A DNA stretch of 56,565 nt, from positions 108,779 through 165,343 of the forward strand of contig JAENYE010000002.1 of assembly GCA_016841955.1 (NCBI GenBank), read 5' to 3'. Under the pieces are notes generated by a model that saw nothing but the letters and a program-made list of their open reading frames with translations, searched no databases and was not told where the DNA came from. Of the stretch, positions 1 through 56,565 are shown piece after piece. The position numbers were made by a program, and so were the translations under genes. How positions within the stretch are numbered: the first letter of the stretch is position 1; each line of letters starts with the position of its first letter. This DNA comes from Methanobacteriota archaeon. Lineage in GTDB: Archaea; Halobacteriota; Methanomicrobia; Methanomicrobiales; Methanoculleaceae.

Positions 1-10
1 TCAATCGCAC

Positions 11-556
11 CTAGCGGTGCTCGAACTCCTGCCGGTCGCTACGCTCCCGCCAGTCGTCAATCGCACCGCGGAGCGCCTCGAGGATTGCCGCACGGACGCC
101 GTCCGTCGCCTCATCCACCAGGGCGGCATGCAACGCCCGAACCGCCTCCTCACCCCCGATCCTCCCGAGGGAGCGGGCGGCGCTCCGCCGCACGAACTCG
201 TTCTCGTCGCGCTGCATGGCGCGGAGGCGTGAAACCGCCCGGGGGTCGCCGAGCAGCCCGAGTCCTTTCGCAGCCATGTAGCGGACATGGTCCTTCCCGT
301 CGTCGAGGGCGGCGATGAGGGGTGCATACGCCTCACCGTCACCGATCAGTCCAAGCGCCTCTGCCGCGCGATAGCGCACTTTCCAGTCGCCGTTCTGCAG
401 CAAGGCAATACAGGCGGGTACGGCGGGTTTTCCGATCGCTACCAGGCCGTGCATAGCCCCGGCCCGCACCGACTTGTCCGGATCGGAGAGCAGGGTCTGC
501 AGGTCCTGATTACTCGAACGATCGTCTCCGGTCTCCGGTAGCATACTGTGGGTCAT
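11..556 (-). CDS. HEAT-repeat (PBS lyase-type) protein
   Basis: A 181-residue protein built almost wholly of short helical HEAT repeats of about 30 residues, recognisable by recurring VRYRAAEALGLIGD-type units from about residue 25 to 165. Such proteins are usually protein-binding scaffolds; the partner cannot be told from sequence. There is no signal peptide or membrane segment. The ATG at 556 is 15 bases downstream (in the gene's sense) of an 11-base-arm palindrome at 571-595, and a TATA-like stretch at about 610-618 would put the transcription start inside that palindrome, so the gene is probably controlled there. It is the last gene of a minus-strand stretch that also holds a small membrane peptide gene. 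Family call is firm; function is open. Confidence 0.85.
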   Translation of the reverse strand: MTHSMLPETGDDRSSNQDLQTLLSDPDKSVRAGAMHGLVAIGKPAVPACIALLQNGDWKVRYRAAEALGLIGDGEAYAPLIAALDDGKDHVRYMAAKGLGLLGDPRAVSRLRAMQRDENEFVRRSAARSLGRIGGEEAVRALHAALVDEATDGVRAAILEALRGAIDDWRERSDRQEFEHR

Positions 557-570
557 TCTGCGTCACATCC

Positions 571-595
571 GTGGTGTAAGCTTGGCTTACATCAC
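571..595 (-). promoter_or_regulatory. Palindromic candidate operator upstream of the HEAT gene
   Basis: Two 11-base arms (GTGGTGTAAGC at 571-581 and its near reverse complement at 585-595) match at 10 of 11 positions around a 3-base centre. It lies 15 bases before the HEAT gene start and 15 to 40 bases from a TATA-like CTTATTAC on the minus strand at about 610-618. This placement fits a repressor site over the transcription start; a leader-RNA hairpin is the alternative. Confidence 0.45.
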
Positions 596-677
596 ACGTT
601 GAGGCGGCTTTGTAATAAGTTCTTAGGACCGCCGGGACCCGTTGCAGGCACCGTATCCCGGGGGCCGCCTCCTGCCG

Positions 678-803
678 TCAGTTCAGAAACCCGGCGGTAT
701 ATAGGACCAAACTTGCAAAAACAAGAAGCCCTGTCCCGAGGATGAGCATCCCCAGAGTGCCGAATACGGGATCGCTCTCAATCCATTTTCCCGAAGTGTG
801 CAT
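678..803 (-). CDS. Small single-span membrane protein (41 aa)
   Basis: A 41-residue peptide with a short charged start and one hydrophobic segment covering roughly residues 13 to 37 (GTLGMLILGTGLLVFASLVL). The reading frame continues upstream to 884, but an A/T-only TATA box at about 828-838 lies 25 to 35 bases before the ATG at 803, so a leaderless transcript starting at or near this ATG is the best reading and the longer version would begin upstream of its own promoter. GGTG also sits just before the ATG. No family is recognised; it may be an accessory subunit of a membrane complex, which is inference. Confidence 0.5.
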   Translation of the reverse strand: MHTSGKWIESDPVFGTLGMLILGTGLLVFASLVLYTAGFLN

Positions 804-827
804 GACACCGGATACCGCATCAAGGTA

Positions 828-838
828 TATATATTTTA
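828..838 (-). promoter_or_regulatory. TATA box of the 41-aa membrane peptide gene
   Basis: Read on the minus strand this is an unbroken A/T run resembling AAAATATATAT in otherwise GC-rich DNA. Its distance of about 25 to 35 bases to the ATG at 803 is the archaeal TATA-to-start spacing and implies a leaderless message. Confidence 0.5.
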
Positions 839-1002
839 TCTGGAACATAAAATTAAGATCTACTATATAGTTATTTTCCCGCAACGCCGATTGCAGGAGG
901 GTGGATTTCCGGGATTATCGGCGAATTTACGAGGCTTTCCGGTGTATCCCGGATCGTCGCAGAACCTGCTCCGCTGATACCTGGAAAAATGGAAGAAAGG
1001 GA

Positions 1003-1075
1003 CGCCCAGGACGGAATTCGAATCCGTGTCGACGGCGTGACAGGCCGTCATGATAGGCCACTACACTACCTGGGC
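1003..1075 (-). tRNA. tRNA-Asp (GTC)
   Basis: The 73-base sequence folds as a cloverleaf: acceptor arms GCCCAGG/CCTGGGC with discriminator G, T-loop TTCGAAT, and anticodon loop centred on GTC. No intron and no encoded CCA. It lies 18 bases downstream of tRNA-Tyr on the same strand and is probably cotranscribed with it. Confidence 0.95.
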
Positions 1076-1093
1076 ACTCAATGTTCGAGGGGA

Positions 1094-1200
1094 TCCCGCC
1101 TCCCGGATTCGAACCGGGGACATCGCGGTAGCCGCGCAGTTCGCCCGAGAGCGAAGACTATACTACAGCCGCGCACTCTACCAGTCTGAGTTAAGGCGGG
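1094..1200 (-). tRNA. tRNA-Tyr (GTA) with a 33-base intron
   Basis: Acceptor arms CCCGCCT/AGGCGGG with discriminator A and a C1-G72 pair, the archaeal tRNA-Tyr identity set. The anticodon arm is CGCGG-CTGTAG / A-CCGCG, interrupted after position 37 by an intron at 1130-1162; removing it leaves a normal 74-base tRNA. The splice position is the canonical archaeal 37/38 site, so removal by the tRNA splicing endonuclease is expected. The intron ends with TGCGCGGCT, an exact copy of the nine bases of the 5' exon covering the anticodon stem, which allows an alternative hairpin in the precursor. A TATA-like AAATATTTAATAA lies about 30 to 45 bases upstream. Confidence 0.93.
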
Positions 1201-1282
1201 TCTCTGCTCTAATAATGTTAGAGAGAGTCGTTATTAAATATTTCGTAAAATCGTCCGGGCATTACGCGACACGGGCATTATT

Positions 1283-1293
1283 CTTTATATATG
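1283..1293 (+). promoter_or_regulatory. TATA box of the isopropylmalate/citramalate synthase gene
   Basis: CTTTATATATG is a strong archaeal TATA element. It predicts transcription start near 1310-1315, right at an out-of-frame ATG at 1314 and about 35 bases before the best in-frame CTG at 1348. Confidence 0.6.
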
Positions 1294-1347
1294 ACCTCTG
1301 ATAATGGATAAGTATGAACCCTACAAACGCTGAAGCACCTAGGAACG

Positions 1348-2892
1348 CTGAAGCGTACTGTCTTCTTCACCGATAGCCGTGCGAAAAAGAACGTCACTGT
1401 TTTCGACACCACACTGCGCGACGGTGAACAAACACCGGGCATCTCATTCACGCTTGAAGAGAAACTCGGTATTGCAGAGCAGCTCTCCGGAATAGGAGTA
1501 CACACTATCGAAGCGGGCTTTCCCGCATCCTCCGATGCCGAGCGCGAGATCGTCAAGGCCATCAGAGGTCTGGGGCTGGATAAGCAGGTCTGCGGCCTTG
1601 CGCGGTCGCTCCGGGCCGATGTGGATGCGTGTATCGACTGCGATGTCGATATGGTCCATGTCTTCATCCCGACTTCCGACGTCCAGCGCGAGTACACCAT
1701 CAAAAAGACCCGCGAGCAGGTCCTCGAGGCCACCGGCGATATCATCGCGTATGCCCGCGACCACGTCGACCGGTGCATGTTCTCCGCCATGGACGCCACC
1801 AGGACCGACTGGGATTACCTGATAGAGGTATACCGCGTTGCGGTGGACGCCGGGGCCACGATCATCAACGTGCCCGACACGGTCGGCGTGATCACCCCGA
1901 CCGCCATGAAACACCTCATCGAGCGGATCGACCGGGAGGTAAACTGCCCGATCGACGTCCACTGCCACAACGACTTCGGGCTTGCGGTGGCGAACACCAT
2001 CGCAGCGGTCGAGAGCGGTGCCTCCCAGGTGCAGGTGACGGTGAACGGCCTCGGCGAGCGGGCGGGAAACGCCGATCTCGCGCAGACGGTGATGGCCATA
2101 TCGTCCATCTACGGGATCGACACCGGTATTCGGACGACAAGCCTCGTCGAGACCTCAAGGCTCGTCGCGCGCTACGCGGGGATGAGCATTCCGGCCACGC
2201 AGCCGATCGTCGGCGAGAACGCCTTTGCCCACGAGAGCGGAATCCACTCCCACGGCGTGATCACCCGGTCGGATACGTTCGAGCCCGGGATCATGACGCC
2301 GGAGATGGTCGGCCACCGGCGCAGGCTGAAACTCGGCAAACATGCCGGCAGGCATGCGGTCAGGCAGATGCTCGCCGAGGTGCATATGGAGCCCGCCGAC
2401 GCCCAGCTGGACGAGATCGTCCTGCGGGTGAAGGCGATTGCCGGCAAGGGCAAGCGGGTGACGGACGCGGACCTCTACGAGATCGCCGGAAGCGTCATGC
2501 AACTCGCGCCCGACGAAAAGACCCTGGAACTCCAGGATGTCGCCATAATGACCGGCAACCACGTGATCCCGACAGCCAGTGTCCGGGCAATGGTCGACGG
2601 AGTCGAGCATTCCTTCTCGAGTATCGGCAACGGGCCGGTGGACGCTGCCGTGCGGGCGATCCTCGGGATCATCCCGGCCCCGGTTCAACTCAAGGAGTTC
2701 AACATCGAGGCGATCTCCGGGGGCACCGATGCCCTGGGGCACGTCACCATCGCCGTCGAGGATGAGCGGGGCCGGGTCTTCGACGCCAGCGCCTCAAGCG
2801 ACGACATCATCCTCGCATCGGTCGAGGCGGTGATCAACGCGATCAACCTCGTCTGCCGGACGCGAAAAAACGACCGCGAACGGGAGGAGTGA
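1348..2892 (+). CDS. leuA: 2-isopropylmalate / (R)-citramalate synthase family enzyme; start codon problem
   Basis: About 514 residues of the LeuA/CimA/homocitrate synthase family, which condenses acetyl-CoA with a 2-oxoacid on the way to leucine or isoleucine. Visible marks: FDTTLRDGEQTPG near the N-terminus, metal-site HCHNDFGLAVANT, the GNADLAQ segment, HESGIHSHG, and a C-terminal LeuA_dimer regulatory domain from about residue 390. The frame is open from 1318, but it has no ATG, GTG or TTG before 1621, and starting at 1621 would delete the catalytic DTTLRDGE segment. CTG at 1348 (or 1330) is the only near-cognate choice; a one-base sequence error joining the ATG at 1314 is the alternative. 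Leucine and isoleucine branch enzymes of this family cannot be separated by eye. Confidence 0.85.
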   Translation: MKRTVFFTDSRAKKNVTVFDTTLRDGEQTPGISFTLEEKLGIAEQLSGIGVHTIEAGFPASSDAEREIVKAIRGLGLDKQVCGLARSLRADVDACIDCDVDMVHVFIPTSDVQREYTIKKTREQVLEATGDIIAYARDHVDRCMFSAMDATRTDWDYLIEVYRVAVDAGATIINVPDTVGVITPTAMKHLIERIDREVNCPIDVHCHNDFGLAVANTIAAVESGASQVQVTVNGLGERAGNADLAQTVMAISSIYGIDTGIRTTSLVETSRLVARYAGMSIPATQPIVGENAFAHESGIHSHGVITRSDTFEPGIMTPEMVGHRRRLKLGKHAGRHAVRQMLAEVHMEPADAQLDEIVLRVKAIAGKGKRVTDADLYEIAGSVMQLAPDEKTLELQDVAIMTGNHVIPTASVRAMVDGVEHSFSSIGNGPVDAAVRAILGIIPAPVQLKEFNIEAISGGTDALGHVTIAVEDERGRVFDASASSDDIILASVEAVINAINLVCRTRKNDREREE

Positions 2893-2937
2893 GCACCTCA
2901 CTCCTTTTTTCACTTAACCAAAAAGGGATTTCGGGAA

Positions 2938-3309
2938 TCAGGCGGGGCCGGGAGGCTGCTGTTTTCCTTCCAGCGCTCCCCTGATCTGTGAGGATAACTG
3001 CTCGAACCTGCCCTGCAGGGCCTTCTCCTGTTTCTCGAGCGACTTGACCCGGAGATCGAGCGTCTCGACGCGCTCGTTTAAGGAAGCAAGCACCTGCTCC
3101 TTGCTCTTCTGCATCATGACACTGCCGACGTTCATGAAGACCGCCGCATCATCGGGGACGTCGGCCAGATCCTCGACCGCCCGCCTGGCTTCGCGGATCG
3201 TCAATTCGTACTGCGCTTTCTGTGAGACCACGGTCTGCAGCTGCTGCTGCATCTGCTGAAGCATCGCCAGCTGGTTCTGTACTTTTGGTGGGATGTTTTC
3301 CATATTCAT
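2938..3309 (-). CDS. pfdB: Prefoldin subunit beta
   Basis: A 123-residue protein with N- and C-terminal coiled coils around a short beta hairpin, starting NIPPKVQNQLAMLQQMQQQL, the usual archaeal prefoldin (GimC) beta opening. Prefoldin is a hexameric cytosolic chaperone that hands unfolded proteins to the thermosome. ATG at 3309 was chosen because GAGGCAGGTTG precedes it and a TATA-like GAAATATTGT lies at 3341-3350; ATG at 3303 is also possible. The upstream open frame to 3417 crosses that promoter and is rejected. It sits at the end of the superoperon, where archaea commonly place it, but with its own promoter. Confidence 0.92.
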   Translation of the reverse strand: MNMENIPPKVQNQLAMLQQMQQQLQTVVSQKAQYELTIREARRAVEDLADVPDDAAVFMNVGSVMMQKSKEQVLASLNERVETLDLRVKSLEKQEKALQGRFEQLSSQIRGALEGKQQPPGPA

Positions 3310-3471
3310 CAACCTGCCTCGAATGGGACGAAGATCGGTAACAATATTTCGGGTGGCGGACAGGGGACCTTCCCGGCCCTCTACCCTTTCTCTACATGGT
3401 AGGGGCGTGAAGCCCATAAAATGTGAGGGTTCACGAGAGAGATCTTCGTCTCCCGCCCGGTATCTCTCCCC

Positions 3472-3723
3472 CTACCGGGACGCATCAGACGGGACAGCGA
3501 TCTCCCGCATCTCGATTGCTATGGTGATCAGCCGCAGCCAGGTGTTGAGGGCCGCCCGGAGTGCGGGTATATCGGTGGCGGTCACCTCGAGGACGAGCGT
3601 ATCGTCGCCAGCGAGCCTTACCCGGGCGGACGACCGGTCCCCCACGTCGCCCATCTCCTGGCAGACGGAGAGGTAGAGGGCACGGGCATCGTCGGTAGCG
3701 AACCGGAAGACTGCCGTATGCAT
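3472..3723 (-). CDS. pcc1: KEOPS complex subunit Pcc1
   Basis: An 83-residue protein with the compact Pcc1 alpha-beta fold and the characteristic helix LNTWLRLITIAIEM near the C-terminus. Pcc1 dimerises and scaffolds KEOPS, which installs threonylcarbamoyl on A37 of tRNAs that read ANN codons. The ATG at 3723-3721 overlaps the stop of the Brix gene by one base (TGATG), so translational coupling is likely; a GTG one codon earlier is the alternative. Pcc1 next to the Brix and Rpo12 genes is the conserved archaeal order, which supports the call for this short protein. Confidence 0.88.
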   Translation of the reverse strand: MHTAVFRFATDDARALYLSVCQEMGDVGDRSSARVRLAGDDTLVLEVTATDIPALRAALNTWLRLITIAIEMREIAVPSDASR

Positions 3724-4127
3724 CACGGGACGACCTTCAGGGTGTAGCGTTTCCGTTGCGTCCCGTCAAAGACGATACGGTGTCCTGAGAGAGCCTCACC
3801 GGCAAACACGACGTCGATGTGATCCTTAAGCGCCTCGTATACAGGACGATCCGAGACGAATAGCCCGCGGGCGATCGTTCCGGGGCGCTCCTCGACGGCA
3901 AACGACTTGACGCGGATCTCCGCCACCGGCTCTCCGCCGGAAAATGCCTGGATAAGAAAAAAAGGACCGGATTTCGAGACGATCACAACCGGCTCGTCGA
4001 GGGAGAGGAGGTCGCCCATGCCCGCCTTTCCACGGGTGATATACTCCCCGCCGATTGAGAACGCCAGATCCCGTGCCAGGGAACGCACCTCCGGGACCGG
4101 TTTGCGTGACGTCGTGACGACCGTCAT
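3723..4127 (-). CDS. Brix domain protein (archaeal IMP4-like)
   Basis: A 134-residue protein that is essentially a minimal Brix domain: an N-terminal TTSRKP motif typical of IMP4-like proteins followed by the beta-rich RNA-binding repeat around [16 protein letters not shown]. Brix proteins act in ribosome assembly. It overlaps the stop of rpoP (TGATG-type overlap at 4124-4127) and is overlapped by pcc1. The size is typical for archaeal members, which are shorter than eukaryotic Imp4. Confidence 0.88.
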
Positions 4128-4255
4128 CGAGCCTTCAGATCTTTTATTGCGGCTCCACGTTCCTTGAAGAGGATGCGGTGTCCACAGTAGGGACAGCGAA
4201 TATTGACGTCGATTTCGACTTTTTGTTTACAACGAGCGCACTTATAGGCAGCCAC
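4124..4255 (-). CDS. rpoP: DNA-directed RNA polymerase subunit P (Rpo12)
   Basis: A 43-residue protein with GTG start at 4255. It carries one zinc ribbon, C6-x2-C9 and C21-x2-C24, with the conserved RCPYCGHRI segment and a basic tail, matching archaeal Rpo12 (eukaryotic Rpb12/ABC10-alpha). Rpo12 sits in the RNA polymerase assembly platform with Rpo3, Rpo10 and Rpo11. It starts 6 bases after the L37Ae stop and its own stop overlaps the Brix ATG, the standard archaeal gene order. Confidence 0.93.
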
Positions 4256-4261
4256 GACCGA

Positions 4262-4552
4262 TTAGCCCTCCTTCTGCAGCGAGCGCTCGATGCTCCGTGC
4301 GGCGACGCGCATCGCCGGCGTCTCCGGGACGTAGCTGCCGCCGGCAAACTTGAATCCGCACTTGCGGCACGTCCAGATTCCCGTTCCTTCACGCTTGACC
4401 GCTTGCTGATCGCAGCGGGGACAGGAGTGGGTCGCGCGGGAGACAGTCTCGATCTGGTTTACCCTCTTCCGGATAAACCGGCCATACCTCGGACCAAAAC
4501 GCCCGGAACTTCCGACTACCCTGCCCTTGGCTTTCTGTTTGCGTCTTGCCAT
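4262..4552 (-). CDS. rpl37ae: 50S ribosomal protein L37Ae
   Basis: A 96-residue basic protein with a zinc finger, CPRC and CRKC about 15 residues apart, and the L37Ae signature GRFGPRYGRFIRKRV near the N-terminus. It is a large-subunit protein of archaea and eukaryotes. The start ATG is preceded by TTAGAGGTACGCG. A 55-base gap separates it from SBDS, and an A/T-rich AACTATATTAG in that gap could be its own promoter. In many archaea exosome genes rrp4, rrp41 and rrp42 occupy this gap; here they are missing. Confidence 0.95.
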   Translation of the reverse strand: MARRKQKAKGRVVGSSGRFGPRYGRFIRKRVNQIETVSRATHSCPRCDQQAVKREGTGIWTCRKCGFKFAGGSYVPETPAMRVAARSIERSLQKEG

Positions 4553-4607
4553 TTCGCGTACCTCTAATATGTCCTCTAATTTTTGTACTGTCGACTAATA
4601 TAGTTAC

Positions 4608-5327
4608 TCACGACATGCGTTCGATGATCCGGGTCTCTGCATTACCCCTGGAGAGTTTGTTGATCAGGTCGTAGAACTCTTCCTGGATACCTGCCGGAAT
4701 TCTGACGACGGCGATCCAGGAACCGTCCTTCTGCCACTCGTTCTGCTCGATCGTCGTCGCGGTCTGGAGTTCCCCGTAGGCTCTCGCGGCATAATCCCCC
4801 GGGATCTTCACGGCGATGCGGACTTCCTCGAACCGGATGGGGAGAATCGGGCGGAGCGCCTTGACCACCTCTTTGACCTGCTCCTCGACGGATTTGAAGG
4901 GGTCGATGTTCACCCTCGCCTCTTCCATGGCGAGCTCGATGCGCTGCGGGGGATGAGGGAACCCGGACTGCGGATTGATGGCGTTCCTTGCGATAAAGGT
5001 GATGACCCGGTTCCGCTTCTCTGCGGTAAGGTGGCGGCGCTGTTCGGAGGTGAGATGGATCTCGCCCTTCTGGATGATCCGGAGTGCGGCCGGCTCGAAC
5101 TCGGTCGTCTTGAAGACCTTCAGGAGGGCATCGTCGGAGGCCCGTTCGGCATGAGCGGCGTTCGAGAAGATGGAGTCGGCTGCGACAACCTCTTCCAGGT
5201 CGATCTCCTCCCCCTGCCGGATACGCATGGCCTGGTCGGGGTCGACAAGCACTTCGAACCGTTCTCCGTAGCTCTCAAGCCGCGCTACAACAGCCTGGTC
5301 CAGGGGTATCATACGGGTGACGCTCAC
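4608..5327 (-). CDS. Ribosome maturation protein SBDS (Sdo1)
   Basis: A 239-residue protein with the three SBDS domains: N-terminal FYSH domain (about residues 8-95, with YGERFEVLVDPDQA), central helical bundle (about 100-165, with FIARNAINPQ), and C-terminal ferredoxin-like domain. SBDS helps release the anti-association factor aIF6 from the 50S subunit. The GTG at 5327 overlaps the psmA stop (GTGA) and gives the length listed; ATG at 5312, giving MIPLDQAVVARL, fits the usual archaeal N-terminus slightly better. Confidence 0.95.
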   Translation of the reverse strand: MSVTRMIPLDQAVVARLESYGERFEVLVDPDQAMRIRQGEEIDLEEVVAADSIFSNAAHAERASDDALLKVFKTTEFEPAALRIIQKGEIHLTSEQRRHLTAEKRNRVITFIARNAINPQSGFPHPPQRIELAMEEARVNIDPFKSVEEQVKEVVKALRPILPIRFEEVRIAVKIPGDYAARAYGELQTATTIEQNEWQKDGSWIAVVRIPAGIQEEFYDLINKLSRGNAETRIIERMS

Positions 5328-6046
5328 TCTTCGAACTGGTCGACGTAGGCCTTTACCTCATCCTTCTCCAGCTTCCGGAACTCCCGGGTCTCGATGGAGA
5401 CAACGCCGATCTCGATGGCGCTCACGTCCAGCTTGCCCTCTGTCGCGGCATGCAGGGCCTTGATACCGAGTTTGATGGCGCCGGCGAAGTCCGCCCCCTC
5501 CTGGTACTCGTCCTCGAAGACCTTCATGACCGCAGGCCGGCCCGTGCCGATCCCGGCCGCCTTGTACTCGAGCAGCGTGCCGCTCGGATCGGTCTCAAAC
5601 AGCCGGGCCTCCCCGTCGCTGACCCCTGCGATCAGGAGAGCGGTCCCGTAGGGGCGCGCACCGCCGAACTGGGTGTAGGTCTGCATGTGGTCGCAGAGTT
5701 TTTTGGCCAGGATCTCGACGTTGATCGGCTCGTTGTAGGAGACCCGGTTGATCTGGGACTCGACCCGTGCCCTGTCCACGAGGGACCGCGCATCGCCGAC
5801 GAGGCCGGAGGACGCCACACCGATGTGCGTATCGATCTTGAAGATCTTCTCGATGGAGACCGGTTCGAGGAGACGGGAAGTCACTCTTTTATCGACGATC
5901 AGCACGACGCCTTCGCTGCATTTGATTCCAACGGCTGTCGTGCCCCGTTTCACCGCTTCTCTCGCGTATTCTACCTGGTAAAGCCTTCCGTCCGGGCTGA
6001 AGACAGTGATCGCCCGGTCATATCCCATCTGATATTGTGGTTGCAT
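5324..6046 (-). CDS. psmA: Proteasome subunit alpha
   Basis: A 240-residue 20S alpha subunit with the alpha-type signature YDRAITVFSPDGRLYQVEYA at residues 9-28 and no processed threonine, as expected for the non-catalytic outer ring that gates the chamber. GGAGGAACGATA just before the ATG is a clear ribosome site, and the start overlaps the rnp2 stop by one base (TAATG). The beta subunit is not in this window. Confidence 0.97.
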   Translation of the reverse strand: MQPQYQMGYDRAITVFSPDGRLYQVEYAREAVKRGTTAVGIKCSEGVVLIVDKRVTSRLLEPVSIEKIFKIDTHIGVASSGLVGDARSLVDRARVESQINRVSYNEPINVEILAKKLCDHMQTYTQFGGARPYGTALLIAGVSDGEARLFETDPSGTLLEYKAAGIGTGRPAVMKVFEDEYQEGADFAGAIKLGIKALHAATEGKLDVSAIEIGVVSIETREFRKLEKDEVKAYVDQFEE

Positions 6047-6528
6047 TATCGTTCCTCCAAATCGGCTTCGGTGAAAAACAATGACTTCTGATGCTTAATA
6101 CCTTTTTCAACCAAATCAACCTTTTGACGCGGATAGCGGTACACCGTGAAATAGGTTTCCCCGAACTTCACGTCCCCGGCCTCAGAGAGGGGGCGGATAG
6201 GCTTTATCCGGCGCCGCAGTGCATGAATGGTCCCGGAGATGGCGACCGTCCGGAGTGCAGCCCGCTCATCGGCGATCGTGTTGACCGTTGCAAGAGCGGT
6301 GGCGATATCCTTCTCTGTTCCCCGCCGGCACCGGACCACGGCATACCCCCCGTCGCAGAAGACCACCGCCGGTTGCGCAAGACCGACGGCCGCATCGCCC
6401 CAGAGAGAGGTCGCGGCCTCGATGACCGAGAAGTACACCTGTTTCTGGTCCATTTTCACCCCGTACGGGAGAATCCGCGCCAGGATATAACGCCGCTTTT
6501 CCCGCATCGACGGGGGCCTCGGCTTCAT
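6046..6528 (-). CDS. rnp2: RNase P protein component 2 (Pop5)
   Basis: A 160-residue Pop5/Rpp14-family protein beginning with PPSMREKRRYIL and holding the conserved RCRRGTEKDIATALATV strand-helix unit. It pairs with Rpp30 to activate the RNase P RNA in 5' tRNA processing. The ATG overlaps the rnp3 stop by four bases (ATGA) and the stop overlaps the psmA start, so the two RNase P proteins are made coupled. The C-terminal 40 residues are somewhat longer than in minimal Pop5. Confidence 0.92.
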   Translation of the reverse strand: MKPRPPSMREKRRYILARILPYGVKMDQKQVYFSVIEAATSLWGDAAVGLAQPAVVFCDGGYAVVRCRRGTEKDIATALATVNTIADERAALRTVAISGTIHALRRRIKPIRPLSEAGDVKFGETYFTVYRYPRQKVDLVEKGIKHQKSLFFTEADLEER

Positions 6529-7169
6529 CCGACCACCCTCACAGGCTGGTGCGGTTCGGTAATCCGGCCGACGGACGAGAGGGCCTCACCGATTTCCGCC
6601 CCGGTCATGCCGAAGAGTGCACAGAGACCCCGGACGTCGCGGACCGATCGCTGCCCGAGTATCGAGCGGGCATCCGAGGATATCGTCAGCCCAAAGCCGT
6701 AGCGCCGCTGCAACGAGAGGATATCCGCGTACCGCTGCAGCGCTCTCTGGCGCTTCGTCCCGCGGAGCTGGACGATGGGAGCCATCGAGATATCCACCGC
6801 CACGCCACGCTCCGCCGCCGACCGTGCGGCGACGTGGTCGAAGGCGTTCCTCCGGGTGGCGTGGATGTTCCTGATGACGTGCACCTCTTTGATCGAGACA
6901 ACCGCCCGGTTGAAGGAGATGTCCCCGGCGTTGACATAGACCACGTCGGCACCCCGGATGGCGGGGCTGCGCACCTGCCTGAGAACCTCTTTTGCAGACG
7001 CAGCACAGATCACGGCACCCCGGAGAACCTCGATTCCGTGATGCTGATCCCCGGCATCTCCGATAGCGACGATGCTGTCGAACCCGAGCCCTGCCGCCTC
7101 GATCGCCATCCGCGCAAGCGTCGAGTCACCGGCAGGATAGGGGTGTATGCTGGCGTCTGTGATCTTCAT
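6525..7169 (-). CDS. rnp3: RNase P protein component 3 (Rpp30)
   Basis: A 214-residue protein of the Rpp30 family with a PHP-like TIM barrel, shown by the DASIHPYP opening, VVYVNAGDISFNRAV and VAVDISMAPIVQL strands. It binds Pop5 in RNase P. It follows the L15e gene by 30 bases and overlaps rnp2. The gene pair and order are those of the archaeal superoperon. Confidence 0.92.
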   Translation of the reverse strand: MKITDASIHPYPAGDSTLARMAIEAAGLGFDSIVAIGDAGDQHHGIEVLRGAVICAASAKEVLRQVRSPAIRGADVVYVNAGDISFNRAVVSIKEVHVIRNIHATRRNAFDHVAARSAAERGVAVDISMAPIVQLRGTKRQRALQRYADILSLQRRYGFGLTISSDARSILGQRSVRDVRGLCALFGMTGAEIGEALSSVGRITEPHQPVRVVG

Positions 7170-7199
7170 CGTGGGTAGGCCGTATGAAAAAAGGGTTAT

Positions 7200-7790
7200 T
7201 TATTTGCCGCGGTTCGCATGGGAACGAAGGCTCGGGCGTGTCTTCTCGGTTCCACGTCCACGCGTCCGCATCCCGCGTCCCTTCATGCCGGCAGAGGTCT
7301 TGCCGCGCTCTGCCCGGCCCCGGTGAACCGGGTCGGCCAGCCATGCGAGGTTGCGGTCGCTCCGGATCGACGGGTGGTGACCGTCGACCAGGATCACCTC
7401 AAACCACTTGGACCGTCCGTCCTCCCCGACCCAGTAGGAGTTCAGGGCTTCCATGTTCGGGAACTTGCGGGACGCCCGCTCTTCGGCCATGCGCTGCAGG
7501 CTCTTTGCCGGGGTCAGACGGCGCATGCCCATGCGTGCGGACCTGCGCCCGCGGATGTACCGGGGCTTCCTCCGGCCACCGCGGCGGACCTTGACCCGCA
7601 CAACGACGATTCCCTGTTTGGCCTTGTACCCGAGCGAGCGGGCCCGGTCGATCCGGGTCGGGTGCTCCACGCGTACGATACTCCCCTCGCGCCGCCACAC
7701 CTGGAGGCGCTCCCAGAGGAGACCTTTCACTTCGGACCGATCAGGCCGCTTCCATGCCTCGCGAACGTAGGCATACATCGATTTTGCCAT
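7200..7790 (-). CDS. rpl15e: 50S ribosomal protein L15e
   Basis: A 196-residue basic protein matching L15e along its length, opening [15 protein letters not shown] and containing [18 protein letters not shown], with an arginine-rich tail. It is the first gene of the minus-strand superoperon. GAGGTGATTTAAAAA before the ATG is a near-perfect archaeal ribosome site, and a TATA box at about 7872-7882 gives a leader of roughly 60 bases. Confidence 0.97.
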
Positions 7791-7871
7791 TTTTTAAATC
7801 ACCTCAGGTTCAGCGTTTCCGCCACATTCCTTTCCGGGACGTATCCCGTGGTTCCTAACAGGTTGACGGGA

Positions 7872-7882
7872 GCGCAAATAAA
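7872..7882 (-). promoter_or_regulatory. TATA box of the L15e superoperon
   Basis: CTTTATTTGCG on the minus strand, with purine-rich AAAGGAAT just upstream as a possible TFB recognition element. It predicts transcription start near 7850 and would serve the run of genes from L15e down to at least SBDS. Confidence 0.45.
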
Positions 7883-7918
7883 GGATTCCTTTCGCCGGCC
7901 CCGTGGTCGCAGGAAGGC

Positions 7919-8413
7919 CTACACGCCCTTGCGCTTCTCCACGACGCGGATGGCATCGATCCGGGTGACCGGGTACTGTCCGTTCTCATCCTTTTCCGCC
8001 GACTTGACCATGTCCCAGACGGTGAGAAGGGCAACCGAGACGCCGGTGAGCGCTTCCATCTCGACACCCGTCCTTCCGTAGGACTTCACGCGGGCGGTCG
8101 CCTCGATGTAGCCGTCGCCCTCCTCGAAATCGACGGTGATGCCTGCAAGCGGTATGGGGTGGCACATGGGGATGATGCGCGGCGTGTCTTTCACCGCAAG
8201 GGTGGCCGCCACCCGTGCGGTCGCGAGGACGTTGCCCTTTACCGTGGTTCCCTCCCGGATGGCCCGAAGCGTCTCGCTCCGGAGGTAGATCCTGCCGCTC
8301 GCAACCGCTTCCCGGGTGACCTCGGTCTTTGCCGAGATGTCCACCATCTGTGCGCGGTCGTTCTCGATGTGTGTGAAGACCGGGGTCTTGCCGTGTTCGC
8401 CGGACTCGCTCAT
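7919..8413 (-). CDS. moaC: Cyclic pyranopterin monophosphate synthase MoaC
   Basis: A 164-residue MoaC with the family blocks MVDISAKTEVTREAVASG, the KGNVLATARVA motif, PMCHPIPL, and the C-terminal YGRTGVEMEALTGVSVALLT. It converts the MoaA product to cyclic pyranopterin monophosphate in molybdopterin synthesis, needed by a methanogen for formylmethanofuran and formate dehydrogenases. It starts 58 bases after nnrDE on the same strand. Confidence 0.96.
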   Translation of the reverse strand: MSESGEHGKTPVFTHIENDRAQMVDISAKTEVTREAVASGRIYLRSETLRAIREGTTVKGNVLATARVAATLAVKDTPRIIPMCHPIPLAGITVDFEEGDGYIEATARVKSYGRTGVEMEALTGVSVALLTVWDMVKSAEKDENGQYPVTRIDAIRVVEKRKGV

Positions 8414-8471
8414 GTGTATCGCAGGAGATATTCTGTCTCTGTCGGGATAAAAGAGGGCGTCTTCGGGCAGG

Positions 8472-9875
8472 TCACTCCGGTGCCCCGCGCCGGAAGAGTT
8501 CCTGCGGGATGTAGTCCGGCATATCGGTGGCGAGCATTCCGTTCCCTCGCTCTTCGCTCGCCCGCATCCCGGCCCTGCCGTTCGCGTACGCGGCGATGCA
8601 GGCGGCCTCGAACGCCGGAAGGTGGCAGAGGAGCGCGCCCGCCACGCCGGCGAGCAGGTCGCCCGTCCCCCCGGTGGTCATGGCGGGGGTTCCGGTCCGG
8701 TTGAACCTGACCGTTCTGCCGTCGGATACGACGTCGACCGGGCCCTTGAGAAGGATGGTGCCCACCGTCGCGGCGGCCTTCACGCACCGCCCGCGCGCTA
8801 CAAGGTCCGTCGGAGGTTCCGTTCCGGTCATCCGGGCGAACTCGCCCGCGTGCGGGGTGTAGATCGTCTCCTTTGCCGCCGGCAGGGGATGGGCGAGCGC
8901 ATCGGCATCGAAGACCGCCTTCTCCGCCGCCCCGGCGATGGCGAGCACGACGTCGTGGCTCTCCTTTCCGAGGCCCATGCCGCAGACGACCGCGTCGGCC
9001 CGGTCGACGAGCCCAAGGATCGTCTCCAGGTGGTCGTTCGTGATCGCGCGTCCCTCCAGGCGCTCGTAGATCAGGTCGGGCATGGGGATGTACGCGGGGG
9101 AGGCGATCCGGACGATATCGGCCCCGGCACGGAGCGCCCCCAGCGCCGCGATGTAGGGCGCCCCCTGGTAGGGCCCGCCCCCGACGACGAGAACCTCGCC
9201 GCCGGCACCCTTGTGGGCCCCCGATTCCCGTGCCGGGACCAGGGTGAGGTCGCCGGGGCCGGTGTAGACCTCCGCCTCGAGCGGGATGCCGATATCCACG
9301 ACGTCCGCGCCCTCCACCTTCGGCCGGTGGAACGATATGACCCGGCTCGCCCGGATGCCGGGTGTGGGGATGTCGACGGCGACGACCGGGACGCCGCTTG
9401 CGTTCGTCCGGGCGACCAGGGTTGCAAGCGGCTCCCGCACCGCGCCCGAGGCTCCGGTGCCGAGCAGCGCGTCGACGATGATGTCCGTCTCGTCAAAGAG
9501 GCGGCCGAGCCGGTCGACGTCTGCGGCGCACCGGATAGGGTGTAGGGCGACGGAGCAGTGCCGGAGAAGCGATGCCTGGGCGGCGGCCGCGGGGGTCATC
9601 GAGCCGCAGTCCGGGTAGACGACGTCGACCGCTTCGAGGTGCTGGAGGTAGCGGGCCGCCACCATCCCGTCGCCGCCGTTGTTCCCCCTCCCGCAGAGGA
9701 CGAGGACGCGAGCCGGATCGCGAGCCAGCACGGCATCCGCGATCGCCCTCCCTGCGCTCTCCATCATCGAAAGCGACGAGTAGCCGAGCGCGATAGCGTT
9801 CTCTTCGACCGCACGCATCCGGCCGGCGTCGATCACGCCGGTCTCCAGAAACTCCCGCATTCCGCCTGTCGTCAT
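8472..9875 (-). CDS. nnrD: Bifunctional NAD(P)H-hydrate epimerase/dehydratase
   Basis: A 467-residue fusion. Residues about 1-210 are the YjeF N-terminal epimerase (VLCGRGNNGGDGMVAARYL), and about 220-460 the ribokinase-like ADP/ATP-dependent dehydratase (YTPHAGEFARM and the GGTGDLLAGVAGALL nucleotide site). Together they repair hydrated NADH and NADPH. ATG at 9875 follows GAGGGGCGGTAC; ATG at 9860 is also possible. The domain order is the usual bacterial and archaeal one. Confidence 0.95.
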   Translation of the reverse strand: MTTGGMREFLETGVIDAGRMRAVEENAIALGYSSLSMMESAGRAIADAVLARDPARVLVLCGRGNNGGDGMVAARYLQHLEAVDVVYPDCGSMTPAAAAQASLLRHCSVALHPIRCAADVDRLGRLFDETDIIVDALLGTGASGAVREPLATLVARTNASGVPVVAVDIPTPGIRASRVISFHRPKVEGADVVDIGIPLEAEVYTGPGDLTLVPARESGAHKGAGGEVLVVGGGPYQGAPYIAALGALRAGADIVRIASPAYIPMPDLIYERLEGRAITNDHLETILGLVDRADAVVCGMGLGKESHDVVLAIAGAAEKAVFDADALAHPLPAAKETIYTPHAGEFARMTGTEPPTDLVARGRCVKAAATVGTILLKGPVDVVSDGRTVRFNRTGTPAMTTGGTGDLLAGVAGALLCHLPAFEAACIAAYANGRAGMRASEERGNGMLATDMPDYIPQELFRRGAPE

Positions 9876-9945
9876 GTACCGCCCCTCGAGAAGTGTTGCC
9901 TGATCGGTGCTATGGCGTTTCTTTCTTAGATAGTTTTTTGAATGT

Positions 9946-10066
9946 GCGACGGGCCGAAGGGCCGGAGCTCGAGAAAACGCGAAGCGTTTTCGAGCTGCGA
10001 CGGTTCGTTACGCGACGGGCCAGAAAGCCAGAGCTTGAGATGCCATCAGGCTTCGAGGACGCGAAG
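9946..10066 (+). repeat. Two diverged hairpin repeat units
   Basis: Unit 1 (9946-9974) and unit 2 (10012-10040) agree at 23 of 29 positions over GCGACGGGCC....GAGA. After each comes a palindrome: GCTCGA(GA)AAACGC-GAA-GCGTTTTCGAGC at 9967-9995, a 12-pair stem with a 2-base bulge, and a weaker one at 10041-10055. Related units in the opposite orientation occur at 46300-46415 with different stem bases. The units lie in the gap before the DHH gene and would be translated as an arginine- and glutamate-rich extension if a longer start were used, which is a reason to reject that start. Confidence 0.6.
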
Positions 10067-10111
10067 ATGGCCACACTACCATGCTTTATTGACCCTTCAC
10101 CACCCACTACT

Positions 10112-11515
10112 ATGGAGATGAGCCTCGAGAACGATGTGCGGAGAGCGGCAGATATCATCTGCGATGCGGGGTCGGTGACGATTGTCTCCCACATCGACGC
10201 CGACGGCATCAGCACGGAGTCGATCCTCTCGCAGGCGCTCACCCGCGAGGGCATGGCGGTCGACTCCGTCTTCGTCCGCCAGCTCGAACCGATGGCGATG
10301 CGCCACGTCCCGAAGGACGATTCTTTGAAACTCTTCACCGACCTCGGGGCCGGCCAGCAGAATCTTCTTGAGGAGCACGGCCTCTGTGCGGACGAGGTCC
10401 TGATCCTCGACCACCACGTCGGCCAGCCCTGCGGCACGGCCTACCCCCAGGTCAACTGCCTGGACCACGGCATCACCCGGATGAGCGCCGCCGGGATCGC
10501 CTACCTGGTCGCAAAAGCGATCGACCAGACAGGCACCGACCTCGCCAAACTCGCCGTGGTCGGGAATGTCGGGGACATGATGGCCCGGGAGAACTGCGGG
10601 CTGGTCGGCCCGGCACGCGAGATCGTTCAGGACGGCGTGGAGTACGGCAACATCGTCGTGCAGGACCGGGACTTAAACTGCTACGGGACGTCCACCCGCC
10701 CGGTCCACGTCTGCCTCGGCTACTGCGACGACCCCTACATCGACGGGATCTCGAACAGCACGAGCGGGGCGCTCCGGTTCCTCGAGCGGCTCGGTGTTGA
10801 GCTGAAGACGCCCCGGGGCGGCTGGCTCGTCTGGGAAGAACTCCCGTTCGACGACAGGCGCAAGATCATCAGCGCCCTGGCCCAGCAGCTCCTCGCGCAC
10901 GGGAGGGAGACCGACCGCCTGCTCGCCGAGACCTACATCTTCCCCGACGAGCCGGAACGGACGCCGCTCCGGAACGCCTCCGAATACGCCACCCTCTTGA
11001 ACGCCTGCGGCCGGTGGGCGAAGCCCCGGGTCGGAGGCAGCATCTGCCGCGGTGACCGCGGACCCGCGTACCGCGACGCGGAGTACATGCTCGGTCACCA
11101 CCGGGCGGTCATCCGCGACCTGCTCCAGTACATCCTCGATACCGGGGTGACCGAGCTCTCGCACCTCCAGTACATCCACACCGGCGACCGGTTCCCCGAC
11201 ACCATCGTCGGCATCGGGGCGGGCATGGCGCTCTCCAAACTGAACTGGAAGAAACCGATGATGGTGCTGAGCGCGATGGTGGACGAACCGGAGGTCACCA
11301 AAGTCTCGATGCGGACGAACGAGTGGGCTCTCGCCCGGGGGGTCGACCTGCAGGAGGCGCTCGTCGAGGCGTCGGCAGCGGTGGGCGGCGCGGGCGGCGG
11401 ACACCGGATCGCGGCCGGGGCGTTTATTCCCCGCGAAACAGAAGAGGAGTTTGTTGATAGTGTCAACCGAATACTCAAACGACAGTTCGCTTCGGCGGAT
11501 CCGGACAATAGCTGA
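10112..11515 (+). CDS. DHH-family single-strand nuclease / phosphoesterase (archaeal RecJ-like)
   Basis: A 467-residue DHH/DHHA1 protein. The catalytic motifs are IVSHIDADGIST (residues 24-35), DHH at 100-102 in LILDHHVGQ, a conserved VVGNVGDM block, and the C-terminal DHHA1 substrate site GGAGGGHRIAAG. Archaeal members act as RecJ/GAN-like exonucleases tied to the replisome or as nanoRNases; which is not decidable here. ATG at 10112 lies about 25 bases after a TATA-like CTTTATT, so a leaderless start is likely. The frame continues upstream to 9893 through repeat DNA and that part is not counted. Confidence 0.9.
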   Translation: MEMSLENDVRRAADIICDAGSVTIVSHIDADGISTESILSQALTREGMAVDSVFVRQLEPMAMRHVPKDDSLKLFTDLGAGQQNLLEEHGLCADEVLILDHHVGQPCGTAYPQVNCLDHGITRMSAAGIAYLVAKAIDQTGTDLAKLAVVGNVGDMMARENCGLVGPAREIVQDGVEYGNIVVQDRDLNCYGTSTRPVHVCLGYCDDPYIDGISNSTSGALRFLERLGVELKTPRGGWLVWEELPFDDRRKIISALAQQLLAHGRETDRLLAETYIFPDEPERTPLRNASEYATLLNACGRWAKPRVGGSICRGDRGPAYRDAEYMLGHHRAVIRDLLQYILDTGVTELSHLQYIHTGDRFPDTIVGIGAGMALSKLNWKKPMMVLSAMVDEPEVTKVSMRTNEWALARGVDLQEALVEASAAVGGAGGGHRIAAGAFIPRETEEEFVDSVNRILKRQFASADPDNS

Positions 11516-11957
11516 CTTCCAGTTCGGCGCCGGGTCGGGCGAAGCGGTATTCCCCGACGATTGCACCTTCCAGTTCTCCACGACGGGGCGCATCCGCCAG
11601 GTGCGCCTCGGGAACGAGAGGCTTGCCACCGTCAGGGCACAGGACGGCCGCCTGACCCTCGGGATCGCCGGAGCGGCGCGCCTTGCAGCCCAGCTTGCCC
11701 CCCGGGCCTACCGGGTGGCGGTGCAGGAGGATGTGGCCCCGTTCATCGCGGACGGGAAGAACGCGATGGCAAAACACGTCATAGCGGCCGACGACGGCAT
11801 CCGCGCAGGGGACGAGGTGCTGGTGGTGACCGGGGACGATCTGCTCCTCGCCACCGGCGCAGCCCTGCTCTCCGGCCGGGAGATGCTGGCATTTAATTAC
11901 GGTGTAGCGGTAAAAGTACGACAGGGGAGAGGATCCGAATGTTTCCAGGAAAGGTAA
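11460..11957 (+). CDS. PUA-domain RNA-binding protein
   Basis: About 165 residues. Residues roughly 1-75 resemble the pre-PUA domain of archaeosine tRNA-guanine transglycosylase (RIRTIADFQFGAGSG), and about 80-155 form a PUA domain (FIADGKNAMAKHVIAADDGI). Standalone proteins of this kind are thought to assist tRNA or rRNA modification; the target is unknown. The start overlaps the end of the DHH gene by 56 bases. GTG at 11460 with GAGGAG ten bases upstream was chosen; TTG at 11451 or 11454 are alternatives. Its end overlaps the nac start, so three or four genes here form one operon. Confidence 0.82.
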   Translation: MSTEYSNDSSLRRIRTIADFQFGAGSGEAVFPDDCTFQFSTTGRIRQVRLGNERLATVRAQDGRLTLGIAGAARLAAQLAPRAYRVAVQEDVAPFIADGKNAMAKHVIAADDGIRAGDEVLVVTGDDLLLATGAALLSGREMLAFNYGVAVKVRQGRGSECFQER

Positions 11958-12280
11958 ACCCGAAAAAGATGAAGCAGATGATGAAGCAGATGGGCATGGA
12001 GATGGAGGAGATCGAGGGCGTGGAGAAGGTTGTCATCTACACGCCCGCGGGGAACTACGTCTTTGACGACGCCCAGGTCGTCGCGACCACCATGCAGGGG
12101 GTCACCACCTACCAGCTCACCGGGGAGGCCCGGTTCGAGGAGGCGGTCCCGGAGATCCCCGACGACGACGTAGCCCTCGTCGCATCCCAGACCGGTGTAA
12201 CGGAAGAGGTTGCGAGGGCGAAGCTCATCGAGACCCGTGGCGACATCGCCGAAGCGATCCTGAAACTCGCGCAGCAATGA
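11939..12280 (+). CDS. nac: Nascent polypeptide-associated complex protein
   Basis: A 113-residue archaeal NAC: an N-terminal basic ribosome-binding stretch (VNPKKMKQMMKQMG), the NAC beta-barrel dimer domain (about 25-75), and a C-terminal UBA domain (VALVASQTGVTEEVARAKL). It binds nascent chains at the ribosome exit as a homodimer. It overlaps the PUA gene by 19 bases and the trmI start by four (ATGA). Confidence 0.95.
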   Translation: MFPGKVNPKKMKQMMKQMGMEMEEIEGVEKVVIYTPAGNYVFDDAQVVATTMQGVTTYQLTGEARFEEAVPEIPDDDVALVASQTGVTEEVARAKLIETRGDIAEAILKLAQQ

Positions 12281-13002
12281 TCGAGATTGGCGAACGCCTC
12301 CTGCTCGTCGGCGAGAAGCGCGAGTACTTCGTGACGGCGGGCGAGGGGCAGTTCTCCACCGACCGGGGGATGATCGACCTTGAAGCGCTCGTGAGGATGA
12401 AACCCGGGGACGAGATCAGGACCCACCTCGACGTCCCGTTCACCGTCCTTCGTCCCCGGCCGACCGACTTCTTCGTCCACGCGAAGAGGAGCGGGGCACC
12501 CATGCTCCCGAAGGATATCGGGATCGTGATCGCCTACACGGGTATGAACCGCGAAGACGCGGTCCTCGACGCCGGAACCGGGAGCGGCGTTGCCGCGATC
12601 TACTTCGGGAAGATCGCCCGCGAGGTGAAGACCTACGAGGTGCGCCCGGAGTTCGCCCGGCTCGCGGAGAAGAACATCAGGAACGCCCGCCTCGAGAACG
12701 TCGAGGTGGTCGCGGCCGATATGCTGGAGGCGACCGGCGAGTTCGACGTCGTCCACCTGGATCTGACGATAACGCCGGCACACGTGGAGCATGCCTTCTC
12801 ACTCCTCCGGCCCGGCGGCTATCTCTCCTGCTACACGCCGTTCCTCGAGCACACGTTCGTCGCGCTCGATACCGCAGGACCGCTCTTCCGGGACGTCCAC
12901 TGCTACGAGTGCATTGAACGGGAACTGACACGCTCCGCCCGTGGGACCCGCCCGTCGACCAGGGTCGCCCACAGCGGCTACGTCACGATCGCACGAAAAT
13001 AG
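12277..13002 (+). CDS. trmI: tRNA (adenine-N1)-methyltransferase TrmI
   Basis: A 241-residue protein with an N-terminal beta domain and a class I methyltransferase core: SAM motif VLDAGTGSGVAAIYFG at about residues 94-109, the YEVRPEFARLA acidic loop, and the FDVVHLDLT active-site block. Archaeal TrmI makes m1A at positions 57/58 of tRNA as a tetramer. It is the last gene of the DHH-PUA-nac operon, joined by a four-base overlap. Confidence 0.92.
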   Translation: MIEIGERLLLVGEKREYFVTAGEGQFSTDRGMIDLEALVRMKPGDEIRTHLDVPFTVLRPRPTDFFVHAKRSGAPMLPKDIGIVIAYTGMNREDAVLDAGTGSGVAAIYFGKIAREVKTYEVRPEFARLAEKNIRNARLENVEVVAADMLEATGEFDVVHLDLTITPAHVEHAFSLLRPGGYLSCYTPFLEHTFVALDTAGPLFRDVHCYECIERELTRSARGTRPSTRVAHSGYVTIARK

Positions 13003-13006
13003 AGGG

Positions 13007-13195
13007 TTAATACTCCTTCAGCGGGCGCTCCCACCCGGTGTAACCGCAGTAGATGCAGCAGTCCCCGCCACAGTGCCTGCACTTCTGTGAAGGCTGCGGC
13101 ACCATCACGGTGCCCTTTTTGTTGCAGTACAGGCACCCGAGCCCCCCGCAGTGGCAGCAGACCTCAGGGGCATACTCTTCCTGTTGTTCGGCCAT
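13007..13195 (-). CDS. Small tandem zinc-ribbon protein
   Basis: A 62-residue protein with ten cysteines in two copies of a C-x2-C-x4-C-x2-C module: C13, C16, C21, C24 and C39, C42, C47, C50. The CxxCxGxG flavour recalls DnaJ-type zinc modules. GGAGAAGATCTT precedes the ATG. Each module could bind one zinc, or the whole could hold an iron-sulfur cluster. Its gene is convergent with trmI, 4 bases apart. Function unknown. Confidence 0.75.
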   Translation of the reverse strand: MAEQQEEYAPEVCCHCGGLGCLYCNKKGTVMVPQPSQKCRHCGGDCCIYCGYTGWERPLKEY

Positions 13196-13381
13196 AAGAT
13201 CTTCTCCAGGAGTAAGTGGTAGGGAGGCGAAGGTGACAAAGGTTGTTGTGGGGGTAGGGCACGCACCCGGAAAAAAAGGTATTAGTGGGTGAGTGATGAA
13301 TCATTACTTCAGGAGAGAAGAGGGGCGAAATGATTCGGGCGCCCGCACGCCGGATTAAAAGCCCCGGAAGGTAGCCGCACG

Positions 13382-14278
13382 ATGTACCACATTATCTCTA
13401 TCCGCGATTTTGGACGCAGGGATCTCGATTACCTGCTGGACCGGGCACGGGAGTTCGACGCCGGCGAGTGTCGGTCCGCGACGCTTGACGATAAGCTTGT
13501 GGCCCTTCTCTTCTTTGAGCCCAGCACCCGCACACGGATGTCGTTTGCGACGGCCATGGCCCGGCTGGGCGGGCGGTCGATCGGCGTCGATTCCGTGGAG
13601 GCAAGTTCTATCGTCAAGGGAGAGACGCTTGCAGATACCATCCGGGTGGTGAGCGGCTACGTGGATGCCATCGTGCTCCGCCACCCCAAGGAGGGGGCGG
13701 CACGGCTGGCAAGCGAGTTCGCCTCGGTGCCGGTCATCAACGCCGGCGACGGCGCGGGGCAGCACCCAAGCCAGACGCTGCTCGACCTCTACACCATCAG
13801 GCAGTCGATGCCGATCGACGGGATCGACGTCGGGCTCCTCGGGGACCTGCGCTACGGCAGGACCGCGCACTCGCTGGCGCTCGCCCTCTCCCTCTACGGC
13901 GTCACGCTGCACACGATCGCACCCGGGGGGCTCGAGATGCCGGCAAACATAGCCCTCGAACTCCGGGAGCGTGGCATGGAGGTCGTCGAGCATTCGGACG
14001 TGCAGGAGGCGATCCGGGAGCTCGACGTCCTGTACGTCACGAGGATTCAGCGCGAACGGTTCCCGGACTCGGCGTCGTACTACAACGTCGCGTCCAGTTA
14101 CCGGATCGCGCCCGACCTTCTCGCCGGGGTGAAAGATCACCTGATGATTCTCCACCCCCTCCCGCGCGCCGGGGAGATCGACCCGGCGGTGGACCGCACG
14201 CCGTATGCGCGCTACTTCGAGCAGGCAAGGAACGGTGTGCCTATCAGGATGGCGCTCCTCCACGAGGTGATGAAATGA
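13382..14278 (+). CDS. pyrB: Aspartate carbamoyltransferase catalytic subunit
   Basis: A 298-residue ATCase catalytic chain with the carbamoyl-phosphate loop FFEPSTRTRMSF, the GDGAGQHPSQTLLD block, and HPLPRAGEID. It makes N-carbamoyl-aspartate, the first committed pyrimidine step. A TATA-like GGATTAAAAG at about 13352-13361 lies 21 to 30 bases before the ATG, so the message is probably leaderless. The stop overlaps the pyrI start (ATGA). Confidence 0.97.
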   Translation: MYHIISIRDFGRRDLDYLLDRAREFDAGECRSATLDDKLVALLFFEPSTRTRMSFATAMARLGGRSIGVDSVEASSIVKGETLADTIRVVSGYVDAIVLRHPKEGAARLASEFASVPVINAGDGAGQHPSQTLLDLYTIRQSMPIDGIDVGLLGDLRYGRTAHSLALALSLYGVTLHTIAPGGLEMPANIALELRERGMEVVEHSDVQEAIRELDVLYVTRIQRERFPDSASYYNVASSYRIAPDLLAGVKDHLMILHPLPRAGEIDPAVDRTPYARYFEQARNGVPIRMALLHEVMK

Positions 14279-14742
14279 GCCGGAAAGACCGGTCACGGGG
14301 GCTGCTCGTCAGCCCTATCAAGAACGGCACCGTCATCGACCATATCACGGCCGGCGAGGCGTTGAACGTCCTGCGGATACTCGGCATCACCGGGTCGACC
14401 CAGGAATGCCTGAGCATCGCCACGAACGTCGAGAGCAAACGGATGGGGAAGAAGGATATCGTCAAGATAGAGAACCGGGAACTCCGCACGGAGGAGGTCG
14501 ACCGGATCGCCCTGCTTGCACCGCAGGCAAAGATCAACATCATCCGGGACTACCGGGTGGTGGAGAAGAAGGGCGTGGAGATCCCGAAGATCCTCAAAGG
14601 CGTGGTCAGGTGCCCGAACCCCGGCTGCATCACGAACACGAACGAGCCCGTGGAGAGCACGTTCGAGGTGCTTCCAAAAGGGCTGCACTGCCTCTACTGC
14701 GACTGGCTGATCAAGGACGATATCGCAAACCATATCATCTGA
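14275..14742 (+). CDS. pyrI: Aspartate carbamoyltransferase regulatory subunit
   Basis: A 155-residue PyrI with the nucleotide-binding N-terminal domain (PIKNGTVIDHITAGEALNVL) and a C-terminal zinc domain with four cysteines, CPNPGC and CLYC. It gives allosteric control by CTP and ATP in the c6r6 complex with PyrB. Coupled to pyrB by a four-base overlap; its end overlaps the convergent coaD by 8 bases. Confidence 0.97.
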   Translation: MSRKDRSRGLLVSPIKNGTVIDHITAGEALNVLRILGITGSTQECLSIATNVESKRMGKKDIVKIENRELRTEEVDRIALLAPQAKINIIRDYRVVEKKGVEIPKILKGVVRCPNPGCITNTNEPVESTFEVLPKGLHCLYCDWLIKDDIANHII

Positions 14743-15193
14743 TCAGGCGCCCCTGCCGGTCGATCTCCCCCCGGTAGACCCGGGTGCTCGAGATCCGCCG
14801 GCCGTCTTCGGCGAGGACGCACGAGATCTCGTGGAGGTCAACCTTTCTTCTTCCCCGCTGCCGCCGGAGTTCGTTGATCTCCACGGCAACCGGGAAGGTC
14901 TCCTCGGAGACGACGAGGATATCGAAGTCCGCGTCAAGGGCGCTGCCGTAGCGGTCGGCGAGCGGTTCGACCTTCCATGCGGCAGTGTAACCGCGCTCCC
15001 GGACAAAAGACGTGATGTTTTCGAGCCGCTCCCGGTACGAGTGGACGGGGTGCACCTTCACGCCGGCAAACTCATCGGTCGTCAGTCCGATGATCACCTC
15101 CCCATCAGGCCCGGCGAGCTCAAAGGAGCGGGCGAGGAGTTTCCGGTGCCCGGCATGCAGGGGATCGAACGTCCCCCCGACCATCACTTTCAT
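14735..15193 (-). CDS. coaD: Phosphopantetheine adenylyltransferase (archaeal)
   Basis: A 152-residue nucleotidyltransferase of the archaeal CoaD type, with the T/HxGH-like motif GGTFDPLHAGHRKLL at the N-terminus and the ISSTR motif near the C-terminus (RRISSTRVYRGEI). It transfers AMP from ATP to 4'-phosphopantetheine in coenzyme A synthesis. ATG at 15193 puts the catalytic strand at the very N-terminus as in the family; the longer frame to 15301 adds a proline-rich stretch not seen in relatives. Confidence 0.92.
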   Translation of the reverse strand: MKVMVGGTFDPLHAGHRKLLARSFELAGPDGEVIIGLTTDEFAGVKVHPVHSYRERLENITSFVRERGYTAAWKVEPLADRYGSALDADFDILVVSEETFPVAVEINELRRQRGRRKVDLHEISCVLAEDGRRISSTRVYRGEIDRQGRLIR

Positions 15194-15678
15194 CCGGAGG
15201 CGTTTGCCGCGAGGGGTTTTATGGGTAGCGATCGGTGTTGGAGGGGTGAGGGGCCGAAGGATTTCAGGTGGGGGGACGGGGAACCGCGGGAGACTACGCA
15301 CCTGCGGTTCTCGTGCTCCTGCCCTTCAAATCTGCTGATTCCTTGTGGTTACACATAGCACGGCCTCCGTGGGAATATCGCGACTGGGGGTGGGGCTGAC
15401 GGGGAGGGGGGAGCATCCCCCCTCCCCTGTCTCCACCACATAAGCTGATACCTACAACCCCCACCCCGCCCGGCCTTCGGCCTCCTCCCCCGCCACGGGG
15501 CGGGGGCAGTCATGGCGATATCCCCTCGAAATCCGTGCATGAGCATAACCCAAATCGGTACTGAACTCCCGAACACCCCACACCTCACCACCAGGGCCAC
15601 AACCGAATGTGTATGCCCCCCGTCCCTTACCCTCGAGGGAGAACATTTTGTATCGCCGCAACCAACAGTAGACGTACT
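15194..15678. other. Intergenic region with GC-rich hairpins and a promoter
   Basis: No credible gene in these 485 bases. It holds GAACCGC/GCGGTTC arms at 15281-15287 and 15304-15310, a GGCC-TTC-GGCC hairpin near 15471, and CCCCGCC/GGCGGGG arms near 15491-15508, set in unusually C-rich DNA. At the right end a weak TATA-like TTTTGTAT at about 15650-15657 lies 22 to 29 bases before the carbonic anhydrase ATG. Confidence 0.45.
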
Positions 15679-16170
15679 ATGGAGAGCGGATCGGTTGTGG
15701 GGGACCGCGTCTTTATTGCGGAGAACGCAACAGTCATCGGAGATGTGACGCTCGCCGACGACGTGAGTGTATGGTTCGGCGCCGTGGTCCGGGGCGATCG
15801 GGATACGATCACGGTCGGGGCGGGCTCAAACATCCAGGACAACGCCGTCGTCCACACCACGCCCGGGTTCCCGGTCGGGATCGGGGCGGAGGTCTCGGTC
15901 GGCCACGGCGCTATCCTGCACGGCTGCACCATCCATGATCGGGTGCTCGTCGGCATGGGTGCCGTCGTCCTGAACGGCGCGGTGGTCGGGGAGGGCTCCA
16001 TCATCGGCGCCGGCGCCGTGGTGACCGAAGGAAAGGAGATCCCGCCGCACTCGCTGGTTCTCGGCGTGCCCGGCAAAGCGGTCAGGGAGACGACGCCCGA
16101 GCAGCAGGAGGGCATCGTCCACAACGCGCGTGAATACGTCAAACTCGCAGGGAGGTACCGACATGGCTGA
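15679..16170 (+). CDS. Gamma-class carbonic anhydrase family protein
   Basis: A 163-residue left-handed beta-helix of hexapeptide repeats. The three metal histidines of the Cam family are present with correct spacing (H59, H76, H81), as are the active-site R38, D40 and Q53 equivalents. It lacks the N-terminal signal peptide and acidic loop of Cam from Methanosarcina, so it is the cytosolic CamH/YrdA-like type, whose carbonic anhydrase activity is often weak. The start is leaderless or nearly so. It overlaps the HdrA-like gene by 8 bases and heads a four-gene operon. Confidence 0.88.
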   Translation: MESGSVVGDRVFIAENATVIGDVTLADDVSVWFGAVVRGDRDTITVGAGSNIQDNAVVHTTPGFPVGIGAEVSVGHGAILHGCTIHDRVLVGMGAVVLNGAVVGEGSIIGAGAVVTEGKEIPPHSLVLGVPGKAVRETTPEQQEGIVHNAREYVKLAGRYRHG

Positions 16171-17437
16171 CGTCGTTGTCATCGGCGCCGGGGTTGCCGG
16201 CATCCAGGCAGCGCTCGACCTGGCCGATCATAACATCCACGTGCACCTCGTCGAACGCGAACCGACCATCGGCGGGCATATGGCCCAGCTCGACAAGACG
16301 TTCCCCACCAACGACTGTTCGATGTGCATCCTCTCCCCGAAGATGGTGGAGGTGGCTAGGCACAGAAACGTCACCATCCACACCTGCTCCGAGGTCGAGT
16401 CGGTCGAGGGAGAGGTCGGCAACTTCCTCGTCCGGGTCAGGAAGCATCCCCGGTACATCATCGAGGACGAGTGCAACGGGTGCGGAGACTGCATAGCGAT
16501 CTGCCCGGTGGAGGTCTACAACCGGTTCGACGCCGGTATCGGCGTGCGGAAAGCAATCTACAAACCCCATGCACAGGCGGTCCCGGATATTGTCGTCAAG
16601 GATAAGGAGCACTGCATCGAGTGCGGCCTCTGCTACGATATCTGCGGCAGGGAGGCCATCCTCGCCGAGGACGAGGAACGCCTGATCGAGATAGAGGCGG
16701 CGAGCATCGTCGTTGCGACCGGCTACCGGACGTTCGATGCCAAAAACAAGGCGCAACTGCGCTACCTCGTCATCCCCGACGTGATCACGAGTCTCGAGTT
16801 CGAGCGGATGATCAACGCAAGCGGCCCGACAGGGGGCAAACTAAAACGCCTCTCGAACGGCAAACCACCCCGGAGCATAGCGTTCGTCCAGTGCGTCGGC
16901 TCCCGCGACATCTCCGTCGACCGCCCCTACTGCTCCGGGGTCTGCTGCATGTACGCGGTGAAGAACGCCATGCTCATCCGGGAGAAGAACCCCGATATCG
17001 AGGTCACAATATTTTATAACGACATCCGGGCATACGGCAAGGGTTATGAGGAGTACTACGAGCGGGCGAGGAGCCTCGGGGTCAGGTTCGTTCGCGGGTT
17101 CCCCGGCGAGGTGCTCGAGGAGAACGATCACCTTATGATGATCGCGGAGAACACGGAGACCGGTGAGGTGGAGACGTTCCACCCGGACCTGGTGGTGCTT
17201 TCCGTCGGGCTCGAACCAGCCGGAGGAGCGGAGGAGATCAGCAGGATGCTCGGTATCGCACAGGAGGAGTCCGGATTCTTCGGCGTTGCCGACCAGAAAG
17301 TCGGCCCCGTACTCACGGTGAAGCCCGGGGTCTACGTGGCCGGGACGGCTACCGCGCCGAGGGATATCCCGGACTCGGTCGCCATGGGCGGGGCGGCGGC
17401 GATGCGGGCATACCTGGACGCAATCAGGGCGGGATGA
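16163..17437 (+). CDS. HdrA-like flavin iron-sulfur protein, core only
   Basis: A 424-residue protein that follows heterodisulfide reductase subunit A through its FAD domain: GAGVAGIQAALDLA at residues 8-21, the HdrA signature TFPTNDCSMCILSPKMVEVA, two inserted 4Fe-4S motifs (C104/107/110/114 and C151/154/157/161) and a C-terminal NAD/FAD half ending GVYVAGTATAPRDIPDS. It begins directly at the FAD fold and so lacks the N-terminal HdrA domain of about 140 residues and the C-terminal pair of ferredoxin clusters. GGAGG precedes the ATG. It is coupled to the carbonic anhydrase gene and, by ATGA, to mtnA. No hdrB or hdrC is adjacent, so the electron partner is unknown. Confidence 0.9.
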   Translation: MADVVVIGAGVAGIQAALDLADHNIHVHLVEREPTIGGHMAQLDKTFPTNDCSMCILSPKMVEVARHRNVTIHTCSEVESVEGEVGNFLVRVRKHPRYIIEDECNGCGDCIAICPVEVYNRFDAGIGVRKAIYKPHAQAVPDIVVKDKEHCIECGLCYDICGREAILAEDEERLIEIEAASIVVATGYRTFDAKNKAQLRYLVIPDVITSLEFERMINASGPTGGKLKRLSNGKPPRSIAFVQCVGSRDISVDRPYCSGVCCMYAVKNAMLIREKNPDIEVTIFYNDIRAYGKGYEEYYERARSLGVRFVRGFPGEVLEENDHLMMIAENTETGEVETFHPDLVVLSVGLEPAGGAEEISRMLGIAQEESGFFGVADQKVGPVLTVKPGVYVAGTATAPRDIPDSVAMGGAAAMRAYLDAIRAG

Positions 17438-18495
17438 GCGTGCCGGAGAGGGAAGAACCCTACACCATCGCGTGGGATGCAGAGACCGACTGCATCGTCT
17501 ACATCGACCAGACTCTCCTCCCCGGCCGGTACGAGCAGATGCGGTGCGCAACCGTCGACGACCTCGCCCGGGCGATCGGGAGGCTTGAGATCCGGGGAGC
17601 ACCGGCGCTCGGGATCGCCGGTGCGATGGGCGTGGCGCTTGCTGCCGTCCGAAGCACCGAGACGGACCTCGGGCGGTTCCTCGACGAGGTCGGGCGGGCC
17701 GCAGACCTGCTCAGGAGCACCCGCCCGACCGCGGTGAACCTTGCATGGGGGATCGACCGCGTGGAAAGAAAAGTGGCGATGGGCGCGTCGGTCGCCGAGG
17801 CGAAGGCGCTCGCGCTCGCCGAGGCGACCGCCGTCGCCGAAGAGGACGAACTGACCTGCCGGAGGCTCGGCGCGTTCGGCGAAGATCTCTTCCCGGACAG
17901 GTGCACGGTGCTCACCCACTGCAACGCAGGAGCGCTCGCCTGCAGGTGCTGGGGAACGGCGCTCGGGGTGATCCGGTCGGCGGTTGCGGCCGGCAAGAGC
18001 GTGCGGGTGATCGCCTGCGAGACCCGGCCGCTGAACCAGGGGTCCCGGCTCACCTGCTGGGAACTTGCCAGGGACGGGATCGACGTGACCCTCATCCCCG
18101 ACTCTTCTGCAGCGTACCTGATGCGGAAGGGGGAGATCGACCTCGTCATCGTCGGCGCGGACCGGATCACGAAGGATGCGGTCTTCAACAAGATCGGGAC
18201 CTACATGCACGCCGTTGCCGCCCGTCACCACTCTATTCCGTTCTACGTTGCGGCGCCGGTCTCCACGTTCGACCTCGCCCGGAGGGAGTTGGATATCACC
18301 GTCGAAGAGCGGGACCGGGCCGAACTCGCCTACTGCGGCGACCGGCAGCTCGTGCCCGACGACGTGAACGTGCTCAACTACGCCTTCGACGCCACCCCTC
18401 TCGACCTCGTCGATGCGATCGTCACCGAGATCGGGGTGCTCCGGCCGCCGTATGCCGAATCCTTCCGGCTTGTCGGGAAAGGGAGGGAAACCTGA
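17434..18495 (+). CDS. mtnA: S-methyl-5-thioribose-1-phosphate isomerase (MtnA / aIF2B-like)
   Basis: A 353-residue member of the MtnA/eIF2B-alpha family. The substrate loop RGAPALGIAGAMGVALA, catalytic Cys in LTHCNAGALAC, and Asp in IVGADRITKDAVFNKIGTY are all present, which favours a true sugar-phosphate isomerase over an eIF2B subunit. In methanogens the substrate may be methylthioribose-1-phosphate or ribose-1,5-bisphosphate; the sequence cannot settle this. It sits two bases before the DUF116 gene and overlaps the HdrA-like stop. Confidence 0.9.
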   Translation: MSVPEREEPYTIAWDAETDCIVYIDQTLLPGRYEQMRCATVDDLARAIGRLEIRGAPALGIAGAMGVALAAVRSTETDLGRFLDEVGRAADLLRSTRPTAVNLAWGIDRVERKVAMGASVAEAKALALAEATAVAEEDELTCRRLGAFGEDLFPDRCTVLTHCNAGALACRCWGTALGVIRSAVAAGKSVRVIACETRPLNQGSRLTCWELARDGIDVTLIPDSSAAYLMRKGEIDLVIVGADRITKDAVFNKIGTYMHAVAARHHSIPFYVAAPVSTFDLARRELDITVEERDRAELAYCGDRQLVPDDVNVLNYAFDATPLDLVDAIVTEIGVLRPPYAESFRLVGKGRET

Positions 18496-18497
18496 CC

Positions 18498-19202
18498 ATG
18501 AGCCTCTTTGATTCCGGGATCTGGGTCCAGCTGATGACCATCATCGGGGAGGTTACGTTCTTCTTCATACTCGGGATGCTGCTTGCCGCGGTAGCTCTCG
18601 CAATCATCGCCGCCGCCTCGATCACCAGGGGAACGTTCTACTTACCAAGGATCCTGATACCCGGCATGGTCCTCTTAGAGGGGCTCGTGAAGGCGTTCTG
18701 CAAACTCCTCGGACTGGATGATAAGGATCTCATCACGTTCTTCATAACGCTCAGGAACACCATGAACACAAAGGCGTTCTCCGAGACCCCGGTGGAGCAG
18801 CGGGCGGTCTTTCTGCCCCAGTGCCTGCGGTCGGCACAGTGCCCGGCGAACCTGACGCCGGAAGGCCTGAAATGCCGGAACTGCGGCCGCTGTTCGGTCG
18901 GAGAAAACGCAGAGTGGCTGGAGCGTGTCGGGTATCACGTCTTCATCGTCCCGGGCTCGACGTTCATAAAGCGGATGGTCAAGAAGTATCGTCCGCAGGC
19001 GATCATCGGCGTCGGCTGTCTCATGGAGGTGAAAGACGGGATCGATATGTCCGATCGGATAGGGATCAGCGCCATCGGTGTCGTGAACTTAAAAGACGGG
19101 TGCGTGGAGACGATAGCGGACTGGAACGCGGTGAGGGATGCCGCCCTGCTCGGCATCAGGCCCGCATCAGGTGCCGTAGACTTTCACGGCCCTGCCGAAT
19201 AA
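18498..19202 (+). CDS. DUF116 membrane-anchored cysteine protein
   Basis: A 234-residue protein. Two membrane segments lie at about residues 13-40 and 48-68, followed by a cytoplasmic domain with the DUF116 cysteine block LPQCLRSAQCPANL and CRNCGRC. The cysteine spacing suggests a metal or iron-sulfur site. DUF116 proteins are common in methanogens with no proven role. It is the last gene of the carbonic anhydrase operon and its final 36 bases overlap the convergent bactofilin-like gene. Confidence 0.85.
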   Translation: MSLFDSGIWVQLMTIIGEVTFFFILGMLLAAVALAIIAAASITRGTFYLPRILIPGMVLLEGLVKAFCKLLGLDDKDLITFFITLRNTMNTKAFSETPVEQRAVFLPQCLRSAQCPANLTPEGLKCRNCGRCSVGENAEWLERVGYHVFIVPGSTFIKRMVKKYRPQAIIGVGCLMEVKDGIDMSDRIGISAIGVVNLKDGCVETIADWNAVRDAALLGIRPASGAVDFHGPAE

Positions 19203-19577
19203 CCGCTCGCTGGTGACCTTGCCGTGGACGAAGATCGTCTCGGCGCTGTTCACATCGCCGACCCTGACACCCGGCCGGAGGGTGATGTTTCCCCCCGCCT
19301 GGATGGAATGGAGACATGCGTTGTCGCAGACGGTGGCGGTCTCCAGGACCCGGAGCGGCCCTTTTATCCGGACGTCATGGCCGACGACGATGCTTTCGGC
19401 CTCGATGGAACCGCCGACCGTTGAGCCCGGCCCGAGTTCGAGGCGGCCGGCAACTATTACATTGCCCCAGATGTGCGTCTCCGGAGGGGTGATGAAATTT
19501 CCATCTATCTTCACGTTTCCGTCAAAAAAGGAACCTTTCGGTGCTATGTACGTGTCCCCGTGCCGGTAAACTTTCAT
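19167..19577 (-). CDS. Bactofilin-like beta-helix protein
   Basis: A 136-residue protein made of short beta-helix turns (GNVKIDGNF, GNVIVAGRLELG, GSIEAESIVVG), the pattern of polymer-forming cytoskeletal (bactofilin/DUF342-like) proteins. It could polymerise into filaments or be a small acyltransferase-fold protein without an enzyme site. CAGGAGATCTTC precedes the ATG, and AATTTTATC at about 19613-19623 is a fitting TATA element. Confidence 0.75.
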   Translation of the reverse strand: MKVYRHGDTYIAPKGSFFDGNVKIDGNFITPPETHIWGNVIVAGRLELGPGSTVGGSIEAESIVVGHDVRIKGPLRVLETATVCDNACLHSIQAGGNITLRPGVRVGDVNSAETIFVHGKVTSERLFGRAVKVYGT

Positions 19578-19781
19578 GAAGATCTCCTGAATAACAACTC
19601 GGCCCGTAACAAGATAAAATTATCAGTGGTTATTCCGAACGTCGGGAGGCCGCACCGGGCAGTTGTCCCGGCCGATGAGGGCAATGCGGCAAACCCGGGC
19701 TCTCCGCGAGGGGTCCGGGGGGCTGCCGGCGTGAGTGCCCAAAGGGTTTCGCTTCCGGTCGTCTCATCAGGCACGCTTTGT

Positions 19782-20621
19782 TCATATCACCGCGGCAACC
19801 GCAAAGACCGCGAGCGCGGCGAACATTCCTGCCCGCAGGATCGATGTCGCCCCGGACTCACGGACACAGCCCGGTGACGTGCATCTAAGACCGCGAGAAG
19901 CCCCAAACAGGATGACGATATCCACAACCGCGATGGCGGCGAGGTAGAAGGGGCCCCACCAGTCGCCGAAGGGGAGGATGCTTGCGAGCACGGCACCGCA
20001 GGCGCAGGCGAACGCGAGCATTCCCGTCCGCCGGACACCGACGATCATCGGGAGGGTGTGTGCGCCTCCCGCCGCATCCCCGTCCACGTCCTCTGCGTCC
20101 TTTAAGACCTCCCGCGCGATGGTCGCAAGGAACGTGATCGCCGCGAGCGAGAGGTTCTGGACGAGCCCCTCGATGCCCGCAAACGCTCCGCCGAAGAGAA
20201 ACACGCTGGCGGTCAGGTAGGCGACGGCCACGTTGCCGAGGACCGGGGTCCGCTTCAGCCGGACGGCGTATGCGATGAGGGTAACCGAGTTGACGAGGGC
20301 GATCGCAAGGCAGAGCGCCGTCGTCAGGGTGGCAAACGCGATCCCGCCGACAAAGAGCGCCGTCGTGTACATCTTTGCACCGGCAAGGCTGATCTCTCCT
20401 GCCGGTATGGGTCTCTCGGGCCGGTTGATCCGGTCAATTTCAACGTCAAAGACGTCGTTGATCACGTTCCCGCCGGCGGTGATGAGCGCGACGACCACGG
20501 CAAGCAGGAGCGACGGCGGCGTGAGCGTCCCTGTGGCGATAAGGTACCCGATGAGCGCGGTAAGGCCGGCAACGACGGCATTGTGCGGGCGGGTAATCCG
20601 GATAAAGGCGGAAGCGCTCAT
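19782..20621 (-). CDS. Digeranylgeranylglyceryl phosphate synthase (UbiA family)
   Basis: A 279-residue prenyltransferase with eight to nine membrane helices and both Asp-rich motifs, NVINDVFDVEID near residue 51 and DAEDVDGDAAGG near 175. Archaeal members add the second geranylgeranyl chain to make the membrane lipid core. The short opening SASAFIRITRPHNAV is typical. A TATA-like GTTATTTATC at about 20648-20660 lies 27 to 39 bases before the ATG, suggesting a leaderless or very short leader. The C-terminal part before the last helix has a small divergent loop. Confidence 0.88.
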   Translation of the reverse strand: MSASAFIRITRPHNAVVAGLTALIGYLIATGTLTPPSLLLAVVVALITAGGNVINDVFDVEIDRINRPERPIPAGEISLAGAKMYTTALFVGGIAFATLTTALCLAIALVNSVTLIAYAVRLKRTPVLGNVAVAYLTASVFLFGGAFAGIEGLVQNLSLAAITFLATIAREVLKDAEDVDGDAAGGAHTLPMIVGVRRTGMLAFACACGAVLASILPFGDWWGPFYLAAIAVVDIVILFGASRGLRCTSPGCVRESGATSILRAGMFAALAVFAVAAVI

Positions 20622-20706
20622 TCTCGAAGAGTTAGGTTCTCGGGCGGAAGATAAATAACCAGAGGATTCACCCGGGTCAGACCCGGGGCAGAATTGGGAA
20701 AAACGA

Positions 20707-20781
20707 CGGGCTTGGGGGGATTCGAACCCCCGGTATTCAGCTTAGGAGGCTGACGCCATATCCTGGCTAGGCCACAAGCCC
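20707..20781 (-). tRNA. tRNA-Arg (CCT)
   Basis: A 75-base cloverleaf with acceptor GGGCTTG/CAAGCCC and discriminator G, T-loop TTCGAAT, anticodon stem TCAGC/GCTGA and loop CTCCTAA giving CCT. No intron and no encoded CCA. It lies between the lipid UbiA gene and trm1. Confidence 0.95.
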
Positions 20782-20850
20782 ATACACTGGAGTAAAAGTA
20801 TTACTCATGAGAAGGTATAAGGGTATCGAGCATCCACCTTTTCCGGAAGC

Positions 20851-21966
20851 ATGGATGTTGTTGAGGTTACTGAAGGAAAAACCCGGTTTTTCGTACCCAA
20901 GCAGGACCCTCATCTCCAGTTCCCACCGGGGAGCGGTCCGGTCTTTTACAACTCGCGCATGGAGCTGAACCGGGATACCACCGTCCTCCTGCTCTCCGTC
21001 CTGCAGCCGGAGAGTTATCTCGACGCCATGGGGGCGTCCGGCGTCCGGGGGCTTCGGGTGGCACATGAAGTCGGGATTCCGGTGACGATCAACGACTGGA
21101 ACGCGAAGGCGGTCGACCTGATCCGGCGGAACGTGGAGGCGCTGGATCTTGCCGCCGAGGTCACCCGCGAGGATGCGAACGCGCTGATGAGCGAGAGAAG
21201 GTTCGATGCCGTCGACCTTGACCCCTTCGGGACACCGGCACCGTTCGTCGACTCCGCGGCCCGGAGCGCCGGGAATTACCTCTTCGTTACCGCCACCGAC
21301 ACCGCGCCGCTCTGCGGAGCGCACCTGAAAGCCGGCATGCGCCGCTATTTCTCCCGCCCCCGGAACACCGAGTACCATGCCGAGGTCGGCCTCCGGACGC
21401 TGATGGGGTTTGTCGTGCGCGAGGTGATCAAGTACGACCGCGGGGTGGAACCCCTCTTCTGCTACGCGCACGAGCACTTCCACCGCCTGCACCTGAGGCT
21501 CCGGTACGGGGCGGCGGCGGCCGACCGGGCGCTTGCGCGGATCGGTTACGTGATGCAGTGCCCGCACTGTCTCTACCGTTCTGAGCAGGCCGGGATGCTC
21601 CCCGAACCGGAGGAGTGCCCGCTCTGCGGCGCAGCCCTGGTGCCGGTCGGCCCCCTCTGGACGGGGAGGATCAACGACGATGGGACGCTCTCTGCGATGC
21701 AGGAGGTATTGCCGTCGGTCACGGCCGGGACCGGCCCGCGGATCGCGCGGCTGCTCGAAACCTGCCGGCAGGAACTCGATACGTCGAGCCACTACGACTA
21801 CCACGTCATCGCAAAATCGCTACGGGTCTCCCCCGGCGGCATCGGGACGGTCATCGAGCGCCTCTCGGCCCTCGGCTACCGGGCAAGCCGCGCACACTAC
21901 TCGGGAACAGCCCTAAAGACCGATGCGCCTCTTCCGGTCCTCGAAAAAGTGATCAGCGGCGGGTGA
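20851..21966 (+). CDS. trm1: tRNA (guanine-26-N2)-dimethyltransferase Trm1
   Basis: A 371-residue Trm1. The N-terminal methyltransferase domain holds LDAMGASGVRGLRVAHE and the catalytic DLDPFGTPAPFVDSA; a C-terminal domain includes a zinc site, CPHC and CPLC. It makes m2,2G26 in tRNA. The N-terminus (EVTEGKTRFFVP) matches the family, so the start is secure. Its end overlaps the convergent GTPase gene by 14 bases. Confidence 0.96.
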   Translation: MDVVEVTEGKTRFFVPKQDPHLQFPPGSGPVFYNSRMELNRDTTVLLLSVLQPESYLDAMGASGVRGLRVAHEVGIPVTINDWNAKAVDLIRRNVEALDLAAEVTREDANALMSERRFDAVDLDPFGTPAPFVDSAARSAGNYLFVTATDTAPLCGAHLKAGMRRYFSRPRNTEYHAEVGLRTLMGFVVREVIKYDRGVEPLFCYAHEHFHRLHLRLRYGAAAADRALARIGYVMQCPHCLYRSEQAGMLPEPEECPLCGAALVPVGPLWTGRINDDGTLSAMQEVLPSVTAGTGPRIARLLETCRQELDTSSHYDYHVIAKSLRVSPGGIGTVIERLSALGYRASRAHYSGTALKTDAPLPVLEKVISGG

Positions 21967-23068
21967 CGACGGTGAGGACGTCCCCGTCCGCGAGTTTGTG
22001 GGTGAGGCCGACGCGCTGCGCGTCGTGCTTGGCCGATTCGCCCCAGACTTTCGCGTACCGGAACTTGTCGGCGAAGTCCCGGTGGAGGCGGTTGCAGACG
22101 TCCTCGACCGTCGCCGGGCTCCGGATGATCAGCGGCTCGTCCATATCCGCGGGACCGCCGACCGGCTTTAAGTAGACCCGCATGAATCCCAGGTTCTCGA
22201 ATACGGCGTCCTTGAGGTCTTCGATGCGGTAGCCGCTGTGCGCCGAGACCATGATGGGGGGTTCGCCGAACCGTTCGGTCAGTTCTTCCTCTATCTCCGC
22301 ACCCGTCTTTTCGTCCACCAGGTCGACCTTGTTGACCGCGATGAACGCGGGGACGTAGACCCGGTTCCCGAACATCGCGTCGATGAAGTCATCCTGGGTG
22401 ATTCCTTCGCGGATCAGGACGTCCGCGTTGACGGTCTTGTTCTCCGCGAGGATCGAGCGGATCTCCTCGAGGTCGAGATCGACGGCACCGACGGTGTTCA
22501 GCCTGATGCCGCCGCAGCCGGCCTTTTTTATGGTGATATCGGGTTTTTCCCGGTTGATCCGGATACCGGCGTCGTGGAGCTCGCGGAGAAGGACGTCCGT
22601 ATGCCGCTCGTTGAAGACATCGACCAGGACGAGGATCAGGTCGGCGCTCCGCACGACGGCGATAACCTCTTTTCCGCGGCCCTTGCCCATGGCGGCGCCG
22701 GCGATCAGGCCGGGGATATCCAGGATCTGGATCTTCGCGCCCCGGTACTCCATCGAGCCCGGGATCACGGAGACGGTCGTGAAGGCATAGGACGCCGTCT
22801 CGCTTATATCCGAGCCGGTGAGCCTGTTGAGCAGCGTACTCTTTCCGACGGACGGGAAGCCGACCAGGACAACGGTGGCGTCCCCCGACTTCTTCACGGA
22901 GTAGCCCTCGCCCCCTCCGGCGGAGGCCATGGCCCGGGCTACCGCTTCGTCACGAATTTTCGCGAGTTTCGCCTTGAGCCGACCGATGTGCTTGGAGGTC
23001 GCCTTGTTGTACGGTGTATTCTTGAGTTCGTCCTCAATTTCCCGTATCTGCTCTTCGACACTGCTCAT
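21953..23068 (-). CDS. Drg-type developmentally regulated GTP-binding protein (OBG family)
   Basis: A 371-residue GTPase. An N-terminal helical hairpin (about 1-55) precedes the G domain with P-loop GFPSVGKST, G3 DIPGLI, and G4 NKVD; an inserted S5D2L-like domain and a C-terminal TGS domain follow. Drg proteins bind translating ribosomes, usually with a DFRP partner that is not visible here. Length and domain order are typical. Confidence 0.95.
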   Translation of the reverse strand: MSSVEEQIREIEDELKNTPYNKATSKHIGRLKAKLAKIRDEAVARAMASAGGGEGYSVKKSGDATVVLVGFPSVGKSTLLNRLTGSDISETASYAFTTVSVIPGSMEYRGAKIQILDIPGLIAGAAMGKGRGKEVIAVVRSADLILVLVDVFNERHTDVLLRELHDAGIRINREKPDITIKKAGCGGIRLNTVGAVDLDLEEIRSILAENKTVNADVLIREGITQDDFIDAMFGNRVYVPAFIAVNKVDLVDEKTGAEIEEELTERFGEPPIMVSAHSGYRIEDLKDAVFENLGFMRVYLKPVGGPADMDEPLIIRSPATVEDVCNRLHRDFADKFRYAKVWGESAKHDAQRVGLTHKLADGDVLTVVTRR

Positions 23069-23255
23069 TTCTGCCGGTACACGTATGATGGGAAGCTACT
23101 TATTGGTGTCTGTGATGAAAATCACGAAGCGAAGAGAAAATTCCGGCCCGTATAGGGTTCCGATTGCCCGGTTACAGGCAGGACCGGGGAAGGGGGGACA
23201 CGAGACAGGTTTAAATAAGAGCAGATCCAATAATTTAGAGCACGTTGGTGCATGC

Positions 23256-23330
23256 GCTGCTATAGTGTAGACCGGCCAATCATGTAGGACTCTCACTCCT
23301 ACGACTGGGGTTCGAATCCCCATAGCAGCA
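23256..23330 (+). tRNA. tRNA-Glu (CTC)
   Basis: A 75-base cloverleaf with acceptor GCTGCTA/TAGCAGC, discriminator A, T-loop TTCGAAT, anticodon stem TAGGA/TCCTA and loop CTCTCAC, giving CTC. The D arm (GTGTAGACCGGCCAATCAT) is archaeal tRNA-Glu-like. A TATA-like ATAATTTA lies about 26 bases upstream at 23230-23237. Confidence 0.95.
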
Positions 23331-23495
23331 TCATTTTGCGACTGTTTTGAAGATTTAGTCCGGTGGACGTTCTTTTGCTTGTGGTATCCGGCACTATCAA
23401 CAACCGCTCGCGGCCTGTCCGGATCATGAATCCCGATCACAAGGGCGGAGAGAATACGAACTCTCATAGCGGTTGCCGGCAGAATACAGATCAGC

Positions 23496-24563
23496 ATGCT
23501 CTTCCTTTCAGCGCAGGAGTCGTCGGAGTGGTCCGGTCTTGCAGATGAGGTTCTCAGGAGCGGAACTGCGCCGGGCACCTACGACGGCGACATCCGGCCG
23601 AATCTGCTCTCTGCCTTTGACTACTACATAGGAACAGTGCTTGCCGCCCACGGGCAGGCCGCAGAGGGGATCGAATGGCTGAACGCCGCTGCTCTGGGGG
23701 AGGAGAGCGATCTGTTCTCTGCGGGCTTTCTCCTCGGCTTTCTCGAGCGCCACAACGGGAAACTCGCCATGCCCACGGTGGCGTTTGCCGATCCGCGCCC
23801 GTTCATGCACTTTGCCGGTGTCCCCATGATGCGGGAGGCAAGAAAGCGATTCATTGCAGAGTGCGGCAACACCCTGCCGCAGATCGATAAGCCGTTCTCG
23901 ATGATGGACATAGGGTGCGGCGACGGAGGGCTCACCGTATCGCTGTTACGGCATCTGCTTGACACCGGCAAGGTCAATGAGATCGCCGAAGTCCTCCTCG
24001 TCGATTCGTCGCCTGCAATGGTGGCCCTTGCGGAAAAGACCGTCCGCGATGCATTCCCCGATGTCCGTATAAAGACCGTGAACGGCCGGATCCAGGACTG
24101 TTCCGGCAGCATCGATCACCGTTTCGATCTCGCCGTCAGCTCGCTTGCATACCACCACATGCCTCTCGAACAGAAGAAGATCCACCTCACACGGCTCAAA
24201 CCCTGGATCGACCACTTCGTCCTCTTCGAGATGGATGCGAACAACGACGTCCCGGAAATGTATTCTCCTGAGCTTGCGCTCTCGGTCTACCAGTCTTATG
24301 GGGGTATCATCGATTTCGTCTTCTCGCACGACGCCCCGGTGGACGTAGCCGTCGCCTGCGTGGATCTCTTCCTGATGACGGAGATCGTCTCGTTCTTCAC
24401 GCAGCCCCGCGGCGCCAGGACCGATTATCATATGCTGCAGAGCCAGTGGCACGCGCTCTTCACGGAATGCCTGGGTCCGGAGTTCACTCCCTGCTGCCAC
24501 TCGCCCTGCTATGCGGACGAACACACGACGCTCTTCACGATGCATTACGGGCGGGAAGCATAG
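23496..24563 (+). CDS. Class I SAM-dependent methyltransferase
   Basis: A 355-residue protein. Residues about 1-125 form a helical N-terminal domain; about 127-240 are a Rossmann methyltransferase core with SAM motif MMDIGCGDGGLTVSLL, acidic loop LLVDSSPAMVALA and SSLAYHHM. The C-terminal part is cysteine- and histidine-containing (CCHSPCYADEHTTLF). The substrate is unknown. It stands alone after tRNA-Glu with 165 bases of gene-free DNA between them. The start is preceded by GATCAGC, a weak ribosome site. Confidence 0.8.
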   Translation: MLFLSAQESSEWSGLADEVLRSGTAPGTYDGDIRPNLLSAFDYYIGTVLAAHGQAAEGIEWLNAAALGEESDLFSAGFLLGFLERHNGKLAMPTVAFADPRPFMHFAGVPMMREARKRFIAECGNTLPQIDKPFSMMDIGCGDGGLTVSLLRHLLDTGKVNEIAEVLLVDSSPAMVALAEKTVRDAFPDVRIKTVNGRIQDCSGSIDHRFDLAVSSLAYHHMPLEQKKIHLTRLKPWIDHFVLFEMDANNDVPEMYSPELALSVYQSYGGIIDFVFSHDAPVDVAVACVDLFLMTEIVSFFTQPRGARTDYHMLQSQWHALFTECLGPEFTPCCHSPCYADEHTTLFTMHYGREA

Positions 24564-24891
24564 GCAGTACTGTACGCACCGGGCCGAAGGGAACGGATGC
24601 AAGAACGAGAGGCGAAGGCGATCACGGCACGGGTCTCTGGTGTCGGGAGGAAAGGCTCGAAAGTAACAACGTGAATGCGGCAGCGGAGGTGCCGCACTCA
24701 TACGTGGTCCCGGCACCGGCAGGTGTCGTCCCGGACGACGTTCAATGCCAACCTAGAACTACGGGAAGGTTCAACGTACAAAAAGAGATAGGAGAAGACT
24801 CGATTCCGACCGCAGTCAGGAACGCTCCCTTAGCAGCATCCTGCTTCATGTGATTGACGCCTGCCTACCATAGCACCTCCGAGACATTCCC
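24564..24891. other. Gene-free stretch with one hairpin
   Basis: No convincing gene in 328 bases. A perfect TGCGGCA/TGCCGCA stem with a 7-base loop lies at 24676-24696. GGGCCGAAGGG near 24583 weakly recalls the repeat family at 9946 and 46300. Confidence 0.4.
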
Positions 24892-26100
24892 ATGGACCAA
24901 CTCCCCGACCGAGACGACAAATCCCAGAAATATCTCGGCAATGGGGGCCTCATCATCCTGATCGCGGTGCTCTCCGCCTTCGTCCCGCTCTCGACCGATC
25001 TCTACCTTCCCGCCCTTCCCGGCATGGGAGACTACTTCGGCGTCTCCGCCGGCCTCACCAACCTGACCCTGATCCTCTTCTTTCTCTTCTTCAGTCTCGG
25101 GCTGCTCTTCTGGGGGCCGCTCTCCGACAGGTACGGCCGACGGCCCGTCCTCCTGGCCGGACTTGCGCTTTACATCGCCGCGAGCGTGGGATGCGCTGCA
25201 TCATGGGGTATCTGGCACCTGATCGCCTTCCGCATCCTCCAGGCCGTCGGCGGCAGCGCCGCCTCCGCGGTCGCGATGGCGATGGTCAAAGACGTCTACG
25301 ACGGGAGGAGGAGGGAGTCGGTGCTCGCGCTCGTCCAGTCCATGGTCGTCATCTCGCCCGCCGTCGCCCCGGTCCTCGGGGCGTTCATGCTCCCCTACAC
25401 CTCGTGGCGGGGCCTCTTTGCGACGCTCGCCCTCATCGGCGTCGTTTCGTTCGTCGGCGGCATCCTCCTCCAGGAGACCATCCCCTCGCGGTCGACCGGC
25501 ACCATGGCGCAGTCCGCCCGCCGGCTCGGAGCCGTGCTCAAAAACCCCGGTTTCGCCTCGCTCCTCGTCGTATTCTCGCTCGTGAGCACCGCTTCCTTGG
25601 CGTTCGTCTCCGCCTCGTCGTATATCTACCAGGATGGGTTCAGCCTCTCGGAGCGGTGGTACAGCTTCTACTTCGCCCTCAACGCCGTCGGCCTGATAGC
25701 GGGCCCGGTCCTCTACCTCTGGCTCTCCCGGCACGCGAGCCGCCGGTCGATCGTCGGAGCCGGGTTCGTCGTCATGATCGGCGCCGGGGTGCTCGTCTGC
25801 CTCTTCGGGAACTTCGGCCCCCTGGCCTTTGCCCTTGCCCTCTTCCCGGCCTCGCTGATGGGGAGCGCCGTGCGGCCGGCGGGTGCGTTCCTGATGCTCG
25901 ACCAGCAGAGAGAGGATACCGGCTCCGCATCCGCCCTGATCAACTGCTCAAGCCTCGTCTTCGGCAGTGCCGGGATGATCCTCGTCTTCCTCGACGGGAG
26001 CAACCTCGTCTTCGGCCTCGGGGCGATCAACGTGGCGGCCGGGGTGGCGTGTCTTTTAGGGTGGACGGCGATCGGGAGGCGGGGGCTGGTGAAGTTCTGA
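24892..26100 (+). CDS. MFS multidrug transporter, Bcr/CflA type
   Basis: A 402-residue carrier with 12 predicted membrane helices. The first helix ends VPLSTDLYLPALPGM, the motif of Bcr/CflA drug-proton antiporters, and the loop 2-3 motif GPLSDRYGRRPV is intact. Likely exports a hydrophobic compound by proton exchange; the substrate is not known. It stands alone on the plus strand, followed 30 bases later by a vapC remnant. Confidence 0.9.
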   Translation: MDQLPDRDDKSQKYLGNGGLIILIAVLSAFVPLSTDLYLPALPGMGDYFGVSAGLTNLTLILFFLFFSLGLLFWGPLSDRYGRRPVLLAGLALYIAASVGCAASWGIWHLIAFRILQAVGGSAASAVAMAMVKDVYDGRRRESVLALVQSMVVISPAVAPVLGAFMLPYTSWRGLFATLALIGVVSFVGGILLQETIPSRSTGTMAQSARRLGAVLKNPGFASLLVVFSLVSTASLAFVSASSYIYQDGFSLSERWYSFYFALNAVGLIAGPVLYLWLSRHASRRSIVGAGFVVMIGAGVLVCLFGNFGPLAFALALFPASLMGSAVRPAGAFLMLDQQREDTGSASALINCSSLVFGSAGMILVFLDGSNLVFGLGAINVAAGVACLLGWTAIGRRGLVKF

Positions 26101-26130
26101 AGCGTCCTCCTTGCGACGGGAGGATCTTAA

Positions 26131-26346
26131 TTCGAGGCGATCTTGCGGGCGCTGATCGAGCTTCCGATCACCGACGAGACCTATCGGGTCTTTGGGGCGC
26201 TCGCTGCCGAACTCCAGGGACGCGGCAGACCTATCGGCGATTTCGACGAGGTGATCGCCGCGATCACGCTCACGGGCGACGGCGAGACCGTCACCCGGGA
26301 CAGTCACTTCACCCGCGTTCCGGGGCTGAAGGTCAGGACGCATTAG
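26131..26346 (+). pseudogene. Remnant of a VapC-type PIN-domain toxin
   Basis: The frame encodes the C-terminal half of a PIN domain: LPITDETYRVFGALAAEL, then GRPIGDFDEVIAA with the conserved acidic pair, then VTRDSHFTRVPGLKV, the usual VapC ending. An in-frame TAA at 26128-26130 closes it on the left, so the N-terminal strand with the first catalytic Asp is missing and no antitoxin gene is adjacent. It cannot be an active RNase in this form. Confidence 0.72.
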
Positions 26347-26373
26347 GGACCCACAGGCAGGGTAGTTTACTCG

Positions 26374-27588
26374 CTAACGGCTCCCCGTCTGCGGCGCCGG
26401 GTCCCGGACAGACAGGGCGAAGAACCCGCAGACTGCTGCAGCGATCAGGAAACTTGCGAAGAATCCGGGGTAAAAGCCACTACCGGCAATGATGACTCCG
26501 GTAACGAGGGGGCCCGCCGAGTGCCCGATATCCATAATAGACGATAACGCCCCCATCGAGGCTCCCATCTGTTCTTTTTGTGCAACATCCGCGACGTACG
26601 CACTGGTCGCAACCGTGGAGAGCGACATACCGAGAGCAAGAAGAGAGCTCACGAGAAGGAACGTTGTAAATCCCGACGCAAGCGGAATAGCGGCAACCGA
26701 GCACCCCAGAATGAAGAGTCCTATGATAATCTGGACCCGTTTGTCGACCCGGTCGGAAATCCTGCCAAAGGATGGTTTTGTCACCGCGACGATCAGCGTC
26801 TGGACGGCAAACAGGACCCCCGTCTGGTATGCACCCATCCCCCGGGAGAGCAGTATGAGCGGCAGGAACGTCTCGAATGCCCCGAAGGCAAAGTAAGTTG
26901 CCATATCCACGAGTGCCGTTGCCCGCAGTCTCCGGTTCGTGAAGAACGTCGCGAAACTTCTGCGAAACGCTGAGAACGGGAGGAGCGTGAGGGGGCCCGG
27001 AGTCTCCTCCCGGCAGGCAAGGATCAGGACGACTACCGGCACCGCGGCGATTGCTGCAGCGAGGTACACCATCCGGTAAGGAATGAGCCCGGGGTAAAAG
27101 ACGAAAAACGATATGATGACCCCGCCGACAAGCGGGGCAAGGGTTCTCCCGATCAGGGTTGCGGAAGAATACTGCCCGAGCACCTCCCCCTTCTTTTCGG
27201 CAAATCGCACCGCAATCATCGCAGCGATCACCGGCCCGAGGATTGCAGTTGCCATCCCGTGTAAGAACCGGACCGGGATCAGCCAGAGCGGATCGAAGAT
27301 GAAGAGGTAAAGCAGAGGTGCCAAGAGGAATATTGCTCCGGATGCGATGAGCAGTCTCCTCCTGCCCAGGTGGTCCGAGAGAACACCCACGGGAAACGAG
27401 AAGAGGATCCCGGCGAGCGGGGAGACCGCTGCAACCAGGCCGATGACGGCATCGCCGGCGCCCAGGGCCTGCGAGAAGAGGGGCAGCACCGGATTCTTTG
27501 AGATGGTGGTCGAGAAGATTGCAAAAAAACCGATCAGGAAGAGAATATACATCGTCCGGCGGTCCGGTGCGGAGTGATGCCCGATCAT
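26374..27588 (-). CDS. MFS transporter
   Basis: A 404-residue carrier with 12 predicted helices and the loop motif GVLSDHLGRRRLL between helices 2 and 3; helix 5 is GRTLAPLVGGV, as in drug-exporting MFS proteins. Not closely similar by eye to the MFS gene at 24892. A TATA-like CTATAAAT at about 27621-27630 predicts a leader of about 10 bases. Substrate unknown. Confidence 0.88.
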   Translation of the reverse strand: MIGHHSAPDRRTMYILFLIGFFAIFSTTISKNPVLPLFSQALGAGDAVIGLVAAVSPLAGILFSFPVGVLSDHLGRRRLLIASGAIFLLAPLLYLFIFDPLWLIPVRFLHGMATAILGPVIAAMIAVRFAEKKGEVLGQYSSATLIGRTLAPLVGGVIISFFVFYPGLIPYRMVYLAAAIAAVPVVVLILACREETPGPLTLLPFSAFRRSFATFFTNRRLRATALVDMATYFAFGAFETFLPLILLSRGMGAYQTGVLFAVQTLIVAVTKPSFGRISDRVDKRVQIIIGLFILGCSVAAIPLASGFTTFLLVSSLLALGMSLSTVATSAYVADVAQKEQMGASMGALSSIMDIGHSAGPLVTGVIIAGSGFYPGFFASFLIAAAVCGFFALSVRDPAPQTGSR

Positions 27589-28122
27589 GGTTCTTATCTC
27601 GGGTTAGCTTTTAATTGAATGGATTTATAGACGGCGATCCGATCGGAGACGGGTCTCTGCACGACCCCCCTGACAGCACACCCTTGAGAGCCGGCCGTGA
27701 GCGCGGCACAGCCCCTATCCGGCGCCAAACGACGGGTCCCGGGGTCGGGCATCCACAGGAGGACCCTCCCACGGGCAACCGGGAACAGCGGAAACTGCTC
27801 CATGATCCTAACGATCCGACGGCAAACCGGCAGGACCCTGAAGTTTCCGGAGATACTTTGATTACCCTTCGAAAAAAACAACAGTAAATTAATACATCCC
27901 ATTGCTTCCCTCTACTAGCCGGAAAGCTCCGGACGGAGTTGGTCGTTACAATCGTACCAGCTGGGGGCATGCATAACCCGGACACGCCGCAGGGGTATGG
28001 ATCCCCCTGCACGGTCTTCCGCGATGCCGGGAGAAGACCATCCCGGAGGACCCCACCGGCGATTGTGGCGTACGACGAAACGGCAACTGAAGAGCGGGAC
28101 GCCCGTAGAGAGGAGATCGGGC
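27589..28122. other. Long gene-free region ahead of the CheB/CheR gene
   Basis: The left end holds the promoter of the minus-strand MFS gene. A/T-rich GTAAATTAATA at about 27886-27896 is the best plus-strand TATA element and would give the CheB/CheR message a leader near 210 bases. That leader carries CCGGA/TCCGG arms (27919-27932) and a GCAGGGG/CCCCTGC hairpin (27989-28010). Open frames here are rich in Pro and Arg and look non-coding. Confidence 0.4.
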
Positions 28123-31110
28123 ATGAGAGACGGAGAAATGGACAATTCACAGGAGGAAGAGAACGGACGTGAAGAGACTTCCGCGGTCCCGGCCCCCGAG
28201 GCTCCCAGCGCCATTGTCGGGATAGGGGCATCCGCAGGAGGGCTTGAGGCGCTCGAACAGTTCTTCACGCATATGCCGGCGGATACCGGGATGGCATTCG
28301 TGCTGGTCACGCACATGGACCCGAACCAGAAAGGCATGCTCCCGGAACTCATCCAGCGGGCGACGGCGATGCCGGTGACGTGGGCCGAGGACGGCACGGC
28401 GGTCAGGCCGAACGCCGTCTACGTCAAACCGGCGAACGCCGACCTCGCCATCCTGCACGGCGCCCTCAACCTCCTGGAACCGGTGGCGACACGGGTGAGC
28501 CGGACGCCCATCGACCTCTTCTTCCGCTATCTCGCCGAGGACCAGAACGGCAAAGCGGTCGGCATCGTTCTCTCCGGGATGGGTCACGACGGAACCCAGG
28601 GCATCCGGGCAATCAAAGAGCGGTCGGGGACAGTGCTGGTACAGGAACCCTCCTCCGCACCGTACAGCAGTATGCCGGAGAACGCCATCGCCACCGGGCT
28701 TGCCGACTACGTCGCCCCGGTGGCCGAGCTCCCGCACCTGCTCATGACCTACATCCGCTCCGCAGATACCATCGCCCGGGAACCGGCAGTCCCGACGAGA
28801 ACGGTGGTAGACGGGCTGAAGAAGGTCTTTATCCTCATCCGAACGCAGACCGGCCAGGACTTCTCGATGTACAAGCAGAGCACGATCCGGCGCCGTGTCG
28901 AACGCCGGATGGGGCTGCACCAGCTGACCCGGATCGCGGATTACGTCCGCTATCTCCAGGAGAACCCGCAGGAGGTTAACATCCTGGCAAAGGAACTTCT
29001 CATCGGCGTGACCCGGTTCTTCCGCGACCCCGAAGCTTGGCAGGTCTTACAGGAGAAGGCGATCCGCGACCTCGTCCGCAATGCGCCGGAGGGGAGCGTG
29101 ATCCGGGTCTGGGTGGCGGGGTGCTCCACCGGGGAGGAGGCCTACACGATGGCGATCGTGCTCCGGGAGTGCCTGGACAACCTGGACCGCTACGGAGAGG
29201 TTCGCTACCAGATCTTCGCAACCGACCTCGACCCGGGGGCTATCGAGGTTGCCCGGCACGGCCGGTACGTCGCCTCCATCGCAGCAGATGTCTCTTTGGA
29301 GCGCCTGGAACGCTACTTCGTCAAAGAGGACGAGCACTACCGGATCCGCCAGGAGATCCGTGAGACCATCGTCTTCGCCCAGCAGAACGTCATCACAGCT
29401 CCCCCGTTCATCCACCTCGACATCCTCTGCTGCCGGAACCTGCTCATCTACCTCTCCGGGGAACTGCAGGAGAAGCTCATCCCCGTCTTCCACTACGCGC
29501 TCAAACCCGGCGGGGTGCTCTTCCTCGGAACGGCAGAGACGATCGGCGGCTACGGCGAGCTCTTCAAGACCGTCGACGGCAGGCAGAAGATCTTCCGGCG
29601 CCGGGAGACGTCCGCCCCCATCATCGACTGGGTCAATATCCCCGTCTCCTTCACCCCGCAACCGGCCGGTACCGCCGGCACCCGCGAGAGGCGCCCCACC
29701 CTCGTCGACGAACTCGCACCACGGGCGCTGCTCGAGCGGTTTGCCCCGCCTGCGGTGATCGTCAACGAGAACGGGGACATCCTGTACATCCACGGCAAGA
29801 CAGGGAAGTACCTGGAGCCCTCCCCAGGCAGGGCGAACCTGAACATCCACGCAATGGTCCGGGAAGGACTCAGTTACCCGCTGATTGCGGCTCTCCGCTC
29901 CGCACGGCAAGAGAAGAAAGGGACCGTAACAGAGTCGGTCTCCGTGAAGACCAACGGCGGTTTTCAAAAAATCCGCCTGACCGTCGCACCGATCGAGCGA
30001 TCTTCCGGAGCGGAAGACCTCTTCCTGATAGCCTTTGAGGATGTCGAGGAGACGGAGACGCAGCAGGTCCGCGAGACGTCGGGGGAGGGGCAGGACGATG
30101 CCCGGTGCGCCGAACTCGAGCGGGACCTCGCCGAAACCAGAGCACAGCTCCGGAGCACCATCGAAGAGATGCAGACCTCGCAGGAGGAAGAGAAATCGAT
30201 GAACGAAGAGCTCCAGTCGATGAACGAAGAGCTCCAGTCGACGAACGAGGAGATGACCACCTCCAAGGAAGAACTCCAGTCACTCAACGAGGAGCTCCTT
30301 ACGGTGAACACCGAACTCCAGGCCAAGATCGACGAGCTCTCCACGACGACCGACGACCTGCAGAACCTCCTCCGGGGCACCGGGATTCCTATGCTCTTCC
30401 TGGATCACAACCTCCGGGTGCGCCGGTTCACCAGGGCCGCCACGGAGATCATCAGCCTGCGATCGACCGACCTCGACCGGCCGGTCACCGATCTCGCCGT
30501 CAGCCTCCGGGACGAGCCGCTCGTCGAGGATGTCAGGGAGGTGCTCGATACCCTGCTGCCCCTGGAGAAGCAGGTGCAGACGGCGGACGGGCGGTGGTTC
30601 CAGATGCGGATCCTGCCCTACCGGACGGCGAGCAACCAGATCGACGGGGTGGTCGTCACGTTCGTCGAGATCACGCGGATCAAAGACCTCGAGCAGTCGC
30701 TCCGAAACGCCCGCACCTATGCGGAGAACATCATCGCGACGATACAGGAGCCGCTTGTCGTCCTCGACGCCGATCTGCGTGTCGTCTCAGCGAACCGGTC
30801 GTTCTACCAGACGTTCCGGGTCACGCCAGGCGAGACCGAAGGGGCACTCCTCTACACGCTCGGGAGCGGGCAGTGGGATATCCCCGACCTGCGCCGGCTG
30901 CTCGAGGAGATCCTCCCGGAGAAGGTGCAGTTTGAAGGGTTCGAGGTGAAGCACGACTTCCCGGGGATCGGGCAGAAGAACATGCGCCTCAACGCACGGC
31001 GGATCGTTTCCGGGACAGGACCCGACCTGATCCTGCTCGCCATCGAGGAAGTCACCGATCGTTTGAGAACAGAGATCGGCGAGGGCCGCGTGGAAACCAC
31101 CCTGGAATAA
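28123..31110 (+). CDS. CheB/CheR methylesterase-methyltransferase hybrid with PAS domains
   Basis: A 995-residue cytosolic protein. Domains in order: CheB methylesterase (about 29-215) with its triad S37 in GASAGG, H64 and D156 in GMGHDGTQG; CheR methyltransferase (about 225-490) with AGCSTGEEAYT; a linker; a long coiled coil (about 650-735) of repeated NEELQSxNEEL units; then two PAS domains. No receiver domain is fused. Such hybrids are common next to sensor kinases and may modify a non-chemotaxis partner. AGGAGATC five bases before ATG 28123 fixes the start. The histidine kinase gene follows after 13 bases, forming an operon. Confidence 0.92.
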   Translation: MRDGEMDNSQEEENGREETSAVPAPEAPSAIVGIGASAGGLEALEQFFTHMPADTGMAFVLVTHMDPNQKGMLPELIQRATAMPVTWAEDGTAVRPNAVYVKPANADLAILHGALNLLEPVATRVSRTPIDLFFRYLAEDQNGKAVGIVLSGMGHDGTQGIRAIKERSGTVLVQEPSSAPYSSMPENAIATGLADYVAPVAELPHLLMTYIRSADTIAREPAVPTRTVVDGLKKVFILIRTQTGQDFSMYKQSTIRRRVERRMGLHQLTRIADYVRYLQENPQEVNILAKELLIGVTRFFRDPEAWQVLQEKAIRDLVRNAPEGSVIRVWVAGCSTGEEAYTMAIVLRECLDNLDRYGEVRYQIFATDLDPGAIEVARHGRYVASIAADVSLERLERYFVKEDEHYRIRQEIRETIVFAQQNVITAPPFIHLDILCCRNLLIYLSGELQEKLIPVFHYALKPGGVLFLGTAETIGGYGELFKTVDGRQKIFRRRETSAPIIDWVNIPVSFTPQPAGTAGTRERRPTLVDELAPRALLERFAPPAVIVNENGDILYIHGKTGKYLEPSPGRANLNIHAMVREGLSYPLIAALRSARQEKKGTVTESVSVKTNGGFQKIRLTVAPIERSSGAEDLFLIAFEDVEETETQQVRETSGEGQDDARCAELERDLAETRAQLRSTIEEMQTSQEEEKSMNEELQSMNEELQSTNEEMTTSKEELQSLNEELLTVNTELQAKIDELSTTTDDLQNLLRGTGIPMLFLDHNLRVRRFTRAATEIISLRSTDLDRPVTDLAVSLRDEPLVEDVREVLDTLLPLEKQVQTADGRWFQMRILPYRTASNQIDGVVVTFVEITRIKDLEQSLRNARTYAENIIATIQEPLVVLDADLRVVSANRSFYQTFRVTPGETEGALLYTLGSGQWDIPDLRRLLEEILPEKVQFEGFEVKHDFPGIGQKNMRLNARRIVSGTGPDLILLAIEEVTDRLRTEIGEGRVETTLE

Positions 31111-31123
31111 CGGTAATGATATC

Positions 31124-32362
31124 ATGCAAAACCCGGACCCGGACCCGGACCTCCGACGGCGCGCCGAGGATGAAGCACGGAAGAGAGGACGCGCCGCACA
31201 CCTCCCGGAGCAGGACGTGCGGAGACTCTGTCACGAGCTCGAGGTGCACCAGGTCGAGCTCGAGCTCCAGAACGAGGCGCTGCGGGAGCTGCAAGATGAC
31301 ATGCGGATCTCCGAAGAGAAGTATCGCGACCTCTACGACTTCGCGCCCATCGGCTACATCACCCTGGATGCGGACGGCCGGATCCGTGAAACAAACCTGA
31401 TGGCTGCTTCACTGCTCGGGGAGCCCCGGGCAGCCCTCACGAACCAGCGGTTCCAGTACTTCCTGGAACGGGAGAGCATCCGGGACTTCATCGCATTCCG
31501 TGACCGGGTGCTCGCGGCCGAGGGGAAAGAGACTGTCGTGGTGCGGTTCAGGGCGACGCGGGAACACGTGTCCGCCTGGGTTCTTGTCGAGGGGAAGGCA
31601 GGGGAGGGGCAGACGTTCCGGGCCGCCCTGATCGACATTACCGGGCGAAAACTGGCGGAGGAAGCGCTTATGCGCCGTACCGACGACCTCATCAGGCTCA
31701 ACGTGGAGGTCGAGGCGGCACGCAACGAGGCGCAGCTGTACCTCGACATCATGACCCACGATGTCCGGAACGCGAACAACGTCTCGGGCATGTACGCCGA
31801 CCTCCTGATCGACCTGGCGGAAGGGGACCTGAAGACGTACGCAGAGAAGCTGCATGAGAGCATCGGCCGGAGCAGCGAGATCCTCAGAAACGTCGCCACC
31901 ATCCGGCGGACTCAGCAGGAATCCGTCGGTCTGGTGCCGGTGAACCTCGATGCGGTCATCCGGACCGAGATCGGCACCTTCCCCCGGGCATCGATCCGGT
32001 ACCAGGACGCTCATATCGAGGTCCTGGCGGACGGTCTCCTCTCGACCGTCTTCAACAACCTCATCGGCAACGCCGTCAAGTTCGGGGAGCCCGGAGTCGA
32101 GATCAACGTCCGCGTCGAGAAGGGCGACGGCAAGGTGCTGGTCTCGGTCGAGGATACCGGCCCGGGCATTCCCGACGAGGTGAAGGAGAAACTCTTCACC
32201 CGGTTCGAGCGAGGCAAAGCGCACGGTAGAGGAGAAGGCCTCGGGCTCTTCATCGTCCGCACTCTCGTCGAGCGCTACGGCGGGGAGATCCGGGTCGATG
32301 ACCGGGTGCCGGACAGGGCGGAGGAGGGAGCGGCGTTCCGATTTACGCTGAGGAAGGCGTGA
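31124..32362 (+). CDS. PAS-domain histidine kinase
   Basis: A 412-residue soluble kinase. An N-terminal coiled coil (about 30-65, LCHELEVHQVELELQNEAL) leads to a PAS domain (about 65-178), then a dimerisation helix with the phospho-acceptor H212 in DIMTHDVRNANN, and an HATPase domain with N box NNLIGNAVKF, G1 DTGPGIP and G2 GEGLGLFIV. No membrane segment and no receiver. It shares the THDxxNAxN helix with the kinase at 41167. Probably acts with the CheB/CheR hybrid just upstream. Confidence 0.92.
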   Translation: MQNPDPDPDLRRRAEDEARKRGRAAHLPEQDVRRLCHELEVHQVELELQNEALRELQDDMRISEEKYRDLYDFAPIGYITLDADGRIRETNLMAASLLGEPRAALTNQRFQYFLERESIRDFIAFRDRVLAAEGKETVVVRFRATREHVSAWVLVEGKAGEGQTFRAALIDITGRKLAEEALMRRTDDLIRLNVEVEAARNEAQLYLDIMTHDVRNANNVSGMYADLLIDLAEGDLKTYAEKLHESIGRSSEILRNVATIRRTQQESVGLVPVNLDAVIRTEIGTFPRASIRYQDAHIEVLADGLLSTVFNNLIGNAVKFGEPGVEINVRVEKGDGKVLVSVEDTGPGIPDEVKEKLFTRFERGKAHGRGEGLGLFIVRTLVERYGGEIRVDDRVPDRAEEGAAFRFTLRKA

Positions 32363-32490
32363 GATACGGATACAGACGGCTCAAATCGGGATGGCGGACC
32401 CTACCACCGGAAATTCCCGGATCCTATTGAAGAAAGACGGCTGTGCTGTGTTCCAGGACGATGTATATGCCGGATGTGGAGGAGATTCTG

Positions 32491-32524
32491 GAATGCCGGG
32501 GCATGGAAAAGACGCCCGGCATTC
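32491..32524. terminator. Inverted repeat between convergent genes
   Basis: GAATGCCGGG and its exact reverse complement CCCGGCATTC form a 10-pair stem with a 14-base loop. It lies between the ends of the histidine kinase (plus) and the lipoprotein (minus), so it may stop or stabilise both messages. There is no T-run, so a strict intrinsic terminator is not shown. Confidence 0.4.
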
Positions 32525-32543
32525 GTATCCCCTGAAAGATAGT

Positions 32544-33956
32544 TCACGGCACCCTCACCGCCTCGTCGTATGCGCCTTCCATGGTATACATCACCATCCC
32601 GTCAATGGTGCCGTTGTTGTCACGGGTGAATATGAACGAATCTGCAGATTCAGGTGTCACAAAAAACGTATCGTTGCCTTCGAAGAAGAGTTCGACAGTC
32701 TCACGGGGCACAACCGAGGTATACAACAGACGGTTGCCGTCCGGAACTACGGTATACGTCCATGTCTCTTCCCATACAGGCGCATATATTCCGGCATACT
32801 CCTCAAGCGCTGTTTCGGTCAGGGGAACGGCCCTGCGCTCGATCTCCTGGGGCAGGGAATACGGCTCGTTGAAGACGATCGCCGAGAGATCTCTGGCAAG
32901 GCTTCCCATCGGGGTTCTGTCATGGTTCGACAGGAACATGAGACTCACATTATCATCCGGATAATAGAGCGTGTACGAAATGAACCCGAAATTGCGCCCG
33001 CCGTGGCCGAACACGGTGCGGTTGCACATAACCCCGCCGACGATGCCGTAGTCGTATTCGGTCATCGCATCGATCGACTCAGCGGTGAGGATAGCGCCCG
33101 GCGTGTGGAACGCCCGTTCCCATGCATAGAGGTCTTCCGTCGTGGAGTGCAGCGAACCGGCGCCGTAGGAGTTATGGATATTCTGCAGATCATAGTGGAT
33201 GGGCCTGCCGTCCATCGTGGTATATCCGCTCGCACGGTTCAAGAAAACATCACGGGTATTATCCTGCCCGGTGCTGTTCATCCCGAGCGGTGCAAAGATG
33301 TTCTCCCGCAGATACTCGTCATACGACATGCCCGACGCCTGCTCGATGATGTAGCTCAACGTGATATAGCCGTTATTGGAATAGGTGTACCCTTTCCCGG
33401 GCTCGAAGGTGAGAGGGAGGTCGGCAAACCGGTTCACGAGTTCGGGGAGGGGGTAATCGACAGGGTCCGTCAGGAGGAATCCTCCCTCGGACGGGATCCC
33501 CGATGTGTGATTCAACAGATGGTAGATCCGGATATCCTTCCATCGCGGGGCATCGGGGATGTACCACACGATCGGGTCGGTGACATTCAGCCGGCCCTGC
33601 TCCTGCAATTTCATGATGCCGGCAGCAGTAAACTGCTTGGTGTTTGAGCCGATGGGAAACACGGTCTGCGGCGTGTTGGGGACGGAAAATTCGTAGTTGC
33701 CCATGCCATAGCCTTTCGAGAGGAGCACAACCTCATCCCTCGCCACAAGCACGGTCCCGCTGAACCGACCTGCGTCGGCAAGCGCCGTCATGTATTCGTC
33801 AAGGTTTTTTGATGCCGCTTCAGCAGCTTGAGAAAGTGGTGCCGCCGGAACGGCAGTGACGCCCTGAACGCCCTCTTCTCCTGATGGGGACGAGGTGATG
33901 CAGCCGCATGCAAGGATACTGATCACCAAGAAAAGTCCTGCAATTTTCATTCTCAT
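32544..33956 (-). CDS. Serine beta-lactamase-fold lipoprotein (class C-like hydrolase)
   Basis: A 470-residue secreted protein. The signal peptide ends in a lipobox-like ILACGC (Cys17 or 19), followed by a Ser/Pro-rich spacer. The catalytic motifs of the class C/PBP4* family are present: S104-x-x-K107 in IGSNTK, Y192-S-N194, and HGG in FGHGGRNFG. A beta-rich C-terminal domain of about 100 residues follows. In archaea these are probably peptidases or esterases, not antibiotic resistance enzymes. The start at ATG 33956 follows a TATA-like GGATTAAAAAC at 34017-34027, giving a leader near 35 bases. Confidence 0.9.
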   Translation of the reverse strand: MRMKIAGLFLVISILACGCITSSPSGEEGVQGVTAVPAAPLSQAAEAASKNLDEYMTALADAGRFSGTVLVARDEVVLLSKGYGMGNYEFSVPNTPQTVFPIGSNTKQFTAAGIMKLQEQGRLNVTDPIVWYIPDAPRWKDIRIYHLLNHTSGIPSEGGFLLTDPVDYPLPELVNRFADLPLTFEPGKGYTYSNNGYITLSYIIEQASGMSYDEYLRENIFAPLGMNSTGQDNTRDVFLNRASGYTTMDGRPIHYDLQNIHNSYGAGSLHSTTEDLYAWERAFHTPGAILTAESIDAMTEYDYGIVGGVMCNRTVFGHGGRNFGFISYTLYYPDDNVSLMFLSNHDRTPMGSLARDLSAIVFNEPYSLPQEIERRAVPLTETALEEYAGIYAPVWEETWTYTVVPDGNRLLYTSVVPRETVELFFEGNDTFFVTPESADSFIFTRDNNGTIDGMVMYTMEGAYDEAVRVP

Positions 33957-34016
33957 GATAATCTCTCGATAATTTTTCCTGAATCCCACAGAGTTGCATT
34001 CACCCATGGTCCAGGG

Positions 34017-34027
34017 GTTTTTAATCC
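34017..34027 (-). promoter_or_regulatory. TATA box of the beta-lactamase-fold lipoprotein gene
   Basis: GGATTAAAAAC read on the minus strand, predicting transcription start near 33993. The rest of the 336-base gap 33957-34292 shows no gene; CTTATTGG at about 34190 is a possible plus-strand element for the synthetase gene. Confidence 0.4.
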
Positions 34028-34292
34028 GGATATGTGAGAAAAGGAATTGCCAGGCGAAGTAGTTTGTGATCGCACCTGACCGGGTTTCAATTAGACGAAA
34101 GACCACAGCACCCCTATCGGATTTATCATGTTCAATCACTGCAAATTCTATAAAATGGATATGAAACCCACGTAGTAAGGTACTTTCCACTTATTGGTTT
34201 GACCTTCCAGGAGACGGTTCACCTGTCAGGGAACACAAACCGCAAAAACAGAGGGACGCTCGCAGAGGCGTCCACAGCATGAGGACACAACC

Positions 34293-36335
34293 ATGGCCAA
34301 AAGAATGCTGAGCGAGTTCGAATCGTACGATCTCCTGAAACAGTACGGAGTACCGGTGCCGGAGCATGCAATTGTCAAGAACGCTGCCGAAGCAGGCAAG
34401 GCGGCAGAGAAGATCGGGTTTCCGGTCGTTATGAAGATCCACTCGCCCCAGATTATACACAAGAGTGATGCGGGCGGTGTGATGGTCAGTATAGGGTCAA
34501 AGCAGGCTGCAGGGGAGGCTTTCGATAAAATCGTCGCGAATGCGAAGGTATACAACCCGGAGGGCGAGATAAAAGGCGTTATCGTCGAGCAGCAGGCGGC
34601 ACCGGGGCTTGAGTTGATCATCGGCGGAAAGACCGACCCGGCATTCGGAAAGGTGCTCACCTTCGGTATGGGTGGCACGCTCGTCGAGTTGATGAAGGAC
34701 GTCACCCTGCGGATCCTGCCGGTCTCCGAGGAGACGATCCGGGAGATGGTCAGGGAGATCCACGGCTACCCCATGATCCAGGGCTACCGGGGCATGAAGC
34801 CGAGAGACGAAGAGACGCTCGTAAAAGTCATGTGGGCGATCAGCTGCTTCTTCGCCGAGAACATCAACGTCGTGGAGTTCGACATCAACCCGGTCAGGCT
34901 GTATGAGTCCGGGGCCTGCATCGTCGACGCCCGGATCTTCGTCGACGACGAAGCGGTGGAGAAGACGGTGAAAGAGCGGCCGTTCGTGCCGATCGAGTAC
35001 TTCACGCCCCGGTCGATAGCAGTCATCGGGGCGTCGTCCGAACCCAGGAAGATGGGCTACGCCGTGATGCACAACCTCCTCCACTTCCCGGGACAACTCT
35101 ACCCGGTGAACAACAAGCGGTCCGAGATCCAGGGGCTCAAAGCGTATGCCTCCATCCTCGACATCCCGAACCCCGTCGATATGGCGGTCATCACCGTCCC
35201 GGCAAAACATGTGCCCGGCGTGATCGAGGAGTGCGGGCAGAAGGGAGTGTCCATGGCGGTCATCATCACCGCCGGGTTTAAGGAGACGGGAGAGGGAGGA
35301 AAGGCGCTCGAGGACCGGGTCCTCCAGATCGCAAAGGGCTACGGCACGCGGATCGTGGGCCCGAACTGCCTCGGGCTGATCGTCCCCCCGAAGGGCATCG
35401 ATACCACCTACGTCCACGAGTCGCCCAAACCCGGCAATATCGCCTTCATCTCCCAGAGCGGCGCCATCATCAACACGGTGGTCGACTGGAGCATCGCACA
35501 GGACATCGGGTTCTCCGCCGTCATCAGCGTCGGCAACCAGGCGGACCTCAACTTCATCGACTACCTCAGGTTCGTGGAGCGTGACCCCAAGACCAAGGGC
35601 ATCATCCTCTACATCGAGGAGGTCCAGGACGGCAAGACCTTCATGAAGGTGGTCAGCGAGGTCTCAAAGACCAAACCCGTCGTGGCGATCAAGTCCGGTT
35701 CCTCGGTGAAAGGGCAGCAGGCTGCCTCGTCCCACACCGGTTCCCTCTCCGGGTCGTACGACGTCTACATGGAGGCTTTCCGCGAGTCCGGCGTGATCCC
35801 CGTTCACACCCTGACCGGTGCATTCCAGGTCGCGGAGATGCTGGCGCTCCCGAAAGGCTACCCCCGCGGCAAACGTGCGGTCGTGATCACGAACGCCGGC
35901 GGGTTCTCCGTACTCTCCTCCGACTACGCCGAACGCTACGGCATCGACCTGATCGGCCTGCCGCCGAAGGTCCTCAAGGAACTCAACGACCTCCTGCCCG
36001 ATTTCTGGAACAAGGGCAACCCGATCGATCTCCTCGGCGATGCCAATGAAAAGCGGTTCGAGCAGGTATTCAGCGTGCTCGCCAGGCACCAGAACTGCTG
36101 GGACATCGCTTTCGTGGTCGGGTTCCCGAACCTCGTCATCGGGTCGGAGCAACTGGCGAACCAGATCATCCGGTTCTCGGAGAAGACCGAGAACATGACC
36201 GTCGGGACGCTGCTCGGCGGCGACTCCATGGAACGGGGCCGCAAGATCCTCAAGGAAAACGGCATCCCCATCTTCGAGGAACTCGACTTCACCTTCCGGG
36301 TGATGGGCAGGATCCTCTGGCAGAGATTCCGGTAA
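34293..36335 (+). CDS. ADP-forming acyl-CoA/acetyl-CoA synthetase, single-chain
   Basis: A 680-residue fusion. Residues about 1-225 are the ATP-grasp (beta) domain with VMKIHSPQIIHKSDAGGV, and about 235-680 the CoA-binding and ligase (alpha) domains with SIAVIGASSEP and the phospho-histidine loop SSHTGSLSG. The reaction is acyl-CoA + ADP + Pi to acid + CoA + ATP or the reverse. The beta-then-alpha order is one of the known arrangements. In a CO2-reducing methanogen it may activate acetate or other acids; substrate is not decidable. GAGGACACAACC precedes the ATG. Confidence 0.92.
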   Translation: MAKRMLSEFESYDLLKQYGVPVPEHAIVKNAAEAGKAAEKIGFPVVMKIHSPQIIHKSDAGGVMVSIGSKQAAGEAFDKIVANAKVYNPEGEIKGVIVEQQAAPGLELIIGGKTDPAFGKVLTFGMGGTLVELMKDVTLRILPVSEETIREMVREIHGYPMIQGYRGMKPRDEETLVKVMWAISCFFAENINVVEFDINPVRLYESGACIVDARIFVDDEAVEKTVKERPFVPIEYFTPRSIAVIGASSEPRKMGYAVMHNLLHFPGQLYPVNNKRSEIQGLKAYASILDIPNPVDMAVITVPAKHVPGVIEECGQKGVSMAVIITAGFKETGEGGKALEDRVLQIAKGYGTRIVGPNCLGLIVPPKGIDTTYVHESPKPGNIAFISQSGAIINTVVDWSIAQDIGFSAVISVGNQADLNFIDYLRFVERDPKTKGIILYIEEVQDGKTFMKVVSEVSKTKPVVAIKSGSSVKGQQAASSHTGSLSGSYDVYMEAFRESGVIPVHTLTGAFQVAEMLALPKGYPRGKRAVVITNAGGFSVLSSDYAERYGIDLIGLPPKVLKELNDLLPDFWNKGNPIDLLGDANEKRFEQVFSVLARHQNCWDIAFVVGFPNLVIGSEQLANQIIRFSEKTENMTVGTLLGGDSMERGRKILKENGIPIFEELDFTFRVMGRILWQRFR

Positions 36336-36408
36336 GGCTGCTTACCAGACAACCTCTTTTTGTGGTTATAGCACTCCGATAGCCCCACCCATGCCGGGGC
36401 AAACCCGG

Positions 36409-37962
36409 CTACTCCATCTCGCTGGTCGGCACCCGCCTTCTATTCCGCCGCCATACTTCCAGGAACGACGAGAGGGCGATCAACGTATATCCGGCCCAGA
36501 AGAGCGGGATCACCGTACCGGCATCCAGCCCACCGATGACAAGCCGCAGGATGCCGGCGGCGATGGAGATGAGGACGGCGGCAGTTACGAGGACGACCGG
36601 TGCTATCCATGCGCGGGACGGGCCGTCGTCCGGCTCCAGCATCACTTTCGGCGTCACGATGAAAGGCAGGTTCCTTCCGGAGACGGCATACCAGATCGCC
36701 CGGGCGTAGACGAAGCCAAGCGCGTTGAAGATCGCCTGCGAGAACGCAAGATCGCGCACGGAGTACTGCCGCTCGCGAACGCTGATGACGACCTGGATGG
36801 TGATCACCACCGCGAACACCACGCCAAAGACCACCGGGAGCCATACCGGCAGGATCGGGATGCCGAAGAGCAGCGTCGCGACGGGGAGGAGAAAGAGCGT
36901 CACGTTTGCCGCGCCGAACGGATAGATCGAGACGGTCACGATGAACTCGGCCCACTGGAGTGAGGTCATGCTCCGGGGACTTGTCACAAGGTGCCGGAGG
37001 ATTGTTCCGAGAAGCCGGGTGTTTCCGTATGCCCAGCGGAGCTGCTGCGTGAAGTATGCGGAGAAGTTCGGTGGCGCGAGTCCTTCCGCATACACAGCGT
37101 CGAGAAAGATCCCCCAGTGCCCCCTGATATGGAATGCAAAGGAGGTGGCGATATCTTCGGCGATGCACGTCTCGTCCATGCCCCCGATGGCTTTAAGGTG
37201 ACTCACGCGGAAGATGCAGTTCGATCCGGTCAGCATGGCGGTATGGTTGACGCAGAGCCCCCTGCAAAAATGCTTGTTGTAGGTATGCTGCTGGTAGGAA
37301 AATGTGGCGCTGATCGGGTTGTGGGGTTCCGAGCGGAAGAACTGGGGGGTCTGGACGAAGGATGCGGTGGGGTCGGCTTCAAGGATCGGGATGAGGTCGG
37401 TGAGGATCGCAGGCTTCACCCTCTGGTCGGCGTCAATTACCAGGAGGTACGGCGTATCGCCGTCGAGACGTGAGAGGGCATGGTTGATCGCTCCCGCTTT
37501 GAAACCGCGTCTATGGTCGCGGTGGAGGTAACGAAGGCCATATTGGCGACATATGTCCTGCATCGATGCGCGTTTTCGCACATCTGTGGAGTCGTCGAGG
37601 AGGAAGGTACAGACATCCGGGTAAGAGATCGCCGTGCATGCCCGGACGCAGGACTCGACCACATCGGGCTCCTCGTTGTAGACGGGGATGAAGACTGCGA
37701 CACGGCAGGGGGATGCACCCTTCTCTCGCGTCGCAACGGGGCGTTCCGCATAGGCGTAGAGCGACCGCAGGAGGTGATCGGCGTAGCTCACGAACTGAAT
37801 CACCCCAAAACAGGTGACGCCGACCAGGAAGAGAGAGAGCACTCTCGCAAACAGGTCCCCTTCGACCCCGGTGAGTATGAGGGAGAGGTCCCGGAGGAGG
37901 ACGAACGTGAGCAGCATCATGAACGTGGCGGTAAAGAGTGAGATACGTGCTGCCGTCTTCAT
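36409..37962 (-). CDS. Processive family 2 glycosyltransferase (cellulose synthase-like)
   Basis: A 517-residue membrane enzyme. Two N-terminal helices (about 8-60) precede the GT-A domain with LLDDSTD, the metal DxD in VIDADQRV, the base in IAEDIAT and the processive QQLRWAYG motif; four to five helices follow. It should polymerise and export a sugar chain, but no PilZ domain or secretion partner is present. ATG 37962 has GGGGGTGGAC upstream; a TATA-like TTTAAATA at 38109-38116 places transcription start after the longer frame's ATG at 38094, which excludes that one. Confidence 0.9.
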   Translation of the reverse strand: MKTAARISLFTATFMMLLTFVLLRDLSLILTGVEGDLFARVLSLFLVGVTCFGVIQFVSYADHLLRSLYAYAERPVATREKGASPCRVAVFIPVYNEEPDVVESCVRACTAISYPDVCTFLLDDSTDVRKRASMQDICRQYGLRYLHRDHRRGFKAGAINHALSRLDGDTPYLLVIDADQRVKPAILTDLIPILEADPTASFVQTPQFFRSEPHNPISATFSYQQHTYNKHFCRGLCVNHTAMLTGSNCIFRVSHLKAIGGMDETCIAEDIATSFAFHIRGHWGIFLDAVYAEGLAPPNFSAYFTQQLRWAYGNTRLLGTILRHLVTSPRSMTSLQWAEFIVTVSIYPFGAANVTLFLLPVATLLFGIPILPVWLPVVFGVVFAVVITIQVVISVRERQYSVRDLAFSQAIFNALGFVYARAIWYAVSGRNLPFIVTPKVMLEPDDGPSRAWIAPVVLVTAAVLISIAAGILRLVIGGLDAGTVIPLFWAGYTLIALSSFLEVWRRNRRRVPTSEME

Positions 37963-38108
37963 GGAGAGTCCACCCCCTGTCCGGATAGTATCATGCAGAG
38001 ATGCCTCGTGGTTGTATGGACACCTGTAAGCCAGCGACCAGGGTACCAACGTCGGGTTCAGTGCAACGGGACGCGTGAGGCAAGTCGGAGACATCCATCA
38101 TACCGGCG

Positions 38109-38116
38109 TATTTAAA
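38109..38116 (-). promoter_or_regulatory. TATA box of the glycosyltransferase gene
   Basis: TTTAAATA on the minus strand, predicting a start near 38087 and a leader of about 125 bases. The 38095-38376 gap holds nothing else that looks like a gene, but GAAATATGATC at about 38339-38349 suits as the superoxide dismutase TATA element. Confidence 0.45.
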
Positions 38117-38376
38117 GGTTACGGACGTGGTTGCGCCGCAACCCCGCCAACCGGGGAAGCCCGGAACGGTCCTTTTTTGATATCTTTTGCCGTTGCAATG
38201 AGCAACCGCGTCAAAACCCGTGCAGGAGCCTTGCATGCAGGCAGGACCGGATCGGCCTCGTTCAGGCACCCGGACTGCACACGGCGGCTGAAGGCGTAGA
38301 GGAACAATATGCCGCACGACCGCCAGCCACCGACACTATGAAATATGATCGCTTTCCTTCTGGACGATTGATAACT

Positions 38377-39009
38377 ATGGCTGTACAGAAGATGGCAACT
38401 GCACCGTTGCAGAAGTATGAACTGCCGCCCCTGCCCTATGCGCCCGATGCTCTTGAGCCCCATATCTCAAGGGAACAACTCACCCTGCACCACGATAAGC
38501 ACCACCAGGCTTACGTAACCGGGGCGAACGCCAACCTTGAGAAACTGGAGAAGGGACGGCAGGAGGGCACCGAAGTCGATATGAAAGCGTTGTTAAAGGA
38601 ACTCTCGTTCAACATGGGCGGCCACATCCTGCACACTCTCTTCTGGCCGACCATGGCGCCGGCCGGTAAGGGCGGCGGCGGGACCCCGGGCGGCGCCCTT
38701 GCGGACCGGATAGACCGGGAGTGGGGTTCCTTCGACCGGTTCAAGGCCGAGTTCACGAAGACAGCCGCGAGCGTCGAGGGCTCCGGCTGGGCGGCGCTGA
38801 CGTACAATAACATGACGGATCGCCTCATGATCATGCAGATCGAGAAGCACAACAACCACGTCTACCCCTCGTCCCAGATCCTGATGGTGCTCGATGTATG
38901 GGAGCACGCCTATTACGTCGATTACAGGAACAACCGGGGCCAGTTCATCGACGCGTTCTGGAACGTCGTGAACTGGGATACGGTGAACAAAAGACTGGAG
39001 AACCTTTAA
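38377..39009 (+). CDS. sod: Superoxide dismutase (Fe/Mn)
   Basis: A 210-residue Fe/Mn superoxide dismutase. The four metal ligands are H38 ([11 protein letters not shown]), H86 (ILHTLFW), D173 and H177 (LDVWEHAYY). It removes superoxide in the cytosol, useful to an anaerobe meeting oxygen. ATG 38377 is about 10 bases after the predicted transcription start; ATG 38392 is an alternative. The metal choice cannot be read with confidence. The following Hdr-like gene is on the same strand but separated by about 410 bases. Confidence 0.96.
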
Positions 39010-39421
39010 CCCCCTCTTTTCACCGGGAAGACACAGGGAATACGCGCACTCCAGGACCAGGCAAAAGGCACCGCCTCCGGTTGATTTACGCCATTCTGCA
39101 TCCTCCGAAGGGTTGGGAGGGGGAACCGCCGCTCCCGGCAGGATCCCGGTAGCCGTCAGGGCCCGTTGACCTCACCGGCAACGTGCGACTTCTCCCTATC
39201 CAAACCATTAAGTAGTCACCGCAAGAGGGTATCCGGCGACGTTATCAGGAAGGGGGAAGTAATGGATCGATACCGCAGGCGTTATACTCTTATTTTCAGC
39301 TGTGCTTGCTCTCCCGGGGGAGAGCCGACCCCATGTGCTCATATGCACGGAGGGGGCTGCCCCCGGTCGTACCGCCCTCCGGGCAAACTGCACGTGTATC
39401 CGGACGGCGCAGGGATCGGTC
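39010..39421. other. Region between sod and the HdrC-HdrB fusion gene
   Basis: No firm gene. ATTAAGTA near 39207-39214 and TTATACTCTTATTT near 39280-39293 are possible TATA elements. A small open frame from ATG 39262 is described separately. Confidence 0.4.
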
Positions 39422-39432
39422 ATGCTCGATAG
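39262..39432 (+). CDS. Possible small Cys/His peptide ahead of the Hdr-like gene
   Basis: A 56-codon frame with GGAAGGGGGAAGTA just before its ATG. It holds CAC, CAHMHGGGC and a basic tail, and its stop overlaps the start of the downstream gene by 11 bases, which would allow coupling. Against it: it is rich in Gly, Pro and Arg as chance frames are here, and one candidate TATA box lies inside it. Not a recognised family. Confidence 0.25.
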   Translation: MDRYRRRYTLIFSCACSPGGEPTPCAHMHGGGCPRSYRPPGKLHVYPDGAGIGHAR

Positions 39433-40870
39433 AGCCCTCCCGGAGCCGGACCAGGTGGTGATCCGGGACACGATCACGGAGGGGATTATCCATCGCCTGC
39501 TGCACGAAGAGGACCCGCGATTCCGGAACTTTCGGCTCTGCAACGCATGTGGTTCCTGCACGCCGTACTGCCCGGCACAGATCAACTATCCCGGAGCGAA
39601 CGGAGACAGGGAGTACCTCGCACGGAAGGTGACGGCGGCCCTCCAGGCAGGCAGGCGCCCGGAGATCAACCTTGCCGACTGCGTCCAGTGCTACTCCTGC
39701 GAGACAGTCTGCCCGCGATCCGTCAGTATCGGCGGGATCATCAATGCCGTATACGAGACGGAACACTTACAGCCGGTCTTTAGAAGGATGCTCCTCGAAC
39801 GGGCGGGCCTCCCCCCTCAGGCCTTTCTCCCGCTGTACACCAGCAGGGGCCGGTTCAGGAAGTTCGTCGCAAAGGCAATCCGGTACCCGTATCCGGCGGA
39901 CACCGGAGCGGTCGACGAGGTCCGGAGGCTGTTGTTCCACCCCCTCAAAGCGTCGGTCTTCTCCCCGCCCGGACACCCCGCGCCTAAACGACCGCTCACC
40001 CGTCCTGACCAGGTCTTTCACCTCAACTCCTGCTGTGCCTTCAACTACCCCGGAGCAGACCTCTCGCAGAAGAAGATCCTTACCGCGCTCGGCGTCCGGT
40101 ATAAGACCTCGAGGTCGCAGACCTGCTGCGGAGGCGCCCCGCACTACATGGGCGGCGCCGGCTTTGCGGACCGGCTGCTCCTCACCGCCCGGAACCTCAC
40201 CGTCATCCGGGACGCGTTCGAACCGGGCGACGGCATCCCCGTCACCGGGATCTGTCCGACCTGCAGCGACTCGTATGCGGCCGCACTGGAACTGCTCTCC
40301 GGAGACGGGAACAGAGCGGTGGTGAACGAGGCGCTGGGCCGGATCGGGCGGGAGGTGAGTGAGCCGGGGACGTTTTCGGTGGCAAACGTCCTCGACCTCT
40401 ACCCTCTCTACCTCGACGAATTGAGAAGGCTCGTCGAGACGCGGCTCTCGGGGCTGCGCGTCGGGGTGCATATCAGCTGCCATTACCGGAAGATGAACGG
40501 CACCCTCGCCATCACGCCGGGGCTGCAGAACCTCACGGCGGTCACCGGGGCGAGGGTCACGAGAAGCGTGATGGAGCAGTACTGCTGCGGCGGGGTCAAG
40601 AACCTCTTCGACCGGCACCAGAAAGGCCTCCCTCTGGAACTCTCCCGGCTGAACCGGCTTGTTTATCAGGACTTTATGCGCCATCACCTGGACATGATGG
40701 TCGTCGACTGTCCGGGGTGCGAGCTGGTGTACGACCACATGGGGGTGCCGGTGCTTCACATCACCGAACTCCTTGCGCTCGCAATGGGCGCCGACCCCCG
40801 TGAGACGGTCTACATCCAGGGCCATCTGACGTCGCTCTCACCGGCACTCAACCGGATCGGGCTTCTTTAG
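39422..40870 (+). CDS. HdrC-HdrB fusion: heterodisulfide reductase-like iron-sulfur protein
   Basis: A 482-residue protein. Residues about 30-105 are an HdrC-like ferredoxin domain with two CxxCxxCxxxC motifs (C40/43/46/50 and C87/90/93/97). Residues about 195-440 are an HdrB-like domain with two full CCG motifs: C205/206, C236-C237, C279-x2-C282 and C354, C389-C390, C431-x2-C434. In HdrB these hold the non-cubane 4Fe-4S clusters that cleave the CoM-S-S-CoB disulfide. HdrD and TfrB have similar layouts, but there is no membrane HdrE and no 2Fe-2S domain here. ATG 39422 was preferred over an upstream TTG at 39302 for lack of homology there. Confidence 0.88.
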   Translation: MLDRALPEPDQVVIRDTITEGIIHRLLHEEDPRFRNFRLCNACGSCTPYCPAQINYPGANGDREYLARKVTAALQAGRRPEINLADCVQCYSCETVCPRSVSIGGIINAVYETEHLQPVFRRMLLERAGLPPQAFLPLYTSRGRFRKFVAKAIRYPYPADTGAVDEVRRLLFHPLKASVFSPPGHPAPKRPLTRPDQVFHLNSCCAFNYPGADLSQKKILTALGVRYKTSRSQTCCGGAPHYMGGAGFADRLLLTARNLTVIRDAFEPGDGIPVTGICPTCSDSYAAALELLSGDGNRAVVNEALGRIGREVSEPGTFSVANVLDLYPLYLDELRRLVETRLSGLRVGVHISCHYRKMNGTLAITPGLQNLTAVTGARVTRSVMEQYCCGGVKNLFDRHQKGLPLELSRLNRLVYQDFMRHHLDMMVVDCPGCELVYDHMGVPVLHITELLALAMGADPRETVYIQGHLTSLSPALNRIGLL

Positions 40871-41166
40871 GCGGCCTGCAGGAGAACCCCGGCGGTGGGG
40901 CGGACGGGGGGGTCCGGACTCCGGTTGAGACGCAAAGGCGTGCGCTCCCATCCCCTGCCATGGAGGGGGCGGCGGGTGCAAGAGGCCGTGGTGCAGAAGG
41001 ACGGGAGCGGTCTTTAGCATGTCCATAGACATGTTTGCGCGGCCTGGCGTTACTGCAGCCAACCCGGCTTCAACCGGGCTGTCACCGCAAATCACTTATT
41101 ACCGGGGATATGATTTGTTAATATAATTTTTACAAGATAATAACTTCAAGGGGGCAGTAAACTCAT
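40871..41166. other. Intergenic region with palindromes and a strong TATA box
   Basis: Holds CATGTC-CATA-GACATG at 41018-41033, a CCCGG/CCGGG hairpin at 41063-41078, and an A/T-rich TTAATATAATTTTTA at about 41117-41131 that is the probable TATA box of the kinase gene at 41167. No gene seen. Confidence 0.5.
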
Positions 41167-42774
41167 ATGAGTAGAGCAGATTCGAGATCTACCCAAACAA
41201 GAGAGACGTTTCAGATACTTGACGAGCCCGGCGTAGGCACCCTCGTGCTCGACCGGGATATGCAGGTGACCTGGGCAAACACCTATGCCATGGATATCCT
41301 CTCGGCACGCGAGGAGGAGATCCTGGGATCCGATGCCGGCCAGGTTCTCGATACACACCTGGTGCCGCTCCTGCAGGGAAGAGAAGATGCCGGGCGACTC
41401 CTCGCAACGGTGCGTGACGGGAGCGAGACACCCGGTCTCGACCTTCTGGTGCAGAACTCCCGGGGAGAAGAACGGCGGTTCGTCTACTCCAGCCGGAAGA
41501 TAAAACAGGAACCGTTCGCGGGGATGTGGGTGCTGTGCATACGGGACATCACCGAACGGAAACAGACGAACGAAGGGCTGCTCTCCTCGAACAGACAACT
41601 CCTGGTCCTCAACCAGATCATGGGGGTATCTGCGTCATCCCTCTCGCTCGACGAACTGCTTGAGGCATCGCTCTCAAAGACCCTGGAGCTGCTTGGCTTC
41701 GATCTGGGGCTGACCTATCTGCTCAACCCCGAGCGGACACTGGCACTCACGCGTTACCACCACGCTGTCCCGAAGAACTACCTCGCCCGCAACAGGGCCA
41801 TCAAAGTCCACCACTGGCCCTGGAATTTTGTCTTTGTTGCCGGACAGCCGCGCTACCTTGAACTGCGAGGTGAGGGTGGGACGATCGAGGAAGAGATCCT
41901 CTCGTCACTCGGGGTCTCCGCTCTTGCCTGCATACCGATCCTTGCAGAGTCGGTCGTGGTCGGTGCGCTCTTTCTCGGGAGCAGGGAGAGGGGGGGGCTC
42001 CGGGACGAGGAGCGCCGCCTTCTTGAGGCGATCGGGAGGGAAATCGGTTCGGGAGTCCTCCGGAGCATGCTCCACAAGCGGCTGGAGGCTGCCCACCGCG
42101 AGACGAACCTCTACCTGGACGTCATGACCCACGACATCAAGAACGCGGAGAACGTCGCGAACCTCTACTGCGATCTCCTGCTCGATATGCTGGATGGAGA
42201 CGCCGCGCAGTATGCAAGGAAACTCAAGGAAAGTGTCCGGAAGAGCACCGGCATCCTCCAGAACGTCTCGACCATCCGCCTCATTCACCAGGAGCCGCCC
42301 GACCTTAAGCCGGTCCACCTCAGCCACGTGATCAGGACCGGGCTCGACCGTACCCCGGAAGCGGGCGTCTCTTTCGAGGATACGTCGGCGGAGGTCTGGG
42401 CCGACGACTTGCTCCCCGAGATCTTTACGAACCTCATCGGAAACGCCGTCAAGTTCTGCGGATCGGACGCCGGGATCGCGATCCGGGTGGAGGATTGTCC
42501 CGAGGAGGATCACACGGTGGTGGTGACCGTGGAAGATACCGGCCCCGGCATCCCCGACGGGATGAAAGAGGCAATCTTCCACCGATTCAGGCAGGGCAGG
42601 AACCAGGGGTGCGGGGAAGGGCTCGGCCTGTACATCGTCGGGATGCTTGTCGAGCGGTACGACGGCCGGATCTGGGTTGAGGATCGGGTAGAGGGGAGGC
42701 CGGACCTCGGAACATCGTTCCGGTTCACGTTGCGCGAAGTGGTGCATGCAGGAACCGACGAGTACGAGGAGTGA
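41167..42774 (+). CDS. PAS-GAF histidine kinase
   Basis: A 535-residue soluble kinase: PAS (about 15-130), GAF (about 150-300), dimerisation helix with H322 in DVMTHDIKNAENV, and HATPase with N box TNLIGNAVKF, G1 DTGPGIPDG and G2 GEGLGLYIV. The His helix and catalytic domain closely resemble the kinase at 31124, so the two are paralogues with different sensors. The GAF domain carries CIPI, a possible ligand or redox site. No receiver or target gene is adjacent. Its ATG follows AAGGGGGCAG. Confidence 0.93.
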   Translation: MSRADSRSTQTRETFQILDEPGVGTLVLDRDMQVTWANTYAMDILSAREEEILGSDAGQVLDTHLVPLLQGREDAGRLLATVRDGSETPGLDLLVQNSRGEERRFVYSSRKIKQEPFAGMWVLCIRDITERKQTNEGLLSSNRQLLVLNQIMGVSASSLSLDELLEASLSKTLELLGFDLGLTYLLNPERTLALTRYHHAVPKNYLARNRAIKVHHWPWNFVFVAGQPRYLELRGEGGTIEEEILSSLGVSALACIPILAESVVVGALFLGSRERGGLRDEERRLLEAIGREIGSGVLRSMLHKRLEAAHRETNLYLDVMTHDIKNAENVANLYCDLLLDMLDGDAAQYARKLKESVRKSTGILQNVSTIRLIHQEPPDLKPVHLSHVIRTGLDRTPEAGVSFEDTSAEVWADDLLPEIFTNLIGNAVKFCGSDAGIAIRVEDCPEEDHTVVVTVEDTGPGIPDGMKEAIFHRFRQGRNQGCGEGLGLYIVGMLVERYDGRIWVEDRVEGRPDLGTSFRFTLREVVHAGTDEYEE

Positions 42775-42815
42775 TACCCTCTCGTCGTGAGGGAAAGGGG
42801 GGAACCCCTCGCCCT

Positions 42816-44237
42816 TTACGCCGCCGTCGCTGCAGCCTGCCTGACGATAAGCCCTGCCGAATACCGGCGTGCCCAGACATACCCGAGCACCGCGCCGATC
42901 GCATTCCCTGCGGTAACCCCCCACCAGATGCCGGAGAGGCCGAGCCCGAGTTCGATTGCAAGTACCCAGACAAAGAGGATCGAGAGAACGACGTTCTGCA
43001 GGACCGTGATCGTAAGGGAGCGTGCGCCAAGCCCCGTTCCCTGGAAGAACGACGCCGAGAAGAGCCCGAACCCGACCATAGGGTAGACGAGGCTCATGAC
43101 CTGGAGGTATGTCGTCAACTCCGGGGCAATCCCGGCGGCGTCGCCCGATGCCGTGAAGATTGCGGCAATCCGGGGGGCAAAGGCGAACGTGGCCGCGGCG
43201 AGCCCGAGACCGATGCCGAGCCCGAGTCTCGCGGCGAAACGGAGTGCGGACTCCATCTTCTTATACGCCCGGGCCCCGTAGGTGGCGCCGGTGACTGCGA
43301 CCACCGCCGACGATATGGCGAGGATCGGTGTCAGGCCGATGCTCACGACCCGCCACCCGACCGAGTAGACTGCGACGGCGTCGGTGCTCGATATCAGGAC
43401 GATGACGCCGTTTAAGACCAGGGCCATCAGTGCGAGGGCCAGCTGCTCGGCTGCGGCGGGGAGGCCGACCTGCAGGACGTCCCGTACGACTGCGAAGTCC
43501 GGGGAGAATTCCCGGAAGCAGAGGGAGACGTAGGTGTCTCTCTTCACGAAGAGCCAGTAGACCATCGGGACGGCGGCGATGACCTCGGCGAGGATGGTCG
43601 CCCAGGCTGCGCCGGCAATCCCCATATCGAGCGTGTAGATCAGGATCGGGTCGAGGGCGATGTTTGCCACCGCTCCTGCCGCCATGGCGTACATGGTCCG
43701 CTTTGCGTCTCCTTCACCGTGCATGAGCGCGTAGGCGACCTCGCCGAAGAGGAGGGCAAACGTCCCCATAAAGAGGATCCGGGCATACTCGGCGGCGAGG
43801 CCGACGGCGCTGCCCGCCCCCATGAGGACGAAGAGATCCCCGGCGAAGAGGAAGAGCGGGATGGTGACGGCGACGGCAAGGACGGTCATCAGGAGGATGG
43901 TGTGCATGGCGACGCTGCTCGCGCCGTCCCTGTCGCGGGCGCCGATCATCCGCGAGAGCGCCGCTTCGCCACCGGTGCCGAGACCGCTCGCTAACCCGAT
44001 GGTTATGATGAAGAGCGGGAATGAGAACCCGACAGCGGCAAGAGCGTCTGCACCGAGGCCCGAGACCCAGAACGCGTCGACGACGTTGTAGAGGGTCATG
44101 AGGGTCATGGCGATCATCATCGGCAGGGATAGCCTGAGGATCGCGGCCTTCGGATCGGCGAGGAGTATCTTTGTTCCTTCTGTATCTTTCTGGTTACTAC
44201 TTGAGGGTGTATCGTCTTCTGAGTCACTTGTCGGCAT
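42816..44237 (-). CDS. MATE family efflux transporter
   Basis: A 473-residue carrier with 12 predicted helices in two similar halves, typical of MATE drug/sodium antiporters. The N-terminus is a 30-residue acidic, Ser-rich cytoplasmic tail. ATG 44237 has CAGGCGATATGT before it, close to GGTGAT; the longer frame to 44435 reads through the leader. TTAAA-type DNA at about 44390 may be the promoter. Substrate unknown. Confidence 0.93.
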   Translation of the reverse strand: MPTSDSEDDTPSSSNQKDTEGTKILLADPKAAILRLSLPMMIAMTLMTLYNVVDAFWVSGLGADALAAVGFSFPLFIITIGLASGLGTGGEAALSRMIGARDRDGASSVAMHTILLMTVLAVAVTIPLFLFAGDLFVLMGAGSAVGLAAEYARILFMGTFALLFGEVAYALMHGEGDAKRTMYAMAAGAVANIALDPILIYTLDMGIAGAAWATILAEVIAAVPMVYWLFVKRDTYVSLCFREFSPDFAVVRDVLQVGLPAAAEQLALALMALVLNGVIVLISSTDAVAVYSVGWRVVSIGLTPILAISSAVVAVTGATYGARAYKKMESALRFAARLGLGIGLGLAAATFAFAPRIAAIFTASGDAAGIAPELTTYLQVMSLVYPMVGFGLFSASFFQGTGLGARSLTITVLQNVVLSILFVWVLAIELGLGLSGIWWGVTAGNAIGAVLGYVWARRYSAGLIVRQAAATAA

Positions 44238-44611
44238 ACATATCGCCTGCTGGCGTGCCCACGCCGCGGGTTCCCGATGCAATCGGGGAACGCTTCGAGG
44301 GCGGGTGGGACGTCGTGCCTTTATGTGGATGTTGATTGCCGAATGTGCCCGGGTTATGTGACCGAACTGAAAGCGGCCATTTAATAGCCACCCCAATTCT
44401 TCGATTTCCTGACGCCATAGAGCAATACAAGACAAATATGCGCGCGGATCAGTAGTTATAGTTTCGCTCCGGGTGGATGGAAGCGGGCGGGCGGCTGCCC
44501 TGTTCCGGCGGCTACGCCCTCAGCCGGGTTCGCGGCAGGTCGGCAGGGCGCTGCCTCATGCCGAACCGGTGAAAACCGCGCCGCTGGATCCCGATAGAAA
44601 AAAAGGTGAGA
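44238..44611. other. Gene-free region between the MATE and ATP-cone genes
   Basis: Contains the probable MATE promoter (GGCTATTAAATGG on the minus strand near 44385-44398). The remainder holds no open frame with coding character. Confidence 0.4.
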
Positions 44612-44893
44612 TCAGCGGGCGGGCAGCCCCACGGCCGCCTCCGCCCCGCGTTTCTTCACGGCACGGTCGTACATGAGCCAGTTCTCCTCCCACTCCGGGT
44701 TCCGGTCGCGGAGCTGCTCGAGCACCCGTCGCCGGATCTCACCGGAGGGCATCCCATCGTAGGCGACCCGTTCGATGGCTTCCCCTATCGCCCTGGCCTC
44801 TTGGGGCGGCGCTCCCGATTTAAGCGCACTCACGGTCACCTTCTCCCGCATGAACGGCTCTCTTCTACCGTCAAGTTTGACCACATCGACCAA
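44612..44893 (-). CDS. Standalone ATP-cone domain protein
   Basis: About 93 residues forming little more than an ATP-cone: VVKLDGRREPFMREKV, then VSALKSGAPPQEARAIGEAIERV, then RVLEQLRDRNPEWEENW. ATP-cones sense ATP/dATP in ribonucleotide reductase and NrdR; here no enzyme or zinc ribbon is attached. GAGGTGAT four bases before TTG 44893 decides that start; the frame could also open at GTG 44920 or GTG 44884. The gene for geranylgeranyl reductase is next upstream on the same strand. Confidence 0.8.
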   Translation of the reverse strand: MVDVVKLDGRREPFMREKVTVSALKSGAPPQEARAIGEAIERVAYDGMPSGEIRRRVLEQLRDRNPEWEENWLMYDRAVKKRGAEAAVGLPAR

Positions 44894-45000
44894 TTCAATC
44901 ACCTCTGGGTGGTGTGACACCGGGCTCGCCCGGAGGAAATAATGATTTCGGTTCTCATCCCCGGTGGAGGCATGTGACCTCGAGCACAGTTCGGCATCCG

Positions 45001-46083
45001 TCAGGGTCCCCGCAGACCGCCAAAGATAATTACGTTCCCTATGCCGCGGCCACCGAGCAGGCTCATGGCCCTCTCAAGCATGAAGTCGGAGCCGAGAACC
45101 CTGTCGGCCATCTTCTTCGTTCTTGCGGCGGTGAGGAGCTCCCGGCCTACCGCCGAGCGCCACTCCCGCTCGTAGGCCCCGAGGGGCTCGCCGTGCAGCA
45201 GGTGGCGTGCCGCAGCAAGCCCGGCGAGCCTCCCGCAGATCATTGCGGTCGCAATGCCCCCTCCGTTGGAGGCGACGACGTGGCCCGCGGCGTCGCCGAC
45301 GGCGAGGACGTTCTCACGGACGGTCTCGGGGATGGGGCCGGAGACGGGCACGAACCCCGCCTGGATCTCCCGGGCGGCAAAACCGTTTTGCGAGAGGAAC
45401 GCTTTCAGGAGAACGGGAACCGGGGTGCCTTTTCCCTGTACGCCGAGCCCGACGTTTGCGCACCCCCGTTTCGGGAAGACCCATGCGTACCCTCCCGGGG
45501 CAACGCGGTTCCCGAAGACGAGCCTCAGGCGGTCGCCGAACTCCCCCTCTACCCGGCAGGTGATGGCGGGGGCGAGCACGGCGCTCCTCTCCATCCCGGC
45601 CGAGCGGCAGACGGGGGAGAGCGGGCCGTCTGCGGCGACCACGACACCGGCCTCGACATCACCCCGGGTGGTTCTGACCCGGTGGCCTTCCCGGCCGAGG
45701 AACTTCGTATCCGGTGAGAGCACGGCGCCCGCACGGACGGCTGCATCCGCGAGGTGCCGGTCGAACGCATCCCGGTCGATGGTGCAACCGGCCAGATCGA
45801 ACTCGTACTCCCGGCCGCCGGGGGAGACGGCGACGGCGCCCCGGATCCTCCGCCGGACCAGCCCGGGGTCGATGGGGAAGAGTTCGTCGAGCCCGGGGGC
45901 GTCGGGGAGCGCCTGGGCGAGCACTGCCGGCGATGCGTTGAACTCCCCGCAACAGACGGGAACGCCGATAACTTTGCGTTTGTCAATCAGAAGGACGTCG
46001 AGCCCCGACTCCGCCGCGTAGCGTGCGGCGGTGCTGCCGGCGGGGCCCGCACCGACGATGGCCACGTCGCACCGATCTAGCAT
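45001..46083 (-). CDS. Geranylgeranyl reductase family flavoprotein
   Basis: A 360-residue FAD protein. It opens with the dinucleotide motif VAIVGAGPAGSTAARYAAES, has the CCGEF substrate-side motif, the YAWVFPKRGCANVGLGV strand pair, and the FAD-ribityl GDAAGHVVASNGGGIATA. Archaeal members saturate the isoprenoid chains of archaeol precursors or of other polyprenyls. ATG 46083 puts the FAD motif at residue 8, as expected. Substrate cannot be chosen from sequence. Confidence 0.92.
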   Translation of the reverse strand: MLDRCDVAIVGAGPAGSTAARYAAESGLDVLLIDKRKVIGVPVCCGEFNASPAVLAQALPDAPGLDELFPIDPGLVRRRIRGAVAVSPGGREYEFDLAGCTIDRDAFDRHLADAAVRAGAVLSPDTKFLGREGHRVRTTRGDVEAGVVVAADGPLSPVCRSAGMERSAVLAPAITCRVEGEFGDRLRLVFGNRVAPGGYAWVFPKRGCANVGLGVQGKGTPVPVLLKAFLSQNGFAAREIQAGFVPVSGPIPETVRENVLAVGDAAGHVVASNGGGIATAMICGRLAGLAAARHLLHGEPLGAYEREWRSAVGRELLTAARTKKMADRVLGSDFMLERAMSLLGGRGIGNVIIFGGLRGP

Positions 46084-46192
46084 CAGTGCTTCCGTAAGGC
46101 AGGGGAGGGTAAAAGGGTTAGGGACACCCGGGTCTGCACGAAGAGAGGTGAGAGGGCTCACGCGAAGACCCGGTTTGGCTATGAGTAACTCC

Positions 46193-46276
46193 CCTTCGCG
46201 GCTTCGCGCTCTTCGCGTGAGGCTGTACTGTTATCCCCAGCAAGTATCTCACGCGAAGCCGCGAAGAACGCGAAAG
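46193..46276. repeat. Large imperfect inverted repeat of TTCGCG units
   Basis: Arm 1 (46194-46221) reads CTTCGCGGCTTCGCGCTC then TTCGCGTGAG; arm 2 (46248-46276) is its near reverse complement, CTCACGCGAAGCCGCGAAG then AACGCGAAAG. The arms enclose 26 bases. A further GGCTCACGCGAAGACC lies at 46156-46171. Confidence 0.6.
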
Positions 46277-46299
46277 TCGGTAGATGGGTATAGGTGACT

Positions 46300-46415
46300 C
46301 TCCTTCGCACCTTCGGTGCTCAAACTCCGCTCCTCACACCTGGCGGTGCTCACGTTCGCTTTCGCTCACGCCTCGAAACCCTGCGGGTTTCTCAATCTCC
46401 GGCCCTTCGGGCCAT
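46300..46415 (-). repeat. Cluster of hairpin repeat units, related to 9946-10066
   Basis: Short perfect hairpins follow one another: GCACC-TTC-GGTGC (46307-46319), CACC/GGTG (46338-46349), GAAACCC-TGC-GGGTTTC (46375-46391), and GGCCC-TTC-GGGCC (46401-46413). Read on the minus strand the order GGCCCGAAGGGCCGGAG-TTGAG-stem-TTCGAGG matches the units at 9946 with different stem bases. No gene occupies 46084-46517. Confidence 0.6.
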
Positions 46416-46517
46416 CGCATCCTACGGACAGTCGTTCTCCGGAACGTCGCTCTTCGCAGCTTTGCGTGAAACCATCTACGACTGAGGAATTTCCCGGGCT
46501 AAAGCTCGTGAAAGCTG

Positions 46518-46760
46518 TCAAACCCCCCGCTTCCGCAGCCGCTCGATCCTCTCCGCCACCCGCTGCCTCGCCTCCGCCGTAGCCGCGACGTCCCGGCGGA
46601 TCGCGATCTCCAGGATATCGCCCTCCCGGGCATCCGGGGGGAGGAGGGAACGTGGGAGCGTAAAGCGGACCGACTCGTCCTCGCGGAGGAGGAGGACGGC
46701 GAGACCCTCCTCAACCCGGTCGAGGCTGGCGAGGAACGTTGATCCGGCCTGCATGATCAT
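46518..46760 (-). CDS. DUF3006-type small protein
   Basis: An 80-residue protein with a beta-rich first half (FLASLDRVEEGLAVLLL, VRFTLPRSLLPPDAREGDIL) and a charged C-terminal helix. This fits DUF3006, whose genes often neighbour ComEC-like metallo-beta-lactamase proteins. Here the two genes overlap by four bases (ATGA), which supports both calls and a joint role. Confidence 0.78.
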   Translation of the reverse strand: MIMQAGSTFLASLDRVEEGLAVLLLREDESVRFTLPRSLLPPDAREGDILEIAIRRDVAATAEARQRVAERIERLRKRGV

Positions 46761-47974
46761 CGCTCCAGGGTGCTGACGACCGTGCCGTTCGCGTCGGCGA
46801 GCGTGGCGAGGTCGCCGTCGTTGTTCCAGACCGGGGCCTCCCGGCCCCAGTAGAGGTCGGTAGCGGTATCGTTGCCCACCCCGGAGTGGACGGTGACGTC
46901 TGTGCCCGGATCAAGGGTGAAGAGCGGGAAGGTGTAGGTGTTCCGCGTCCCCTCGTCGGTGACCGTCCAGCCGGTGAGGTTGACCGCTGTCGCCTCCGCA
47001 TTCGTGACGGCGATCCGCTCGTCCTGGAGGTCGAGGCCGGCGATGTATACGCCGGAAGAGGGAGTGGTCGTGGCTGCCGTCGGGGTCGTGGTCGGTTTCC
47101 CGGCCGTCACGGTAAGCGCCCGGCCGTCGGTGGCTATGATGACGGTCCCGTCGCTATCGGTCCGGTAGATCTGCGAGCCGGTTGCCTCGAGGCGATCGAG
47201 CGCCTCCTCGTGGGGGTGGCCGTAGTCGTTCCCTTCGCCGACCGGGATGACGCTGATCGCAGGGCTGACCGCGGCCAGGAATTCGGCCGAGGATGCGTAC
47301 CGGCTCGCGTGGTGGCCGACCTTCAGGACATCGGCGTCGAGGTCGAGGCCGGCCTCTGCCATACTCTCCTCGGCCGAATTCCCGGCATCGCCCATGAAGA
47401 GGTATGAGATGCCTCCATACGTCATCTTCAGGACGACTGAGTCCTCGTTTGCGTCACCGAGCGGCTGCGGGGTCGGGTTCAGGATCAGTATCTCGAGGTC
47501 GGGATCGAGGGCAATCGCCTGCCCGCGCTCCGCCGCCGTGTACGGTATCCCCAGTTCCTCGACCAGGGCGAGCAGGTCCTCATAGGTCGCGGTAGGGTGG
47601 GGCTGCGCGGCATCGACGAACCTGCCGACCGGGTAGGCGGAGATGACGTCGGAAAGGCCGCCGATGTGATCGGAGTGCGCGTGGGTTGCCACGACCACGT
47701 CGAGTCTCTCGACGTTCCTCTCCTCGAGGTACGCGATGACGCGCTCACCCGTCCCTCGCTCGCCGGCGTCGATGAGCATGGTCTTATCGCGGAACTCGAT
47801 CAGGATTGAATCGCCCTGCCCGACGTCGATGAAGTGGACGACGAGGTCTCCGGAAAGACCGGAGGCGATCTCCGGCTGCCCGGTGGGGGCAGAACAGCCT
47901 GCACTGATGATGCAGGCAATGGTGCACGCACAGAGTGCAATGCAGATCAGGTACCGTGCAGGTATGGACGACAT
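46757..47974 (-). CDS. ComEC-like metallo-beta-lactamase lipoprotein with lamin-tail domain
   Basis: A 405-residue exported protein. The signal peptide ends in a lipobox ISAGCS (Cys27). Residues about 43-285 are a metallo-beta-lactamase domain with VHFIDVGQGDSILIEF, the metal motif H98-x-H100-x-D102-H103 and VGHHASRYAS, as in the ComEC C-terminal nuclease. A Thr-rich linker leads to a lamin-tail (LTD) domain (about 295-400, with NLTGWTVTDEG). It may be an extracellular nuclease or phosphodiesterase. ACTTATAGC at 48003-48011 predicts a leader of only a few bases. Confidence 0.92.
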   Translation of the reverse strand: MSSIPARYLICIALCACTIACIISAGCSAPTGQPEIASGLSGDLVVHFIDVGQGDSILIEFRDKTMLIDAGERGTGERVIAYLEERNVERLDVVVATHAHSDHIGGLSDVISAYPVGRFVDAAQPHPTATYEDLLALVEELGIPYTAAERGQAIALDPDLEILILNPTPQPLGDANEDSVVLKMTYGGISYLFMGDAGNSAEESMAEAGLDLDADVLKVGHHASRYASSAEFLAAVSPAISVIPVGEGNDYGHPHEEALDRLEATGSQIYRTDSDGTVIIATDGRALTVTAGKPTTTPTAATTTPSSGVYIAGLDLQDERIAVTNAEATAVNLTGWTVTDEGTRNTYTFPLFTLDPGTDVTVHSGVGNDTATDLYWGREAPVWNNDGDLATLADANGTVVSTLER

Positions 47975-48182
47975 GCTGTCTCTACACAGTATCGGGCGCC
48001 CGGCTATAAGTGTGCTGAGGTCGGGCAGGAAGGTTAATCCCGGTGTATCCCTACCGGATTGAGAGATCCTGCTTTGGGCGTGCAGCCGACCGTCGATAAG
48101 AGCAAGAGCTCCCGGGCAGAAGGGTTGTGCAGGAATAGAAAAGGTGATATGCATCGACCGGCACCTCTTAACAGTTAGAACG

Positions 48183-49013
48183 ATGAAAGAAGTATCCCCT
48201 CTGGAGATCTACAGCAAGTACCACGACGACGTTCAGGCGATCTTCCGGTCGAGACTGCTAACGCAGGTACTGATTGCCCTCGGAAGCGGCAGCAAATCCC
48301 TCTCGACCCTTCGCGATATCACAGGGAGTTCTTCGCAGGCGCTCATCCCGAAGATCCGGTATCTCGAGGGCCTGCATTACGTCGAATCGGTGAAGGGAGA
48401 CTACGCGCTCACCCCTATCGGAAGAATCATCGAGCCGGAGATCGAGCGGCTGGTCATGGTGATGGGGGTGCTCCGGCACCACCGGGACTTCTGGATCGAA
48501 CACGACATCGAGGGTATACCACCCGAATTACTGAGAGAGATACAGCATCTGTATAATTCAGAGGTGGTAAAGGATGTTGAAGAGAACATCTTCGTCGTGT
48601 ATGCAGCCTTTCTGACTATACTCAGTGAAGCATCATGGATTCACGGCGTGTCATCAATTATGAGCCAGGTCCTTGCAAACGCGATTAAAGAGGCAGTTCA
48701 GGACGGCAAGCCGGTTGAACTCGTCATCTCCCAGAAGCTCGCTCAGACATTGATCACCGAGCCGTATGATGCAGTGCTGGGATCTCTGAAAGAGTATACC
48801 AATTTCAGTATATATATCTCCTCCTCGCCAGTCAAATTGGGAATGACAGTGACCGACAGATACCTGTCATTAGGCCTATACAGGCATGATACCGGCACCT
48901 ACGACGCTGCTACGGATCTCATCAGCACCAATGCAACGGCAGTTGCCTGGGGCGAGCGGCTGTTTCAATACTATAAAGCGGGCTCCAGATTACTGCAGCT
49001 TCCTCCGGAATAA
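48183..49013 (+). CDS. HTH transcriptional regulator, FilR1 (DUF1724) type
   Basis: A 276-residue methanogen regulator: an N-terminal winged-helix domain (about 15-85, with STLRDITGSSSQALIPKIRYL as recognition region) and a C-terminal ligand domain of the FilR1/DUF1724 type (about 135-265). It is divergent from the metallo-beta-lactamase lipoprotein gene and just upstream of two transcription units with a shared palindrome. A GTG at 48144 in frame is an alternative start. A nine-codon frame at 48150 with GGTGAT before it may be a leader peptide, but is probably chance. Confidence 0.88.
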   Translation: MKEVSPLEIYSKYHDDVQAIFRSRLLTQVLIALGSGSKSLSTLRDITGSSSQALIPKIRYLEGLHYVESVKGDYALTPIGRIIEPEIERLVMVMGVLRHHRDFWIEHDIEGIPPELLREIQHLYNSEVVKDVEENIFVVYAAFLTILSEASWIHGVSSIMSQVLANAIKEAVQDGKPVELVISQKLAQTLITEPYDAVLGSLKEYTNFSIYISSSPVKLGMTVTDRYLSLGLYRHDTGTYDAATDLISTNATAVAWGERLFQYYKAGSRLLQLPPE

Positions 49014-49050
49014 CCTATTCTGGGTTCCAATCGTCCAATGCTCGACCAAG

Positions 49051-49243
49051 ATCCACGATACAACGATTCCTCAGGATTGGTCAGCGGATGAAACCTCCGT
49101 CGAAGTTGGGGCAATTTTATTCAAGAACCATTTGACCTGCCATAATCAAAAACCAGAACGTGGATACGGCTACTATTGGATTTTGGGTGTGTGACTGAAA
49201 GAGCTCGAACACCAAAGGGAATGAGCAGTATCTGCCAGTAAAG
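49051..49243 (+). pseudogene. Possible transposase remnant
   Basis: The frame reads IPQDWSADETSVEV and then GYGYYWILGV before a TGA at 49192-49194. The W-x-ADET block followed by an aromatic Y/W strand about 30 residues later resembles the first catalytic Asp region of IS6/IS240-like DDE transposases, and the next frame continues TERARTPKGMSS in the expected style. Everything else of an element, including ends, is absent. Weak call. Confidence 0.3.
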
Positions 49244-49314
49244 CGACTGATGTACCTCTCATGTTCACACGCTCCTGCCAGAGCACCACGTTCGGATACC
49301 GGGGCGCATCAGAC

Positions 49315-49345
49315 TGATGAATATTCATTGCCGCAATAAATGTTC
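49315..49345 (+). promoter_or_regulatory. Palindrome plus TATA promoter of the orphan UbiA gene
   Basis: ATGAATATTCAT (49317-49328) is a perfect 12-base palindrome and is followed by GCAATAAATGTT with a TATA-like AATAAATG at 49334-49341. The ATG at 49369 is about 30 bases further, so the leader is short. The same arrangement recurs at 50359. Confidence 0.6.
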
Positions 49346-49368
49346 ACCTGATCCTAGAAAACACATGC

Positions 49369-50280
49369 ATGTTCAGCTCCCCTTATCGAACCAATCTAGT
49401 TCCACCAGCCTGCCAGTTTATCGTTCATCTCATCGTGTACAGTTCCCTGTGCCTCTCAATTACAGGGGCAGCGATGGTGTACATCTCGTGTTTCCTGCAA
49501 GGTCTTCCCTTCGACCCGGTTGCCGCAGTAATACTGATGCTTATCGTATTTGCCGTCTACAACCTCAACCGCAAGACCGACGAAGACGAGGATGTCATAA
49601 ACCACACAGAACGGTATGCTTTCACGAAGAAATACGAGTCCATCCTTTTTCGTTCTGCAATCGGCGCCTACATCGTCGCCTTCTGCCTTTCCGCTCTCCA
49701 GGGATTCGACAGCTTGCTGGTAACAGCCGCTCCCCTGGTCGCCGGGATCGTCTACAGCGTACCACTGTTTCCCGCCCGGTTCGGATTTCGGCGATTAAAA
49801 GAGATCCCTATCATGAAAAGTCTTATCGTGGCGTTTTCCTGGACCGTTCCCACGGTCTTCCTGCCGATCTGCCATGCCGGCCTTCCCGCGGATGCCGCCA
49901 CAGGTATCGTCGGTATCTTCTTCTTTTTCCAAGTATTCATTAACACGGTGGTCTTCGATCTGCGTGATGTGGAAGGGGACGCTGCATCGGGGGTCAGGAC
50001 GATCCCGACGATCCTCGGCACCAAAAAGACGCTCCTCCTCCTCACGGGGATGAACATAGGCATCGGAACCGTACTGGTGCTCGCCGGCGGATCCCTGCCG
50101 GGTTTCTGTTCGGTACTGTTGCTTGTTGCGGGCATGGTCTACGCCCAGGGATACCTTCTGTGCTTCCAGCGGTTTGGGACGGAAAAACTCTTCTTCGAAC
50201 TGTTCACGGACGGAGAGTTCATCGTGCTGGCCGTAGCTATTTACCTGCTCACCCTCGCAGTGCCGTATCCCCCGATCTGA
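49369..50280 (+). CDS. UbiA-family prenyltransferase, unassigned substrate
   Basis: A 303-residue protein with eight to nine predicted helices. It has both Asp-rich motifs: NRKTDEDED, fitting N-x3-D-x3-D, at about residues 66-74, and FDLRDVEGDAA in the second half, so it should be active. It is clearly different from the archaeal lipid enzyme at 19782. Methanomicrobiales are not known to make methanophenazine, so the aromatic or other acceptor is unknown. It is preceded by a palindromic promoter shared with the next gene and by a FilR1 regulator gene. Confidence 0.88.
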   Translation: MFSSPYRTNLVPPACQFIVHLIVYSSLCLSITGAAMVYISCFLQGLPFDPVAAVILMLIVFAVYNLNRKTDEDEDVINHTERYAFTKKYESILFRSAIGAYIVAFCLSALQGFDSLLVTAAPLVAGIVYSVPLFPARFGFRRLKEIPIMKSLIVAFSWTVPTVFLPICHAGLPADAATGIVGIFFFFQVFINTVVFDLRDVEGDAASGVRTIPTILGTKKTLLLLTGMNIGIGTVLVLAGGSLPGFCSVLLLVAGMVYAQGYLLCFQRFGTEKLFFELFTDGEFIVLAVAIYLLTLAVPYPPI

Positions 50281-50358
50281 TCCGGGATGCCCTCCCGGAC
50301 CCGGGGTGCCGCCCGCACCGCTCCGGTGCTCTAACCCCCCCTGGGGTTTCATCGGCCG

Positions 50359-50388
50359 GATGAATCTTCATCGACGCAATAAATGTCT
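50359..50388 (+). promoter_or_regulatory. Palindrome plus TATA promoter of the Cys4 peptide gene
   Basis: ATGAA-TC-TTCAT (50360-50371) followed by CGACGCAATAAATGTC with TATA-like AATAAATG at 50378-50385. It agrees with the 49315 promoter at 25 of about 29 positions, including operator, spacing and TATA element, while flanking DNA differs. The ATG at 50418 lies 33 to 40 bases after the TATA element. Confidence 0.6.
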
Positions 50389-50417
50389 GGCAGCCCGGAA
50401 GCATCTAAGTGTACGAC

Positions 50418-50672
50418 ATGAGTCTGCACAACAACATCGATCCGCTGAAGAGTAATACCGACGCCCAGTATCTCCAGGCACCTGAACGGGACAGGGATAC
50501 TGTACGCGATGCCGCGGCGGCCGGGTTGACACTGGAAAGAAAGGGAAAACCGCAGCGATCCGACTGCGCTTCATGTATGTATTACGACCCCGAGCGCGCC
50601 TACTGCACCTACATCCATGCCCCCGTGGATATTCTGTTCGTCTGTCCGCAGGTCCTCGATAATCGCAGGTGA
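50418..50672 (+). CDS. Small four-cysteine protein
   Basis: An 84-residue protein. The first 48 residues are polar; the C-terminal third is a four-cysteine module C50-x2-C53-x9-C63-x12-C76 with aromatic residues between (CMYYDPERAYCTYI). This could bind zinc or a 4Fe-4S cluster. No family recognised. Its promoter copies that of the UbiA gene upstream, so the two are probably induced together. A GTG at 50409 is an alternative start. Confidence 0.65.
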   Translation: MSLHNNIDPLKSNTDAQYLQAPERDRDTVRDAAAAGLTLERKGKPQRSDCASCMYYDPERAYCTYIHAPVDILFVCPQVLDNRR

Positions 50673-50811
50673 CCCCGGGGCCTGCGCTTAAAAGAAGATA
50701 AATTTTCCAGAATATGCTCTCTGTGGCGCCCCCCGGGAGAAGTGCCGGGAGGAGGGATCGGAGATCCCCAACGTTTTTGTACCACTCCTGCCATGGCATA
50801 GCCTGATCGCC

Positions 50812-51708
50812 ATGCCAGGTGCAGACTACATCTACCCGAACGTCACGGAAGTAGCCCGGCGAGGCGGGTTTCTCGAACGCTGGCACCTCGCTGAGCCGCT
50901 CGGGTGCTCGCACATCGAGATCCCCGCCGATTTCGTCAAGAACAGAACAGAGGTGGAGCGGACCGGGCAGGAGATCGGGTCCATGCTCAATCGGTCGTCC
51001 GTCGAGCACCTTTACGAGCAGGATACGGACCTCCCGGGCTCCCTCAGGTACGTCCTGCATACCGAGCCGGCCATCCCCCGGAGGGACCGGCACGGCCGGC
51101 AGGTGAAGGCGGAGCTGCGGTGGCGCGACCCGGACTGGGTGGTCGCTTTCGGGGATATGCTCCTTGAGATCGAAGACTTCCTGGGCATTCCTCCGGGCAT
51201 CATCGAGATTCACCCCGGCGACCGGAGGAACGCCCATGCCGATATCGTCACGGCGATGCATACCCTGATCGCCGCCCACTGGAACGCTTTCGGGGTGGAA
51301 CCCCTGGTGCTGCTCGAGCACCACAAGGACCAGGGCATCTCCACGGGGAGCCAGATGCAGGAGTTCTGGACGGCGCTCAGGAAGATCCATCCCGAAATCG
51401 CCGGACTTGCCGGGATAGCGCTCGATCCCTGGCTCCTCCACGCCGCCACGAAAGAGGAGTTCCCCGGATCGCTCGGCGAGATCCCGCTCGATGCCCTGCG
51501 GGCCTTTCACATCCACAACGATCTCAACCCGCCGTCGGTGACCGACGAGGTGCCCTGGTCACGGGTCTTTGAGGTGATCGCCAGCCTTCCGGGAAAGCCC
51601 CTCATCAAACCCGTGGTCTACCAGAAGAGCAGGGTTCCCAGGGCGATTGCCTTCTGCGAAGAGATGCTCGCCGCGCCGCGGGTGGCGTACGCAGGGCCGC
51701 CGGCGTGA
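50812..51708 (+). CDS. Predicted TIM-barrel protein (xylose isomerase-like), function unknown
   Basis: A 298-residue soluble protein with alternating strand-helix units and conserved-looking polar strand ends: GCSHIEIPADFV, GIIEIHPGD, PLVLLEHHKDQG, LAGIALDPWLLH and AFHIHNDL. The E, H and D residues at strand ends are what sugar isomerase/AP-endonuclease barrels use to bind metal. No signal peptide. GATAAATTTT at about 50697-50706 may be the promoter. Fold is inference; substrate unknown. Confidence 0.6.
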   Translation: MPGADYIYPNVTEVARRGGFLERWHLAEPLGCSHIEIPADFVKNRTEVERTGQEIGSMLNRSSVEHLYEQDTDLPGSLRYVLHTEPAIPRRDRHGRQVKAELRWRDPDWVVAFGDMLLEIEDFLGIPPGIIEIHPGDRRNAHADIVTAMHTLIAAHWNAFGVEPLVLLEHHKDQGISTGSQMQEFWTALRKIHPEIAGLAGIALDPWLLHAATKEEFPGSLGEIPLDALRAFHIHNDLNPPSVTDEVPWSRVFEVIASLPGKPLIKPVVYQKSRVPRAIAFCEEMLAAPRVAYAGPPA

Positions 51709-51765
51709 TGAGTCGGGCCGGATCCTCGCCAACATTCATAACCCTGAAACGCCAGAGGGTGCCGC

Positions 51766-53229
51766 ATGAAACCGATGGCTGCGCCTGATTTCCCCCCGGG
51801 TCTCGAATGGCTCAACATCGACCGCCCCCTCTCCGTCCGCGACCTCTCCGGCAGGATAGTGCTGCTCTCCTTTGTGACGTTCGCCTGTTCAAACTGCATG
51901 CGGCTGGCGCCGGAGATACGGCAACTCGAGGAGAAGTATCCGGACCTGGTGATCGTCGAGGTCCACTCGCCCGGGTTCGAATCCGTCGCAGTCAGCGGGA
52001 ACTTCCGGGAGGCGGTCCGCCGTGCCGGAGCGGATCACCCCGTCGCCATCGACCACGACCACCTGCTCTGGCAGATCTTCGGGGTCCGGGACTGGCCGAC
52101 CTTCGTCCTCATCGACCCGGGAGGGAACGTGGTCGGGAAGACCGCCGGGGAGGGGCTCTACGGGCGGCTCAACCCGAAAATCGACCGTATCGCAACGGAA
52201 TTCGAGCAGCGCAGTCTGCTGGAGAAGGGAAGGCTGCATTCCGGGACCGCTCCGGAGACGGCACGGGAAGGAAGCCTGTATCGCCCCGGCAAGATCGCGG
52301 CGGATAACGCGGGAATGCGGCTGTTTATAAGCGATTCCGGCCACCACCGGATAATCGTCGCCGACGGGAGCGGAAAGATCGTGGAGACGATCGGCTCAGG
52401 GGTTGCCGGAAACACCGACGGGCCGTTCGATGAAGCTGCGTTCTACCTACCGGGGGGCCTCGCCTTCGACGAAGAGGCAGGCATCCTCTACGTTGCAGAT
52501 ACCGGGAACCACACGATCCGGATGGTCTCCTGGCCCGACCGGAGGGTTGCGACAATCACCGGGACGGGTCTTGCTGCCCCGTCGTCCGGCGAAGGCGGAC
52601 CGGGCACCGGGGTCGCGCTGAACGCGCCGCGGGACCTCGAGCTGCTGGGCGGCTACCTCTATGTCGCGATGGCCGGGGCGAACCAGGTCTGGCGGATGGA
52701 CCTTGCCACACACGAGATAGAGCCCTACGCCGGGTCGGGCCGGGAGGGTCTGGTCGACGGTCCGCTTGAAGAGGCCGCCTTCGCCGGGCCCGCCGGCATC
52801 GTCACCGACGGCGAGGCGCTCTACGTTGCCGACAGCGGGGCTTCGGCGATACGCCGTATAAAGCGGGGGATGGTCGAGACACGCATCGGGCACTCGCCGG
52901 AAGACTTTGGAGATCTCGACACCATCGCCCGGATGGCCCGCATCCACCACCCGACGGGCATCGCCTACCGGCAGGGGTCGCTCTACATCGCCGACACCTA
53001 CAACCATAAGATCAAACAGTTCGACCCGGACACCGGCTGGGTCCTCACCAGGGTCGGGAACGGCAGCCGCGGCTACCGGGACGGGCTGTCGGGGGACGCA
53101 AAACTGAACGAGCCCGACGGTCTGGTCGACTTCGCGGGCCTCTGGTACATCGCCGATACCGGCAACCATACCGTCAGGGTCTACGATCCGGTCCACCACG
53201 TGGTCTCGACCCTGAACCTCTGGAAGTAG
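51766..53229 (+). CDS. Thioredoxin-like domain plus NHL beta-propeller protein
   Basis: A 487-residue protein. Residues about 12-140 are a thioredoxin/TlpA-like fold with an unusual C41-S-N-C44 in VTFACSNCMRLAPEI and the cis-Pro DWPTFVLID. Residues about 160-485 are NHL repeats (LYVADTGNHTIRMVS, LYVADSGASAIRRI, LYIADTYNHKIKQF, WYIADTGNHTVRVY), forming one propeller. This is the NHLRC2 arrangement. No signal peptide is visible, so it should act in the cytosol. GAGGGTGCCGC precedes the ATG. Confidence 0.9.
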   Translation: MKPMAAPDFPPGLEWLNIDRPLSVRDLSGRIVLLSFVTFACSNCMRLAPEIRQLEEKYPDLVIVEVHSPGFESVAVSGNFREAVRRAGADHPVAIDHDHLLWQIFGVRDWPTFVLIDPGGNVVGKTAGEGLYGRLNPKIDRIATEFEQRSLLEKGRLHSGTAPETAREGSLYRPGKIAADNAGMRLFISDSGHHRIIVADGSGKIVETIGSGVAGNTDGPFDEAAFYLPGGLAFDEEAGILYVADTGNHTIRMVSWPDRRVATITGTGLAAPSSGEGGPGTGVALNAPRDLELLGGYLYVAMAGANQVWRMDLATHEIEPYAGSGREGLVDGPLEEAAFAGPAGIVTDGEALYVADSGASAIRRIKRGMVETRIGHSPEDFGDLDTIARMARIHHPTGIAYRQGSLYIADTYNHKIKQFDPDTGWVLTRVGNGSRGYRDGLSGDAKLNEPDGLVDFAGLWYIADTGNHTVRVYDPVHHVVSTLNLWK

Positions 53230-53324
53230 GAGTGCGCCAAACCCGATCGCCGGGCGCAAGACCAATACTTTATGTAGAGGCAACGAGAGAGGAGGGCTGG
53301 AGTATACAGTCTCCAGGAGGGACC

Positions 53325-53930
53325 ATGCGAACGAATCACGCGCTATTCATAACCATTCTGGCTATCGGAGCGGCGGTTCTCATCTGCGGTTGCACGGGCC
53401 TGACAGGGGATGATGCCCCGGATCGGACGAACGGAACTCCTGCTGAAACGCCGGGCGGCGAGATCCTGGCAATCGATGAGGTAATGGCCCGGGACGGCAA
53501 CTTCTCGAAACTCATCCACGCGCTCGATGCCGCCGGGCTTGAGGGGACACTTGCCGGGCCGGGCCCCTACACGGTCTTTGCACCCACGGATGAGGCTTTC
53601 GGCCGGCTTCCGGACACCGTAGTGGAAGAACTCTTCGACGATCCGAAGGGCAACCTCGCCGAGATCCTGCTCTACCACATGGCCCCGGACAGGTACACGG
53701 CGTCCGACCTCGCCGCAAACGATACCATCGCGACCATACAGGGCAACCCGGTCGCCGTCGACGCCGCCGGCGAGAACGTGACGGTGGACGGTGCAGAGGT
53801 GATCCGGACCGACATTCCGGCGGCGAACGGCGTCATCCATGCCATTGATGCGGTCATGCTCCCGCCGGACGTGACCCTGCAGGCAATGAACGAGACCGCC
53901 GCAGACGTGACGACGAACACGACCGGCTGA
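53325..53930 (+). CDS. Fasciclin-domain lipoprotein
   Basis: A 201-residue exported protein: a signal peptide of about 20 residues ending in LICGC, a short polar spacer, then one fasciclin (FAS1) domain (about 50-185) with GPYTVFAPTDEAFGRLP and the closing NGVIHAIDAVMLPP. FAS1 domains mediate cell-surface adhesion. CCAGGAGGGACC is a strong ribosome site, and TACTTTATG at about 53264-53272 is a suitable TATA element. Confidence 0.93.
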   Translation: MRTNHALFITILAIGAAVLICGCTGLTGDDAPDRTNGTPAETPGGEILAIDEVMARDGNFSKLIHALDAAGLEGTLAGPGPYTVFAPTDEAFGRLPDTVVEELFDDPKGNLAEILLYHMAPDRYTASDLAANDTIATIQGNPVAVDAAGENVTVDGAEVIRTDIPAANGVIHAIDAVMLPPDVTLQAMNETAADVTTNTTG

Positions 53931-54103
53931 GGGCCTCCCCGGCCACTCTCCTCCTGCCGGTGCGACTCATCGTATGCATCACGGACCCGTTTCTGTTGCA
54001 ATCTCAATAGAAACTCCCAATAACAACTGTTTTCCCACGACCACACAAACACAGAGTCACAACCGGGAGGGCTTCCGGCTCTCCCGGATCCCCGAGATCC
54101 TCC

Positions 54104-56565
54104 ATGCCTCGCTTCAACCTCAGCCCGTCGCTCATCGGCCGGTTCTTCTACCACGACTGCGAACGCTACCTCCGCTACCATGCGACCCCGGAGCAGGAGC
54201 GCGAGAAAGCCGGCATCCCGCCGGTCGCGACGGACCGGAGCCCGGTGACGCGAGCCCTCCTGGATGCAGGCATCCGGTGGGAGGAGGAGGTGATCCGGAC
54301 AAAACTGGCAGGAAATGTGCGGCTCCCTGACGGGACAGGACCCCTCTCCGGGCGGTCGTTCTCCATCGAGGAGAGTTTCAGCCTCCTCCCCCGGCTCTCC
54401 CCGGGAGAGGCGATCTACCAGGCGACCGTCCCCGTCTCGGTCCACTTCCTGCGCAACTACGGTCTCGATCCGGAGACGCACCGGTTCTCTCCCTGCCGCC
54501 CCGACCTCGTCCTGCTCGACGGGGATCGGCGTCTGCAAATCGTCGATATCAAGGCGAGCGAGGACCTCAGCGTCAGCCACCGGATCCAGGCGACGCTGTA
54601 CGCCCTGATCCTCGATCATGCCTTAAAACTGCTCGGGATCGGTCTTGGGGTCGACCTCTCCCAGGCAGGGATCTGGCTCTACGGCGAGGACGAACCGGAA
54701 CCCTTCGGCCTGCACCTCAATATACGGGTGATCGAGGACTTCTTCCGCCATCGCCTCCCGGGTATCCTTGCCGGCCCGCCGGGGGAGGTGCCCTGGCATC
54801 TCACCTCGCGGTGCGAATCCTGCGAGTTCTACCCCCACTGCCGCAGGGAGGCGGAGACCTCTGCCTCGGTCTCGCAGATCCCGGGCCTCTCGTCCATCGG
54901 GAGGCGCTACCTCCGGGAAGCACCGTGGAGCCCCGGTCTCTCCATCAACACGCTCTCCGACCTGGAGACGTTCCTTCGTGACCCGGAGAGCGACCGCTGC
55001 CTCGACAACTGCGGGTCGCTCGCCGGCCAGGGCGACCGCCTGCGGGCGACCGTCCGGGCGCTCTCCACGGGAGAGGTCGTCCGCGGGGCCGCGACCTCGC
55101 TTGCCCTTCCTGTCTACGAAGACATCGGCATCCTCCTGACGCTCCAGAAGGACCCCGTCTCCGGCCGGATATACGCTCTCGGATTCCGGCGGAGCAGGAG
55201 CCGGACGGTCTACGGGACGCCCTCGCACGAAGCGATCTTCGTCGCGGCGGACCCCGGCGACTGCACCCGGGTGCGGCGGGAGTTCGTCCGCACACTCGCC
55301 GCAGAACTCGCGGCCGTCGACGAGTACAACCGGGGCCGCGATTGGGCCGAGCAAAAGTCGGTGCAGACCTACGTCTACGACGCCTACGAAGCGGAACTCT
55401 TCACCCGGCTGCTCGAAGAGGCGATGAAAGACCCTGAAACGGCGGAGGATGCTCTCAGGCTGCGGTTCTACTACCAGGACCCCGGCATTGCTCTCGGGAC
55501 CAGCCACCCGAGCACATCGGTCCCGTTCCCGCTTGTCGTCCTCACGCGGGAGATCCGGCGGCTGCTTGCGCTTCCCGTCCCGTTCACGCTCCGTCTGCCG
55601 GAGGTCCTCGCGGCAATCCCCTCTTCCCGGTTCGCGTACCGGCTCGACCCGAGCACCCTCTTCTGGAACGAGCACAGCAACGCGCTCAGGAGCGACGCCG
55701 TCATCATGGCGTGGCACGGGGCAAGACCGGAAGCCGCAGACTGGGTCCGGCAGGAGATCTCGCGCCGCCTGCTGGCGGCGGGCAGCGTCCTCGACGGGCT
55801 CCGCGAACGGGTGAAGGGCAGCCTCGTGCGGTGGCCGGAGAACTTCCGGTTCCCGCGCCCGTGGGGTGCCGCGACGCCGGAGATATCGCGCCTCCTCTTC
55901 ATCGCGGAGTACGAATCGACCATGGGTGCCCGGCGGGTACAGGAACTGCGGAGCAGGCCGTGGGCTGCAAGGGTCCGGGACGCCGTCAGCATCCCCGTCC
56001 AAAAGAGCGAGGGGAACTTCTGGAAGGTGCTCGCCCCCCTGGACCTCTCGTTCTTCGAGCAGTCGCAGGCGTTCAGCTACCTCCTCGTGCCGGACGGCGA
56101 TGCGGGCGAGGAGGCCCTCCTCGCGTTCGACGACCTCCGCTACCGGAGCAGCCCGAACCCCGGGAACAGCGGGGTCTGCTTCGCCAGGGTCCGGGACAGC
56201 ATCGTCGACCGGAAGGCCGGGAAGGTCAGGGGGCTTGTGCTGGAGGTGACGTACGGCCGGGATCACGCACCCTTCTCCGAGGGCGATCTCGCGGTGCTGC
56301 ACCCCCGGTTCACCGATTTCACCGCACCGCGCTACGTCGACCGCCTTCTCGCCCTGGACGAGCAGCCGGAGAACGCGTTCATCCGTCTCCTCCGGGACCC
56401 GCGGGGGTTCGCCGTTCCGGTCGCCGAGCCGAAAGAGGTCGTCGCCGACGCAGAGCGGCTCGCCCGCGATGCCGGGTTCACGAAAAGCCAGGCCCGGGCA
56501 TTCCGCCAGGTGACGACGAACCGCCTGACGCTGGTCTGGGGACCTCCCGGGACCGGGAAGACGCA
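54104..56565 (+). CDS. RecB-type Fe-S nuclease fused to a superfamily 1 helicase (partial)
   Basis: Open to the window edge: 820 codons are present. The N-terminal nuclease has the PD-(D/E)xK elements D134 (RPDLVLL), D148-I-K150 and Q162, and the four-cysteine iron-sulfur pattern of AddB/Dna2/Cas4 nucleases: C19, then C237-x2-C240-x5-C246. After a long middle region, Walker A GPPGTGKT is reached in the last codons, so the helicase motor lies beyond the edge. This is the TM0106/Dna2-like layout, expected to process DNA ends or flaps. ATG 54104 places C19 at the standard distance; GAGATC is just upstream. Confidence 0.88.
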   Translation, partial: MPRFNLSPSLIGRFFYHDCERYLRYHATPEQEREKAGIPPVATDRSPVTRALLDAGIRWEEEVIRTKLAGNVRLPDGTGPLSGRSFSIEESFSLLPRLSPGEAIYQATVPVSVHFLRNYGLDPETHRFSPCRPDLVLLDGDRRLQIVDIKASEDLSVSHRIQATLYALILDHALKLLGIGLGVDLSQAGIWLYGEDEPEPFGLHLNIRVIEDFFRHRLPGILAGPPGEVPWHLTSRCESCEFYPHCRREAETSASVSQIPGLSSIGRRYLREAPWSPGLSINTLSDLETFLRDPESDRCLDNCGSLAGQGDRLRATVRALSTGEVVRGAATSLALPVYEDIGILLTLQKDPVSGRIYALGFRRSRSRTVYGTPSHEAIFVAADPGDCTRVRREFVRTLAAELAAVDEYNRGRDWAEQKSVQTYVYDAYEAELFTRLLEEAMKDPETAEDALRLRFYYQDPGIALGTSHPSTSVPFPLVVLTREIRRLLALPVPFTLRLPEVLAAIPSSRFAYRLDPSTLFWNEHSNALRSDAVIMAWHGARPEAADWVRQEISRRLLAAGSVLDGLRERVKGSLVRWPENFRFPRPWGAATPEISRLLFIAEYESTMGARRVQELRSRPWAARVRDAVSIPVQKSEGNFWKVLAPLDLSFFEQSQAFSYLLVPDGDAGEEALLAFDDLRYRSSPNPGNSGVCFARVRDSIVDRKAGKVRGLVLEVTYGRDHAPFSEGDLAVLHPRFTDFTAPRYVDRLLALDEQPENAFIRLLRDPRGFAVPVAEPKEVVADAERLARDAGFTKSQARAFRQVTTNRLTLVWGPPGTGKT

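Follow-up and report, generated by a model that had tools for sequence, protein, structure and literature searches.

The archaeal exosome superoperon was reportedly described by Koonin and co-workers in 2001. The window analysed here, meaning the whole stretch of 56,565 nucleotides, carries the same flanking genes in the same order as that superoperon, but the three exosome genes are missing. Loss of the exosome in Methanomicrobiales is already known at clade level from the available portions of PMC4227792 and PMC8481954, and the Figure 2 legend of the latter names Methanospirillum and Methanocorpusculum among its species; the accessible part of PMC10470531 reports that exosomes are absent from halophiles and certain methanogens. 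Two further observations, made in general terms in the available text of PMC4227792, are that exosome-less archaea keep DnaG, the partner of the exosome cap, and that they contain counterparts of the bacterial enzymes RNase R and RNase J. The closest described candidates for a substitute are haloarchaeal RNase R (PMC2841640, in part) and the RecJ3/4-aRNase J complex of Haloferax volcanii, which PMC10470531 proposes to complement missing exosomes.

Read along the minus strand, the locus runs L15e, Rnp3, Rnp2, PsmA and SBDS and then, after exactly 55 bases, L37Ae, Rpo12, a Brix-type ORF, Pcc1 and prefoldin (Table 1). This order had been given in a preliminary description of the DNA, and Pfam matches and the coordinates bear it out for every gene except the Brix-type ORF and L15e. 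The former is a weak assignment: the Pfam search gave no match, and the match to the NCBIfam model PRK00933, 'rRNA maturation protein', is partial and scores 41.5 bits, under the cut-off of 171. The first ORF is presumed to be L15e, as in the preliminary description. The scanned Rpo12 frame probably begins at a GTG at 4255, read by eye. The eL15 leader at the head of the superoperon suggests feedback control of L15e, perhaps reaching the genes behind it too. Elsewhere in the window, a look-alike of an intron-bearing tRNA gene was seen by eye at about 1095-1200 on the minus strand, where ARAGORN and Rfam report none. Near the superoperon, positions 9893-11515 on the plus strand encode a RecJ_archaeal DHH/DHHA1 protein (NF053576, 531.8 bits), which has no S1 domain by Pfam and is therefore not the HAN protein discussed below.

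Table 1 Features of the superoperon in the window, in order of transcription
Feature	Position	Strand	Basis
eL15-Euryarchaeota ribosomal-protein leader	7802..7848	-	Rfam RF03144, 43.4 bits
L15e (presumed), first superoperon gene	7200..7790	-	ORF; eL15 leader directly upstream
Rnp3 (RNase P p30)	6525..7169	-	Pfam PF01876
Rnp2 (Rpp14/Pop5 family)	6046..6528	-	Pfam PF01900
PsmA, proteasome alpha subunit	5324..6046	-	Pfam PF00227, PF10584
SBDS, 239 aa	4608..5327	-	Pfam SBDS N, II and C domains
SBDS/L37Ae gap, site of rrp4-rrp41-rrp42 in exosome-bearing relatives	4553..4607	-	Locus comparison
L37Ae, 96 aa; gene after Rrp42 in exosome-bearing relatives	4262..4552	-	Pfam PF01780
Rpo12/RpoP (7 kDa RNA polymerase subunit), scanned frame	4124..4261	-	Pfam PF03604, 36.4 bits
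Brix-type rRNA maturation protein, weak	3723..4127	-	NCBIfam PRK00933, partial match
Pcc1	3472..3726	-	Pfam PF09341
Prefoldin subunit	2938..3417	-	Pfam PF01920

The arrangement PsmA-SBDS-[exosome genes]-L37Ae-Rpo12 was found in all eight loci compared from exosome-bearing genomes of other classes (L046-L053), which places the site of rrp4-rrp41-rrp42 where the preliminary description had put it. Seven of the eight slots hold an RNase PH match among the matches listed, the eighth being that of G233, and an Rrp4-type domain match lies directly after SBDS in G233, G250 and G236. We assigned the labels Rrp4, Rrp41 and Rrp42 from the domain matches and from the canonical order; the simple ORF list shows no Rrp41 frame for L047 or L051, where it is known from the RNase PH match alone. 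The closed junction PsmA-SBDS-L37Ae-Rpo12 is present in 14 of 14 other Methanomicrobia loci, drawn from six families, with gaps of 42-72 bases, and because all of them are closed the junction is neither chance nor a local artefact. Seven further loci came from outside the class. Six are of a haloarchaea-type group defined below, and none of these shows an L37Ae or Rpo12 match in the 9-10 kb stretch with SBDS. The seventh, L054, comes from G276 (family f10, 92% complete), a genome that keeps one Csl4/Rrp4-type domain; behind its SBDS (1556-2260) the stretch contains neither exosome genes nor L37Ae, which may reflect either an assembly hole or a further loss. In the deep-branching G326, a block L37Ae-Rpo12-Pcc1-prefoldin (L255, 5342-8007) stands apart from SBDS, which was not found within the 480,141 bases fetched, about a quarter of the genome; L37Ae is preceded there by a divergent, presumably carboxypeptidase-like ORF.

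The preliminary description had also placed a separate promoter in the gap. Retention of the gap as a new promoter for L37Ae would suit its composition (65% A+T, with ACTATATTAG upstream) and the strings resembling ACTATATTAG in two genomes of the same genus, G046 and G056, and in one from a different family, G011. However, the best TATA-like match in the gap is 6/8, a score that 92.6% of 2000 random rearrangements of its bases also reach and that is thus ordinary for its composition; in the four gaps of 42-43 bases in families f4 and f6 the string is missing, and gap sequences compared by eye are not conserved across families. We therefore regard a dedicated promoter as unlikely and the claim as unsupported. 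L37Ae may simply have stayed on the SBDS transcript, which would require no new promoter.

Domain searches that matched the positive controls Sulfolobus acidocaldarius and Methanosarcina acetivorans found no RNase_PH domain in the genome from which the window comes (99.47% complete, nine contigs). Across the class Methanomicrobia the domain was detected in 0 of 232 genomes, and likewise in 0 of the 135 with a completeness of 90% or more and a contamination of 5% or less. Within a phylum sample of 255 genomes it occurs in 134, in two copies each. The ECR1_N domain of Rrp4 and Csl4 is present in 136 genomes of this sample, namely the same 134 and, in one copy each, G276 and G340; it is absent from our genome, from the sampled Methanomicrobia and from the 58 haloarchaea-type genomes. 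Csl4, which is encoded outside the superoperon, is thus gone as well. DnaG is retained without an exosome, being found in our genome and in 252 of the 255 sampled. A relocation of the exosome genes, or their disappearance into an assembly hole, would be conceivable in a genome that is not closed, and G276 and G340, which keep one Rrp4/Csl4-type gene without RNase PH, indicate that assembly holes probably occur in the sample. Yet the count is zero throughout the class, several of the listed genomes consist of one contig, and the Rrp4/Csl4 domains are absent too; the RNase PH and ECR1_N searches together rule this explanation out, leaving it a negligible probability. The genome-wide search for Rrp4, Rrp41, Rrp42 and Csl4 proposed in the preliminary description thus found none of them, elsewhere or in place, and its claim that three genes were cleanly lost stands. 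What it ascribed to this organism is wider in scope: the loss extends to the whole class and to Csl4, and had already been published.

The preliminary description had argued that 3' decay must use another nuclease, possibly an RNase R or aRNase J, and our genome encodes both an aRNase J and an RNB-type nuclease, a candidate 3' exonuclease of RNase II/R type. The latter, of 498 aa, lies on contig C3 (L061:2639-4132, minus strand) and matches PF00773 at 263.5 bits (cut-off 29.3) and RNase_II_C_S1 at 68.1 bits. It scores 277.8 bits against the RNase R equivalog TIGR02063, below the cut-off of 597.85, and we accordingly file it, from its sequence, as a member of the RNB superfamily and not as RNase R. 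The residues taken to be catalytic are an acidic cluster, a Glu and Arg blocks. Three of the four Asp of the cluster are kept, the fourth being Gln in the subfamily, and the Glu and RR blocks are kept as well. Nearly every row of the subfamily has DSxDLDQ at the cluster, with Asp in place of the Gln in haloarchaea-type RNBs and bacterial RNase R. The putative 3'-5' exoribonuclease may perform the missing 3' decay.

Within the phylum sample, 114 of the 255 genomes have a Pfam RNB domain, including 51 of the 61 Methanomicrobia and all 58 exosome-less haloarchaea-type genomes, but only five of the 134 that bear an exosome. The exosome occurs alone in 129 genomes, RNB alone in 109, both in five and neither in 12, a complementarity that rests on two large clades and not on numerous independent events. 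The 58 genomes comprise every sampled member of families f13, f17, f20, f22, f23, f25, f26 and f29, and no genome sampled from these families bears an exosome. Trees and the control Haloferax volcanii, which gave an RNB match and no RNase PH match, lead us to interpret the 58 as haloarchaea and f23 (G326) as a deep-branching relative. Genomes with neither system are G276, G340 and ten of the 61 Methanomicrobia, among them every one of the six genomes sampled from genus g13. A protein search with our RNB found in one of these ten, G129, a fragment separated from the end of its contig by 33 bases, and in the other nine no credible match. In genus g22, one of G119 and G120 has an RNB and the other, 3.2 Mb in one contig, has no credible match, a difference that probably reflects loss within the genus. 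Given the nine Methanomicrobia with no credible match, all six sampled g13 genomes among them, RNB is not indispensable in the class. The five genomes with both systems are two of family f8, in which the exosome is accompanied by yet another, distant RNB, and three with an RNB of the DLDQ type (G239, G247 and G408; loci L062, L063 and L064) from families f14 and f21, which we take, from their kin, to be Methanocella and Methanothrix. As far as our searches reach, the tracking of exosome absence by RNB in Methanomicrobia is new; they returned no publication that describes an RNB as the exosome's replacement in Methanomicrobiales, an absence that weighs little because open-licence literature alone was covered.

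The RNB of our genome is 58-85% identical to 20 other methanomicrobial rows, 50-53% to those of f14 and f21 and 26-30% to those of haloarchaea-type. Among the best 80 of 580 confirmed records, the closest named ones are 85-89% identical, with Methanoculleus sp. UBA208 and M. chikugoensis among them, so that our genome probably belongs to Methanoculleus. The most similar named proteins from beyond the class in this set (56-60%) belong to Candidatus Omnitrophota and a few Micrarchaeota; these are mostly metagenome bins whose labels may be wrong, one record of the Omnitrophota type being titled Elusimicrobia, and the motifs that seeded the scan were those of the subfamily itself, which the scan therefore favours. 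Five of the 80 scan loci were dropped for an internal stop (L122, L148, L169) or insufficient length (L174, L184), and 42 of the remaining 75 entered a 65-row tree. The haloarchaea-type and f8 rows were deliberately kept out of it, and L083 (internal stops) and L104 (a fragment) were left out too. Methanomicrobial RNBs form one clade in this tree (SH-aLRT 97) and in two trees of hand-picked rows (100/97 with 46 rows, 99/96 with 33 rows), and the clade sits inside an Omnitrophota-rich one, which suggests a transfer from bacteria to the methanogens, with an Omnitrophota-like organism as the putative donor. We considered whether the f14/f21 genomes, with exosome and RNB together, represent an intermediate of the same replacement. 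A joint clade of their RNBs with the methanomicrobial ones was rejected (p-AU 5.8e-6) and they group with other bacteria, so these RNBs are parallel gains from bacteria. The relation to the haloarchaea-type RNBs depends on the rows included: a single clade with the methanomicrobial ones is not rejected when bacterial RNase R is left out (p 0.203) and is rejected once four rows of it are added (p-AU 1.2e-4), a rejection less secure than its p-value because those four rows did not group together and long branches were flagged by the program. By its motifs, DLDQ and TAPNRRY versus DFDD and TSPIRR, the methanomicrobial RNB is assigned to a subfamily other than that of haloarchaeal RNase R.

The functional replacement could alternatively be a HAN/RecJ3-4 complex with aRNase J, as proposed for Haloferax volcanii in the available part of PMC10470531, and not RNB. 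Our genome encodes one S1-OB-DHH protein (NF053577, 808.4 bits, slightly short of the 840-bit cut-off) and one aRNase J (TIGR00649, 453 bits against a cut-off of 400), and both genes are present in 61 of 61 sampled Methanomicrobia, including those that lack RNB, and in 58 of 58 haloarchaea-type genomes. In two exosome-bearing genomes of family f27, G359 (L231, 527-4995) and G389 (L233, 521-4985), the HAN-type and aRNase J genes are neighbours on one strand, with about 1.3 kb between them, a neighbourhood that fits a partnership older than the exosome loss. Neither gene tracks exosome absence, however, as RNB does: HAN occurs in 222 of the 255 genomes and 102 of the 134 exosome-bearing ones, aRNase J in 195 and 76, respectively. 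This distribution makes HAN no specific replacement, and both proteins look ancestral in the phylum sample rather than complementary to the exosome. We therefore judge the complex unlikely to be the replacement in general, while HAN and aRNase J are the best candidates for 3' decay in the RNB-less genus g13.

We favour, with a probability of about 0.7, the reading that the gap is the scar of a complete exosome loss preceding the radiation of the Methanomicrobia, with RNB-led hydrolytic decay since. Rrp4, Rrp41, Rrp42 and the unlinked Csl4 would have been lost before the class radiated, the remaining superoperon genes staying and closing up, and an RNase II/R-type exonuclease with an RNB domain and a C-terminal S1 domain would have been gained once from bacteria. 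Bulk 3'-5' RNA decay would now be hydrolytic, carried out by RNB together with the older HAN (S1-DHH) nuclease, with aRNase J and with aCPSF1; nucleoside monophosphates would be released and RNA no longer phosphorolysed, and A-rich tails made by the exosome would be expected to be missing. With the census, a known exosome loss becomes a natural experiment. In one clade a machine of several subunits that phosphorolyses and tails RNA seems to have been replaced by a single hydrolytic enzyme, in a second clade the same seems to have happened with another RNB subfamily, and genus g13 inside the first has neither. Culturable species would allow a direct test of the need for an archaeal exosome and of the role of DnaG without one.

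A scar common to Methanomicrobia and haloarchaea was sought, but SBDS-L37Ae adjacency was not found in the six haloarchaea-type loci or in the part of G326 fetched, and the scar thus cannot decide between one loss and two. Two losses would be needed if Methanocellales, bearing exosomes as do the f14 genomes that we take to be Methanocella, lie inside the group, since an exosome-bearing lineage would then fall within it. The available text of PMC7599335 places Methanomicrobiales as sister to haloarchaea plus Hikarchaeia in some analyses and with Methanocellales in others, and that of PMC8481954 counts a loss in Halobacteria and another in Methanomicrobiales. Separate losses would agree with the distinct motifs of the two RNB subfamilies, with the rejection of a single RNB clade once bacterial RNase R rows are included and with an operon broken differently in the haloarchaea-type loci, none of the six having L37Ae near SBDS. 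Nevertheless, a single loss may precede the uptake of different nucleases, the RNB test without bacterial RNase R rows leaves one clade standing, and two small trees unite both lineages apart from every exosome-bearing row. Methanomicrobia and haloarchaea-type genomes form one clade with HAN and aRNase J (24 rows, 100/99) and with SBDS and PsmA (30 rows, 97/87), the latter set also rejecting Methanomicrobia plus f14 as a clade (p 0.016). Both trees use few genes and hand-picked rows with long haloarchaeal branches, and three haloarchaea-type rows (SBDS and PsmA) and three outgroup rows (HAN and aRNase J) cover under half of the columns. The HAN and aRNase J tree is further weakened if nuclease genes co-evolve with exosome loss, as the accessible part of PMC4227792 argues for DnaG, whose tree joins Methanomicrobiales and haloarchaea groups. 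We consider one ancestral loss as plausible as the published two. Separate losses remain a serious contender, though short of an even chance. For the detailed course of a single event the odds are nearly balanced: one loss in a methanogenic ancestor of Methanomicrobiales and haloarchaea before halophily, uptake of two different bacterial RNBs, the methanogen's from an Omnitrophota-like donor, and a later dropping of RNB by genus g13, which we read as Methanocorpusculum.

The clade-level loss is the same as that reported, for Methanomicrobiales and Halobacteria, in the available portions of PMC8481954 and PMC4227792; beyond these, the present analysis adds the class-wide census, the anatomy of the junction, the tracking by RNB and trees that allow one loss. 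The complex of Haloferax volcanii (PMC10470531, in part) has homologues of its parts in our genome, which differs in having one S1-DHH copy and not two, and S1-DHH proteins are widespread in exosome-bearing genomes too. With haloarchaeal RNase R, as far as the accessible part of PMC2841640 goes, the methanomicrobial enzyme shares a bacterial-type RNB, predicted here to be hydrolytic, in exosome-less archaea, but the haloarchaea-type proteins have DFDD and TSPIRR where the methanomicrobial subfamily has DLDQ and TAPNRRY, and are only distantly similar at the identity given above.

Follow-up and report, generated by a model that had tools for sequence, protein, structure and literature searches.

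The window, which is the whole stretch of 56,565 nucleotides that was analysed, carries five units of a short dispersed repeat built from two small hairpins. The unit is about 45 bases long. Its hairpins stand in direct, fixed order and are joined by a fixed purine-rich linker, and the grammar read from about 150 units runs from CGAY through hairpin A, GGAGNNNGAG and hairpin B to CGA. The features of the window are as follows.

9947–9993, plus strand: full double-hairpin unit CGAC-GGGCC-GAA-GGGCC-GGAGCTCGAG-AAAACGC-GAA-GCGTTTT-CGA (cmsearch 64.8 bits, E 1.6e-20)
9951–9963, plus strand: hairpin A, GGGCC-GAA-GGGCC (alternatively GGCC-GAAG-GGCC), from the sequence and at the position common to 47 distinct A hairpins
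9964–9973, plus strand: linker GGAGCTCGAG, of the GGAGNNNGAG frame (44 genome copies of the frame with up to 3 mismatches)
9974–9990, plus strand: hairpin B, AAAACGC-GAA-GCGTTTT, from the sequence; the orthologous site of genome G005 has the inverted loop
10013–10056, plus strand: second, decayed unit CGAC GGGCC AGA AAGCC AGAGCTTGAG ATGCC ATCA GGCTT CGA (cmsearch 24.0 bits, E 4.8e-6)
46373–46417, minus strand: full double-hairpin unit CGAT-GGCCC-GAA-GGGCC-GGAGATTGAG-AAACCC-GCA-GGGTTT-CGA (cmsearch 63.8 bits, E 3.7e-20)
46305–46345, minus strand: unit with the B hairpin CACC-GAA-GGTG at 46318–46308 (cmsearch 19.3 bits, E 2.2e-4)
46337–46348, minus strand: B-type hairpin CACC-GCCA-GGTG in the array of the 46305–46345 unit, from the sequence
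5–56, minus strand: end unit of a tandem array running past the window, with an A-like hairpin CTGGCGG...CGGCAG and B hairpin CACC-GCTA-GGTG (cmsearch 43.0 bits, E = 8.8e-13)
46115–46524, no strand: whole insertion, a hairpin array beside CTCACGCGAAG inverted-repeat elements; absent from G005 and G020 in the syntenic alignment

The earlier note had placed a plus-strand unit at about 9950–9995 and a minus-strand unit at 46373–46413. Both are present when read directly from the sequence, at 9947–9993 and 46417–46373, and the further units it saw near 10030 and 46307, with GCC/GGC-like and CACC/GGTG stems, were also found. Its first B hairpin, AAACGC-GAA-GCGTTT, exists, but the stem is 7 bp long (AAAACGC); this stem is lengthened by flanking AGCTCGAG/CGAGCT only where a copy has that linker. 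The unit at 56–5 on the minus strand is a fifth, missing from that list, and its tandem array occupies approximately 108540–108810 of contig C8 of the same genome. The decayed unit has a stem ATGCC/GGCTT with one mismatch, and its counterpart in G005 is AAGCC-ATCA-GGCTT. Folded as single-stranded DNA, both window units are more stable than shuffles (z = -2.8 and -2.1), scores that by themselves do not separate DNA from RNA. Dinucleotide shuffles of the window contain no unit frames.

Stems, loops and covariation

Hairpin A has a stem of 5–6 bp and hairpin B a stem of 4–8 bp, each closed by a loop of 3–4 bases. The stems themselves are highly diverse. Those of hairpin A include GGCCC, GGACG, GGATG, GTTCC, GGTTC, GTCCC, GGTCC, GCTCC, TGCCG, TGCTG, TGTCC, TGTCG, TTCCCC, TTTCCC and CTCCCC, each with its complement, and those of hairpin B include CACC, CACTC, AAAACGC, AAACCC, AAAACCC, AAGACC, AAGGCC, AAGCC and AAAATTGC. 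The commonest A hairpin, GGGCC-GAA-GGGCC, either contains a central G-G mismatch or adopts the alternative fold GGCC-GAAG-GGCC. Chimeric units exist in which each arm comes from another hairpin, for example TGCCG-GGA-CGTCC. Units occur singly, in clusters and in tandem arrays of 44–51 bp period. They have no terminal inverted repeat of the kind that defines a MITE, starting with CGAY and ending with CGA.

Stem covariation, for which the earlier note had proposed a test, was assessed on the 47 distinct 13-nt A hairpins, for which pairing was no selection criterion. Standard pairs occupy 86.4% of stem cells (62.5% when shuffled), and two-sided changes number 52 (17 when shuffled). The covariation score is 0.568, as against 0.186 for shuffles and 0.035–0.085 when the partner is slid; the copies share descent, so that shuffles overstate the significance, and the slid control carries more weight because kinship of the copies inflates the comparison with shuffles. 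B stems are perfect in 243 of 274 frames under a parse that permits mismatches. The statement that the frame stays while the stem changes on both sides is therefore borne out, and stems that vary without compensation, which would have spoken against it, are not what is found. As both sides of the stem change within a fixed frame, the hairpin must in some way be acted on. A single event of template switching at an inverted repeat can alter several bases in a compensatory manner and can invert the loop, and both kinds of change are seen in this family: in RNA genes such changes have been attributed to template switching (PMC8794818), and arm homogenization and spacer inversion are among its recorded products at inverted repeats (PMC8604942). 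Two-sided change and covariation alone are therefore no proof of selection on an RNA.

The loops are far less free than the stems. GNA forms the loop in 42 of the 47 13-nt A hairpins and in 53 of 68 B triloops, where GNA outnumbers TNC by 53 to 3. Among 52 B tetraloops, 34 are GNYA and nine GNRA; RNA tetraloops would favour GNRA. The motif d(cGNNAg) was reportedly recognized as a stable DNA tetraloop by Nakano and colleagues in 2002. GNA triloops form extraordinarily stable DNA minihairpins (Yoshizawa 1997, as cited in PMC6479982). When all hairpins of the genome are taken together, GNA loops are in weak excess only, with dilution by chance hairpins, and this excess was set aside as evidence. 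The GNA and GNYA loops, together with the free orientation and position of the units, favour a DNA structure.

Distribution and orthologous sites

In the 2.43-Mb genome that contains the window (G000), the frame GGGCCGAAGGGCCGGAGNTNGAG has 44 matches with up to 3 mismatches, and a reversed control pattern has none in the whole genome. A covariance model built from 31 units, the means by which the earlier note had proposed to collect further copies, recovers at least 154 units there, so that the absence of such copies does not arise as an objection. Exact frame matches elsewhere lie on contigs nearly all of which belong to Methanoculleus or Methanomicrobiales assemblies. Over 50 units are present in 23 congeners, many of which have about 100 or more; one congener has 26 and ten have 1–12. 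A sister genus is represented by one genome with at least 119 units; in the rest of the order a few genomes give 1–12 weaker matches each, and a phylum-wide sample outside the order gives single weak matches only. The family is thus essentially confined to Methanoculleus and one sister genus. Copy number in congeners is bimodal (26 to over 110, or 0–12), which suggests a heritable factor, and this could be an enzyme. The unit-poor congeners are G002, G007, G014, G018, G019, G021, G023, G024, G026 and G034. Among these, several combine a smaller genome with flanking genes that have diverged further, and the difference may therefore be one between clades.

Genomic context was surveyed in five syntenic stretches of 143–245 kb, with genes called by a simple script and no curated annotation. 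In these, 93 of 107 B units lie outside called genes, and several of the remaining 14 are at the ends of seemingly over-extended ORFs, the 9946 locus being an example. Gene contexts are codirectional for 38 units, divergent for 26 and convergent for 23; in the codirectional contexts 21 units are in gene sense and 17 opposite.

Larger repeats are found in the same genomes. One dispersed element consists of CTCACGCGAAG(NN)GCGAAG... and an inverted copy CTTCGCG...CTTCGCGTGAG approximately 35–100 bp further on, and often encloses hairpin units; it occurs at about 46157–46280 in the window, at 244.6–244.9 kb of C8 of the same genome, and at loci L002 and L020. Another MITE-like repeat reads CAGTGGACCGTGGGGATATCGCCA ... 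GGGGACAGGGGAGGGGGG ... CCCCCCTCCCC ... and lies at 101.9–102.4 kb and 166.7–167.0 kb of C8, just beyond the window, as well as in many congeners; related species differ in its version or orientation at the same site. At the site matching C8:134909, G005 carries 425 bp with a frame pair missing in G000, for which antitoxin-like and PIN-like functions are guessed from sequence.

Comparison of orthologous sites demonstrates that units come and go. The insertion at 46115–46524 measures 410 bp in the window and 37 bp and 27 bp at the orthologous sites of G005 and G020, and at another site with matched flanks the window's genome has 209 bp where G020 has 3. Single units are also polymorphic between matched flanks, as a 37 bp insertion between G004 and G020 and as two insertions between G003 and G011. 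Apparent target duplications (GAG, GTG, GAAG) in single cases were rejected as a rule, as there is no general signal: the flanks of 136 units resemble shuffled ones at 2, 3, 5 and 6 nt. Matches of 4 nt are in excess (11, with a shuffle mean of 3.4 and a largest shuffle of 11), which fits arrayed units with a common spacer.

Shared sites reveal how the hairpins change. Automatic pairing of orthologous units yielded mostly one array pair (L143/L144) or a common larger-element context, and the cases given here are only those inspected individually. At the 9946 site, common to the window and G005, hairpin A is GGGCC-GAA-GGGCC in the former and GGACG-GTA-CGTCC in the latter; the loop of hairpin B is GAA and TTC respectively (AAAACGC-TTC-GCGTTTT in G005) on an unchanged stem. 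The same GAA/TTC inversion separates L153 from L163, and a GCA/TGC inversion separates L203 from L202, again with stems unchanged. At another shared site hairpin A is GTTCC-GTTA-GGAAC in L142 and GGGCC-GAA-GGGCC in L166 and L174. In the orthologous arrays L012 and L172 the block after the AAAACGC hairpin is inverted, as by recombination of two hairpins. Dispersal, recombination between units, loop inversion and replacement of whole hairpins in a fixed frame are directly observed in this family.

Mechanism of spread and upkeep

The loop inversions and A-hairpin replacements are hallmarks of template switching during DNA replication. There is about an even chance that the family is a genus-wide dispersed DNA double-hairpin repeat in which template switching directed by the hairpins serves both to spread the units and to keep their arms complementary. 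On the best reading the units are intergenic DNA, either parasitic or neutral, and not RNA genes or regulatory sites. Copying would take place on single-stranded DNA at replication forks, where the nascent strand would fold at a stable C(GNA)G hairpin and then switch template. The switched strand would be copied into another site or unit, with the shared words GAG, GCGA and CGAAG providing microhomology. By rewriting one arm from the other, template switching would leave the stems perfect and sometimes invert the loop. A tentative extension, rather unlikely as it stands, is that the replicating DNA unit is defined by shape and not by sequence: the heritable signal would consist of single-stranded C(GNA)G hairpins set in a fixed frame, the replication machinery itself would copy it to new sites with no dedicated transposase, and template switching would keep it complementary. 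It is not obvious, however, how template switching alone would bring a 45-bp unit to distant loci some 100 times over. Inversion should also randomize GNA and TNC, yet GNA dominates, and selection or a strand-specific copying enzyme may therefore act as well. The dominance of GNA and the bimodal copy number form the chief difficulty for copying by replication, as both would fit a strand-specific enzyme.

Such an enzyme is central to a rival explanation, in which single-stranded hairpin DNA is transposed in trans in the style of REP/REPIN-RAYT or of IS200/IS605 passengers, the enzyme being unrecognized, extrachromosomal or lost. The unit-sized insertions without target duplication, the structure-recognizable hairpins and the strand bias of the loops are formal features of single-stranded transposition. 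We nevertheless regard this as rather unlikely. A search of the window's genome for the REP-associated tyrosine transposase that the earlier note had proposed to look for (Y1/RAYT, PF01797) gave no match. This transposase is missing in 23 of the 25 genomes rich in units and occurs in five of the ten congeners poor in them, and was rejected as the mover. Positions C9:10365–10934 of the window's genome hold a reverse transcriptase domain (PF00078, E 1.2e-26). Most congeners are without it, nearly all unit-rich ones included, and it too was rejected because it does not track the units. Viral contigs gave no match to the two unit patterns searched, and the stem sequence is free, unlike that of REP.

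Units might also travel only as passengers in larger MITE-like elements (CTCACGCGAAG, GTGGACCGTGG..TATCGCCA, TTTTGGGATGACCTC) mobilized by ordinary DDE transposases. Of 40 unit loci in unbiased stretches, 22 have such an element no more than 250 bp away, compared with 5% of random points, and G035 of a sister genus has at least 11 identical units (L233–L243) at a constant position in a longer repeat; this repeat ends in TTTTGGGATGACCTC followed by unique sequence, and many contigs break there. The other 18 loci, the 9946 locus among them, have no such element nearby, however, and several polymorphisms consist of a single unit inserted into a pre-existing larger element, which argues that the unit moved on its own. 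The passenger reading is improbable. Least probable is that the units are structured RNAs or cis-regulatory RNA hairpins kept by selection for an RNA fold, the other possibility raised by the earlier note. Strong covariation, the proximity of hairpins to genes and the good recovery of units by the covariance model would all suit it. It is opposed by the near-equal use of both orientations, with codirectional, convergent and divergent contexts alike, by the absence of the window array from orthologous sites, by tetraloops that are mostly GNYA rather than GNRA, and by the tandem arrays and chimeric units; an Rfam search of the window returned only tRNAs and the eL15 leader, and the units match no family. 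What holds of the proposal that selection or copying acts on the hairpin is that the hairpin is acted on, as the A-stem covariation indicates, and that copying to new sites occurs, as presence and absence indicate.

Related systems and significance

The closest systems in behaviour are two kinds of mitochondrial element, the double-hairpin elements (DHE) of Allomyces (Paquin 2000, as cited in PMC2800124) and the repetitive hairpin-forming elements (RHE) of sponge (PMC2800124). These likewise are tens of bases long with one or two hairpins, are mostly intergenic, occur in many copies, vary in presence among close relatives and have no known enzyme; for the Allomyces DHE, as for the Methanoculleus units in general, target duplication is not reported. 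The present units differ in belonging to an archaeal chromosome and in their free stems, GNA/GNYA loops and fixed purine-rich frame, and the likeness is one of kind, not origin, as common descent is not expected. REP/REPIN sequences (PMC3116915) are similarly short intergenic palindromic repeats of approximately 100–200 copies in clusters and tandem arrays. However, two features that define REPIN are lacking: there is no Y1 (RAYT) transposase, and in place of inverted doublets of one palindrome the Methanoculleus units hold two different hairpins in direct order. Unlike REP, they also do not conserve their stems and use other frame words. Template-switch mutations (PMC8794818, PMC8604942) share the two-sided multi-base stem changes, the loop inversion and the retention of stems, but have been described as mutations of individual loci and not as the upkeep or spread of a dispersed family.

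The Methanoculleus marisnigri satellites Fam_48_45_4 and Fam_102_51_3 (PMC6749651) agree with the arrays seen here in genus and in their periods of 45 and 51 nt; G020 has a 45 bp array from C1:1923564 and a 51 bp array from C1:1051870. In that paper's text they are reported only as tandem repeats, with no reference to hairpins. They probably represent the double-hairpin family in tandem form. Literature searches found no paper on REP in Methanomicrobiales and none on DNA GNNA tetraloops, and so far as the literature searched shows the double-hairpin family is undescribed, the general kind being known.

The usual explanations for dispersed hairpin repeats are a transposase (RAYT) or an RNA function, and neither fits the Methanoculleus family well. 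Covariation is usually taken as proof of a functional RNA, and this family warns against calling RNAs from covariation only. The marks that template switching leaves in DNA are directly legible in it, loop inversion at orthologous sites among them. With thousands of copies in about 25 related genomes, it is a natural data set on the origin, perfection and spread of hairpins in a prokaryotic chromosome.
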